Below, piece by piece: positions 1 through 64,000 of a DNA stretch of 64,000 nt. The notes beneath the pieces were generated by a model, which did no database searches, was not told the origin of the DNA, and saw only the letters and a program-made list of their open reading frames with translations. How positions within the stretch are numbered: the stretch's first letter is position 1; each line of letters starts with the position of its first letter. Origin of the DNA: Polytrichum commune (taxonomy: Eukaryota; Streptophyta; Polytrichopsida; Polytrichales; Polytrichaceae); NCBI GenBank assembly GCA_950295325.1, contig OX485804.1, forward strand, positions 63,086,533 through 63,150,532, in the 5' to 3' direction. The position numbers and the translations under genes were made by a program.

Positions 1-741
1 CAATGCTAAGAAAATATGATCAATTATTAATATGTAGACCTTAGTTGTATTATGAGTCTGAGGATAGTCTTAATATCCAAGTCCAACACAATAAAAGACA
101 TTTTGAAATGGTTTTGAATATTATATGTAGTGGTTTGCATTTCACCTCAAAATCATGTTATCTTTTCTAGTTTTCTTTCTTTGAAATTCTCTCTTTTATC
201 GACTTCTACTTTGGGAGGAACAACTCCATTCATATTGACTCACAAAGGCTTAGCTCCTAAGTGGGTGTCGGAAAAAAAAACTCCTTAGCTACATTGCAAT
301 TTTTGGCCGAAACCTCCTTTAGGTCAGTAAACTGCCCACTAAAGCTAACTTGGAAGGACGGGATGGTATATTTATTCCTTGTCTTAGGCTTAAATAAGAC
401 AATGTGTGGACTAAAAAGAGGAGTAGGAAAAAGAATGCTTTCACTTGCACTCTTTCACACAAGCCGAACGCATTCAACTCTTGGAGATTTACATTCATCA
501 CCAAAATCAACTGAGGCATAGCCATATCTACCAAGTGTAAGAAAAACTCTATGATTTAATAGAGAACATTGACAAAATATTGTGCAAAATCTAACCAATA
601 ATTTACTTTGGATAATGATTTTGGTTTTGATCCTTTTTAGACATGTATTGAAACTTCTGAATCCACCATGGAATTGAAATTTGACCACCCCACTACTATT
701 AGACCTACCGGAGCTTTTTTATTTATTTAAGGTTCATGACA
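1..741. other. Intergenic, no gene seen
   Basis: AT-rich sequence with only short open frames on both strands and none with recognisable protein features. The last part leads into the duplicated promoter segment of paralog A. Confidence 0.5.
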
Positions 742-2172
742 TCATCCTATCTCACCACCCACCAACAATACTTGATTAATGCTCACACCTAAGAGTGGGC
801 AAGGAAGTTGGAACACAAAACCAATGTGAACAAGACTTTTCCAAGATAGGGTAGTACCATCGAAGTTTGCTTGCACATAGAGCAAGGAAAGGCAAAACAT
901 GTCTTCATTGCAACATGAAGTAACAACACATATACAAAGACTACCGAGTCTTCTTTGCGACATAAAGGCAAAGGCACATGTACTAGACAAAGAAAACCAA
1001 AATCTACGCTTCATGTACATTCATGAGCCTTCATCAATGCCCTCACCGGCCCATGCCTTCCATCTTGGCCATGTTCACCAACATTCTCTCCACCTTCACC
1101 ATAGAGGCTTGCTAGGATCAGGCTAGGATCTAGGCGTGGTATAGATTTCGGAGCTCTTCGCCACCACAAGCATGGCGTCTACTCACAACAACAGCCTCGT
1201 TGACGCAGGAGCTCCAGCTCAGGTACTACTCTTAAGAATCCCTTGATTTTTCCACCACCCACTTACCATTTGTTTCTCTCTCCATCATCTCACCAACTTA
1301 GATTTTGTGGTGGTGAAATCTTAAGCTAGACAACCGATGTTGGCCCTCATGTGCGAGAGGATCCGAAAACCGTTGTGTTTACTAAGTCAGCGTCATGTAG
1401 GTTTCCTGTTGCGTGTTGTTGTGGTGGAATAAGGGTTGAGGGAAATGTACCCAAGGATTTCGCCTTCCTTGCAGGTGCAACTTCAATTTATTTTTAAGCT
1501 TGTCCATCAGTGGTCGGCCGCGAGGAGAATCTCCAAGACGTTTTGATTGCAAATATGTGTAACCTCCGCATTTGACTGAGGTTGCATCTTGGTGTCCCTC
1601 TTATCGCCATGGATCATGCTAGGTAGCCAATGTAGAGCCTTGTGGGCGCATGCATTTGAACATCATTCCGTTTTTTTTTATGAGCGTTGTGTAGATTCAT
1701 GTTGTTTACTTTTTGTTGTGGAATAAGGTAGAGTGATTTATATGCAGGTGACTTATACGCTAGCTCCCACCCAAGGATTTTGCCCTCTTCGCATGTGCAA
1801 CTTCAGCTTTCGATTTTGAGGTTGCATTTGGGCGTCCCTCTTGTGGCGATTAATTAGGTGGTATGATGCTTAGCTTTGCCGGTTTTTTTTTTTTTTTTTT
1901 TTTTTGTGAGTGCTTCAGCATGATCCAATGGTGGCCACACCGCTGCAGGAGTTTTTGCACGACGTTCTCACCGACAACATTGGAAAAAATTCCAAACCAC
2001 ATGCAGAAGCTCGCACCCATGCCAATGATAAGGAGAAGATCATGTGTGTGCCTTTGGTTGCAACATCCGAGCTTGATTGCGTTCTCCAGGATGAGCAAGA
2101 GCATAAGGGGACGACGATTCCGGGTAGCTCCATTCTTAGCCCAGAGCTGACGGAAGAGTTTTCGCAACATAA
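742..2172 (+). repeat. Segmental duplication, copy A (paired with 15.84-17.1 kb)
   Basis: The segment covers upstream DNA, exon 1, intron 1 and exon 2 of paralog A. It aligns along its length with 15842-17092. Shared landmarks run in the same order: the AACCAAAATCTA block upstream (about 999 and 16072), the short first exon ending in CTCAG, the intron block GGCGTCCCTCTTGTGGCGAT, and the exon 2 stretch around GCTCGC.CCCA. Conservation of non-coding parts means a DNA duplication and not only a shared protein family. The alignment was done by eye, so the outer limits are approximate. Confidence 0.8.
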
Positions 2173-3515
2173 GGTACGTGGGTGTTATTCGACTCGTTTT
2201 TTTTCTACCAATTGGATTTGCACAACGCAGCTCGTGCTGCATTAGCCAATCTACTCGGATTGAAAATCAGACCTCCCTTGATTTAGTTATAATGATTTGG
2301 TTATTAGAAGTCCATGCTTGTTGGTTTCTTCAACTGAATACAGAGGTCCTCCCAATTGCGTTCACTATTGAGTGTGGAGTAGTATTGAAGACATTGTCCA
2401 ATCTCTTCTAAACATCATGTGTCTTTATGGTGTTTAATTCTTCATTGATCCTCACCAAATCCTACACCACTCAAATATAGGGTCCGATTAAAAAAAGTAA
2501 CCAAATAACACCCGCATACCTTAGCCATGTCAATGTGGAGGTTAATATTCGTCGTCACTTGGCCAAGAAGCCAAATCTGCAGAGTGAGCAAGAGTCGGCT
2601 GCCACTCAGGAGAATATTAGGTACGATAGCGTTATTTGGTTTGTTCATGATCTTCTATTGATCAGATTTCCATCTTGAGGTTTGTGTTGCGTTAGAAAAA
2701 TCTATAAAATAACATTGATTGAAAATCGGACCTCCCCTGATTTGGTTATAGTCATCGAAAGTGCATGTTTGTTGATTGCTTAACTAATTAATGCATAGGT
2801 CCTCCCATTTATTGTGATCACTATTGAGAATGCAGGAGTTAATTACATTTGGAGACGCACTCCAATCTCTTTTTAAAATGTGCCTTTATAGCGTTTGTTC
2901 TTTGATCCTCACCTAACCACACACCAATCAAATATAGGTATCCATTCAGAAAATGACATGACCCAGATACTTAACTTCATTATTGGTGCACCCTTGTAGC
3001 AAGTTCAAGCAGAACCACCAGCACGGACCAAAATCCAGTTGCACTACAAATACAAACAGGTCCGCTGCAATCTGTCCATCTCCTACTTGGAGTACCGTCA
3101 CCGCCGAATTTGTAGCATGAAGGCGCGTGCAGCCGCTGCTGCTGCTAATTCCTGGCCACCTGGAATTCTGAAGCGCATCTGGGCCGCCCTCAAATTTGTA
3201 TTCAGTTGCAGGTTCCTCCTCATCGAGTGGGCCCTCGTAAACATTGACCCGTTAGGGCCGTTGGCGCCTCTCGTTTTCAGCCTTGTGTATGCGATGGTAG
3301 GCTACTGGTTTGTGTATTCAGATCCTTTCGAGGGCCTTCTAATTAAGATGTGCATCAACACTCTCTCGATCGTCTGGGCCATAGACTACTGGCAGTGCCT
3401 CAAATCCAACGCCTGGCCGAGCCGCCGACAATCTGACTGCGACAACACGCTGGAGTATTTTCGTCAGCTTGACTACGAAAGAGCATCAATTCTTCGCTCA
3501 CATGGGATTTCTTGA
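1172..3515 (+). CDS. Paralog A: unknown membrane protein, intron-rich copy, possibly a pseudogene
   Basis: Function unknown. Exon 1 is 1172-1222 (17 codons, starts MASTHNNSL, ends CAG before GTACTA). Exon 2 is 1919-2173 (85 codons, starts HDPMVATPL). Exon 3 lies at about 2525-2620 (frame HVNVEVNIRRHLAKK). Exon 4 is 3000-3515 (starts QVQAEPPARTK, ends RSHGIS). The exon order was fixed by comparison with paralog B, where the same residues are contiguous. Exon 4 has an Ala run and hydrophobic stretches (around LAPLVFSLVYAMVGYWFVY and LLIKMCINTLSIVWAI) that suggest membrane segments. Oddities: introns 2 and 3 are both TIR elements. With the strongest donors (2174 and 2621) the reading frame does not carry cleanly into the next exon, so splicing must use weaker sites (for example a GGAG acceptor near 2540 or a donor near 2631) or the copy is broken. 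Exons 1 and 2 are firm; the later junctions are not. Confidence 0.6.
2173..2520 (+). mobile_element. MITE family M1, copy 1, forming intron 2 of paralog A
   Basis: About 348 bp. The left end GGTACGTGGGTGTTATT and the reverse complement of the right end, GGTATGCGGGTGTTATT, are terminal inverted repeats; both then run into T-rich stretches. Internal blocks (GAAAATC.GACCTCCC, TCCTCCCA.TT, CCAATCTCTT, TTGATCCTCACC, CAAATATAGG) recur in copies 2, 3 and 4. The left flank reads TAA and the right flank TTA, so a 3-bp T(A/T)A target duplication of the PIF/Harbinger type is possible but the palindromic ends leave it unresolved. The intron donor GT is the second and third base region of the element (AAG|GTACGT), and the acceptor AG lies 3-4 bp past its right end. 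Confidence 0.8.
2620..2970 (+). mobile_element. MITE family M1, copy 2, inside intron 3 of paralog A
   Basis: About 351 bp. It starts GGTACGATAGCGTTATTTGG and shares the internal blocks of copy 1 (GATTGAAAATCGGACCTCCC, GGTCCTCCCA, CCAATCTCTTTT, TTTGATCCTCACC, CAATCAAATATAGG). The right terminal repeat is more decayed. Its left end again coincides with a splice donor (ATTAG|GTACGA). The likely acceptor, TTGTAG at 2994-2999, lies 29 bp beyond the element in sequence that resembles exonic DNA of paralog B. Confidence 0.75.
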
Positions 3516-5196
3516 GTGGGGTAAATTGGGCTCACAAATGCCTATGTTATACTTCTAGTTTTCAAGGCCTCCGCAGCATGTGGTCTATGGACTCCTGGAA
3601 TTGTGTAGAGTAGTTTGAAATTTGAACCAGTTATGATAGAAGTTTGCATTTGAATATATATTTCCACCAATCATTATGATTACATGATGTGTTGCTTGAA
3701 CTTGAATTGTGAGTGATCTTGTTTAGCATGCAAAAATTATAAATTGTTACGAATAGATGAGTAACAGTTTAGAGTTCATGGAATGTTGTGGAGAGGTTGT
3801 ATCATGAACCAAATGGGGTTTAATGGAAACCATGGAATGTTACATAAAATAAGAAGGGTTTCGAATGGAAAACCACTTGACCAATGTAGACATCAGTTGA
3901 GTCCTCCCTAGCTGTGAAGTTTTTGGCTTTTCAGAGTATCAAACTTGGACTAAATCTAGAATTTCCAATGAAACGGAATGACGTGAACATGGGGAAAACA
4001 TGTCTACTGAAGTTCAAGTCATATTTCCTTGGCCCATCAACTGCAAACCTCGTCAGAAAATCACAATTTATTCTCACATATTGATCACCCATGTGTCCAT
4101 TGCAAGGTGTGAAGATGCATTCCATTTTTCATGCGAGCTTTTTGTCACACTATCCCTGGATTTTACCACTGGTTTCTCCTTCCAGTTTCTCTTCAATTGT
4201 TTCTAAATTGTGTTTCCTCAATGACCACTAACGGTTCACTCTCATGCTATTGGTAATGCTAAAGAGATTTCGTAAGCTCTTCTTATGAATGTTCAAAAGT
4301 TGCAAAAACGCTCACCTTACGTTCAAAAGCTGCAGGTGGGATATTCAATGCCCGACAAACGATTTGGCAGAATGTGTTTGAATAAGCTTAGGCCAAGGCT
4401 CAATCTTGCTGAAAGACGTTTAGGTTAATTTGAGCAAACTCTGGAGTTGATGCGACACGGGGAGCCAACAATTTGCTGTGGTTCTTCTCAAATAACATAG
4501 ACTTGTGGAATTTCAAAGCCCCATTTGTTGGTAAATTAGTATCTAAGTATACTTAGAAGTGTCACCGTTCTTAGGGTTGTCTAAGATTTGCAGTCTTACT
4601 GTGGGCCCTCTTAACTCCAAGCATTTCTGACCATTGGATTGGCTCGGGAATTGTCTCATCCCATTGGCAATATCTTTGGAATTTGGATCACAAAGACTCT
4701 CAATTCAAGTTTCAAAATCGGAGTGATATGCAAAAGGTACAAGAGTTCAAGGAGAAGATTCTCTTCCATGTCAGGTGATCACATGGGCTCTCCCTATTGT
4801 GTTAAGTATTTTAGAGCTTAAAATGGTGTATAGATTTTGAGGTCATAGTCCAATTTCATTATGGCACATGTCTTTTTGGTGTACATTCTTAAGTACAAGC
4901 CTTGTCATATACCCATCATTTATTAAAAGAAAATATAGGATTAAAAGTTTTCTCATATACCCATATATTTATTAAAAGCAATATCGGATCAAATTACATA
5001 GAACAACAAACTTCAAATTAATACCCCCTTGTGCATTCATGAATACCTATACGTGTTTAGTATATGCATACCCTCAATTCATGTGTATGCACTTTGTTCA
5101 ATAAGTAATCCACATTGGACCTCCCTAAACCACACACCAATAAGTTCTTTGGGTCTAATTATGAAAAGTAGCCTATTAAAACCATAATCCATTGAT
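3516..5196. other. 3' flank of paralog A and intergenic DNA
   Basis: No gene recognised. About 5090-5190 holds a piece similar to the right half of MITE family M1 (ACCTCCCTAAACCACACACCAAT). Confidence 0.4.
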
Positions 5197-5309
5197 CCAA
5201 TGCAACCAATGCAGATGAGATTGGACATTGGTTGCATTGGTTGCATTGGTCAAAAAATGCAACCAATGAATTCATCCATCAATGGATTGCATTGGTTGCA
5301 TTTTTTGAC
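5197..5309. repeat. Two adjacent hairpins built from GGTTGCATT units
   Basis: The first hairpin has perfect 15-bp arms, CCAATGCAACCAATG at 5197-5211 and its reverse complement at 5226-5240. The second has perfect 20-bp arms, GTCAAAAAATGCAACCAATG at 5249-5268 and its reverse complement at 5290-5309, with a 21-nt loop. The arms of both share the core TGCAACCAATG, so all four arms are related. Confidence 0.85.
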
Positions 5310-5382
5310 TATATAACGATGAAAACCTTCAACATTATTGTCACCACAAGGCACTTGGTGTTCAAGTGCGCTCATGAACCTA

Positions 5383-5640
5383 GAGGACCTTTCCATGGGA
5401 TAAGGTTTGGGTCAACTAACCCAAACGCAACTTTAGATTCTAGTGAAGATAGACATGTGTTTGGCTCAACCGACCCAAACATGTTAACCCTAATCATTGT
5501 AATTCCAAACCTTATATTTGTGAGCTTGAACTTGGGGGCCCTTTCCATGGGATAAGGTTTGGGTCCACCGACCCAAACTCAACTTCAGATCCTACTGAAG
5601 ATAAACATGGGTTTGGGTTGCTCTACCCAAATCCACACGA
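5383..5640. repeat. Diverged tandem duplication, period about 151 bp
   Basis: The block TTTCCATGGGATAAGGTTTG occurs near 5390 and again near 5541. After each copy comes GGGTC..C..ACCCAAAC, an AGAT(T/C)CTA(G/C)TGAAGATA block and an ACATG(T/G)GTTTGG block. The similarity fades after about 110 bp. Confidence 0.7.
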
Positions 5641-5899
5641 GCCTTTTATGTGTGGGTGGGACATAGAATTTCATCTATTTCTTAGGCTTTGGGTTGGTTG
5701 CATGTCATGAAGATGTTCATGTCAAATTTTTGAGGCGAGATTGAGATACATAATATTTCATAAGAGTCATAGTGAGAAAATCTAGATTAATAGTGATGAC
5801 ATATGGTAATATAATTTTTTGAATATGTTTCATGTTTCATTTGTGGGCTTTTCCTTTTGGGTCAGTAGATTTTATCTCTAGCTTAGTTTAGATCGGTCA

Positions 5900-7780
5900 T
5901 CATCCTTGAGCCCCTCATTTATTCCAAAGCGCATCCTATTCAAAAAAAATTGCTTCATAGGTGGCTATGTCGGAATGTCATTCTTAAGGGAGCTAGGTTT
6001 TGTGATAATGAGCAACGTCATATACAAATCCAAGAGGAACTCCAAGCCAACATGCGACTTAGGCTTGCAGAATTATGATTCATTGGCACATGTTCCTTGC
6101 ATTATAAATGAGTGTAAACATAAAAAGTTGTTTACAAAAAAGCCCATTTGAGAAGTGGCCACTAATAATTATTGTGTGCATTGTTGCTGCCAATTGTTTC
6201 CACATGAGAAGATTAAGGCTATTTGGGAAGTAATGTGGGTTGAAGATTTCCGCCTCAAATCTTCAAGAAAAGTTGATGTTCACCAAAAAATACATGTAGA
6301 TGAAATATGACGCAAGGTGATCACATTTGAAAGCATAGATGTGTGTTATACGGCATGGTATCATCATTCATGGTGTGTTCAAAGCGGAACCTAATAGACA
6401 AGCAATTTATGCCAAAGAAGGCCGCCAGTTCCATAACCATGGGAATTTGGATTTGAGAAACCTAGAGAAGCAACACAACAAAAAGCTACTACTTTTACAA
6501 CTATCATTGTAAACTATAAACTCTTGTGCAATGCCACACAAAACTCTATTTCTTTGCTTTGGTACGTACTTAAGAGCATATTAGGCAAAATTGATATAGA
6601 TTTTTTACTCAACATTGAGTCTTTGGTTTCTTCTTGCATGGATGATTGCTCATGGATAAAATGATATCAAGTTTGCCCATTATGCTCTACATTCATATTC
6701 AGTGGATTCAAACTACACCATTGGATCATTTGCAAGACTTTTGCATGATCTGGAGAAATCGTTTGTGTATTTTTTAAGATCGTTATTTAAGAATGTCGGA
6801 TTGACAACTCTATATGTAGCATGCTAGATAGAAAAGATGTATGCTTGGATTCATTGTCAGAACCGCTTAGTTAGCATGTGATTGCAAAAAAATTGTCCCC
6901 AACTATATGTATCCAATTGGACAATTGCACCAAGGACAATAAAAGCATACTTGTGTCTACCTATTGATCTTTGTTGGTTGTGAAAGATATTTTCAAGGAG
7001 GTGTTTATATCATTTCTTTTGGTGGGCTATATACACAATGATATTGATGCATCTTTTAGGTGGTGGAGCATGAAATTGCATGAGCAAGATTTCCCAACAA
7101 TCCCACTATTGACGAAGTCGTACATGGATTTGGACAACATTTCCGTCATCCCATATATGATTGAGGAGGTGTCCCACTTCAAAGCACTTATAAAACCCTA
7201 TCTTTGGAGTGGAATTTCCATTTGGTTGGGCACATGAAGGCTCAACAATTTTGGTTTTACATATGTAATGACTATATTTTGGCCATGCAGCACAAGCTAT
7301 TGTGTATGACACAAGATTGAAACCCATTGGAAGGGTTTCTTGTTTGGTATGTTGATGAAGAGGGCAAGGTAGTGTTACCAGATAGGGAGCACAAATCTTA
7401 TAAACAAATACCCATGATGAAAATGGAGGATATTATAGAGGGCATATTAGGGGCTTCATACAATATTGGGATCGTCTGCGAGTAGCGGATGTTGGTGGAT
7501 CATTTTGCCACTAATATGAAACTTGGATAGGCTTGTGGGCACGTGTTTGTTCAGCTTTGAAAAACCTTCATCAAGATAGCCCCCTTACTTTGAGGCATGG
7601 TTTTTGACTATAGAATCATGTGGATGTTCATACATCAGAGGCTAGGTTTTTGGCAATAGAGAGGATCATGAGGACTTTGACAAGGATGACAATTACATTG
7701 GGCTTGCCAATAATCATCCCTCACCGTCTTTCCATGTTGCAGACTTGCAGTGGATTGTCAAGAAGCTTATATATCCATAT
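5900..7780 (+). pseudogene. Decayed transposon-type gene with DUF7869-like segment
   Basis: Across several frames there are remnants of one protein. The clearest, at about 6905-7200, reads LQLDNCTKDNKSI, then FKEVFISFLLVGYIHNDIDA and FRWWSMKLHEQDFPTIPLL. This order (LQLDN..., F..V...FL.VGH.H.DID) is the signature of the DUF7869 domain, found in transposon-linked plant and fungal genes. Downstream, about 7270-7460, comes FLVWYVDEEGKVVLPDREHK in another frame. Stops and frameshifts are frequent, so this is not a working gene. The limits are approximate, and the link of the 5' part (5900-6600) to the same gene is inferred. Confidence 0.55.
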
Positions 7781-8829
7781 TACATTTTGGAGATGAAATA
7801 TATCTTAAATTGGTTTTGGTGGTAAAAGTTTTGTCTCAGCCAAATTTTGTAACTTCTAGCCCTTATTTTCAATAGATTTAAATGGATTACTACCAACCAA
7901 CAATACATATTGACAATGTGATTTTTCATTACAGAAGTTGAGATATAAATCATAATTTTTTTCGAGGGTGTTTTTCGTTTGGAATATAATTCTAATTTTG
8001 GAATCAATATGCATTTGTTACACTATGGTTTTGTAGGCTGAAGGGTCAAATTTTTATTCTATATGCTAAAAATATTCTACAATCCTTTGATTTTATTTAT
8101 GAAGTAGGTTTCAAGTGCTCTATCTAATGTGCTTATATTGGCCAACCGTTAACTTTGGGATTGGACTTATAATATATTTCTTTACCGATATACCATAGCC
8201 TATGTTTAGGGTGACTTCATGTTCTTATCATTCATATGTTATTTCAAGACAATGGAAAGTCTTGAATTACATAACATAATGATATTTATTGATGAGATTT
8301 GGACAACATGAAATGTTATATGTGCACTTCTATCAACGGAACATATGATAGATTAGGAATAGAAAACCCATATTATTCTACAAAATGGAGACATCAGTAC
8401 ATTGTGCAACGCAATTACATTTTACAATTTAGTGTGGGCTTAAACCAACAAGTATGCACCTAATTGCTAAGAACTAATCTAAAATGCATTATTTGCATCG
8501 CATAGAGTCGGCATCAAGGCATGACAAGCCGTCTTGAGATATTTACAGATATTGTTCACTTTGAGAGTGTCAACCATGTGCATGGAATGGAGATAAAACA
8601 ATGATGATGGAAACCCAAAACAATGACGCATGTGCACAAAAATTGTCTTATTGAATCACTTTAAATCACAAATAAACTTTTATTGAAGCGGATCACCCTA
8701 ATTTGATGGTGTGTAGTTTAGTACCCACACTATATAGAAGAAAGGAATTAGAGGACATTAACAATAATGATAAATCATATTAATAATCTTTATGTTGTCA
8801 TGTTTACACAAGACCAAAGAATTATCTAA
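7781..8829. other. Intergenic, no gene seen
   Basis: AT-rich DNA with no convincing open frame and no repeat that I could pair by eye. Confidence 0.4.
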
Positions 8830-9213
8830 GGCATGTGAGTGTTACTTGGGTTTTTTTTAATGTTCTCCAACTTCATCAGATTATATTTACACCCAGAAAA
8901 AGTTTGTGTTATCTTAGCAAAAAGATTATGAAGCCTTAGCAAATCAAATTGAAAAGCAGACCTTCCGTGATTTGGTTATGGTAATCACAAGCGCATGCTT
9001 GTTGATTACTTAACTGAAAGTTGGATATGTAGATCATCCCAACTAAATTACCTATCGAATGTGGACTCATAGTTAATGAAATCCAAAGGCACAGTCCAAT
9101 CTCTTTTAAACATGTGTCTTTGTCGATATTTGTTCTTTGATCTTCACATAACGCCACACCAATCAAATATAAGTGTCCAATTACAAAAAATAACCTAATC
9201 ACACCCACATTTC
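8830..9213 (+). mobile_element. MITE family M1, copy 3
   Basis: About 384 bp. The left end GGCATGTGAGTGTTACTTGG pairs with the right end (reverse complement AAATGTGGGTGTGATTAGG). Internal blocks match copies 1, 2 and 4: GAAAAGCAGACCTTCCGTGA, TGCTTGTTGATTACTTAACT, GTCCAATCTCTTTTAAACAT, ACACCAATCAAATATAAG. No gene surrounds it. Confidence 0.75.
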
Positions 9214-9264
9214 TCAAGTTCACAACTTCACATCCCAAAGTCACTCACTAACGCACTCACTGAA

Positions 9265-9475
9265 TAGTGTCCGGGGAGAGTTTTGGGCACAATCGGTCGA
9301 GATCCTAGCTAGTGTTTCCAAGACCAACCAGTTACATGTTGACATCTTTATTAAATTGGAGAACACTCTATAAACTCCTCCAAATGGATCCGTAATTTTC
9401 CCGAAGTCTTTAATTGAAACAGATTATTTCTCAAATTCAACCAGTTCATCTGTAACTAGCAGTCGGGTCTCCCCA
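9265..9475 (+). repeat. Dispersed repeat R3, copy 1
   Basis: It starts GTCCGGGGAGAGTTTTGGGC, then has a CGGTCGAGATCCTAG block and an ACCAGTTACATGTTGACATC block, ending near CATCTGTAACTAGCAG. Related copies are at 10295-10520 (+), about 14815-15010 (-) and 38735-38940 (-). The first 45 bp resemble the monomers of the LINE 5' array at 24669-24994. Confidence 0.65.
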
Positions 9476-9577
9476 TTCATTCATTGCTCACCCATCCATC
9501 TCACGTCATAATATGTTGCCATGCACGAGAATCATATCAAAATTCTCGTGCTGCCGAGTTCATCACGTACGAAGAGT

Positions 9578-9874
9578 GCATGCAAATCCAACGGTCCCAG
9601 TGTTGCATGCGAATCCAACAGCCCAAGTGTTGCATGTGAATCCAACGGCCCGAGTGTGGCATGCGAATCCAACGGCCCGAGTGTTGCATGCAAATCCAAT
9701 GGCCCAAGTGTGGCATGTGAATCCAACGGCCCGAATGTGGCATGCGAATCCAACGGCCCGAGTGTGGCATGCGAATCCAACAGCCCGAGTGTGGCATGCA
9801 AATCCAACGGCCCGAGTGTGGCATGCAAATCCAACGGCCCGAGTGTGGCATGCGAATCCAACAGTCTGAGTGTT
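9578..9874. repeat. Minisatellite, 11 units of 27 bp
   Basis: Eleven head-to-tail units begin with GCATGC or GCATGT, starting at 9578 and then every 27 bases, and contain the core ATCCAACGGCCC. A partial unit follows. Unit-to-unit changes are single substitutions (A/G at position 7, GG/AG, TG/TT at the end), with no length change. Because 27 is a multiple of three, open frames persist on both strands, but they are by-products of the repeat. Confidence 0.95.
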
Positions 9875-10294
9875 GCATGCTGCATGGACGGCCTGACGAA
9901 ATGTTACGATCTTCGAATTAAAATTTAGAGCATTTGATGGTACATGTATACAGTTACAAGTGTACCACGAGATCCGAGTCCCGACAAAGCCAACTGCCTC
10001 CTCCTCCTCCGACACTCTAAATCATTCCCAACTGCCTGCCCGCATTGATGTGCGAGCGATTCGACAGCCCTGCCCTGCACGGACACTACCTTACTGCCAC
10101 CTGCGAGGTCCAAGATCCGATACCTTATCCAACTTCTTAGTTCTTGAAGTCAACGAAACTCGCTTGAAAGCAAGCAAGAATGTCAGATCCACTCATCATC
10201 ACGACTCGATCGACTAGCTCGCTGACGGAGGATGAGGTTTTAATTGGATCTCGAATTCTTCTGGGTCCGATGTAACGTTGTCCGATTGGGGAGG

Positions 10295-10520
10295 ATTTTG
10301 GTTCATTCTTTTATTTTGGGCATAGTCGGTGGAGATTCTAGTGATTCTGCATCCAACCGGTTACATGTTGACATCTTCCGGTTTTGTTTCTTTATTCATT
10401 TGAGGTTTATTCTTGTATAGATTCCTTTAAAATGATCGGTAATCCTTCTGATGTCTCAAACTTCAACCGGTCATTCTTTAAACTCAATCGAATCTATCAT
10501 TTGTAACTAACCGTTGGTTT
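10295..10520 (+). repeat. Dispersed repeat R3, copy 2
   Basis: It shares GGGCATAGTCGGTGGAGATT, AACCGGTTACATGTTGACAT and ATTTGTAACTAACCG with copy 1, in the same order and spacing. It lies about 1 kb downstream in the same orientation. Confidence 0.65.
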
Positions 10521-10845
10521 TTTCCAAGCCCTGCTTCTTATGTGTGTCATATAATTAACATGTAATGCGTCGAACGGAAGTCTTTATGAAGACTTAGGAG
10601 AAGATCCTGGGTCTTGGACCCACATTAATTCCACCTTGACTAGAAAATTAGTGTGGTCGATGTATATAATTGGCATGCAAATTCTCCACACACACTAATA
10701 GGACTATTTAGTATAGTGAAATACTTGAAGTTGGAAGGTTCACGCCAAGGTCGGAATCCAAAGATTTAAGGGCAAAACAAATCACCAGATGGCCCAAAAA
10801 ATAAATCGTTATCAAAGTGGTGGTTGTTGTGTTAACAAATTACTA

Positions 10846-11223
10846 CACTAAACATTGTATTTAGTGGCACCATTTCTACTTTTTCTTTCTCAATACTAAT
10901 TGTAAGCCGCCCATGTAGTGTCTCCAACACTAATTTTAGAACCTCATATTATTTTTCATCCCTTGCAAAAGAATTAGAGCACCACATACATACAATGTTG
11001 CAATTATTGTTGCTTACTAAGTGATCATTTTCATTCAAATTTCAATCATCCATGACAACATTTCCTTACAAAATTTTAGGATACACAAAATTTACCACAC
11101 TTTGTTTTAATACTTGGCATTTGGATGAAGTAGAAGTAAGTTAGGATAACAATACTTGAATTCATAAGAAGTGTCACCACTGTGACATAAATGATCATAT
11201 GACATTAAATACAGCATGTAATG
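10846..11223 (+). mobile_element. MITE family M2, copy 1, flanked by TA
   Basis: About 378 bp. The left end is CACTAAACATTGTATTTAGTG and the right end is its imperfect inverted repeat (reverse complement CATTACATGCTGTATTTAATG). A TA dinucleotide flanks each side. An internal block, ATTTCAATCAT..ATGACAA, is shared with the copies at 12.7 and 37.7 kb. A TA target duplication fits Tc1/mariner-type MITEs, but there is no transposase to prove it. Confidence 0.75.
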
Positions 11224-12719
11224 TAGTTCTCCCCCCCGGCCCCTGGTTTACATTTTAGTCCACTTGGGGATAGTAAGAGGTTTGGTGTTTCTTCATATCT
11301 CACAAGTGAATTTGCTGCCGCTCAAATGTGACTCAGTGGTTAGAGCTTTGTGGTGCCTATGAAGGATAAACCAACCACACCGACACACATACAAATTCAA
11401 TTTTCATTTATAACCTAATATTTACTCTAGTTGGGAATATTATATGTATGATAATATATCATAATAAATTTTATGGCATTTAACAAAATTTTATAAATTT
11501 AGAGAATTATCTTGAATGAATGTTCTAGTTTGAGCCCATGGATTTCATCCTAAATTGACGTTAGATCAAGCCATATGCCCTTTGATGAGCTTCCAAAAGC
11601 AATTGTCGTTTACGTGCTAGGTATTCATGTCCTAAATTTGTCCCTTAAGTTTGTCGAAGAGAACACATTTGGCCTCCTTTGTAGGTAAAGACTCAAAGCT
11701 ACTTCCCATAGAGTTCCAAGTCCTAAAGTCCCAAGTCACTTGAGGTCAATCAGTGCAATCTCAGTCGTTGAGAGCATGGAAGTTGGGACTTATGACTGCA
11801 CACGGGTCCCAAGTCCTAAGTCCCAAGTCCCAAGTATGAAATGGATTCCTACATATAACCCTTTTTGGAGGTGAGGCTTGGGACTTGTGTTGAGGCTAGG
11901 TCAGGCAAAAAGCTAAGACCCAACACTCAACAAAATTCTTGCAAATAATTTTACATAACATAATCAAGACCCAACTTTGATGATAATTTACCATATTTTA
12001 ATGGTGTCTTTAGGCTAAAAAGATGGGACTTTACCTCCATGTTGGGACTTGCTAACATGAGTGGGACTTGGAACTTTGGACCCCATGTGAACCGGGCCTC
12101 AAGAGTAGGTACACAAAAGCACCTAATTTAAAGGCTCCTCAAGACTCCTTTTCTACATGGCAACCACTAACATCACCATCCCAACCCTTTAGATGTCAAT
12201 CTCTACGGACGTTTCTCAAAGCTTCACGCAACCTTAAAAAGAACCACAACATTCGTGCATGCCAATTATCTTTTAGTGGGTAGCTTACAAGGATGGTAAA
12301 TTGAGGCCACCAACCCAACACGTTAACATACCAAGAAAACCTAGTTATCATAAAGGGATGTGTGGTTCAACATTTTGAGTTATGAGAGATAAGTCCCATG
12401 AGGGCATGTCACCGCATATCTTAAGGTCCCAAGCAATGTCACAAGAACACATGTGAAAATGTGTTATTCCAAAAAAATAAAAAAATAAAAAATGTGTTCA
12501 CTCATGTAGACATGCGGTGTTGTAGAGTATTGTTTGGTTCAACACATTGAATGAAGGTTACACTTTCAATTTTCATAGGGCCACGCCCAACCAAATGTAG
12601 ATGAGACAACTACCAAAATATCTTCAAGTATGCAATAATTTGTTCAAAAAGATAACATACTATTCATTTTTCAAATTTGTACTTGTGTGGTATAAGGTCT
12701 AGCTTATTACACATCACTA
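11224..12719. other. Intergenic; clusters of CCCAAGTCCTAAGT motifs
   Basis: No gene recognised. Between 11700 and 11850 short motifs of the type CAAGTCCTAAGTCCCAAGT recur irregularly. Confidence 0.4.
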
Positions 12720-13080
12720 CACTGAATATTGTATTTAGTAACATATGATATTTTATGTCTTTGTGGCAACTTTTCTAATGACACTCAAGAACTATCATCC
12801 CAACCTACATTTATGTAATGAAATATTTACAAAGTTTGGTAAATTCTGTATCCTAACATTTCTTGGAATGAAATATTGTCACGAATGATTGAAATTTGGA
12901 TGAAAAAACACTTAGTAAGCGACCGTTTTTACAAAATTGTAGGTCTATAATGCCCAGAAACATTATAAGGAATGAGGCGTACAGTTAGTGTTGTGGTGGC
13001 AATACAGGGGAAGTTTACAATTAGTATTGACTCTTGAGCAAGACAAATAGAATTGGTGACCCTATATACAATATATAGTG
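12720..13080 (-). mobile_element. MITE family M2, copy 2, inverted, flanked by TA
   Basis: About 361 bp between CACTGAATATTGTATTTAGT and the inverted end CAATATATAGTG, with TA on both sides. The internal block GAATGATTGAAATTTGGATG is the reverse complement of the one in copies 1 and 3, so this copy is in the opposite direction. Confidence 0.75.
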
Positions 13081-13439
13081 TAGTATCCCCACTTCTAGAT
13101 TACTATCCTACGCAAAGTTTACTTGAAAGCAATTCAGACATCTATGGACCTTGTGTACTTGGGCAAACTTCTCAAGGTGCTCACTTGATGGGAAGTTTGA
13201 TTTGTTTTAAGGTACTTGACCTAATCATATGGGCACTTCCAACTCCACATACAATTGAATTGGGCATCATCTTCTTCAGACTTCAGTTGGCAATCGCAAA
13301 ATATGCAAAATCGTAACCATTTTAACTTTTGTGTTCAAGCTTTGGGGTTCAGATGTAAAAAAATATTAGAAGTAAATCACACTTTAAAAAACCAATTTTT
13401 TTCCATTTATATTAGCAATTCGATGCGAAAAGTTTAACA

Positions 13440-13605
13440 TATTTTGAACACAAAGTCCAATCTTGTCATAACACCTAACAACTTTTTTGATGTCTATGCT
13501 CGACTATAAGCCTGGCCATACTATACCACTCTACCATTCAAATATGAGTGCCCGATTAACAAGAGTGATTATAAGGCCTACATACGTTAACCCTTAGCAT
13601 CTTAG
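13440..13605 (+). repeat. Truncated MITE family M1 copy
   Basis: It matches only the right half of the family: AAAGTCCAATCTT, ACCATTCAAATATGAG, TGCCCGATTAACAAGAGTGA, and an end like CCTACATAC. No left end was found. Confidence 0.5.
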
Positions 13606-13734
13606 AGCACACAATGGTTTCGTTAGATCATCTAAAAAATAAATTATTTGGAGCTCAATTTTATTGTATCTAAATGTAAAGTTGTTGCTAAAGATTTTTA
13701 AATCACATTTAGGATCACATCAATGCCGTAGCAA

Positions 13735-13775
13735 TATTTATTCATTTTTATTCATTTTTATTCATTTTTAATTTT
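13735..13775. repeat. Microsatellite-like decamer repeat
   Basis: The unit TTCATTTTTA is repeated three times and then degrades into T-rich sequence. A separate low-complexity TTTA/TAAA stretch lies near 14222-14262. Confidence 0.85.
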
Positions 13776-14600
13776 TTGTTTATAGTAATCAAAGTTCAAG
13801 AAATTGTGATAAATATATGCTTTAAAATATAGTCCAAACATTCAAGATTATATGAAGAGTAGATATACACTTTGAGGCACAGAAAAAATTGACAATTTTC
13901 AACCAAAATATTATGGAGGTACTATATATAGCAATGTATCAACAAAGGGAAAGTCAGTTCATTCTTGACTTCAATAAATTCTTTTGAACAACCATCTTTT
14001 CATATTGGAATTAAATTATCGCCATTGACAAAGAAATTCTCATGAAGAACACAATGATACTTACTGTGACTTTCCTACCACCTTCCTTTTGGGTCAATTA
14101 GCCATCAAGAGTCATTCATGAGCCCGAAATGGGCCTCTAAGGAAGTTAATTGAAAGACAAGACTCTGTCAATTGTCAAGTCCGCTTTTAGAAGGCTTCCT
14201 GGTAGAGAGTAAAAAAAAAATTGTTTATTTATTTATTTTATTAAATAAAATAAAATAAAAATCTCAAATTCTTGTACACCACCATGGTCGCCATCCAAAA
14301 GTAGTGATTAAACTGTGAACATTCAAATGTCAACACTATTTATCATTGTATATAAGGTAGAAAGTAGGTATTAAACTATCAGCATTCATTAGTACATATA
14401 TACACAACATTATTAAGCAGTGTGTGCTCATTTATCTAGGCCCCGAGAATATAACCATGGGATGCCGCATCTAGTGCAGATTTAGTTTGCAGAAGTCTAG
14501 GATTGAAGATAACATGGAGTTTCAGGTTAGCATTGTTTGTGATATGCCAGTAGAAAATTCGCTCCAATTCTAAGTAATGAACGGGGAGAGTCGACCACTA

Positions 14601-14814
14601 CACTATTTTGTCTTATTAGTGTGGGTTACCATTCGGAGTTACACATTGCTATAACATTTTACTAAGAGTGTCAATTTTTACCCAAATAACATAAGTAAAA
14701 ATTGAACTATGAAGAATATGATATAACTTAGTCGGTAAAAATGATAATATCGGTAAAACTTTATAGCAACATGTAACTTTGAATGATAACCCACACTAAT
14801 TAGACAAAATAGTG
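14601..14814. mobile_element. MITE family M3, copy 1, flanked by TA
   Basis: 214 bp with long terminal inverted repeats of about 70 bp. The left arm starts CACTATTTTGTCTTATTAGT and the right arm ends with its near-exact reverse complement (ATTAGACAAAATAGTG). The arms continue through GTGTGGGTTACCATT, GAGTTACA and TGCTATAA. TA flanks both ends. It is too short to encode anything and has the form of a small foldback transposon. Confidence 0.85.
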
Positions 14815-14819
14815 TAGCT

Positions 14820-15010
14820 AGTTAAAGATGAACCGTTGAGTTTGAGAAACAACTGATTCAAGTTCAAGACTTCAAAAAAATTACCCATCATTTTAGATTT
14901 ATGTCAAATATTCCCCAAATTGATAAAGAAAAAACCAAAAGATCACAACATGTAACTAGTGGACTTGTGAACACTAGGATTTTAACCAATTATGCTCAAA
15001 AATCTAACTT
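14820..15010 (-). repeat. Dispersed repeat R3, copy 3 (inverted)
   Basis: In reverse complement it reads AACACTAGGATTTTAACC... as the counterpart of GATCCTAGTGTT, and contains the CACAACATGTAACTAGTGGA block matching the GGTTACATGTTG part of the other copies. It starts next to M3 copy 1. Confidence 0.6.
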
Positions 15011-15841
15011 AGTTATGGTAGACTCCATGGATGTGGAATTTCAAAGCCTGTGCACAAGTCCCAGATCTTGAATTTATGAGAAATGATGAGAAAGTCAGCC
15101 AAGTTTTCATAATGCTTAAATTACCATATACAAATTGTGGCGTTAGGTTATTGAAAATTGGCTTTCTAGCTTATCCTACTAGGATGGGTGGGCGGAGCTA
15201 AGCTTTATTGATGGTCAAGAAGTTGGTGATGGTCCAAGTTCACTTTACACTAGACTTTGAGGGCCTAAGGGACCACATAAACTAAAATGGATGACGACTA
15301 TACATGACATCCTACATGGCATGAAGTGGATAATTTTTTTGTTTTTTTTTTTGTTTTCAAAGGACCCTTGAATTTTCATGGTCATGGCTCTTCATCCATC
15401 TGTAAAGTGGCCCTAAGCACACAATCAAACTTAAATCACAAATCAATCAACTCCAATATAAAGTAGACATCTTTGTTGGGATCTATAAATTTCTTGATCT
15501 ATATTCCGTACCAATTGTGCAACCAATATTTTGTGTTGAGCAACAATGGTTCCCTTATGAGACACAATTATGATATATGATGGCAGTAACCATACTAAGC
15601 TATTATGTTTGATCATGTTTTTTGATGTGCTAGAATTGGGCATAGACTCAACAATTGGGTGTAAGAGGATTTTAAATATAGGAAAAAAGTACAAACATAG
15701 TATTGAGCAAGAGTTAACCGCTAATTTGTCTTTGATATTTTTGTAGACAATCAAAATCTTTATTTCATCATTGAAATATGGCTACCGAAGTTGGACCACC
15801 AAGGCCTCTTGTTTCAAGGCTAATGACAATATCCCTCTCCA
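15011..15841. other. Intergenic, no gene seen
   Basis: Short open frames only. It runs into the duplicated promoter segment of paralog B. Confidence 0.4.
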
Positions 15842-17092
15842 CTATCCACCACTAAGGCTTAAATAATGCTCACATTCAAGAAATGCTAAGGAACACAAAT
15901 TTGATGTCAACAAGACCATCCCAAGATAAGGTAGTACGGTTAAAATGTGCTTGCACGTAAAGGAAGGAAAGTTGAAACACTTCTTCTTTGCAACGTAGAG
16001 TAAAGACACATGGACAAAGACTACCAAGTTTTCTTGTCAACATAAAGTAAGGACGCATAGACAATGACCACCAAAATCTAAACTTCACAAACATTCATGA
16101 ACCTATATCAAACTTCTCCACTTCTCATTCCTTCTTCTTCAGTACTCAACAACACCGCTTGCACTCCATTCTCTAGTATCGAGAGAAGAAATATATTTCT
16201 AGAGCAATCTTATAGGTTCTCTCCTTCCTTCATGAGAGAGGTTTGCTAGTATCTACAAGGTCCCTAGATTTGAGAGCCCTTCATAGCATCAACACTATCA
16301 TGGCAGTCTTTCACAACAGCCTCACCACCGTAGTAGCTTCAACTCAGGTACCACACTTCAAAATCCCTTGATTTCCCACCTCGATCCTCACTCGTTGTTT
16401 AATTTCTCTTCAACATTGTTTATAAAAAAAATCTTTTTGGTACATTGAGATTTTGTTTTGGTGGAATTCTTAAGCTAGGTAGCCAATATGGAGCCTTATG
16501 TGTGCAAGAATTTGAATATCATTCTAGTTTTTTATTAGCATTGTGTAGTTTCATGTTGTTTATTCTTGTGGGGGAATAAGGTAGAGTGGTTTGTACGTGG
16601 GTAGTGTATCCACTGGCACCCAAGGACTTTGCCTTCTTTGCAAGTGCAACTTCAATCGGTTAGCATGTCAATCAATGGTCTTGCATGAGGAGATGTAAGA
16701 CATTTTAGTTGCGAAGATGTGTTACATGTGCTTTTGATTCTGAAGTTGCATTTTTGGCGTCCCTCTTGTGGCGATGAATTGCGTAACATGATGCTTAGCT
16801 ATGCCCTGTTTCTTTTTTGGTTTGTTTCAGCATGGTCCATTGGATGCCATCCAGAGCGTCCACGACGCTGAGGTGGAGGATGTGGCGCAACCATGGTTGT
16901 ACTACATTTCCACTAACGACATCGAAGAGATTTTCAGATCACATAGGGAGGCTCGCGCCCACGATCACAAGGAGACGGTCGTATGTGTGCCTGTGCAGGC
17001 AACACCCGAGCTTCATCGTGTTCTCCAGGAGCGGGAGCATGACAGAACAGGTCCTCGCCAGTATCTTTGCCCAAAGTTGACGAAAGACTGGT
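15842..17092 (+). repeat. Segmental duplication, copy B (paired with 0.74-2.17 kb)
   Basis: This is the counterpart of 742-2172. Upstream, exon 1, intron 1 and exon 2 landmarks are in the same order. The copies have diverged by many substitutions and small indels, more in non-coding parts, so the duplication is not recent. Confidence 0.8.
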
Positions 17093-17613
17093 TGCAACAG
17101 AATAATCTCGACTTGGAGGTTGAACTTCGTAACCACTTCGCTCAGAAGCTGACCATGCAGAGACAACAAGAGTTGGATGATGCCGAGGAGGACAACAATA
17201 TTGGTGGAGTAGTAATACCTGCCGCTGAAACCTTGCAGCAAGCTCACATGGAACCATTACGAGCCCAAAACGAAGTCCCTTGCAATCCAATCGCCTATCG
17301 TGGAAGAAATTGTAACGTCCGCAGAGTTCGCAAGAGATCCCAAACCTATGCAGGCAACACTGATTCTTCATCCATTGATCCGAGGGTACCAACACCTCTT
17401 GCTACTAATTCCACGCCACACATAATTGCAAGGACATGGACAACCTCTGCCATGTCTGCAGGTCGGAGCGTTTGGGACGCCATGCAATCCCTCCCCAGCA
17501 TGTTGCTCGCTCTCAGCAAATGTGTCCTTGGTGGGCTTAAAGGGGCTAACCCGCTGTGGTTGGCGGCACTTCTCTTCTACCTTGTAAGTTGGACATTGTT
17601 GTGCAATTTTTGA
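16300..17613 (+). CDS. Paralog B: unknown protein with C-terminal membrane anchor
   Basis: Two exons: 16300-16347 (16 codons, MAVFHNSLTTVVASTQ, then GTACCA) and 16831-17613 (260 codons plus stop, after TTTGTTTCAG). The phase is 0 at the junction, giving 276 aa. The start was chosen because paralog A has an equivalent short first exon with ATGGC. The protein is rich in charged residues and His, with an acidic DDAEED stretch near residue 133, a basic segment RRVRKRS in the middle, a Ser/Thr-rich region, and a single hydrophobic stretch at the extreme C-terminus (NPLWLAALLFYLVSWTLLCN). That arrangement suggests a tail-anchored membrane protein (inference). I recognise no family. Unlike paralog A, the coding sequence has no interruption after intron 1. 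Confidence 0.7.
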
Positions 17614-20038
17614 ACATCGTGCACACAAGCAAGACAATGTTTACCAAGGTATGAAGTTGGGAATTGGCATGCGCATCTTCATGGTCATCCCGGCTAGATC
17701 ACAGTGGTCAACATAACTCAACTTCTTCCGGCACTCGGCACATGGGGTGCCATTACTAACAACAATCGTTGACAAGCTCGCAAGAACATGTGGGAGTGAA
17801 TTGCGACAGTGTCATTTTCGATTGACAATCTAGGTTTTCAAGCCAATATGTACAGTATACTATACCATAGTTTACATGCTTTATCGTTCAAGTGTAGAAT
17901 ATGATATGGGTGTATCGGTACAATGTGAACCTCAGAAAGTTGGAGTTGCCTCCATGTTTGCTCAGACTTATCCATCTTCTTTGAGGAATAAATTCAGTAG
18001 TATTGAGTATTTGATCACAATTTGACTAAAATATGGTGGTTCATGCATTCAAAGCTGAATGATGTCGAAGGGCCTTGTGAAATTCATTTATGAGATTGTT
18101 GATGGGAGGTTTCAAAGAGGCATTAATTTGGATGAATCTGTTGAGGATACTTGTTGACACTAAGATGTAAACAAACCTGTACACTTGAAAACTTTTGATT
18201 CAAACCATGAGTTTCAAGTCTCTATTAATTTCTCTAAGATCAAAACTTTGAAAGTACTTCAAACAAACATGGAGAATAGATGAACTTGCGTTTTCTTATC
18301 TCCGCACTTCAATGGCACACCTCAAGTGTTCTTCACAACTATGTGAAATGAGGTTGGCCCAACCTAATTTATCGTCATTCCAGATCTTTTTTGATATATA
18401 CTACCATAGTAACAAAATAAGGATGAAAAAAAAAAAGTTGTTGCACAGATGAACCAAAAAAATTTAAGTCTTTGTGATATGGTTCTTGCCATGGGTAAAG
18501 AGGCAACCTATTCACAAAGGCAACCTAATTCCACATACCAGTGTAGAGCTATGATAACTGAATCATTCAAAACAGATGAAAATTTGGCTCTATGTGCATC
18601 ACATTGTGGACAATACAAGGCTTGTAACTATTTGGACATCAATATTCCATTCATTTCATAAGAATACACTTCATCCTCATAAAAAATAAAACAAGTAGTT
18701 ATAATCACATTTGCACTACACATAGTAATTATGATACCTAAGATATTGGACATGTAGTTCTTATAATGGGAACCCTGGCAAGTACATTGGATTTTCATAC
18801 TTGTAGCACGTGGGTGCACAAAAGGGGTATTAATTTTTGGCTACAGGTTACTTAACATGCATAAGGTTATGGAATTATTTTTCAAGTAATGTAGATATAT
18901 TGTGGCCCATGGAACTTGGGAACCTATACATGAATTTGCGACAAGGACATACACATATAGAAGACTGTAGAAAGTTTGGATGAATTATTGAAGCATTTTT
19001 GCTTACAAATATTGGAGCTTATTTTTTTCCCCCTTGTATACATACGTTATGGTATTAACTTCATTACTTTTCTTGTGTGGTATACATACTTCTTGTTGTT
19101 TCTTGACTAAAATGTTGAATGAATATTTTTATTTTGGTCCATCTGAAAACCACATATAGAGGTACTCACTTGAAGGTAATGCATACATGCCCCCCACACA
19201 TGACGTATGTTTATAATCCTCTACTACTAAAGAGGCCCCCACATGGCCTCTCTCAAAAAGGGAAGCCACATCATGTAGCAATACAAGCTCAAATTGCCCT
19301 ATTATTTATCTAACATATATATGTCAATTTTTTGACTGAAATAATGCAACCGATATAATTGTATTGATTTTATGCATAGAAATTTCACTTTTTAACTCAA
19401 AGTTACCATGAAATCATTAAAAAATCTTCCATACAACACTTTGAAGCCCTTAATAGGTATCTTGGAACTTAAGAATTACATTAACCATAGCACAAAGCCT
19501 TGTGGACAACAATACATTGGCATGTGAATCAATTTAACAGGAGCGAGTTATGAGAATCAACGCATGGTGCGTGCAATTTAGAACAAGTAATAGAAAAATT
19601 AAAAATAAATAAAAAACACCCCATTCACTTTTTAAAAAAAACACACACACATTGATTGGTGAGAAAAATCCGCCCAAGCAACCACTAAAAATTTATGACG
19701 GGTGGTACGACCAAAAAGCATTGTTTGCAAATAAAGTTAGCTATGTGTCAAAACATGTCAACTCAAGTGCAATGACAAGAAGAATCTCTTAGCTAAGCAT
19801 GGACTCATACGTATGAGGTCCCTTCATACCCCCCCCCCCCTTCTCCCTCCCTCCCTCCCTCCCCCTCACTCTCCTCTCCTTTTGCATTCCTTTCCTCTCC
19901 CCTCCAAGTTGGCTCCCACACCGACCATCCTCCCTATATCTACAGGGGCACTAGATTTGCAAGGTACTTGGCTCCCTAGATCTACAAGGCTACTAGATTT
20001 GCGAGCTCCTTCCATCGCACACGCTCAAGCGAGCTCCT
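17614..20038. other. Intergenic, no gene seen; pyrimidine-rich lead-in to gene C
   Basis: Nothing coding recognised. At 19829-19905 a run of 12 C is followed by a CT/CCCT-rich tract just upstream of gene C, in the position of a plant pyrimidine patch in a core promoter. Confidence 0.4.
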
Positions 20039-21607
20039 ATGGCGTTGCAGGCCCTCGTCACCACCCTGGCGGTCGCCATATTGACTCTCGGCGTCCTCGC
20101 TGCCGCTCAGGCACCTCGACCCACCTTCATTCAAACTTTCTGCTTTTGTGTCTCTTCGAATTTTCTCCACTTTTTGTTGTGCAGAACAAGCTATCTAGAT
20201 CAGGAGCAATAGTTTCGGACTGGTGTGAGCTTTGCTAGACTTTCTGTGGTGGTCAAGCACTCATACACTCTACTTTCTCACCGGTTCATCTTAACTGCAA
20301 GTGAAGGTTCTCTTAATGATGTGTAGTTTCTCCCTTTTCCTGTTCTGATTGAGCAAGTTTTATAGCTATATAAGGGGAGCGATCCATTGCAAGGGAGTGG
20401 TACTGTGCACTGGCAGCTTCGTTAAGTCGCCGTTTGCTTAAGTTCACAATTTCCTGTATGCTCTCATGGAATTCTCTGCCATTTTTCCCTTCTCTGTATC
20501 CTCCGTCGACAGTCTTGCAGGTGTTGTGGTTGGTGTTGCCATAGTGTGGGGGAGCGATGGTTATGGGCAGTGGCAAGCATAGGGGCTACATTAGCCTTCT
20601 TAGACATAGCCCAAGCACCTTCAGTCTTGAGACCGTTGCACACAAGCTGCACTTGTGTCTCCTCAACTTTCCCCTCTTTCTGCTGCGGTGGAATGATTAA
20701 GCTTGTGGGTGACGCATGTGTGTGGTTTTCCCAGCTTTGTGGGTCTAGTGTGTTGGAAATATGTTTGTATTACAGTTTCTTCGCTCATGGTGTTGTATTT
20801 GGTGTTGCTGTTTTTCTCTGGTAGGAGAGTGTCGCAATGACAGTTTGGGTTAAGCTTCATGTCAATGTGTTTCCTGTTGGAAGGGTGTGTTAATCTCTGT
20901 ATTTTTCAGGTTTTTCTACCTACGCATCACGATGTGCAATTTTTGGTGTTGTTGGAGTGACAATGTGGGTTGATAAGCTAGTCAACAGTTCTCCTATAGT
21001 AAGGATTGTGTTAATCTTTGCAATTTTCAGGTTCTCCTTAACTAATAACTTTGCGCATTTTGGTTGTTGTAAATCGATTCTGTAGGTGTGCATTTGGGAA
21101 TCCGACCAAGACACCTTGGCTGAAGAGGGGGTGGAGGGGCGGACGCGCTTCGGTATCTGGAGATGCACAACCCTAGGTCGGGCAGCGAGCCTCCCACCCT
21201 CCCACATGATGGCAGACGAAGAGCATCGGTATCTGCTCACACCACATGCATACGCTGGTGATGCAGCAGATTCTGCAAAGGAGAATCGATATACCAACGG
21301 CACAAAGACGTTGTCACTCGCAGAGCACTACGAACTATGGTACGAGTTTGTTGTGGACTATGTTCACATGTGGAGGAAGGTGTTGGAGTCACCGCCGCAG
21401 ATGGTGATGGTCGTAACCATCGTCTATTCTTGTATTCTTATGTGGGGTGGCTTCTGGGATATCCGACGCGTGTATTTCGGTAGAGGTGATATGTATCTGG
21501 GAATGCTCCTCATCCTCGGTAACTACATCCTCATCCTCCTTGCCCCACAGCCTGACCTTGCAGAAGCCCCAGTTATTGGAGAGCAGATTTACTACGGAGC
21601 AGAGTAG
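20039..21607 (+). CDS. Gene C: probable small membrane protein, two exons
   Basis: The proposed exon 1 is 20039-20110 (24 codons, MALQALVTTLAVAILTLGVL then AAAQ), a hydrophobic signal peptide or membrane segment. Exon 2 is 21086-21607 after TTCTGTAG (173 codons plus stop, starting VCIWESDQ), in matching phase 0, giving 197 aa. Exon 2 has a soluble part with YLLTPHAYAGDAADSAKEN, then two hydrophobic stretches (MVMVVTIVYSCILMWGGFW and YLGMLLILGNYILILLA) and an acidic tail ending YYGAE. I recognise no family. The exon 1 donor would be GC, not GT (CAG|GCACCT), so this is a rare GC-AG intron, or the first exon is different. Exon 2 on its own is well supported as coding by its length and composition. 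Confidence 0.5.
20050..20800 (+). repeat. Diverged tandem duplication inside gene C intron/exon 1 region
   Basis: About 20060-20170 and 20570-20695 are similar: both have a GC.CAAGCACC / CTCAGGCACC block, TGTGTCTC, and TTTCC.C..TTTCTGCTG-like ends. Translated in the same frame they give related hydrophobic peptides (LAVAILTLGVLAAAQAP and WAVASIGATLAFLDIAQAP). So exon 1 and its flank appear to have been copied once. Confidence 0.55.
20836..21070 (+). repeat. Tandem duplication, about 120 bp, in gene C intron
   Basis: Two units start TGACAGTTTGGGTT (near 20838) and TGACAATGTGGGTT (near 20958). Each contains GT.AA.....TGTGTTAATCT and a TTTTCAGG(T) block and ends in GCAATTTTTGGTGTTGT or GCGCATTTTGGTTGTTG. 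Confidence 0.65.
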
Positions 21608-23395
21608 TTGACACAAGGAAGGTGCCAAGGTTTGCAATTGTGGTTCCAATGTTGACACCATCTGACACCACATGCAATACCTGTGTTGCTGGAGTTCGAG
21701 CTTGTACATGCATCTTAGTGGGAGTATTCGTGCGATCGCGTTGCACCAGAATGGAGAGGGGATGAGCTCGTAGCCTCAAGAACGACCTCAAGCGACCGTT
21801 TTGTCCACGTACTGGTCCTTGATTGAAATATCACTAGTTTGCTTGACATTCTGTTTACGGCTATTATTTCTGAATCTTGTGCTCAATGTTAGATTTCTGC
21901 AAAAACTCCGTCATACTGGAGGGTTAGCTACATGCTTGCTGCATCGATATCCCAAGCGTACTTCACTTTGTTGTGTGGAACTCTTGGTGTAAATAAAGAA
22001 ATTGCAGTGAATAAATTGAATAAATTGAGCACCGACTTTCATATGCTTCTCTCAGAGTCTCAGTCCAAGTTCAATCATGGTGGTTCGATTCCAACCTGCT
22101 TGCATTGTTGTCACACGGAGAACCTGAGAAAATTCAATGTTTATGATCATACATATTTGCACAAGTATAATTGCACGTGACGACAGCTGTGGCAAAGCTC
22201 CAAGTTGAGGTTTGAGAAGTCCAGCTGTGCAGATTAAAGTCTTGCTGATGGATCGAGGTATCTACGGAGCTAGACTCTACGTAGAGAGTGACCAAGCGAG
22301 CACCCATTCTTCACCTCAAGAGCTTGACACACTCGAAAGTTCGTGTACAGCTCACCAATGGTCCGAAGTCGTCCACTTTTGTGATCTGCACAGAAACGAA
22401 CCTACAATGGCACATGTAATTCTTGTGTCAACGAGGTCGAAGTTTGCGTACAATGTAAAACTAGTTATGGCAGAATGCTTTGGACATGCCCCTGCGTTGT
22501 TGGTTTTCCAGTTTTCATACCTGCATCAACCTCCAATTTAGCATACACTCACACTCCCACCACCTTCTGAACCAAGCTTTAAACTGTATGGGTGATTGTT
22601 GATCAGGTTCTTCTAGCTGCAACCAGCTTTAAATTAATGTGGTGAATTGCAGAACCAGCATAACTATGTCTAGTTGTAATGGACTTGGAACACCTAGAGC
22701 CAAGAAATTTTATGTTATTTATAAGAATTAATGTACCACTGCAAGCATCGTTGGCATGTTCGGGGCATATTGTATGTGAGTTACATGTTCATGCAGTAAT
22801 AGGTGTGTCATCAGTATGTTTTAATCACATACATGCTGAAATCACAGACCTGCTGAATCGAGTTCTGTAGAGAGGTGATGCTCGTAGTAAGTACCAACTC
22901 ATGATTCAGTTAGTAAACTTTTAGTTGATGCCAGGTGATCGAAGACAAGATGCTTATATTGAACCAACCAGTTTCAAGATTACATAATTATGCTTGTCGA
23001 TCGACATGTCAACGAGCTCAGTAGGAGCTACAACGATTAGCTGATTGATCAAGTTCTGAAGTAGAGAAATTCAGATGCTTGCAGAAACCTCTTGTGATCA
23101 TGATGAATTGCAGGCCCAATCTTGTAAGTTGATGCACCCATCCCTCTGAACATACTGAACTACCAGATTATAGATAGGTAGATAGAATGGAAATCTGAAT
23201 TCAGAGAATAGGAAAGTTAATACCAGTGTTGGGCTGGTATCACATTTTGACACCTCGGCTTTGTATAATAAAAAAATTACATATTTTGATATAGGTAGGG
23301 ATGGGTATCTAGGATGTTTTTGATACAATACCATTAGGATCTATATACTATGCAAGAACCTTCATACCTAGGTAAAGTTACTTTAGTATGGTATT
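21608..23395. other. Intergenic, no gene seen
   Basis: Only short open frames without family features. The 3' UTR of gene C probably lies in the first few hundred bases. Confidence 0.4.
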
Positions 23396-23692
23396 AGGAT
23401 GATATTGACCCAAAGAGAAACTCAAGCACAAATTTAGGATCGAATCTCTCATCTTGCACGGTACTTTTCAAGATTAAGCATCGATCCCATGTCAATATGT
23501 GATTGGTATGACAATTCTCATACCAACCAAGTAGGTTGTTTGATACCATTATTGTTAACATTGTGTATTGATACCAATGTGCATCCACCAATATATGAGC
23601 CCAACATTTGTTAACACTAAACTTAGCCACCCTGGTATCCATGTGGTAGTAGGATGGTATTGACCCAACTAGGAACTCAAGTAGAATAGGAG
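23396..23692 (+). repeat. Host repeat R4 interrupted by the LINE
   Basis: A block beginning GATATTGACCCAAAGAGAAA and running through CATGTCAATATGTGATTGG and GAGCCCAACATTTGTTA recurs from 23655 (GTATTGACCCAACTAGGAAC). The second unit is cut by the LINE and continues at 36171 (GACCCAACTAGGAACTCAAG ... ATACCAGCCCAACACTTGGTTA). This resolves what stood there before insertion. Confidence 0.65.
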
Positions 23693-23705
23693 TCTCTCAA
23701 TGACA
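23693..23705 (+). repeat. Left target-site duplication of the LINE
   Basis: TCTCTCAATGACA occurs here and again at 36150-36162, directly after the TTC tail. It is 13 bp with no mismatch and fits target-primed insertion of a LINE. Confidence 0.8.
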
Positions 23706-24668
23706 AATGGAGGTCGGATGGAAATTGTTAGGAGGTAAGAGGTAGGTGGCCGAGAAGTGGACACCCACGGCGAAGCCTTGCCGGTACTCTGATTAGGTTG
23801 AAGGAGGTAGGGGGAGGGGATAGAGTTGAAGCGGCCGTTGTTGCTCCTCGAATCCCCTCCTCCATCCACCCACCCGTTCAGATGCCGAAAGGGCAACCGT
23901 GAAGAGACCTCCCTCACCAACACTATGTAACTACTCCACCAACATACCACTCATCTCACTTTCTCGAAGCCCATTCATGCTGAAGTCTCTGCTACTAATC
24001 TACTATCGCACACTGCTGCTGACTGCATCAAACCTGCTGCATCACTACTGCATCACCCCTACTGACTACCACACATAACCTCTGCTACACCGAAGGAAGA
24101 GACACCACTGCCATCACCGAGGAAGAGGCACCGTTGACAGAGTCCGACATCAAGAGAAGAGACATCGCTGTTGCTTTGCCGAAGAAAGACACTACTGAGA
24201 CACCGCAAGAGAGACACCGCTGACACAACAGAAGGAGAGACACTGCCGAGAGACTAGTTGTTCCTGAAGGAGAGAAACCACTGAGACATCGGAGAGAGAC
24301 ATCATTGAAGCTCCGGAGGAGAGACATCGACGAGGCACCGAAGGAGAAGACATCGTTGAGGCACCAGAGGAAAGGCACCAAAGGAGAGATATTGGTGAAG
24401 CACCGAAGGAGAGCTATTACTGACGGAGAATTGACATCAGCAGGAGAGAAATCGCTGCGAAGAAATCCACTGCTCTACCGAAGGAGAGATATCGATGCCT
24501 AAGAGACCCACCGATCTAATCTGGATTTCTAGCTAACGGAGTGTAGTGCAAACGGAGAGATCTATGTTTAAAGTCATTGTTGGGTTTTGCATTAGATACC
24601 TGGATCTGCTAGTTCGCAGCACAGATCCACCAGAGTGTTGACGTCGAAGAAAGCTGATCCTGTGAATA

Positions 24669-24994
24669 GTGCCGAAAACAGTGAGCGAGGAGATTTTTTG
24701 GACATAACCTGTTGAGACCCCTAGTGCCGAAGACAGTGAGCGGGGAGATTTTTGGGCATAACCGGTTGAGACCCTGAGTCCCGAAGACAGTGAGCGGGGA
24801 GATTTTAAGCATAATCGGCCGAGATCCTATGTGCCTTAGACAGTGAGCGGGGAGAATTTTGGGCATAACCGGTCGAGATCCTGAAGTCCCGAAGACAGTA
24901 AGCGGGGAGATTTTTGGGCATAATCGGTCGAGATCCTGTGTGTCGTAAACAGTGACCGAGGAGATTTTTCGGGCATAAACCAATCGAGATCCTG
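24669..24994 (+). repeat. Six-unit monomer array in the LINE 5' UTR
   Basis: Units start near 24669, 24724, 24778, 24831, 24886 and 24940 (period 53-55 bp). The core is ACAGTGAGCGGGGAGATTTT, then GGCATAA, then CGGTCGAGATCCT. Other LINEs (mouse L1) carry promoter monomers at this place, so a promoter role is plausible (inference). Upstream, 24100-24500 holds a looser repeat of the type GGAGAGACA(C/T)CG(C/A)TGA. Confidence 0.9.
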
Positions 24995-26214
24995 GTGGCA
25001 AAAAGAAGAGTACACTGAGAGTACCGCTAGTACAGAGAGAAAGTAACAGTTGCTGCTGAGTCTGCATCAAGAGGAACTTCGCCGAACATACAAGGAGAGA
25101 CTACTACCTGCCAAGAGTACCGAGCCGAATTGTAAAGGAGTCCACACCAGCTGCTGATTCTAAACGAATAAACGAGAGAAGCCACCGAAGCATCATCACC
25201 AATTGAGCTCGAAGAAATCTCAGTTGTTGCCGTGACAAGGAGAGTTGCTGTCTTCCGAAATATCAAACACCCAGGAGCTGCTTGAGGGAAGTCATCAAGA
25301 CAGAAGATTGTTGCTGCCGAATTTCACCGTCTCACTTGCAGTTCGAAGAAATCTCATCCCGAAGAAAATCTCAGTCTTGCTGCTGCTATTAAGTTGTTGA
25401 TCTGCTGTCGCAAGCCGAGGACTTCAACAAGCTGTTGTTGCTGCCACAACCAAGCACCCGCAAAACTTCAAGGTAAAAACTCTAACCACCCATCAAATTC
25501 TAAGTGTGAATACACAAATAGGCTAAGAACAGAAGCACTCACTTAGAAAAATAGACACTCATATCAGAGTAGCTCTTACATTGATCACACACACTATAAC
25601 TCACAAATAAAATTTCATTATGTTGTAGTACTTCTCATTAGAGTGCACACACTAGCAAGCAGACACACACACATAACATTAGGCACATAGAATTGTTAGA
25701 CTTTAGAATTGTTAGACTTTGTTAGGATAGGAGCATGAATATTACATGGATAATCAGCCTTGTCTTCACTCTTTGGCTATCACTAGCCACCCCATATTGG
25801 AGAAACTCTCACATTGTCTACTCTCACAACCCTTGGGAATGCTTTGAACAAACTTGTTTTAAAAACACACATGGAAAACTGTCTTTGTATGTTTGGCATA
25901 ATAAGATAAAAGATGTTTGCAAAACCATCAAAAACACTGAAACTAACAATGTGCACTTTTGTCTCAAAACCAAAAGTACACATGTCTTAACTAGGCAAAC
26001 TAGCATAAGTACAAAGATTTGTCTCTTTATATCATATCACTTCTTCTCTAAAGACAAATACCAATCAGGCCCATCAATTAAGTGGTGGGAAGGTATTTGC
26101 CTTGAGAAACAAAGAAGTAACATCTTGAAAAATGCTACAAAAATCTATGGAAATGTTTTAGTATTGTGTCTTTCTAAAAAACATACTCCTTATGATGTTA
26201 TATACAGGACAACA

Positions 26215-27808
26215 ATGGCCAAAGCTAGCTCTACAAGAAACATGGATGTTTGTGTGATTGATGAAAATGAAATAATCAACACCTCTAAAAAAAGAACAAC
26301 TTCTGCCATAGTAACCACCACCCAGAAGAAAGCCAAAAGCAAAAAAATCTTAGGGTCAAAATACTCCTCTCTATGGTTAGGATTTCACGCTTTAAATCAT
26401 ATAAACAAACAAAAAGAACAACCAATGGAAAATGGGGAAACTACAAGGGAATTAATGAAAAGAAAATTGACTTCGATGAAGCTAAAGAAATGCAAAATGC
26501 GCGACCTTCTTTCTCATATGTCCCTCAAAGAAAATGGCCATCTAAGATGGAAGATGGAAAAGAAGGACAACAATACAACCTAACCCAACTTCCATTCGAC
26601 GTGGAAGTTGATGAGTACGGGTTTTCTTTTGATTACCAAGTCTCCATTCACTTTGAACTTGGTGAACAAAAATGGGAAAGAGATGTGATCATGCAAAAAG
26701 TCAAGGAAAGGTTAATAAAAATGAACATAGAACTTGGGGAGCTAATTGGAGAACCCATAGCAATTTTATATTTTCACAAGTCTACTACATGGAGCGGAAC
26801 CATTAAACTTCATCTTAAAAACCCACTCCTTGATGCTAAAAGTCTCCTACAAGGGACAAAGGCATTTATCATCACATTAGAAGATGGAGAGGTAAAATAT
26901 GTAAATATTACGATACACTAGCTCTCAATAACCTCCTCTCAGTAAAAATCACAAGCGACACACTAATCGGCAAATAATGGTATAATATTTTAGAAGAGAT
27001 AGTACACGAAGGATTTAACCGTACATACGACTATGAAATTACCAATGTGCAGAAAAAGAAAGAAATGGGGTTTGCGTGGATAGTAGCAACTTCACCCGAG
27101 CAAGCGAAAAAGATAAATATTTATAAAATCTCATTTGATAATGAAATCTTCAAAGCCAAATTCACCTCGAGGGATAAATTAACCGAAGATGAAAAAGCTA
27201 GAAAAAATGCCCTCATCTTAATAGTAAAAAACTTGAACAAAGTAAAAGATACAGAGGTAATTGAACATGAATTGAAAAAACACATGGGAGAAAAAAATGT
27301 GTTAAACGTCTTCTTCAAAATTGAGAATGGGAAGCATGTAGGGAGTTGTAACGTACAATGTCTTAACGCAGCCGTATACAAAAAATTTGTTAAGAAAAAT
27401 ACCAAACTCCTTGGAAAATATATAGAATTTACCCCACACCCAAAAAGCTTGGATGGTATAAACGCACCTTCCCAAGAGGAATTAAATAGACTAGGGTTCT
27501 CTGATGTGAACACAGCACTCGCAAACACTGTGGAAGCCTTAGAGAACGCACCAATCAAAGGTCTAACAAGACAAGACGTGAAGACAATGATGGAAGGAGA
27601 AACCTCTAAATTACGCAAAGAGTTGGCAGAGAAAGAAGAGATTGTGTACCGCAGAGCAACCACATACACCGATAAATCAATGAAATCCATATCGGCCCAA
27701 CTTACAATATTCAAGCAGCAACTATTAACAACAGTGAACTACATCGAGAGCGTGGCAAAAGACTCGGAAGGTGGACCAGATGAAGACAATATGGACATGA
27801 GAAACTAG
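26215..27808 (+). pseudogene. LINE ORF1, RRM-like RNA-binding protein, broken
   Basis: The proposed start is the ATG at 26215 (MAKASSTRNMD); an open frame continues upstream to 25735 but looks like read-through. The N-terminal part is Lys-rich. A frame change near 26350-26450 leads into a frame with a compact domain (VSIHFELGEQKWERDVI to KAFIITLEDGEVKYVNI) up to 26921. After a further break (26922-27046) the C-terminal part at 27047-27808 shows ALILIVKNLNK and a later GKHVGSCNVQCL, which sit like RNP2 and RNP1 of an RRM. It ends in a charged helical stretch that may form a coiled coil. This matches type II LINE ORF1 proteins, which bind element RNA. No CCHC knuckle was seen. At least two disablements are present. 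Confidence 0.65.
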
Positions 27809-28580
27809 ATAAGGTAAAAAATGACCCGGTAACACTTAATAAAAGCACAAAAGTATATTTTAATACTAAAAATATAAAAGTACATTTTAATACTAAAAAC
27901 ATAAAAGTATATTTTAATACTAAAAACATAAAAAACAATAAGGTATTTATAAGTACCACCAACCCAATAGAAAAATTGGACTCCAAAAAACAAACAATTA
28001 AATTTAAAACTAAACATAATCAACCCGAAACTAAAGAAACTTATCAATTCAAAGTCACCAACTACCAAAACCTCAAAACACAAAAAGCCAATAAAATATA
28101 TAATATCATTATAATCAAAACACACTCAAATACAACAACCAATAAAGCACAACATAAATATTATAAAATAATACTTAATATCATACAAAAAATACATGAA
28201 AAGAAAATAAACACAATACTCAATAACACTCCAATAAAAACACAAATAACCAGCATACAAACAAAAACCAAAACAAAGCCACTTACCAAGTACGTCAAAA
28301 AGAACCACCAAACAAACACCACAACCATTAATAAACATACAAAATATCATCAACGAACGCAACTAATAGTGGTAGAATGCTTACACTTACAAACAATATA
28401 ACGGCCTCGGCCTCTCGGCCCCGCCACAAAACAAAAAATAAATACCAACTCACAAACAACTAGACACCTAACACAATAACAAATCAACATAACCAAAAAC
28501 AAAATCAATATACATTCCAACACCAACATCAATATTGAATTCAACACCAAAAAGCAATTACAAAGTCCTTCTCAATTATT
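27809..28580 (+). other. Spacer between LINE ORF1 and ORF2
   Basis: About 770 bp, very rich in A. It contains three 27-bp units (27852-27932, core ATTTTAATACTAAAAA) and, at 28403-28498, a block with GGCCTCGGCCTCTCGGCC that recurs at 28632-28728 inside the 5' end of ORF2. Open frames here are probably chance. Confidence 0.6.
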
Positions 28581-28728
28581 ATGGTCAAAATCCAAAGCAT
28601 TATACCAAAACAAGGTCTCCAACATAAAACAGGCTCGGCCTCCCGGCTTCGCCACCGAACTAGAAACATATACCTATTCACAAACAACTGGGCACCTAGG
28701 AAAATAACAAATCACACACCTAGAAACA
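28403..28728 (+). repeat. Direct repeat of about 95 bp spanning the start of LINE ORF2
   Basis: Copy 1 is 28403-28498 and copy 2 is 28632-28728. Both start with the GC-rich CTCGGCCT(C)(T/C)CGGC block and continue through CAC..AAACAACT and AAATAACAAATCA. Copy 2 lies within the reading frame of ORF2 and adds residues around GSASRLRHRT. Confidence 0.7.
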
Positions 28729-31700
28729 ACCCAAATACACACTTCTCAACTAAACAACTAACAAATAAAATACCAGCTTTACCTAACCTTTTGACTACAA
28801 TCAAATTCACACTTACAAAATATTTAAAATTAAATAAACGAAAAACAAAAACAATCCAAACCCATGGATATTACTTCATTAATAAACTAGCATTACTTCA
28901 ATGTGGAGATATAGAACCCAACCCGGGACCAATGCCCAACATTCTACGCACTCACCCCACTTCACATAAAAAGAGAGCCAAAACATATTTTATCCCCAAC
29001 ACGATAAAACTACAACCCGAATACCAACACATAGCAAGTTCATTCGCACCTATACTAGAAACTATTCACCCACTACATCACCAGACAAACACTAAATATC
29101 CATACTTACATCGATATATCCAAACACAAAATCATTCCCCATCAACACACATACTATATGCTTTAATCATTACTATAAACCCCTCCATAGACACATGCAA
29201 TAACATACTAGCACAACCCCACACTTACGACTTTAACGATATTTGGACCAACACACTAATCATTCGACTAACCAACCTTAACAACCCCCCTGAAAGGCAC
29301 ATCCTAACACAACATCCATATACAACATTTGTAAGAGATAACCAAAATATAATAAACCCCAAAAATTCTATACATACTGAATTATATAAATTTATACATA
29401 ACCAAGAGACTCCACCTACTCCAATTATCCTCCAAAGAAAATTTCCCTTTCTTCCTGAAAAACTAATTACCGAATCACTCCGCTGCCTCGAAAACATAAC
29501 TGAATACTCACACCCTCCCCCACTCCCAAACATCCCGACAACCACCCCTAGCTTTATATCACACACCAACCACGAAACAAACATAATAACTTGGAATGCC
29601 TCATCGCTTAACACAGCCTTACCAAATTTACAAAGTTTAATAAATCACTCCCATAGGAACACAGCAATTATAAATATCCAAGAAACCAAACTTACAGCAA
29701 CCAAATCCACAAAATACATACAGAACCTATTCCCTGAATACAAGCTTATTTTTAATAATACACACGCCCTCACAAGATGCATACAACAAATAATGCCTTA
29801 CACCCCCGGGAGAGGTGGCCTACTCACGCTCATTCATAACAAATACGCATTTACTGGAAACGTTACCAAGATCCCTACACCAGCAAATATCTCCCCATAC
29901 TTGCAAATAATAAAAATAAACAACCACCCACTCCTGCCCTGGTTAATAATACACATGTATATGCCCACACACTTAGAAGACACCCACCTCATTCCCTTCC
30001 TAAAAAATGAAATCACTAACCAAACAACTACACACCCTAACCACATACACATCCTATGCGGCGACTTCAACCGAGACATTGCACTCACTGGAAGACAAAA
30101 CAACAATAATAATACGCCACCACAAGAAGAAGACATTCAATGGAAAAACTTCACTACAACCCTTAATCTTGAATATATCCCAACAAATACTAATATCACA
30201 AGACAAGGAGGCTATAATTACACATCAACTAGCCTTATAGATGGTTTTTATATCAACTCACCAGACAACAACAGATTTACCTCTACAACAAACACAAACA
30301 TGAACCTAAACTCAGACCACTACCCAGTCACCTTACACATACCCCAAAACATACTCATAGCTAGACCCCCTCCCCCCACAAATATTACACCAACTAGAAT
30401 ACTAAATCCAATCCCACCGGAAAACTTAGAAAAATTTAATATAGAATTCTTTGAAGCAAACTCCACACAACTAAACAAACTAACTAGCTTACTAGAGAAT
30501 CACAATCACCTCACCCATGACCAATGGCATGAAGCCTGTATAACATTAGACAATATTATAGAAAAAATCTCAAATACCATTGAAAGAACATGCAAAGCAA
30601 CCCCAATACAAAACCTTACGAACAGAACAGCACAACAAGGTGGATTCCTACCACGTAAATTATCCAAAGAATGGAAAAAACACCTAGATATATACCACCT
30701 CATTAGGAAAACTATATTTATCACAAAGAACAACCCACAATGGCAAACTCACCCCATCCTAAATGAAATCCGTAACCACCAACATGTGCAAATCTCACAT
30801 CCACCTACAACAACCACCCCCCCCCCCAAATGAATGGATTGATACCATTGTTGCTATCGCAAAAACCGCCAATAAAGAAGCCAGAAAAATCACCACAAAA
30901 TACACCAAAAACTGTATTCTAAAAGCTATATCAAAATACCGTCAAATGTACGAAAAAAGTCCCAAAAAGATAAATAGAAAAGTCTTTAAACACTCCGAAA
31001 CTTCACCCCTCGACTCAATCACGGATAGACAAAATAACATCCTAACTAATCCTGAAGATATAGCAAAAGAAATACACATTCAACAATCCATCAGTAACCG
31101 CCCAACAGTACACACATGCCACTATCAAAATAAACATCGTCCACATTGCACATGTGGCGTTAGGCAATATCCATGGCACGACTTAGAAGGACTCACGATT
31201 GACCAACGTGGAGAACCCCAAACCCCCTTACATACATACTTTGACCAAGAAACATATGACTTCTGCCTCAAAAACCTTGGAAATAACAAAGCCCCAGGAC
31301 CAGACAAAATTCCCAACTCAATCCTAAAAAATATGCCACCACGCTTCCACAAATTACTCTTTCTATTCTTTAAACATTGCTACAAACAAAAACAAATTCC
31401 TTCATCGTGGAAAACCAGTCTAACAGTTTTACTATATAAGAAAGGTGATCCGTCACAACTCACTAACCATAGACCTATCGCACTAGCTAATACAATATAC
31501 AAACTATACACAAGCACATTAACCTCTATTATTTCCACTTATGGGAAAAGATACCAAATTCTACACGATAGCCAAGAAGGATTCAGAGCTGAAAGAGGAA
31601 CATCCAGACAACTCCAACTCCTCATCGCAGCATTAGAAAATGCAAGATTCACAAACCAAGACATATATATACTCTACATTGACTTCAAAAACGCTTTGGC

Positions 31701-34700
31701 TTCATTGACCATGCTAGACTTTTAGCCATAATGAAGGATCTTGGATATCCAACCGACGCCATAAGCCTCATCGGCAACATATACTCACAAGCCTCTATAA
31801 TATACTGTGGCGAATACTTTGGTAAAACACTACCGATCCCCATCCAAAGAGGTACAATACACGGAGACACTCTAAGCCCATACCTATTTTTAATATTTTT
31901 AGAACCCCTCCTTAGATGGTTACAACAAGGAGATAACGGATACACCTTCGGAACATCCAAAGTTAAAATCTCATCTGCAGCATATGCCGACGACTTAGCA
32001 GCAATGGCTAACAAATTAAAATCATTACAAATACAACTAAATAAATTAGACAAATTCTGCGAATGGGCAGGAATGGACCTCGGAATACCCAAATGTGCAG
32101 TGACTGGATGCCCTAATAAATCTAAAATGAATCCCATAATATTCAAAGCCCTAATCCAGTCTACTAATATAAACTATAGAAACCAGCCATTACCAGTCTT
32201 AGACCAACACGAACCATACACTTATCTGGGAATCAATCTCGTACCATCACTTAAATGGAAAACACAAATTAATACAACTACAGCTAAAGTTATTAAACAA
32301 TGTCAAGCCCTGGTAGCAAGCCCAGCCACCATGAAACAAAAAATCAATATGGCAGATACAGTCATACGTGCTGGTATAGCCTACAGCTTTTACGCAGTAC
32401 CATACTCTATCCTGGCTATCAAAAAACTCGATAAGAAGATTATAGCACTACATAAAACAATATACGGATTACCAAAAAGCACATCTAATATCGCTACACA
32501 GCTCCCACACGACCTATTCGGAATTGAAGCATTCTCATTACAAAATACCTACTTGCGTTGCATCGGAGAACAACTACAAAATGCCCTCAATGACAAAGGT
32601 AGACTCGGTAAAATCTATTATGGTTTAATACAATTTATACTTGCAAAATTTGGAGGTTCCAAAGAAATAACCCGCATTAAATACCATCACTGCGTTAGAT
32701 CACCTGTTACTAGAACGCTATTCCTGCTCAAACATGAAGCCGGAGTCCATCTAAAAAGTACAATTGATAGCTTCCTATTAAATCCATCCCCACTTGAAAC
32801 CGAATGGTTGAAAAAAACACAAAATCTACAGGGCCTAAACCCCAGCACTTCACTCAAATTATTACAAAAACTCCTACTGCACAATATAATAAGATTAGAA
32901 CAAATAATCATGCCTAATGGCACCACCTTAATGAGCCCGGATGACTTTCAAATATACCACTCCAATCCTACAAAATTCATCAAGAGTGCATTAAACATCG
33001 CGAACCAACTATTTTGTCAACCTTCATGTCACCAAGAATGTCACCTACCATGCCCATACCACTACCCCCCACGAACCCTAAAGAATGATTACACAATAAT
33101 AAATCATACCATCCTCCCTCATTACCCAACACCCCCTATACACCCTCCGAACCCCCCTAACCCTCACCTACTACCACCTCCGAACACTATGCTTAACAAT
33201 CCCCGTCATTTTCCCATACACACAATACTTGACCACAAACAACGACAACTCACAGATTCTAATGGGATACAAAGAAAAGACACATCATATCTATGCCAAT
33301 GGATTACTCCAAATAATAATATATACAACAAATGGCGCACCCAAAGAGATTTATTCCCCTATTGTGACGCATATTCTAGTCGACACAATACCGAACTACT
33401 TACCCAATATTATACGAAAAGACAACACAAACACTTTTCGAACATCATCAATGCTCACTTCTCCATAGAACAACAACGAGACACTAGATACGTTATCCCT
33501 GCCACAATTATCCCATTGGCATATATCTCCATTAATGAATGCAACCCAGAGAGTGACATCGAAACAAATACTAACACTATTCAAACACAATTCGACGTCG
33601 CTCACATATATGAAGACAACGGTCGGCACCTCATTACCATCCCAAAAACTAGATTATTGTGGTTATGGAAACAATATCATCAAGCGAAAGACACCCCACA
33701 TGGTCTAGAACCACCTACCCAATCATTTGAAACAGAAATCGTGTGGCTATACCAAAGGTATAAATACCGTATTCCAAAAAATGACCCACTTAAACGTGCC
33801 CAATATACAATACCAACTCCTATACTAGATTTCCTAATTACAACATTCAATATCAACCATTCATACTTCTCATCCCCAGTTACTTGCCCCACACAATTCA
33901 CCCAATTCCACTCACCATTCTCTAGGGATAGAATATTTGGATCTCTAGGGAAAGCGTTTGATCAAAAATGGAAGGGAATTGGTTACGCCCACCCCCATAA
34001 CGCAACAGACTTACAACAAACCATCCATTGGACCCGCATTGCAGCCAAACACGACCCAAATACAATCACTATACTTATTTCAAAAGATATGGATTGGTAC
34101 CATAACTTTAACCCATACGCCGGCCCATTCTTGGACACACACATCATTGCCCACTTTGCAGCAGACACCATCACATACGAAGAACCCACAATTCCCCCCG
34201 AACTCAATATCACGAGGAAAGAATTATCAACACTACGAATACTCTGTATCCACCACCAAAACAATCACATAGGTACCTACGAACAAATGAATCAACTCAC
34301 CAACATAGCAAATAACCTCCAAATATTACAAATTCACACACAAATTGCTCCACCCACCCCCTTAAATACCGCCGTTAACCCTAGCAAAAAATGGGCTAAA
34401 TCTAACTATCCAAACACACCCAATAACAATATCATACCTATTCCACAACTCCCTAATTATCAAACTAACTTACCATTAAAATTCCATCCACAATTCAGCT
34501 ACTATACAGACGGTTCTTTTATGAAACCCAAAGAAATTAACCCTGGAGTATGGAGAAGAGAAAGAGCTGGCTATGGAATCTACAGCCCCAAGGGCCTTAA
34601 CATCTCCAAAAGACTACATGGACTCCAAAACATACTAAGAGCAGAAATGATAGCCATACATGAAACACTAACAATCATTAATACGCTATATCCAAACGAA

Positions 34701-35960
34701 CCCGCATACATATTTACCGACAGTCTCAATATATTATACTTACTTAACACACAAATTAAACACCCCACACTTCACAATAGCCACCCCGACCAAATCACCC
34801 TCGCCACCATGGTACAACTACTTCAAAACCGAACACAACCAATCACACTATACAAAGTCAGAGCACACGTCAATATTTACGGCAACGAACAAGCAGACAA
34901 ATTGGCAAAAGAAGGGCTAGAACTAGAGCACATAATTGCCATTCACCCACATGAGCATGCCCATGCTACCCCATACTACTACCAAAAAGACGTCTGGGCC
35001 TCAATGGAGGACGTCCCTGACAAAGGCCCCGTTAGATTCTTAGAAAAGCAAATTATAAAATATGATAGAGAAAATAACTTGGAAAACATGGCCACACAAA
35101 CTCCTAACATGTACAAATGGATAGGGAACGCAGAAATAGACAAAGAATTATCTAATGAATTTTGGGAAAACCCATAAATCTCAGATAAACAAAAATCATG
35201 CCTCATCAAATTCCGAACCGGAACTTATATGGGAAATGCTTGAAAACAACTGTTCTTTGGTAGACAAACATATCCATCTATCACATGCCCCATCTGCAAT
35301 TCATACGAGCCGGATACATGATTACATGTACTACTTACGTGTAAACAACAACATATACATTCACTCCACGTCAACAGACACAACAAAGCAGTATGGGAAA
35401 TTAGGAAACTACTAATTTCATCCGAAAAATCCCGATGTTATATTCTCATGAATGTTGGCACCTTCAATAACACACCCCAAGAAAACACTGTTCCCAATTG
35501 GCTACTCCCTTGCACATGCGGTACTCAAAGATGCCATTGTAACTCCAGATTTAGACCTGACATCCTTTGTGTTAGAGGATTACCATACCAAAACGACCCC
35601 CCCACAGACATAAACCCCAACCTCACCATACAATTCATCGAATTCACATATTGTAATGATAGATTCTCACCAGAAACACTCGAAGCAAAAAATAACAAAT
35701 ACAGACCATTAATCGATAGTATCGCTGCTAGAGGATGGAAAACCGACCCCCTTATTATAATCACTGCAGGCGCCAGAGCCACTACCCACATTCCATCAAT
35801 GAAGTCACTCAAAAATAAATTTAAAATACCTATGCCTACCATTAAAAATACCTTCAAAAACATCAATACTATCGCTATAAAATATGCCATGTCTATCCTC
35901 CTCCACAAAAGAAGAATAGAAAACCACCAACCGCTACCCCAAACACTAGACCCCCCATAG
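28581..35960 (+). pseudogene. LINE ORF2: 2A-like, APE, RT, RNase H, CCHC and second nuclease; broken
   Basis: The first open part, 28581-30833, has a 2A-like DIEPNPGP motif at residues 110-117, then an AP-type endonuclease from about residue 333 to 585 (ITWNASSL, IQETKL, LCGDFNRD, LNSDHYPVTL). It breaks at a run of 11 C (30817-30827). The next part, 30763-31725, has the RT start (NNKAPGPDKIPNSIL, WKTSLTVLLYKKGDP, DSQEGFRAERGT, YIDFKNA) and breaks by one base near 31695. The third part, 31731-35177, has QRGTIHGDTLSPYLF, the catalytic YADD at residues 85-88, and RNase H near 34500-34920 (YYTDGSF, LRAEMIAI, FTDSLN, NEQADKLAKEG). After further breaks, a C-x2-C-x9-H-x4-C motif lies at 35285-35341, with a stop inside it. 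An open part at 35448-35960 has RPD (residues 36-38) and IEFTYC (residue E65). Domain calls are firm for EN, RT and RNase H, and fair for the last one. Confidence 0.8.
28908..28931 (+). other. 2A-like ribosome-skipping motif in LINE ORF2
   Basis: The codons for DIEPNPGP lie in frame at residues 110-117, preceded by ALLQCG. The known 2A consensus is D(V/I)ExNPGP, with skipping between the last G and P. If active, it would release an N-terminal piece of about 116 residues and start the endonuclease-RT protein at P117. 2A-like motifs at this place are known from some trypanosome and animal LINEs. Confidence 0.85.
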
Positions 35961-36113
35961 ATAAAACCATTAAAACCAACCATTATGGTCCTTGTTACTG
36001 GTGACTGGTGACTATAGTGTCTACTCTCGAAAGGGAGGAGTAGATCTGTACTTCCATACCTTTGTCCTGAGGGCATCGGATTGGGGGTGGATCGAACAGA
36101 CACTTAATTCACG

Positions 36114-36149
36114 TCGGTCTCCTCCGGAGACCGAAGTTTTTCTTCTTCT
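36114..36149 (+). other. LINE 3' hairpin and TTC tail
   Basis: A perfect 9-bp stem (TCGGTCTCC and GGAGACCGA, 36114-36134) with a 3-nt loop is followed by AGTTTTT and (CTT)n up to 36149. A 3' stem-loop followed by a short repeat tail is the type of signal that several LINE reverse transcriptases recognise on their RNA. Confidence 0.8.
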
Positions 36150-36162
36150 TCTCTCAATGACA
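36150..36162 (+). repeat. Right target-site duplication of the LINE
   Basis: TCTCTCAATGACA, identical to 23693-23705. Confidence 0.8.
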
Positions 36163-36599
36163 TCTTATGCGACCCAACTAGGAACTCAAGTATAATAGGA
36201 TGCTCTCACCTTATGATACCCACCAAGTATCAATATATGATTAGGATTATGTCAATGCTGATACGGGCGGGGTAGGTTATCTAATACCATCCATCCATCC
36301 ACCTGTATACCAGCCCAACACTTGGTTAGTAGTACTAAATTTAGCTTCTAAAGCAAACAATAATTAATTGACAATACGTGGGTAGTGGACAACATAACAT
36401 TACACAACTCCTTGGTTATGTTCCATGGGACCATGTATCACATGAGCATAATTCTTCTTCAATTTTAGGATCCATGTTTATGTAGAATGCTGAAGATTGT
36501 GCACTATGAACTTTTCGACAAGGAACTATAAATTATGAAAGTATTTCAATTGCAGGTTCCTTCTTTGGAAAGAGACCATCACATAGCTGCTAAATGATG

Positions 36600-36835
36600 C
36601 TAAAAATAAGTTTTCAGTCATGTGCAATGGCAGGCTGGAGATTATACAATCTATGTAAGTTACACAGTACACAAGTCTTGTTCACTGCTATGCATGCCAC
36701 GTCACCATCGGATCACGGGCAGGGGCGTGAAACCTGCAAGCTCTTTGTCGATCACAGCCGTCGATCCATCCACCGCCCACTATCATGGTGCACATGTGGC
36801 GGGCCAGTGCCAGCGTGGCATATATAGGTGCCAGG
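36600..36835 (+). repeat. Dispersed repeat R5, copy 1
   Basis: It shares GGCTGGAGAT, CCTGCAAGCTCT, TCGCAGCCGTCGAT (here ATCACAGCCGTCGATCC) and GGTGC.C.TGTG with 39045-39235. No protein or RNA gene was recognised. Confidence 0.5.
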
Positions 36836-36919
36836 TGGAGGTGGGAAATAAGGCCTTTGGAGGTCTGCCCGGATTGACAGGCAACTTTGAACGCCTCTAC
36901 GCAAGAAGAGGAGGCATAT

Positions 36920-37712
36920 GAACTCTCCATTCTAGATTTTGAGTTTCCGTTTGTGTTTGATTCGATTTTAATTTGCGCGTTTATTTTAATGCGGGATCCT
37001 CGTCTATCATGTCATTTGCAAAAGAAAGAACAAAGTTCATTGGTCGTTCCAACTTGAGAACTTCAACTTTGCGATTGTTGGATCTCTTCCTTTCAGAGTG
37101 TGTTAAAATATTTGTTCTCTTCCCATGTCTTCGTAATGGAGTTGGTTTTCACATATATGTGGATGCAGAAAATTTGTTGATGATACTTGGATGAATTGCC
37201 CTTGACATAAACATGTTGGTATGAAAGTTTTAAAGTCATTGGAATGCATATGTGGGAACCTCAACTTCGATTCTAAAACTTGAAATGACAACATGTGTGA
37301 TCCACAATTGCTACCCAAATAAGACAGCTTGTAGTTTGATTAAACAATCAAAATTGTTTGTGAACTTGCAAGTTTCTACAATAGTACCAAATACCTTAAG
37401 GGATGTGCGGCATGCTAAAGGGTGCAAGAAGGGTACATTTCGGCCGTTCCATGGAAGTCTATTTCGCTTTGGGAATGGGACTTGATTATCTTGAAATGTT
37501 GGTGATTATAACTTCATTAGTGGTTTATTTTTTTGTACAAAAGTTAAATCTTTCTACAATAATGCTCTATATTGGGATTTTCTATTGAAGAAATAAGGTC
37601 AAATTATATTGTCAAATACGTACAATTTATACAATATGTGATTTTGTAGCCACCATTTGTAAATATGTTTCTATCTTCATATCTTCCGAAGTATGTTGTA
37701 CAAAAGTTGGTA
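36920..37712. other. Intergenic, no gene seen
   Basis: Short open frames only. Confidence 0.4.
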
Positions 37713-38074
37713 CACTAAATATTAAATTTAGTGTCACCAATTCTATTTGTCTTGCTCAATTCTAATTGCAAACCAAATCTGTAATGCCACTTAACACTAA
37801 ATGTAAACCCAAAACTATTTGTCATTCCTTGTAAAAAAAATTGGGCATTGTAGATTTACAATGTTGTAATTAGTGGATTTTCATCCAAATTTCAATCATT
37901 TATGACAATATTTCATACCATAAATGTTAGTATGTAGAATGTACGAAAAGTGGATGAACCAAAAGTAAGTTGGGGTGACAATATTTGTAAGTTTATTTAT
38001 AAGAAATGTCATTAGAAAAGTTACCACAATGACACCAATAACCATTAATATCACAGTAGATAATCTATTTAGTG
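37713..38074 (+). mobile_element. MITE family M2, copy 3, flanked by TA
   Basis: About 362 bp between CACTAAATATTAAATTTAGTG and the inverted end TCTATTTAGTG, with TA on both sides. The internal ATTTCAATCATTTATGACAA matches copy 1. Confidence 0.75.
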
Positions 38075-38734
38075 TAGTGAACCTTTGACCACAACTTCAT
38101 TGAACTTGCTTTGAATTGATTAAGAATATCTATACTCATCATCTAATACATGATTTGATGGCATGTCAAGATGTTTAATTCAGCTCTAAAATGTCTGAAT
38201 GTAATCTTGAAGGAATTTGTCCCAACTTCTCATATAGAGGGAATGTGGTCCCTTCCAAGACAAAGTAGGCAAGATAAAATTATGTTTAAACTTACACATC
38301 AACAAGCTTGCCAAATATGCAATAATTATGTGCCTACAAGTAGTGTTGGTCAAGCACGGATCCTAAAAAGGGCATAAAAAGAGTCATGTGCTTAAAATAC
38401 ACATGCTTGTGTGCTCAACTTGTATCAATCATTCTAAACACAAGAAAGTCAATCAACATAATCGGGAAGACTTATATGGTCTCCCTAGTATGATTCATAC
38501 TCAATGACCTTTGCTCCTTCATAACAATTCAAGATCAGCTCCAAAACTTCGTTGAGATTGATCTTGGTTTGTTTATATTATACATTAGTGGTCACATGTA
38601 AATTTCAACCTCACAAATCCGCGCAGTAGAAAGTTACACCAGTATACCTGAGTAAAACCTTGGGAGAACCAACCACTAGTTATAGACCTTGGTTCTCCTT
38701 GGTCCAACCAAGGTCCAGGGAGAACCAACCGCTA

Positions 38735-38940
38735 GTTATAGACGAACCAATTGAGTTTGAGAAGTAACCAATTAAGTTCAAAACTTCAAAAAAAATACCG
38801 ATCATGAAAGAGGAATCTATGGAACATACTCCGAATTTATTAAAAACCGAAAGATCACAACATGTATGTAACCGGTCAGACTTGGGAACACTAGGATTTT
38901 CATCAATTATGCCCAAAAATCTCCAGTGACACTGCGTCAC
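38735..38940 (-). repeat. Dispersed repeat R3, copy 4 (inverted)
   Basis: The reverse complement has GGAGATTTTTGGGCATAATT, CCTAGTGTTCCCAA, CCGGTTACATACATGTTGTG and TCGGTTTTTAATAAATT. It lies next to a small hairpin, GGTTCTCC...GGGAGAACC (38691-38726), and a GAACCAACC(A/G)CTAGTTATAG direct repeat. Confidence 0.65.
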
Positions 38941-39044
38941 ACATAACGAAAGGCAACCATTTAAAGCCCATGTACCCTAGGATGGGCATTGACAAGAAGT
39001 TTTCCTGCAATGGGCATTGACAAGAAGTTTTCAATTGTGTGGAA

Positions 39045-39235
39045 ACAGGCTGGAGATGATGACATTGGCAGTGGGTATGCTTAAGCCTTACACGTTTGCC
39101 AGAAGTCGTGCCAAGCAGCCAATTGGATCAAGGCCTGCAAGCTCTGCATTAATCGCAGCCGTCGATAACCCAATGGCTCGATGGTGCCCGTGTGTGGTAG
39201 GCTTGGGCCAACATGGCATTGTTGTAGGAGGCTTG
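39045..39235 (+). repeat. Dispersed repeat R5, copy 2
   Basis: The counterpart of 36600-36835, with GGCTGGAGAT, GGCCTGCAAGCTCTGCATTA and ATCGCAGCCGTCGATAACCC. Confidence 0.5.
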
Positions 39236-40190
39236 ACACATGGCATGGGCTTCTACAGCTTGGGTGGCCCTTGAAGGACCTAGCCTGAAACAATCGAAAA
39301 CATGAAGAAAATTGAACGTAACAATAAAAAAAGGTTGGGTTACGAAATATTGTTGGGTAAAACGCAGGCACTGTGTGTATTGCATTGGGGTAAAACGCGA
39401 TCTGCATTTTTTCTGCATTATGTAGCCTACACGGTGGCTTGCCTTGGCTGCAGCCATTTTTTGTTGTGTTGTATAGTTGCTCGTGCGGTTACCCTACCTC
39501 CCCAATGGCTAAAAACATTTGCAAGGTAGCAAATCTAGGCCATGTGCACAACCCTTCAGGGTTTGACTCAGGGCTTGAGAATGATGGGGGGGTGTCTCGG
39601 GGGGGTCAACGGCCGAAAAGTAGAACCACGTGAGAACAACTATAGGGTGCTTTTTATTCATTGGCAAGAAAATTTATAGAAGCTTTGGATCTACCATAGC
39701 CTACTTAAATTGCAAAACATGTGATTTTATATAATATAGCATAAGGGGAAAACCCCCACTTTAGGTTTGAAGTAGAAAGAAATTAGTATGAAAAGAATAA
39801 TAGAGGATTCTAAAAAATAGAATGAATATATTCACATATAATACATGCAAAATGAAAGAAAATTGAATTACTAGGTTATGATGTATACACTCTTCTTTCA
39901 CCAGTATATAGCAAGGTGGATACATCATGCCATATTGGAGTCTTAAGTTTGCATTTGTAGAGAACAAGTAAATCAAAATTTTATAAGTAATTTAGCATCA
40001 TTTGAAACAATCTAGGTTTTCTTTTATAAGTACCTATAGGGTGGTGAATATTTGGTGAAGTTGTTTTTTTCTACCTAAAGGGTTCCCAAAAATCCAAACG
40101 AGGAGGTAAATAGCCCCCATAAAAATACCCTTTGTACGCATGTGGTTACATTTCACAAGAGGGAGTGACCCCCCCAAGGGGGGTGTTTAA

Positions 40191-40560
40191 GGTATGTGGG
40201 TTATGTGGTTTGTTCTTCATGTTCTACAACTTCTACCAAATAGATATACACAACAAAGCCCAAGTTGCATTAGCAAATACAATGAAACATTTGCAAAAAA
40301 ACAGATTGAGAATCGGACCTCCCATAATTTAGTTATGGCTATCGGAAGTGCGTGTTTGTTGATTTCTTAACCGGATACAAAGGTCCTCCCAATTATGTTC
40401 ACTATCAAAAGTAGAGTAGTTATCAATATTTAAAGACAAAGTCCGATCTCTTTTGAGGATGTGTCTTTAAGATGTTTGCTCTTTGATCCTCACTGACCCA
40501 AACACCAATCAAATGTAGGGGGTCAAATCAAGAAATCAAACCACTTTAGACCCATCTACC
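40191..40560 (+). mobile_element. MITE family M1, copy 4
   Basis: About 370 bp. The left end GGTATGTGGGTTATGTGGTT and the reverse complement of the right end, GGTAGATGGGTCTAAAGTGG, are inverted repeats, with TTAA just outside both. Internal blocks match copies 1-3 (GAGAATCGGACCTCCCATAA, GTGCGTGTTTGTTGATTTCT, GGTCCTCCCAATTATGTTCA, ACACCAATCAAATGTAGG). Its left end TTTAAG|GTATGT is a good splice donor consensus although it lies outside any gene. A partial further copy lies near 40935-41000. Confidence 0.8.
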
Positions 40561-43500
40561 TTAAGTTATACGGGATATGCCACAATTTGTAAAACCCCTC
40601 TCCCGACGGACAAGTATCACAATAATGGTCAATTTTGCTCTATGATATTAGACCACATTTAGCATACCTTCTTACGGTATGGGATTTATTTGGTTTTCTT
40701 TGTTGTTTGTTAATACGTTCTACTACTTTGTCTTGAAGAGTTTAGATTGTTTTGTATCTGTAAATGTATGTGAAGGTGCCAAGATTAATCCCATACAGTT
40801 GACAAGCTAATTTTGAATTTTTATGATATATCCAAGTCCAACGATGTTTAGTTATAAGGTCATATAGAACCCCCTACCCCTACTCCCCCCCGCAAGCTAT
40901 GTCGACTATTGAGCCTAGCATCGTTGACAATTTTGAGCACATAGTCCAATCTCTTTTAAACATGTGTCTTCATGATGTTCATTTGTAAATATGTATGACC
41001 TAACCACCCAACACTCACATATGAATATATGAATAAGATGAGTGTATATAGGTGTAGTAATTAAGATAAGCCATAACATTATTGAGATTCATAACAATAT
41101 TTTGTGGAACGAACAATATTTCATAGAATATTCCTAGATACTTCCACATTCCGTCTAAATGTGGGGAAAATTCTATGGAATATTGTCAGTCCCACATAAC
41201 ACTATTATGGAACTGAATAATGTTATGGCAACCGATGTAGGCATGCTTATATTATATGAAGGAGGAAACTAGAGCCATCTAGACACAATGGACAACATGG
41301 TGGTGAGAAAACCGTTGTCCCACCATTGCCCAATGTTGCCCACCAGTATGGAAAGGTGGGAAGCTTGCAGGTGCAACGAGCAAGGACGACACGGGTCAAA
41401 CTAGTATATAGATATACATAGTGTGTATTTGAGTTTTGGTCATTTGTATGAGCTTGAATCTTCCTGTAATTCATTCTACATATATATACATGGTTCAATT
41501 GGAATAATACATGAAGAAATGGAATATTTTTAAATAGGATCCATCTTGACTCTTTTAGTTGCATAATTTTAATCCCCTCCATATAACATGTTCAAGTCCA
41601 TAATGGGCCACTCGTACCTTTAAGACTTTAGAGTTGGGCCTAGAATTGGTATGTGGACCTTGTGTGGTCAGTCCGGCTAATTGGAAGCCTACAATTGAGT
41701 AGTGTATGATAATCTTTACAGTTAAAAATGATCACCGCAAAGACAAGTGTACAATGCCATTGTGTTCATAATGTAAAAACCTTTACAAGTTCAATTGTTA
41801 ACACAATTGGGCGGGCCTATCCAATCACTTAACGAGAAGGAAAGTCTTCACTTTGAGCTCTTATAATTTTTATACATCTCAACTCCTATTCTAAAACTTG
41901 AATGACAATTTGTGTAATTTGCAATTGCTATCGAGATAAGACACTTTATTATTCAATCTTGTTCTAAATTGTTTGTGGACATGGAAATGCCCACCATAGC
42001 ACCACATAAATTAAGTATCTAGGCCCGAGAATTCTTTGAAAATTTGCATGACTTAGAGTAGAGTTGTATGTGTCAGTTGTTCCAACTAACAATATCTCCA
42101 AGCATCTTGTTGGGCGTGGAGGGGGGGGGGGGGGGGAGGAGTGTGCCACATCTACATGTTTTCATAATTGGCATGAAAATGTGAAAATTCATCATCATAA
42201 ATTGATTATGGCAATCATGATATCCTTGTATATAAAATTTCATACCATTTTCAAGAGTAATTTGAATGTAGCAATTAAATCTTACACCCGCCATTTTGTA
42301 AAATTACGGGGATGCCCCAATTGAGTCCATCAGTTTTGGAAATTGCAAAACTTTTTTTAGAGTAAAAATTGCCTTCTCGACATTCACACATGAATTTAGA
42401 GCAAGTTTAGGAAGAGTGACAATTATAATTTAAGTTTTTTATGCTTTAGATCCCAAGGTTTGATTTGCAGGCATGTCAAATTATGGGTGGCTTTGAGAAA
42501 TTTATCCCATAGAAAACACATTCTCCAAGTACTTGAAAGGTACTCATATTAGAATGCACATCTGTTTAGAAACAATCAACACGTGCTTTCAAATATTCAA
42601 GTCCATTTTAACTCTAGTTAGACTTGTCCAATGTGCTTGCCTTGATGCCAAACGTATCCCTAGTGTCCAAAACATTTCTAGAAATCCAAATGTTGCCATG
42701 TTTATTAGAGGTAAAAAAAAATCGCAACTAACCATCAAATGCTTGCATTTTTGGCCAAAAAGTCAAACCTTTCGAGACCATCTCCCTAAAATCACTCTTT
42801 AGCTTAAGGACATGAAAGTACGTGAACCAAATGAAAATTGTGTAAAAACTCAAATATATCCGCACAGTCATTTAGGGGTTGAGATGAAAGACATTCAATG
42901 CTTTTAGCATGTTCATATAAATTGAGCATTATTTTTGTTTACTAGATGTTTTGAAATCTTCATCAAACTCTTTTCAAGTTACTATGTATGAGTGTCGAGA
43001 AGAATAACCTTGCAAGACAACAAACAATCGCTATCTTCCAAAAACTCACATCACCAATAAATTATATCGACGTTGTAAAATTTTGAACTACCGTATGTGT
43101 GAAGCCCAAAATGATCTCCAAAAGAATTTAGAAACTAATGTTGTTTCCACAACTTAAAATTGTTGTTGCAAGTTATTTAACAAATACCTCCAAATGATTG
43201 AAAGCTAGATTTGACCTTTTGACATCCCATAAATCCACATAGATATTTTTGATTGGAAACATTCATGAACCTTCCAAAGCAAGCATGTAATATCATTTAG
43301 TGAGATTGTGTTATAATGGCATTGGGGGTTATCATAGCTTGTCAAGTAGTCAACTAGTGCCCTAAGGGTTGGTCGACCCTGATTATCCAACAACTCCCTT
43401 ATATACATGTCACACGTATGTGTTTTTGGAATGTGCATGTTAATGTTCTTTTAAGCTTTCAAAAATTTGTCATTTTGGAATTTGTCATCCTCCAGATATT

Positions 43501-46500
43501 GTATTATAATATGACTATTCATCAAGCTTAGTGATATTTATGCTCAATATATTACAATACATCATAAAAGAACATCTACATATTCCTAATGCCTCAAAAT
43601 AAGTCATACATTTAAAAACATTGCACAAGTACATCATTTTTATTTGAGGAAAAAATTCTATAGAGATGGATACTAAAGACCCAAAATTAACTTGAATCGA
43701 GATGAATCGAGATTTAGTCACCAAAAAATGAATTCATCTCAATTAGAGTAATTTGCACTGGTTTTTTTGAAGCATATTTCTTGCTTGCTGGAATAAGGAT
43801 CATTTCGGTCAAGCAATGATACTCCTTGACATATTCAACGAGCTTCAGATTCAGTTCTTTTTGTGCATAAGCGCCTTGCCATGGGTTGGGAAGGAAACTT
43901 ATTCGCTTGCCAAGTCCAACTAATCTTAATCGGGTAGCATACTTAATTTGCTTGTAGAGAGCATTGTAGCCCACGTGGGAAATCTGAGAGCAATCACATG
44001 TCTCTACAACACCCATTGGTTTTATGTGCTCACCGATGTTATCTAAGAATTTATTGGCAATTTTCACTCCAACTGCTTCTAACTTTGACTCTTCACAAAT
44101 AACGTCTACTTTTACCTACGATAACATGAACGCAATAACTTTACCAATCCCAAATTGAACTTCTTTAGGACCACACAAATGTTCCTTATAACCGTTTTAT
44201 CTATTTGACGATTTTATGTTGGTCACAGTTGAGGGCACAATGATCGACCTAGCTAAACGTAGTTGCTATTTGGCATGTCCTCTTTTTGAACCAATTGTGA
44301 TAGGTCTTTCCTCTCTCGCACGATCGTACAATAACCAAACAAAGTTTTCGTTAATCCCATCAAACGCGACTCCCAACGCCTCAACATTGCATTTGTTTGT
44401 TTCAACTCAAAAGTCACATGAGCAAGTTTCTTTTCATGTGATTGTGACAAGGTCTTTAGTTGAATCCACATTTTGATCTCCAACTGTAGAAGTTCCTCAT
44501 TTTTTTTTTAAAAAAAAAATCTTATCTTGCTCACTTGATGTTACGGACACTAGATCTCCTTTCTCACAAATTTAACCTCTTCTTTCAATGTTTTCATGAC
44601 TTTCAACACTTCCCTATTATGTTGGGTTGCTCGATTGCGAGCTTGCAACTTGGAGTGAGCAAATTGTAGGAGTCTTTTTGTTTCCTTTGCATTATGGAAT
44701 GTTCTTTGAAGATTTTCTCTCATTAACAAAACATTGCTTTCAACCTCTCTTACGCGGCACTCAATTGCAAGATTTGAACGATTTAGACTCTAATAGAAAC
44801 CAACACTAATAGAAAACTATGCTAAACAACTATAAATTTTTTTTGGGTTTAGTGATTGAAATTTTAGGAATTTGGGGGCGTGTAATATACCATTGAAAAT
44901 GTCCCACCGTGGCCCCCTGTGGAGGAGAACAATGAGGAGAATGTAGGAAAAGGAGGGGAAATGGTGGGGTGGTGGCCCCCATGCAAGGGGGGGGGGGGGG
45001 GAGTGTGCTCCGTCACGGGGCCTATGGGGCGCGCCTGGTGATGGCGTCAAGGGCGAGGCCCATAAGAGGGAAACCATTGAGGTAAGTGTACTTTACTTGA
45101 GGTTACTGGTGTGAGGTTCGTAGTAGTTGTAGGATCCTTTTCAAACAAAGGCTTAGATGTTTTTGAAACAACCGCCCGCCCACATGCATGCCTCTCATTC
45201 TGTCCGATGTCCTTTTTCTTTCCCTAATAATCTCAAGTAGTGAAGGTATTTCTTAGGCCTTGGTCCTCCCTTAATGTACCCCCCAAACCCAAGATCACAT
45301 CATGGTCTCGTGGGACATTAGCAAGGGTTACGCATGATTTTGGAAGCACCCTTGCAACTATCAATTAATTAGCTTGTAGCGCTTGCCTACTCTACCCCTC
45401 TCAAGCCCTTTAAAGTTGATACACAACTCACCCGTGTACAATATACATTGGGCAAAGGGGCTCAAATTCATGTTGGTGAAAAAACACTGATGTTTTTCTT
45501 TTCTTTACTTATATTTTTTGCATACTCCTTTTTGTCAACGATTTCCTAACATACTAAGAAGAGTACCAAGACAATGTACAAGTCAATGAGTTTTTCCACA
45601 TCATTCATGCACATTTAATATATATTGTGTTGTACCAATGCATTTGTAAAGCATGAAGACCTTCTTAAGTCAAAATCACATGTTGCGAGTGGTTGGCTGA
45701 TGTACACATAATGCCCCTTAGCAAAAATAGATAATTGCAAGTTTTATTGTCATCTTATGCAAGTCAACAACTATTTTATATGAACATTTTGATGGTTGTC
45801 ATCAACTACAATGATTATGGTTAATAATGTGGCAAATATATATAGTGTGACTTACCTTGGGCAATCCTATACTATGGCCTACAATATACACTATCATGCA
45901 ACTAACAATAGTGTGGAATACTAGTTGCATTTGACACTTCAACACTCACTATGCTCTCAATCTTTCACTTCTAGTTGTGGGAGTAAGGTACCACATGTTT
46001 GTTGTTTAGAATGCAAATCTAAAGAGCTTGATCTCACTCCATCACTTTATAATTTCTATTGAGAGGACATTAAAAATTGACATGAAGGGCAACTGGACTT
46101 TGAATGATCATTGCCCCAAATGACTAAGAATTGGGATGCAATATTGGTGTTCATGGAAAGAGTTTGAGAAGCTTACACCATGGATTTAATTTAATTAACT
46201 GGTTTTGTGTATATGTGTGTGTGTGGGGGGGGGGGGGGATGGGCAAGATTGATGAAGACATCATCATTTGAAACAATTTGGTGGTGAGCACCACCTCTAC
46301 TAGGGAGATGCTCGCTTCAAAGAGATAAAACTACTTGTTAAATAAATAACAATACATTCCACATTATTTTCAAACCAATCAAAATATATTCCAACCAACA
46401 ATGTGGACCTTTGATGTCCAATCATGTAGATTAGTAAATATTATCCCCAATATTTTAAATTTGAAAAGAAGCTCAATAGTGTGGCCCAAAGTATTTACCA

Positions 46501-47926
46501 TAACTAGTGTAGTAAAAAAATGCAAAGAAAATATCAAAGTCAAATGTTGTGCCTGTGGTATAAGTAAAAAATGTAAAGTATTTAAAGTTTTTAACTCATG
46601 GAGTTTGTTGTTGCCAACTCAATTAAAAAATCAGCTCAAAACTCTAACAATTATGAAGGATGCTAGAGTTGTTTTAAGTCAATTATTATAATCATTTCAT
46701 TTCATGTTGATATTAGCCATTATCTCGCAAAGGTCATTGCACTAGAGAATTTGTTACCATGGGTAGATCACTCTAAGGCATTTTTGTGCACCACGTGCGG
46801 CTGGGGGTTTTTTGTTTTGGGGCTATTTACCTCCAAGGGCTGAATTAAAGCCTCCCTATAATTACTTAAATTTCAAAAATGGCCCATTTGTTTGCACCCT
46901 TCCATTACTTATATTGTCCAAGTCACTTCAATTTTTTGTACTCTATATTCCTTTTAAGTAATTTTGGACAAACGGAAATCCCAATTATCATCCATCCCTG
47001 TGAGTCCTAAACCCATTTACATACCATACTAAACATACCTTCTAGGATCCTTATCTTCAGCCCCTATATTAATTTTACAAAAAAAATAATGGCCCACGTT
47101 TTATGTCCATCTAACTTACTTATAATGGGATTGTCTACATTTAATAGCCCCTTCATTATTTGTAATTCCTTTATAATTTTTATTTCAAATGATTTTAATC
47201 CTCTCTATATTATGCCGCACGTCGTTTTTAAAATGCACTAAGTGATCTACCCGTGTTTGTTACTCTAGAGAATTGACCTTTTTGACCTCACCTTGATGTA
47301 CTTCTAATCCCCCAAGTCTCTTGGCTTCATGGTCTTTAAAATTAAAGCCATTTCATTTTGTGGGAGATGGTTGGGCCCAACTTCTTCTTTTTGCTTAGCA
47401 AGGCCATATTGTTCTCAAAATTCTCAAAGGAAACACTTAGGTGTCTTTAGAAGGATGAAAATTTGAGGATTTTGCCATGTTTTGTACAAGCTCACGAAGT
47501 TGTTGTCAATCACGACAACAATAGAGTTATCCATTAATTCCACGAGACTTTTGGTCGGGAGTTGGTTGTTTTGCATACAATACTTTCCGTGTTTGTTAAG
47601 TTTTTGGTGCGTGCCTGGAGTTAGTGTGGATGTTTGAACAAATAACATTCTATATTTGTCCATTGGGGCCAAACTCATTTTAACACCTCTTGGAATGCTA
47701 AAATAAACTGACATGGAGAGTTCCACCTAAATATGGTGAAATATTAACTTTGATAATAAAAGATTCATGTGGACTCTAAAAATTATGAAGAAAATGGCTA
47801 TGGACACGATTTGGAATTGACAATCATCTCGCACTAGTTGTGTGTTTTGCAACCTACGGGAGGTGGGTGTAAAGCTTAAAATGACCATTTGACACATGCT
47901 TACCCTATCTTAGAAATATCCCTAAC
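40561..47926. other. Long intergenic stretch without a recognisable gene
   Basis: About 7 kb with decayed open frames. On the - strand, 43714-44067 encodes 117 residues (with GYNALYKQ and a later LPNPWQGAY) and neighbouring frames up to 44483 may belong to the same decayed gene; I recognise no family. Three G homopolymers stand out: 42121-42136, 44987-45001 and 46225-46238. They are likely to be unstable or badly sequenced. Confidence 0.4.
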
Positions 47927-48296
47927 GTCTCTCCAAAACTCATATTTTGGTAGGGAGTTTTGCCCCACGTTTGACATCTATCAATGTTTGAGGAGAGTTC
48001 AAGTGGTGTCGGACTGTCCAAATTTGGTGAAATGAAGGGAGTTCCTTGACTTTGGCCAAAATATAGCTATGTGAAAATGAACTCCTTGCCAACATTTCAA
48101 GAGCACCAATTTTGGTGCCTTCAAAAGTTTGCCATGAAAATAATTTTTGTATAGCTATCTTTTAGCCAATGTCGAATCCCTCCCCTTCATTTCATTCAAA
48201 TGTGGGGGTTTTGACACCACTTGAACACTCCTTAAATACATAATGTCAAAAGTGGGGCAAAATCTCTTACCAAAACATCATGAGTTTTTGAGAGAC
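47927..48296. mobile_element. Foldback element, arms of about 185 bp meeting at a palindrome
   Basis: The left half, from GTCTCTCCAAAACTCAT, is matched by the reverse complement of the right half, from GTCTCTCAAAAACTCAT. The pairing continues through TTTTGCCCCAC.TTTGACAT, GAG.GTTCAAGTGGTGTC, GAAATGAAGGG and ATAGCTAT to a centre at GCACCAA/TTGGTGC (48103-48118). Both arms have diverged a little. It sits inside a tandem-repeat unit. It could be a MITE or a source of small RNAs. Confidence 0.85.
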
Positions 48297-48360
48297 TTTA
48301 AGAATACCATCTGTTATGAAATAAAGAAAGAATCCTCTCTCCCATGCCACATTTGAGGTA

Positions 48361-49150
48361 GACATGTGTTAGTTTAGCAAAATAATAATCTAGACACCTA
48401 TACATGAGTTGTATGTGGTTAGGTGTAAATTAAAAGCATCATGTGTTTAAACTACATTGGACTATGTGCTTGATACATGGTAAACCAATCTAGGCTCCAC
48501 TCAATAGTCAACTTGACTAGGGTACTTACATAACTACAAAACGAGCACAATAATCTTCACTTCAATGATGAATCGAATATTCATATGAGCCCTGACAATT
48601 ACAAGGCAAGTGGCTACATGCATGACCTACTTGGATATGCTAATTATCTCACACTTATTGCATTTCTCAAATCCTATGAGAAGTGGGTGTAGAGAGAAAA
48701 GTCTCCAAATAACACATGTCCACCTAACTAGTTGTGATGACTCAATCGAACTTGGTTTCTGTTAAGAGACGTGTGTTAATCCAGCATAACAATAATCTTG
48801 ACACTTGTATTTGAGTAGTGTGTGCTTAAGTGTGGATCTAAAGATGGACACCATAAAAACATGTGTTTAAAAGAGGTTGAACCATGTGCTCAAAATATGC
48901 TAACCATTCTAGACTCAATAGTAACATGATCAGGGAGGACCTACATGTCCACGTAATGAACATGAGTCTACTCTTCACTTGATAATGAATAAGAATTTCA
49001 TATGAGCTCCGAAAATTATGAGGCAATAAACATCTTGTACTAATTGTGTGTTTCATATCCTACGTGAAGTGGGTGAAGAGAGAAATGTTAGGGCCAAATA
49101 ACACACATCTACCTTAGGGGAGATGACTCAATTGAACTTGGTTTCTACTA
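48361..49150 (+). repeat. Tandem duplication, unit about 400 bp
   Basis: Unit 1 is 48361-48766 and unit 2 is 48767-49150. They start GACATGTGTTAGTTTAGCA and GACGTGTGTTAATCCAGCA and share ATCATGTGTTTAAA-type, CATATGAGC(C/T)C, TA(T/C)G.GAAGTGGGTG and CAATTGAACTTGGTTTCT blocks. A third, partial unit (about 47820-47910, with CACTAGTTGTGTGTTTTGCA) lies upstream and is interrupted by the foldback. Confidence 0.8.
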
Positions 49151-49199
49151 ATAATTTTTTGATAGTTTAGGGTTCGACGCTGCAAACCCTAATTTAGTG

Positions 49200-49235
49200 A
49201 GTCTCGCTCTCTCTCTCTCTCTCTCTCTCTATCTG
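49200..49235 (+). repeat. CT microsatellite upstream of DRG2
   Basis: About 12 CT units (from about 49207) in the probable core promoter or 5' UTR of the DRG2 gene. A likely 5' UTR intron ends at CTTCTTACAG (49776-49785), 60 bp before the start codon. The transcript start is not visible. Confidence 0.6.
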
Positions 49236-49844
49236 GTTCTCTGTGCGTGGTCCATCGAGACTTCCATGGCTATGGCGATGCTCCTGCTCTCACCCTAACT
49301 CAACACCCAAACACTCACTCGAGGATGGAGATCCCCTGCACTCGAATTTGATTTGCCACTTGTCTTTTGGGCCACTTCTCGTATGCTGGTATGTGAGCTC
49401 CATACTGGGCATTTCTGTCCTGTCACTTACTCAGGGTTTCAAGCTTGCTCGCACAGGGGAGGGAGGAGAAAAGTTTTGGAAATCCATTCAGTGAGTGTGG
49501 ATCCGTTGAATTTGATAACTCATATGTGGACGATGATGCCTTCTTGTGTCGGTCGCATTCCAAGCGGATTGGGAGTGTAGCTTTTGATGATTGTGGATAC
49601 TCGTGATGAAAATATAATTTTTGTTATACTGGAGATTTCCATTGGTATATGGAGCAGCGAGCAGAGATAGTAATCTGGATTGTGATGAATGAGGCGAGGT
49701 CCTTTTTTACATCGTCGCAAGACGAGATTAGGAGCTGAAACTTAATTCTAATTCCTCGTCTGGGGATATGTCAATCTTCTTACAGGTCGGGCCAGCTCTT
49801 TGATCTACGCAAGTTGAAATCTTGGCTTCAGAAAGGTCGTCAAG

Positions 49845-52800
49845 ATGGGGATCATCGAGAAGATCAAGGAGATTGAGTTCGAGATGGCTCGAACTCAAAA
49901 GAATAAAGCCACAGGTGTGCCCGATTTGAAGTTGTTATATGAATTATGTTAGAACTCTGAATTGCATCATTTAGAGTTTGGGTGAGTTGTGATGAATAAG
50001 AAATACATCAAATTGAGCTCGAATTATTAGTGCAAATTTTCGTATGTGTGCTGTGGGTTTAATGACTGATGCATGACAAGGGAGAAGTAAAAAAAATAAA
50101 TCCTTCCACCTTGTTTAGTCATTGCTGATTCCTACGATGATTGGCGAACAATCAAGCTGCTAGAAGGCTCACATGTGATTTCCCAGTCCTCATAATGTAG
50201 AGATCCTAATGTTAATCCAGAGAAGAGATAGAATTTTAGTTAGTTGTGCTACTCTGTGCACAACCTTTGCCCTTCAAGCAACTGATCACTCGGCGTTGTA
50301 ACACTTGATACATGGATCCATATTTGCTCCCATGCCTACTTTACTATTCTTCTATCCCTCCCCGTTCTGGTCCCTATTGGGATGGTGTTTGTGGGATGAT
50401 TGTGTTGAGAAAATTAGCACTGGTCAACGAGGCCACAATATTCTTTTTGATTTTGCTCATCTTTTACTCATCTTGGTTTGGTGGTCTCAGAATATCATCT
50501 TGGGCAGTTGAAGGCCAAGATAGCCAAGCTGAGGACCCAATTGCTGGAACCACCCAAGGTACCTTACCTTGCCTGCATCACTTGGGAATGGCTGAAATTA
50601 CTGGAAGTGAAACAGACGTGTATATCTTGTGTATCACAATATGTGTTCTCATTTGATGAATGTTGACTTGTAGGGTGCCAGTCAAGCAGGAGATGGATTT
50701 GAGGTCACAAAATTCGGTCATGGTCGAGTTGCCCTCATTGGTTTCCCAAGGTTTGCAGTGCTTTTTCTTGATAACCCTAGCACCAATCTCCTAGTCAGGC
50801 CAAGAATGAAGTATTACTGCTACTAGAATAACGAACAAGAGGTAGAGCTAGGTGCTACTACAGATGTGGTATGTTCCATACAAGAGTTACAGCTTGATTA
50901 ACAATACTCTGTCAGAATATTTCTTCTTGGTTTGAAGGTGCCCTAAAATTTATCATGCACAACGCCCAGATGTTGATGTCGTGAGAGTCTCTTGAAGAAA
51001 TAATACCTTACAAAGCTTTTACTGTTTTACTTTCTTGGCTTTCTTGGACAACAGAAAGCCAATAATCCTTTTGTGTTTCCTGGCAATGGAAGAGATCTAA
51101 TGTGTTGAAAGCCTGTTATAGTCAATGCACCTGAATGTGATCTGTACCAGCTGTCAGGCTCTGATGAAGTCTGGCTGGAGTGGTGCCAACTTGCTATGCC
51201 TGATGGGGTGGTTTGATACTTTGTGATTGATGATCACAAGGTTAGGATTGCATTCATCATGTGTTATGATAGTTCAGGTGTGGCCTGGACTCTTTCAATG
51301 TACAGAATGGGAATCCATGTCCTCATTCTATGTGCTTCTAAAAGGTGTACATGTCTGTGTTGGAAGTAAGCATGTTTGTGTGTGTATTTATGTTGGCAGT
51401 GTGGGAAAGTCAACACTTTTGACTATGCTTACGGGTACACAATCTGAGGCTGCTGCATATGAGTTCACCACTCTCACTTGCATCCCGGGTATTATTAACT
51501 ATAATGATGCCAAGATTCAGCTTCTTGATCTTCCTGGTATTATTGAAGGTGCTTCTGAAGGAAAAGGTCGTGGACGGCAGGTAGGGAATACTGTTACAAA
51601 ATCTTTGATCTTGGAAAACATGTTTTTCAGTTCATAAAAGTACTTAGAACTGCTACAAATTTTTCTGCTTATCATATTGTCAACTTCCTATGTTGCAAAT
51701 TGGTAGTATCTGCCTCCAGATGCCTCTAATGGATAATTAGCTCTGAGATGTTCATGTCTCTGATAGATCATAATCCATGATTGTCGTAGGATATGTCTTG
51801 ATCACTAGTGATGTGCCATGGTTTAACATGTGAGATGCATGTTCAGGTAGATTTCATGACTGAAGGATATTGCCATGGTCGGTGCTACAGGTCATTGCTG
51901 TTGCCAAATCTTCCGATCTTGTCTTGATGGTTCTCGATGCCTCCAAGGTAAGGACATCTCATTCAAAGAAATAATTCCAATCCTACATCATGTTAGTGAA
52001 GGATTTTTCTGTTATGAACCAATATGAATGTGTGGAACAGAGTGAAGGCCATAGGCAGATATTGACAAGGGAGTTGGAAGCTGTAGGACTGCGACTCAAC
52101 AAGAGGCCTCCACAGGTAATTTCAAGACTTTGAGTCAATGCACTGTACATACTTAAAAAAACCTAAAATGGGAAATATAGAACATGAGCACATTCCAAAG
52201 CCTCTAATTTTGAGACTGATTTGGTGTATTCAACTCAGGGTTGTCTATTTGTTTGACTTGGACTTGCCTTTGCTACTCCTAGATCTACTTCAAGAGGAAA
52301 AAGACCGGAGGCATTTCTTTCAACAGTACCTTACAGCTTTCGCATGTGGATGAGAAGCTGTGTTATCAAATCCTGCATGAGTACAAAATTCATAATGCAG
52401 AGGTAGGGTTCCTTGGATGACAGATGAAATATTGACTTTGAAATTGTCTCAACAATGCCAGCACACTCTTGGCTTTTTGTGGATGATGATGTCCATAAAG
52501 CTGATGTTGTTTCTGGAACAGCTATGTGGCTTTCTGATATGAAGTATGTAGGGTGCTGTAATGGCATGTCTTTGTTAGGATAGATCTTAGCTGTTATCTC
52601 TGTTTCTGAGTATTTCATGCCAGTAGAGTTTTTGGGGACTTCAGAGTGTCATTTTATGCTCTTATTTGGAATTGCAGGTGTTATTCAGAGAGGATGCAAC
52701 AGTAGATGATCTGATCGATGTGATAGAAGGGAACCGGAAATACATCAAGTGTGTTTATGTGTACAATAAGATCGATGTGGTTGGTATTGATGATGTTGAT

Positions 52801-53990
52801 CATCTAGCTCGTCAGCCAAATTCTATTGTCATCAGTTGTAACCTTCAGGTAACAGAAATTCACTTCCTTCCATGAAATTGTGGATATGTAGTTACCTCGA
52901 ATCACATCTGTATGCATATATTCATGTCGAAGCCATACCAAGAATTTGTCAGCACTTTTTGGTTGCATACCTTTTTGGTTGTGCACACATTTTGGTAGTC
53001 AATTTGGATTCAAGAAAAAAAAAATTCAAACTCTATGACCTTACCTTCTAGGTTAATAAAGTTTAGGAGGGTTGGTTATATCTGGAGGGCCGTTTGAGCA
53101 TGGACCTAGGTTCAATTAGAGATGCTTAATTTGTGTGCTGACACAATATTAGTGATTTTGTTGTGTGTAGCTGAACTTGGACAGATTATTGGCCAGAATG
53201 TGGGAAGAGATGGGACTTGTTCGTGTATATACAAAGCCCCAAGGTCAACAACCTGATTTTTCAGAACCAGTTGTTTTGTCCACTGTAAGAGCCTTCAAGA
53301 TCCACTTCCTGTGTCTATGATTTCGTCTTTAACCTCTGCAAATGCGCTGTACAAGTCATTGGACTGTACAATGTCAGTGCATTCAACTCTGCTCTTAGTT
53401 GCCATCTAAGATACATATCATATTACCCATTGTAAAACCTTTTCAGCTTAACATATCTGCTCTGCATTGAGGCTGCATCTGCACCCTTCGACCCTATGAG
53501 TTGGGTCTTTTCAGCATGTTTTTTCTGTTTAATTTTTATTTTTAAAAAAAATCGTAACTGCAGGATAGAGGAGGCTGCTCTGTGGAAGATTTCTGTAATC
53601 ACATACATCGAAGTCTGCTGAGAGATATTAAGTACGTCCTTGTATGGGGCACAAGTGCCAAGCACTATCCACAACGATGTGGGACTCAGCATATGCTCAT
53701 GGATGAGGATGTTGTTCAGATTGTGAAGAAAAAGGTAAGCATGATTACTTCTTTCTTTTGTCCTTTCATTTAGTGCATGAAATATGTGATGGGTTACACT
53801 TAACTTGTTGTGTAAGGGTATTCTTTAGTCTTCTTTTATTTATGTGCTTGCAATTACAAAAGTTAACACTAAGTCTATATATCTCTTGCAGGAAAAGGAA
53901 GAAGATGGTGGAAGAGGACGCTTCAAATCACACACAACTGGTGCTGTACGAATTGCAGATCGGGAAAAGAAAGCACCTTTAAAACAATAA
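49845..53990 (+). CDS. DRG2: Developmentally regulated GTP-binding protein, DRG2 type
   Basis: Eleven coding exons: 49845-49914, 50491-50558, 50674-50750, 51400-51580, 51891-51947, 52041-52115, 52283-52402, 52678-52848, 53171-53284, 53564-53734, 53892-53990. All introns are GT-AG, phases fit, and the total is 1203 nt for 400 aa, the usual plant DRG2/DRG3 length. It is a conserved OBG/DRG-family GTPase that associates with translating ribosomes; eukaryotic DRG2 works with a DFRP2 partner. Visible features: start [21 protein letters not shown]-loop GFPSVGKST across the exon 3/4 junction, [16 protein letters not shown], the NKID specificity motif in exon 8, and a C-terminal TGS domain (about residues 290-367). 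The tail [20 protein letters not shown] is the plant-specific extension. The DRG2 (not DRG1) call rests on the start and on [18 protein letters not shown]-type residues. No damage seen. Confidence 0.97.
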
Positions 53991-55353
53991 GTTAGGAACC
54001 AGGTTTACAGGATCTTGTGAGTTCCTGTACCACAACAGATAGTAAGTTACTATGTTCTGAAGTAAAGGCTGTGCGTGTATGTTGAGAGTTTTTGCAGTTT
54101 GAATGAGATTCTCATCTTTAGTTTTGTATCCATTTACTTCATACCTTTTGTCTTTGGAAATTAAGTCATTGTAATGCAGTTTCTATTGAAGGCTTAGGGG
54201 TCCCTGTATCCTGAAGGAAGCATCTATGATTGCATGAGTTCCTGTTTGCTGCTGACAATATCTGCTGTTGGTGTTATTAAAATTCAATTAAAGAACATCT
54301 GTGTTTTGCCAAGTTTTAACAAGAATTCCAGCCATGACTAAAGCCCCCTCTTCATTGATTAAACTCACCTACTAGATATCAGAAAGACTGGAGTTCATTC
54401 TTTTGTATCTTTTGTGATCCGATGCAATCACATATTTTATAGTCCATTTCAGAGAGCAAGTTCTAGAGCTATCAGGAAAAGTTCCATCACATGACTGCTG
54501 TTTCTTTCCTGCAACCTCTACTTTTTTGATTAAATGTAGAAACCGTAGCAGTGACAGTCTCAGTGGGTATAAATATATGTGTATTCATACAGTGAAACTG
54601 TGACCCCAACTCAAAATTGTTCAATCCATGTGATGGAAATGTGCAACCAGAAAAATGGCCCAGGTCAAAGGGAAGAAAAGAAACAAAAAAAGAAACAAAA
54701 GAAACAAAAACAAAACGGGCAATGCAAATGTGGATCAATTTTCATGCAAAATTGTCCATAAATTGATGGCTTTGTTAGTTTGTCCACTACCGTCCATGTA
54801 TTTCAAATGCATTTTTTTTTTTGGTATTCCTTGGAACCTAATTGAGTTGGCTGCGAAATCATTGGTTAGGATGGGCTTCAAGAGTCCAGTTGAGTAGGAA
54901 GGAAGATTTGGTTTCATGTTAACCTTTATCTATGAGATTAACTATGTACTTGCTTAAAAAAATGCTTTGAAGGAGGTTAAAATTGCACAAAAAATGACCA
55001 TAATGATCCTTATAACAGGTTTAGCTTACTGTGCATTGACTCAACGAGTCAGCTCCTAAGTTTACAGTTGTGTGATCCGCTGCAGCAACTTGTTTGCCAC
55101 TTCCAATGACTCTTCTGTACTGCTCTGTATAGATTTCTTCTTTGTGCTCCTACTTTGATTGATCAATAGTGAGTTAAGGACTGCCTAAACCAACCTGAAA
55201 GTACATGCTGTTCTAGTGTCAACCAAAAACCAGTCAGCCAACAGTTAGCCTTTTGGGTGACTTCTCAAGTGGAGATTTGGAGCAGTTTAGATAGATTTGT
55301 GAGCTGCAATCTATTGTCTCAAAGTCTTGGCTACTTTAGTGTGTGCTATATTC
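53991..55353. other. 3' flank of DRG2 and intergenic DNA
   Basis: It contains the DRG2 3' UTR and probably the convergent 3' UTR of the first HMA gene. No other gene was recognised. Confidence 0.5.
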
Positions 55354-58004
55354 TCAATAGTAGTAATATTTTGTGTAGTCAGGGCCAAGTACAAATGTCA
55401 CAGGGTAGAGTTCTTCTATTGGTGGTTGCACTAGAGGCGGGGGTGGTGGTGGTGGTTTCTCCAGTTTTTTCTCTTCAGCTTTCACCTCGGGTGGCTTCTC
55501 TTCTTTTTTTTCATCCGCCTTCTTTTCCTCTTTTGGTTCTTCCTTCTTTGGCTCTGTTTTTTTTTCTTCTGTTTTTGCCTCTGCTGCAGGTGGATCCTCT
55601 TTCTTCTCTTCTTTCGTCTCTTCCTTCTTCTCTTCCTTCTTTTCCTGTGAAAATATTTCATTTGATCTTGCCATCAATTCCTACTGTCGTCTAAAATCAG
55701 CAGTGTGCCTATACAGACCTAGTAGTAGTTGAAAAAGTTTTGAAGAGAGTGCTATTCAGTGTTGTCTATAGAACAGATCTGTTTGTTTATCAGTGTACTT
55801 GTTAAAATCTTAAGCTTGTGGACTTAGTCAATTGTGGACATGTGCTCAGGTAATCTTTTTAAAGGGAGAGCTTTCTGTACTTAAAAGGTGTAAGAAAGCA
55901 ATTACATGTACATAAGAAAGCAATTACCTCCTTTGGCTCTTCTTTTGGTGGCTCCTTTGTTTCTTCCTTGGGTGCTTCTTCTTTCTTCTCTTCCTTGGGT
56001 GGTGGTGCGTCTTTCTGCTCCTCTTTTGCCGCTTCAGGTGGGGCTTGTGCTTTTGGTGGCTCCACTTTTGGTTCCGGTTCTGGAAGTGGGGGCGGTGGCG
56101 GAGGTGGTGGCACTACTACTGTGATCTTTCCTGTTCTGGCAACATGATGATATACAGCCTCAGGAGTAACAACCCCTGTCACCGTCACCTTCTGGCCCGG
56201 AAAATCAACTTTGTATGATATTATCCCTGTTTGGAATGCCTTCATTAGCAATCTCATCTCCTATTTCTGGGAGTTATACATTGCTATAACTTTCTACTAG
56301 TATCATTTTTTGCCAAGTTATATTATGTCCATTATGTTACGTTATGTTCCTTGATGTGCATACTCTCTGTTTATGTTATCTGGGTTGAAAATGATACGGC
56401 TGGCAAAAAGATGTAGAAATGTGTAACTCCAAATGGTAAACCACAATGATAGAGCATATACAACACTGCCACCAAAGCATCTCTCTCCTATTTACACTCC
56501 AAAGCAGCTACAACCTCTACCTCTACTTTGGAGTAGGCCTAAAGATTGTAGTGGTAAAGGCACCACCGCCTGAACACCAATTACCACTCCATATGTAATA
56601 ATTTTAACCCAAATTGTCTAAGAAAATATTGGCATGTGTTAATACCAATAAAGTAATCATCTAAAGTTTAATGTAGAGCATGAAGTGTCATGAAGGGAGC
56701 ACTTTCTAGCATTGTAAGAGGTTTCATAAGAGCAGAGGAGCCACTATATTGTTGCAACAAAGTAGAGTCTCCTTCTCATTTTGGTGATTCTAAATCTACA
56801 TTCACCAATATAGAGGGAGACGTGGTTGTAGTGGTGGAGATGCTCTTACAATACATATGTTTGATGCAACTATGTTTCTCTCATTGTAATGAAATTGATT
56901 TTGAAGTCCACAGCTAGAAGTATTATGGGACTAGAAGTACATCAAGATGTTGTCAAAAAGGCTAATTCCTTAGAATGATAGAGCCCCATTACATCTGGTG
57001 GATGCTCTACACATAACATTACTTAGCAAGTCGATCCTACTATGTGGGTCCAAAATATCTCATGGTTTGTGGTTGGATATTACTCTTGCTATTCCCAGCA
57101 TGTAAAGTGCTCAACGTGAAGTGCATAGAAGTGATGCAATGGGGAAGCATATCCATGGCTCTCCTTGGAAAGGGGAGCATATCCAAGGCTCTTGTCCTTT
57201 GGATATTGTTCATCTACAGTGGTTCATGTGGGTAGTATCCCCGAATAAAAAAGAACATGTCCATTGTGCTTAGTGATGTTATGCATCATTAGAAGGGTCT
57301 ACTTTTGAATTTTGAATTTTTTTATGAGAATCATTACATCTCAACTTCCTCCCAAACAAGGGGGGTGAGTCATGTTCTTGTTAGATCATAAACTTATTCT
57401 TCCCCTACATTTAAGCTTGGGAAAACATGATCAAGGTAAGGAAGAACGGGTTGCCATTCACGTCGGTGTACGAAACACCGAGTTACTTATAATCATTGAA
57501 CTTATTCTTGGTAATTGTTACGAATTTGTTAACACTTCAAGGCATTGAACAATTCTCTTACATTTTAGGCGAACTTGTGTAAAACGAAGTGGGACCGCCA
57601 CTCCTTTCTCAACCAATGAGAGATTTTAGAAAGTGGCGGTCATGATCACTGATCACAAGTGTAAGCCGGCCCTTGAGTCTACTTGAGCGTGCAACAGATC
57701 TTCCATGTGGTCGATGGTGAAGACACACAACAGTAGACACGTCTGTGGATCGATCATAACTCTTTTAATTTTTTCGCAACTCTTTTTGCATCATATGATT
57801 TCATCTCCACCCTTGACCCTTAATTCAACAAGAGCATGATTACCCCGTAATTTGTCAATTACGGGTATTTTTTTCATTATAAAAATTGTGTTATTTTTAA
57901 TTGGCGCTTGCAAGGCACATACCTGGAATGCGCCTTACTGCTCGCTGTACTGTAAGTGCGCAACCTTCACAATGCATCACCACCTTGAGCACCACTGTCT
58001 TCAC
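55354..58004 (-). CDS. HMA-domain metal-binding protein 1 (5' end not found)
   Basis: Exons on the - strand: 58004-57923 (82 nt), 56226-55928 (299 nt), 55644-55354 (291 nt, stop TGA). Splice sites are consensus (TTGCAG|GTGAAG, ATTCCAG|GTATG, AACAG|GG, GGAG|GTAATT, CACAG|GAAAAG) and phases agree. The protein starts in the HMA domain, VKTVVLKVVMHCEGCAL, with the metal-binding C-x2-C. It continues PGIISYKVDFPGQKVTVTG to VARTGK, then a Pro run, a long Pro/Glu/Lys tail and the end GPDYTKYYYY. The first exon with the ATG lies upstream and was not identified; in the sister gene it encodes only three residues. HMA plant proteins carry copper, zinc or cadmium or scaffold other proteins. There is no C-terminal CaaX box, so this is a non-isoprenylated type. 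A DNA element resembling M3 sits in the second intron. Confidence 0.88.
56261..56452. mobile_element. MITE family M3-like copy in HMA gene 1 intron
   Basis: About 190 bp. The left side CTATTTCTGGGAGTTATACA pairs with the reverse complement of the right side (CTATCATTGTGGTTTACCAT then TTGGAGTTACACATTTCTAC). Blocks GAGTTA.ACATTGCTATAAC and GGTAAACCACA match the arms of M3 at 14601-14814. It lies 35 bp upstream (in gene direction) of the acceptor of exon 2. Confidence 0.65.
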
Positions 58005-58718
58005 CTGCAATTGACAACCCACTTATGAGTTAGTACTTCAGAAGGCTATCAATCGAGTGGCCAAGTAACAGCTGTTCATAAACTCTGTTGGTTCATAAAA
58101 TCTGCCAGGTCCCCTTCATTTCCCAATTTGATCAATGCAGAGAATAACAATGCAAGAACATTAATTTTAAATACTTGACAAGAAATAGCTGGCACTGGAA
58201 TTACAGAACTTTCAATTGTACTGTTCAACTGTAAGATATGTAGTTTCCTGATGTAATCAGTAAATTGTGTAAAAGTGTGTTCTATAAGGTTACAGGCATG
58301 TCCAGGCTGAAGGGGTTTTGCAGTACACTTTATTCTAGTACCATAACTTGAGGTGCCAGCTGGAAGCCTGGAAATGTCATTTATACACACGCGTTTCAGT
58401 CTCAGGGGCCTGGAATCAAGTTTTTTTTCTTTTGGTTTTTTCTTTTATTAGGTTCCTACTCAGCAAAGCTATGGATGTGGCACTTTAATCTGCAAATGTA
58501 CTATTTACTGGCAAAACGGATCTTTTCAGAATTGCAAAACCACATACACCATCTATAAATTAGAATCATTTAAAAGATAAGCAGCTGAGTTCCATTCAGA
58601 AAAATTGAGAAAATATAAGTGACACCATTTTGTAGGAATCCATATTGATCACACTGGAAGGAAAATAAAATAAAATAAAATCATCAATATAACAATGTTC
58701 AGGCATTTCAATCCTCAT

Positions 58719-58858
58719 AACATTACTTGGCTGATGAACTGTGTTCAGGGGGCCTGCAGTAGATTCAAGAATGAAGCCTCCAGATGTGAGAATTCCAGTG
58801 CTTCAAACTGAATCTGAAGTCAGGGCAGCTGAACACAGCTCATCAGCTGAGTAATGTT
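58719..58858. ncRNA. Long imperfect hairpin, microRNA-precursor-like
   Basis: The arms AACATTACTTGGCTGATGAA and the reverse complement of the other side, AACATTACTCAGCTGATGAG, then CTGTGTTCAG on both, pair over about 30 bp; two of the three differences are G-U pairs in the + strand RNA. Weaker pairing continues inward (CCTG..., AGATTCA, GAAGC) to a loop of about 25 nt. Length and shape suit a plant microRNA precursor but also a small foldback transposon. I know no microRNA with these arms. No TATA box or other transcript sign was established. Confidence 0.4.
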
Positions 58859-59487
58859 GTGTGGGGTCTAACAAAATGCTCAATACCGACTAAGTTACAT
58901 CAAGATACAAACTTACAGGGCAGTATTCAGAGCTTGGTCACAACATCCTCATCCAGTTTACAAAATCCACTTTTAAATCCTACCCAAGACCATTTACAAC
59001 CCAATACTCATCAACGCAGAACAAAACAACCATATTCAACATGTAAAAAAAACAAAGATTCAAAATTTGATGTTACGCTAAGTATCGAACTTATTACGCC
59101 TTCTGACCCATTAGGGTGCTGTAAGGCCATCATTTTTTATGTGACCTCTGAAAGCTTCCTTTTGGCCACCTCTTCCTTTTTACGCACTTGGACCCTGCTG
59201 CGTTCTACTTTGTCACTTCGCTACCACCTCTACTAAGTATCTCGTCGATCGACAAACACGACCTTGGGTTCCTTTGCTTCTCTTTCCTTCTGCTGCTTGC
59301 CTACCATTAATTTGGCGCATAGTAGAGTTTTTTTTGTGGCCACCTTTTTCTACAACAACTACTGCCGAGTATGCACATGATGATGATGACGACATTCGCT
59401 ACTTATTGTTGGTGTGTCCGAGCAAGGAGGGCGGGCTCTATGTACAACAACACATGAAGTAAGCTTACAATTAGCTACTTGGTTTAC

Positions 59488-62442
59488 TTAGTAGTAGTAG
59501 TATCTAGTGTAGTCTTGACCAAGGACGAAAGTTACAGGGTAAGGGTCTTCTTGTGGTGGCTCAGGTTGCTGCTGTTGCTGCTTCTTAGGTGCCTCTTTCT
59601 TCTCCTCCTTCTTCGCCTCCTCTTTCTTCTCTTCTTTCTTCTCTTCCTTCTTCTCCTCCTTTGCCTCTTCCTTCTTTGCCTCCTCTTTCTTCTCACCTCC
59701 GCCGCCACCTCCACCTCCACCCCCACCTCCACCTTTACCTTTCTTCTTCTTCCCACCTCCACCTCCTCCACCACCTCCACCTCCGTTCTCAGCCTTTGCT
59801 TCCTGTTGCCATCAGAAAAACACCAGTCAGTCAAAGAGATAGAGAGAGAGCGCTCCAATGTTGCCATCGGCACGTTTATAGTGTTGCTTCATCTTTGAGT
59901 TCGTCTAACTCTATATGTAATCCCAAAATGGGCATCACGGAAATTAGAGGGCTTCCGAAGACTACAGCCTCCATTCAAGAATAAAAACCTCGAACAGGTA
60001 CAGCCAAGCCAGCCGGCTCCTCTCTCCCACGAGGCCAAGCCCCTAGGTTCCCACATGGTTGGTTGAAAATATCCGGTTGATTGGGTGGATCATAGGTGGC
60101 AGGGTGCAATGGTAATCAAGTGCTAGGCAGGTCACCCACCCAAGCACTATTCCGGCCTCGGAGTTCCCATGGAACCCGGTTTAAGGCCTCGGATTCCTTC
60201 CCAGCCACTCGAACATAAGTCAATAGTCCACAAAAAAAATGTGCGTATCCCAGACATTGCTATTAGCACAATGGATATTGCTTAGTTGCCATCATCAGCG
60301 CACCAGCCAGTCATAGCAAGTCGACAGTCCACAAAATGTGTACTTGCCAGACATTGGAATTCCACATATTGCAACTCATTCCTAATTGCAAACAAGAGTA
60401 GATACTATTGATGCCTATCTATTCCAATGTATGCTTGTGTATACCTGTTTGCCATGGTGAATGCTCGCTCTGGCTCCCAAAAGACATTTCAAGGCCAGCT
60501 CAGATAAATGACTAGTATCTAAGTGCAACTTTGTGGACATGTGTGAATTGAATTCATACTTCATACATTATGTAGATTTGAGTAGACTAGGGAGGTGAAC
60601 AAGATGTTTCAACAAATACTTTGGAAATGGACAATCGTAGGATTATTGCATACCGCTTTCTTGGGCTCCTCTTTCTTAGCCTCCTCCTTCTTTTCCTCTT
60701 TCTTCTCTTCCTTCTTCTCTTCTTTCTTTTCCTCTTTCTTTTCCTCTTTCTTGTCCTCCTTCTTCTCTTCCTTCTTCTCCTCTTTCTTCTCCTCTTTTTT
60801 CTCTTCCTTCTTGGGAGCTTCCTTCTTGGGCTCCTCAGGCACTAACTCGGCAAACTTGCCTGTCTTCATAATGCGTCTCAACACCTCTTCCCGTTTCACA
60901 TTTCCAACCACTGTAACCTTCTGTCCAGGGAAGTCCACCTGGTAACTGACAACCCCTGTGATCAACCAACCAAAACATTTTCATTCACCCCAATAATAAT
61001 ACTGCAAAATAGACATGTCTCATCAGAGATCAGAGATGCTCTATTTTGGAGTGACTATGACCATCGAAGGAGACGAAACTCATCACATTTTGCATGTTCA
61101 TAACTCCTTCAGATGTATGTAAACATTTCTATTCCACTTTCAGTCAATCATAAGTGAAGTGTTGGGCGTAATCAATCCAGACATGAAAAGTATGGCCATC
61201 TATCTCCTGGTTGCCACATTTGCCAGCAGAGACCAATTCTATCCTGAGGATGAGTGAGGTCAATGTCACAATTTCTTGAGAACGTGTCCCTGGATGCCTA
61301 AAAAAAAAACAGATATATGACAAATGGAGGATGTCCATAAGATGTCCATACCTGGGATGTTTTTGCAAGCTCTTTTCACGGTTCCTGCACAGCCCTCGCA
61401 GTGCATCGTTACCTTGAGGACCACCGTCTTCAGCTCCACGGTCTGCACCAATAACGAAGATCACAAAATAAATAAAATTAATGGATATCGAAGTATTGAT
61501 GAGACAGAGACTCAAGAGGAGATGTTGGCAAGCGTACCTCTTTTTTCCAGAATAATGTATAGAAATTAGAGACAAAAACAGAGAGATACATTAAATGGTA
61601 GCCATGAAGATGTGATGATTGACTCGTGGGTTGTATTAAACCGGTCTTCAATTCATTTTTGGTGCAAATCAAAGTAAGTTCTCCTCTGGTTACAAGAAGG
61701 GAGTCAGATCTATGCAGGATCCACACTGCTATGTTTGTAAGGATGTCAAGATTTTGGTTACAAACGTTGGCATGACTCAGATGAGTGGCACAAAACGAAA
61801 AAGGACAAAGGGAGAGAGACGCTTGGTAAGGGAAGAGAGCCTTTCATGTCATCGGTGCTTTTACAAGTCAAAAAAATAAAAGAAGAAAGTGAGTGGCTGG
61901 ATATTTCAAGTGGGTCATGAAGCAGGAAGCTACAAAAATGGAACAGATATCAATTTTCGCTTCTATTCTGAGCCTACATGGAAGCAAGCTTTTCGGCAGG
62001 TACACCATGGTCTAGATAGATAGACAGCAACCATCAACAACAACAAAACCAAACAATAGTTTGACTCGTACACTAGAGTCGGTGTAAGGGACAGATCAAA
62101 AACTAAAGTTCTAGCAAACCTCACCATCATGCATGTAACTGAAAACTAAACCCACTTCTCCAAATTTGTAGCAAGAACTCACCAGTACCCACCATTACCC
62201 ACCATTACCCACCGCACACCACAAAAGAACTCCCCAAAAGGCTAAGTCGGGCCATGGAAGAGCCTGACAGACTCAAAATGACATACTCAAAGGAACCAAA
62301 CAAACACATCGGATCTGTTAGGATGGACGGACGGACGGACAGGTTAGGTAGGAGTTCGATTGCACCTCCATCAAACGAGTCTATACAAAGTGTGACCGCA
62401 TGGAACAGAAAAAGTTAAGATGTGTCTGTGTACCTCTGGCAT
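59488..62442 (-). CDS. HMA-domain metal-binding protein 2
   Basis: Four coding exons on the - strand: 62442-62434 (ATG CCA GAG), 61442-61352 (91 nt), 60955-60654 (302 nt), 59802-59488 (315 nt, stop TAA). All introns are GT-AG and the phases fit, giving 717 nt for 238 aa. The start was chosen because MPE followed by TVELKTVVLKVTMHCEGC gives a standard HMA start; the 9-nt coding exon is short, but its donor (GAG|GTACAC) and phase agree. Domains: HMA with C-x2-C at about residues 18-21, PGVVSYQVDFPGQKVTVVG to IMKTGK, a long Lys/Glu repeat, then in the last exon two Gly runs around KKKKGK, another Lys/Glu region, a Gln run, and the end GQDYTRYYYY. There is no CaaX box. Exon layout and tail match HMA protein 1, so the two are tandem duplicates. 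Confidence 0.9.
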
Positions 62443-62729
62443 CTTGACAAGTTGAAGAATTGCACCGCTGATTCACAAAGAAAGGAAAGGCTTCTGCCTC
62501 CTTCTCCAACCTCCGAGCTCTGGAAGGATCACAAAAGAAAAATGTCACCTGCTCACCACCGCCTTAGGTATGGGATGATCATTGGTAACCTTAAACCTTG
62601 GCAGCCCTCAAGAAGGGTAGGAAAGAACAGAAGAAAAGAAAAGTGGGACCAGCAATCACCCACAGGAAGCCTTCGCAAGAAACAAGCGAGAGCAGGGCAC
62701 AGCCGTGAAGTTTGCTGGTTGGGGGATTA

Positions 62730-62960
62730 TGCTGAGCTAAGCTAAGCTAAGCTAAGCAAAGGTAGCTAAGCCAAGCTAAGTTATCCTATCACTATGTATC
62801 CGAAGGTGGTGATGATGATGATGATGAGGAAAAGCCACAAGCAAACCGAAGGTCTGACTCTCCGAGCTTAAGAGCTTTTGGAGCAATCTTTGAAGGCCCT
62901 CGAATCAAGAATCTTTCTCTCTCTCTCTCTGGCTCTCTCTCTCTCTAAATTTAGTCAGCT
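62730..62960. repeat. Microsatellites upstream of HMA gene 2
   Basis: Three simple repeats lie close together: AGCTA units (AGCTAAGCTAAGCTAAGC, near 62733-62780), GAT units near 62808-62826, and CT units near 62911-62947. The last reads as GA on the gene strand and lies 470-500 bp before the start codon, in the 5' UTR or promoter area. Confidence 0.75.
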
Positions 62961-63387
62961 TGGGAATGGGTATGATGCATCATCTACAAAGCAGCAGCAA
63001 CAACACATGACGAGTCTCGATGACCCTGCACCGCCACAAAACACCGGAGACTTGCCCAATATCTGCATAACTATATTGTCCCCCCTTTTTCTAGCTGCAA
63101 TGCTACTATATGCGCTATGAAACTACGAAATGGAACTCAGACCTTGGGCCTAGCTCTGGAACCTTCAACGAACGTGGTAGGGAAAACCTCAGCTTTTGGT
63201 CTGCAGACGGACCGGAATTATTGGAGCGAGGAAAACAGCATCATCCCCGGTGGTCACTTGCATCGAGATATGGGTTGATATGGTCACTTTGCTCTTCAAG
63301 TCTTGACTTAAAAAGGAAAAGAAAAAAACCACCATGGCCCGAATCCCCGTGCCAGCGTTAGATGCGGTAAGCAGCTAGAAGGAAAAC

Positions 63388-63430
63388 TTAGAAGAAGAAG
63401 AAGAAGAAGAAGAAGAAGAAGCGCAAGAAG
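63388..63430. repeat. GAA trinucleotide repeat
   Basis: About ten GAA/AAG units in a row, followed by GCGCAAGAAGG. Not within a recognised gene. Confidence 0.9.
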
Positions 63431-63741
63431 GGGCGGATGAATATGTTATGGATGGCCCGCCTTGACCATGTCCACTTTTGATAGGTCCCACCAGCTACAA
63501 GAAGCCTTCTCAGACTTGAGTACAAAAACTGAACTTACAATTAACTACTAAGTTAGCAGCAACTTGAATGCCCGGCCACCTGCCTCCTGCGCACGGACAG
63601 GCAGACAGACAGACAGGAGCTCTGCAGGGGTGGAGCCCAGTAGGGATGACCTAGTCCAACTTACCTGACCCTAGCTTATCACCTTCACTATGTTAGTACG
63701 CACTCCATAGCCATCATACTTAGCAAGTGAAACTCCACAAA

Positions 63742-64000
63742 TTTTACTCCATCCCCACAATATGCCAGAAACACAACTCACAAACTTTGAGACACAAAAC
63801 GAGGCTTACTCATCATATCGCTAAGTTTATACTGCGCACATCTATCCAAGTTATGATTATCAAGGCTGGTGAGTTCGTATTTGACTTCATCCCCAAAATG
63901 TGCCAGAAACAAACTGACCAACTTACAGGCACAAGTGGAGGCTTACTCGTGTCACTAAGTTTACAATGTGCACATCTATGTATGATCATTGATCATCAAG
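63742..64000 (+). repeat. Tandem duplication, unit about 120 bp, reaching the window edge
   Basis: Units 63742-63864 and 63881-64000 share CATCCCCA(C/A)AATATGCCAG-type, GAAAC, GAGGCTTACTC, CTAAGTTTA, GCACATCTAT and end ATTATCAAG or TGATCATCAAG. More units may lie outside the window. Confidence 0.75.

Follow-up and report, generated by a model that had tools for sequence, protein, structure and literature searches.

Giroux et al. are said to have described, in 1994, a maize Ds element that is spliced as a new intron, and the system resembles the one that we propose for gene A of Polytrichum commune in that a non-autonomous DNA transposon, having entered coding sequence of a plant gene, is turned into an intron by way of a splice site in its own end. 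The Ds cases are reported to be recent alleles with RNA evidence, whereas A, which was studied at the level of sequence, holds a pair of insertions that look old; the elements also belong to different families, M1, the repeat present in A, being one that duplicates TA. Gene A lies in a window of 64,000 nucleotides (positions 63,086,533 to 63,150,532 on the forward strand of contig OX485804.1, assembly GCA_950295325.1), to which the coordinates below refer.

Passages of PMC3443670 present transposon insertion as a mechanism of intron gain, list Oryza and Zea among the plants and other organisms in which it has occurred, and cite the maize Ds element; in the model set out in those passages the element either carries a splice site close to one of its ends or brings latent sites in the vicinity into use, as would be the case in A. 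The ideal case given there duplicates AGGT, whereas in A the duplicated bases are TA and the acceptor would be a latent AG within the exon, so that coding sequence would be lost. Introners derived from DNA transposons, as portrayed in excerpts of PMC9860276, are short TIR elements that duplicate their target and have a splice site at the end, which is also a description of M1; introner families recur as whole introns, however, and the sampled M1 copies do not. The same paper reports introners in no land plant. Plant MITEs, in the portion of the review PMC12595863 that concerns them, are high-copy short elements near or in genes that are able to introduce splice sites, again as in M1, but what that portion describes is altered splicing, whereas A would have acquired a new intron in an exon. 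PMC4256211 states that no fixed gain of an intron had been linked to a transposable element.

The features of gene A and of its paralog, gene B, are placed in the window as follows.

1172..1222, forward strand: predicted exon 1 of gene A, 17 codons, from alignment with exon 1 of B; the intron position CAG|GTAC is common to both genes
1919..2173, forward strand: exon 2 of gene A, from homology to B, ending CAT AAG at the donor of the first M1 copy
3000..3515, forward strand: last exon of gene A, 171 open codons and TGA, from its open frame and weak homology to B
16300..16347, forward strand: predicted exon 1 of gene B
16831..17613, forward strand: exon 2 of gene B, without interruption

Across exons 1 and 2 the protein alignment of A with B scores 125, against 30.7 ± 5.1 in shuffles, and exon 2 of A is recovered at E 4e-6 when the genome (408 Mb in 64 contigs, seven of them of 42-78 Mb) is searched with B as the query. 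For the last exon of A, an open frame of such length would occur by chance with a probability of 0.001, as judged from composition, and the homology to B is weak (p 0.02 for DNA and 0.12 for protein). Values of G+C by codon position are coding-like in both exon 2 (0.60/0.35/0.54) and the last exon (0.51/0.43/0.61). Used as a genome query, the last exon matched itself and nothing else at E 1, while the genome searches for further paralogs that could give the ancestral state found, besides A and B, a single partial match that was weak (E 0.09); no Pfam domain in either gene scored above the curated cut-offs. Near the end of the B frame, CTT|GTAAGT at 17584 (17580-17590) resembles a consensus 5′ splice site, and B may have another intron and exon after that point. 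A search downstream of B for a relative of the C-terminal 75 residues of A gave nothing significant (best E 1.6).

The element itself looks like an ordinary MITE, a short non-autonomous TIR element with a TA duplication and a high copy number. Its inverted ends, from an alignment of 23 copies, are AGGTATGTGGGTG...CACCCACATACCT, and 26 of the 34 copies whose right end was located at no more than six mismatches are 350-390 bp long. With up to three mismatches allowed, the TIR pattern has 6277 matches in the genome, compared with 37 for the reversed control, so M1 ends number in the thousands. That the target duplication is TA follows from the end alignment, from the base columns at the ends (the left end is preceded by T in 30 of 34 copies, and the right end followed by A in 29 of 34) and from relatives of empty sites: among 12 joined flanks that were searched, three had relatives spanning the junction, and the nine such relatives examined all lack M1 and the duplication, with the TA intact in eight. 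A TA duplication brings to mind Tc1/mariner elements (Stowaway), but the ends of M1 differ from those of Stowaway. A three-base TWA duplication, which is a trait of PIF/Tourist elements, was ruled out, the left consensus being TAA, the right TTA, and the empty sites having an unrepeated TA. The end letters GGTATGTGGGTGTTA were not found in print in a literature search. Among 60 perfect-TIR copies, 14 have TCTACCT at the other end in place of CATACCT, and these may form a subfamily whose inverted repeat is less perfect. In the end consensus stands AG|GTAYGT, so that whichever way M1 is oriented it has a 5′ splice site 2 nt from its edge. Besides the copies in gene A, the window contains two more.

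8828..9215, forward strand: further, diverged M1 copy, from alignment with genome copies
40190..40561, forward strand: further M1 copy in a TAAG target, from alignment with genome copies, outside any reading frame

Repeats of other kinds also occur in the window. A tandem array at 9524-9933 has a 27-nt period and about 15 units; a unit of 53-55 nt (approximately GCGGGGAGATTTTTGGGCATAACCGGTYGAGA) is both tandem, at 24669-24968, and dispersed, with related pieces at 9272, 10305 and 38893 (minus strand); and a long hairpin at 14598-14817 has 81-nt arms that are 83% complementary and 58 nt apart.

A preliminary description of the window had held that two M1 copies interrupt A while B runs through both sites, and that the gain took place in A after the duplication. 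Local alignment confirms the two interruptions, which have the following parts.

2170..2171, forward strand: left TA duplication of M1 copy 1
2172..2521, forward strand: M1 copy 1, from alignment with genome copies, with donor AG|GTACGT at 2174, 2 nt inside
2522..2523, forward strand: right TA duplication of copy 1; the next base is G, which gives the TTAG of the acceptor first proposed
2524..2617, forward strand: segment of A that was once coding, with homology to B by its DNA score against shuffles; probably intronic now
2618..2619, forward strand: left TA duplication of M1 copy 2
2620..2971, forward strand: M1 copy 2, from alignment, with the first A of the element missing and donor TAG|GTACGA at 2621 now out of phase
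2972..2973, forward strand: right TA duplication of copy 2

In local alignment with B, the middle segment scores 60 (17.1 ± 2.8 when shuffled) and the flank to the right of copy 2 scores 39 (17.6 ± 3.0 when shuffled); beyond 2091 the homology between A and B rests on such local alignment of chosen segments, BLASTN of A against B at E 1e-3 giving no match past that position. When each M1 copy is excised from A together with one TA, 313 codons are obtained in the frame of B with one internal stop, the TAG at 2997-2999, where B has CAG (Gln). Because excision restores the frame of B in this way, the direction given in the preliminary description is supported, and both copies landed in a single coding exon of A once the two genes had separated; B, the sole paralog compared, has neither of the M1-filled interruptions. 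The terminal branches of copy 1 and copy 2 in a tree of 73 M1 copies are 0.105 and 0.186, each of which is an upper limit on the age of the insertion. An order in which copy 2 came first and copy 1 later extended the intron upstream would fit the longer branch of copy 2, although branch lengths are a weak guide to order in a tree that holds 73 of thousands of copies.

The donor strings that had been pointed out at the ends of the copies, AAG|GTACGT at 2174 and TAG|GTACGA at 2621, are indeed there. It is their pairing with the acceptors first proposed, so as to give two exact introns, that fails, for the frame is broken and the middle exon has three stops. The junction of AAG|GT with TTAG|CC causes a frameshift of +1, that of TAG|GT with TAG|CA one of −1. 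At copy 1 the splice adds one base because the donor lies 2 nt inside the element and the TTAG acceptor (2525) takes one flanking base, and at copy 2 the shift is the opposite one because a base has been lost from the left end of the element. Acceptor 2525 is also the lowest of the six compared, at −4.2 on an approximate plant matrix, from which all splice-site scores given here derive.

Other junctions keep the frame. A scan of donors from 2100 to 2720 and of acceptors from 2480 to 3080 gave 21 single-intron models in which A stays open to its TGA, and the top three all use donor 2174, whose score of 6.2 is the highest of any donor between 2100 and 2720. Their acceptors are 3060 (253 residues), 3000 (273 residues) and 3039 (260 residues), and all three models absorb the middle exon, copy 2 and the in-frame TAG. 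The model with acceptor 3000 has these features.

2174..2999, forward strand: proposed single intron GTACGT...TTGTAG, 826 nt, phase 0, frame kept; the alternative acceptor at 3060 scores higher
2997..2999, forward strand: TAG, the acceptor of the proposed intron, CAG in B, from comparison with B

On the approximate matrix, acceptor 3000 scores −1.6 and acceptor 3060 scores −0.1; the first acceptor of A itself scores 0.1 and that of B 5.0. The context of acceptor 3000 in A is CTTGTAG|CAAG, and the corresponding CTTGCAG|CAAG of B is still coding. The chance that a splice would be in phase is 1 in 3.

A mechanism can be envisioned on this basis. The M1 end holds a strong 5′ splice site, so the spliceosome could begin an intron within the element, 2 nt from its edge. 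The 3′ splice site would not come from M1 but would be an AG that already existed in the exon, at 3000 or at 3060. Counting codons suggests that each of the two donors, at the time of its insertion, would have matched the phase of acceptor 3000, in the case of copy 2 before its base was lost. Today's structure would then be one intron from 2174 to one of these acceptors, with the middle segment, copy 2 and the TAG made intronic. A new intron of A probably begins at the donor of copy 1, and we think it somewhat likely, on balance, that the history of A is one of two MITE insertions in which the donor of copy 1 at 2174 starts a single intron ending at an exonic AG, with A still spliced; that A is transcribed and spliced today, and which acceptor it uses, is what we infer from the letters of the locus.

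It is very improbable that the middle exon is kept between two new introns whose donors or acceptors differ from those of the preliminary description. Under the stricter score limits no two-intron model is open, and under loose limits 11 of 2831 combinations are, none of them in the form originally proposed. The best of these uses sites 2174, 2481, 2541 and 3060, with a score sum of 8.7 and acceptor 2481 inside copy 1, but each of the 11 depends on a donor that lies in what used to be exon (three on 2541, eight on 2124). In three of them just the first five middle codons stay in the frame of B, and in the other eight the middle is translated in a different frame; no open splice model that was found retains more than those five codons in B's frame.

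The single intron from 2174 also has to be weighed against the proposal that A is a pseudogene, in which the exon was already dead or decaying when the two MITEs entered it, a nonsense mutation followed, and the ends of M1 resemble splice sites but are unused. The stops produced by the junctions first suggested and the one nonsense codon that the restored frame contains, at 2997-2999, are what a pseudogene would be expected to have, and passages of PMC4256211 state that most transposable elements in annotated coding sequence are mis-annotations, especially pseudogenes. The value of dN/dS between A and B over exons 1 and 2, which is 0.96, likewise fits a pseudogene, and because of it we take protein-level constraint over these two exons to be weak. 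On the other side, the single stop sits exactly at a usable acceptor AG, and 273 codons are open in spite of terminal branches of 0.105 and 0.186. In a neutral simulation, with an indel rate taken from the M1 copies (618 indel events, 5318 substitutions) and a quarter of the indels assumed to be in frame, the 273 codons outside 2174-2999 stayed open and unshifted in none of 4000 runs at 0.105, and likewise in none of 4000 at 0.186; the proportion of runs that kept them was 0.5% at 0.05 substitutions per site and 12% at 0.02. When stops alone are counted, 4.7% of runs remained open at 0.105, so the stronger figure leans on the assumed indel model. The openness of these codons, although both copies look old, is the ground for reading A as a spliced gene, and it favours a gene that selection has maintained since M1 entered it over a pseudogene; if the M1 copies are much younger than their terminal branches, the open frame says little. 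For the 32 middle codons dN/dS is 0.34, a value drawn from few sites to which both lineages contribute, and it does not suggest intron sequence that has long been neutral. The low scores of the acceptors and the lack of a significant protein match between the last exon and B (p 0.12) also speak against a spliced gene. Taken with the points on both sides, a pseudogene is possible though somewhat unlikely.

The locus had further been taken as evidence that M1 is an introner-like family. We consider it extremely unlikely that M1 copies regularly become introns, with A holding two that end exactly at the element. The presence of AG|GTATGT at both ends of M1 does make the donor available in either orientation, and insertion into TAAG would allow seamless splicing, but splicing from a donor 2 nt inside the element to an acceptor made of TA plus G adds one base, and the junctions that were proposed for A break its frame. 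A comparison of sampled copies points in the same direction. Of 159 M1 loci examined, the 101 with both ends identified were used, comprising 61 of 99 perfect-TIR loci among the matches listed (all on a single contig, C1), 19 of 20 best-hit loci and 21 of 40 TAAG loci. When the flanks were joined, frames spanning the junction of at least 60, 80, 100 and 120 codons were found at 42, 21, 8 and 5 of the 101 copies, against 38.8, 20.7, 10.7 (± 2.8) and 5.2 in shuffled flank pairs; in a partly different set of 101 copies the counts at 60, 80 and 100 codons were 37, 23 and 10, against 35.1, 20.1 and 10.9. The two copies in A give 138 and 85 codons in this test. The 101 sampled copies thus show no excess of interrupted reading frames over shuffled flank pairs and no tendency to coincide with introns, within the power of a test whose thresholds are missed by short exons on both sides and under which a few percent of copies could be introns; within that power, this is the outcome that the preliminary description had named as a refutation.

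Copies in TAAG targets were considered as a favoured intron class and rejected: TAAG occurs at 9 of 124 clean TA ends, where about 1 in 16 is expected by chance, and the 21 TAAG copies belong to the 101 that are without excess. The copy at 40190 begins TTTAAG|GTATGT, as had been described, and it does so in a TAAG target, but there are stops in all three frames on each side within 320 nt.

The recognisable genes around M1 copies place the element away from exon edges. Flank frames of at least 52 codons number 448 in 117 of 120 M1 loci, and a scan of the 150 longest gave eight Pfam families at E 0.01 with one member each, matches beyond the first-named member having been assigned to loci by eye; one M1 copy lies next to a frame that matches a seed maturation protein family at E 0.0002. 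In four readable genes the distance from M1 to the exon edge is 52-178 nt (136 and 53 nt at L022, 83 at L023, 178 at L019 and 52 at L059), the exon edge of L056 being unreadable and left out. At L022 (263-835) M1 lies in the intron of a presumed amidohydrolase match, as an ordinary intronic MITE, and at L014 (388-399) it starts about 10 nt past the stop codon of a presumed cytochrome P450 frame, in what is probably the 3′ UTR. There is also the narrower proposal that, given the 5′ splice site at both ends of M1, a small share of its thousands of copies, namely those whose target was TAAG or that have an exonic AG in phase downstream of them, are fixed introns of working genes, with A among them, in a group of plants for which PMC9860276 reports no introners; this we regard as quite unlikely.

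From the earlier interpretation as a whole, then, the insertion of a TIR element into the coding exon of A, with a donor supplied by the element, stands, and the two exact introns and the introner family do not. A is an isolated case, and a probable one, of intron creation by insertion, which is a known kind of event. Whichever reading of A applies, the family-wide introner claim is without support in the sampled M1 copies. Without an intron from 2174, A would be a gene damaged by MITEs; if that intron is real, A would be an example of an old transposon-derived intron in a plant, one for which the element brings the donor and the exon supplies the acceptor.
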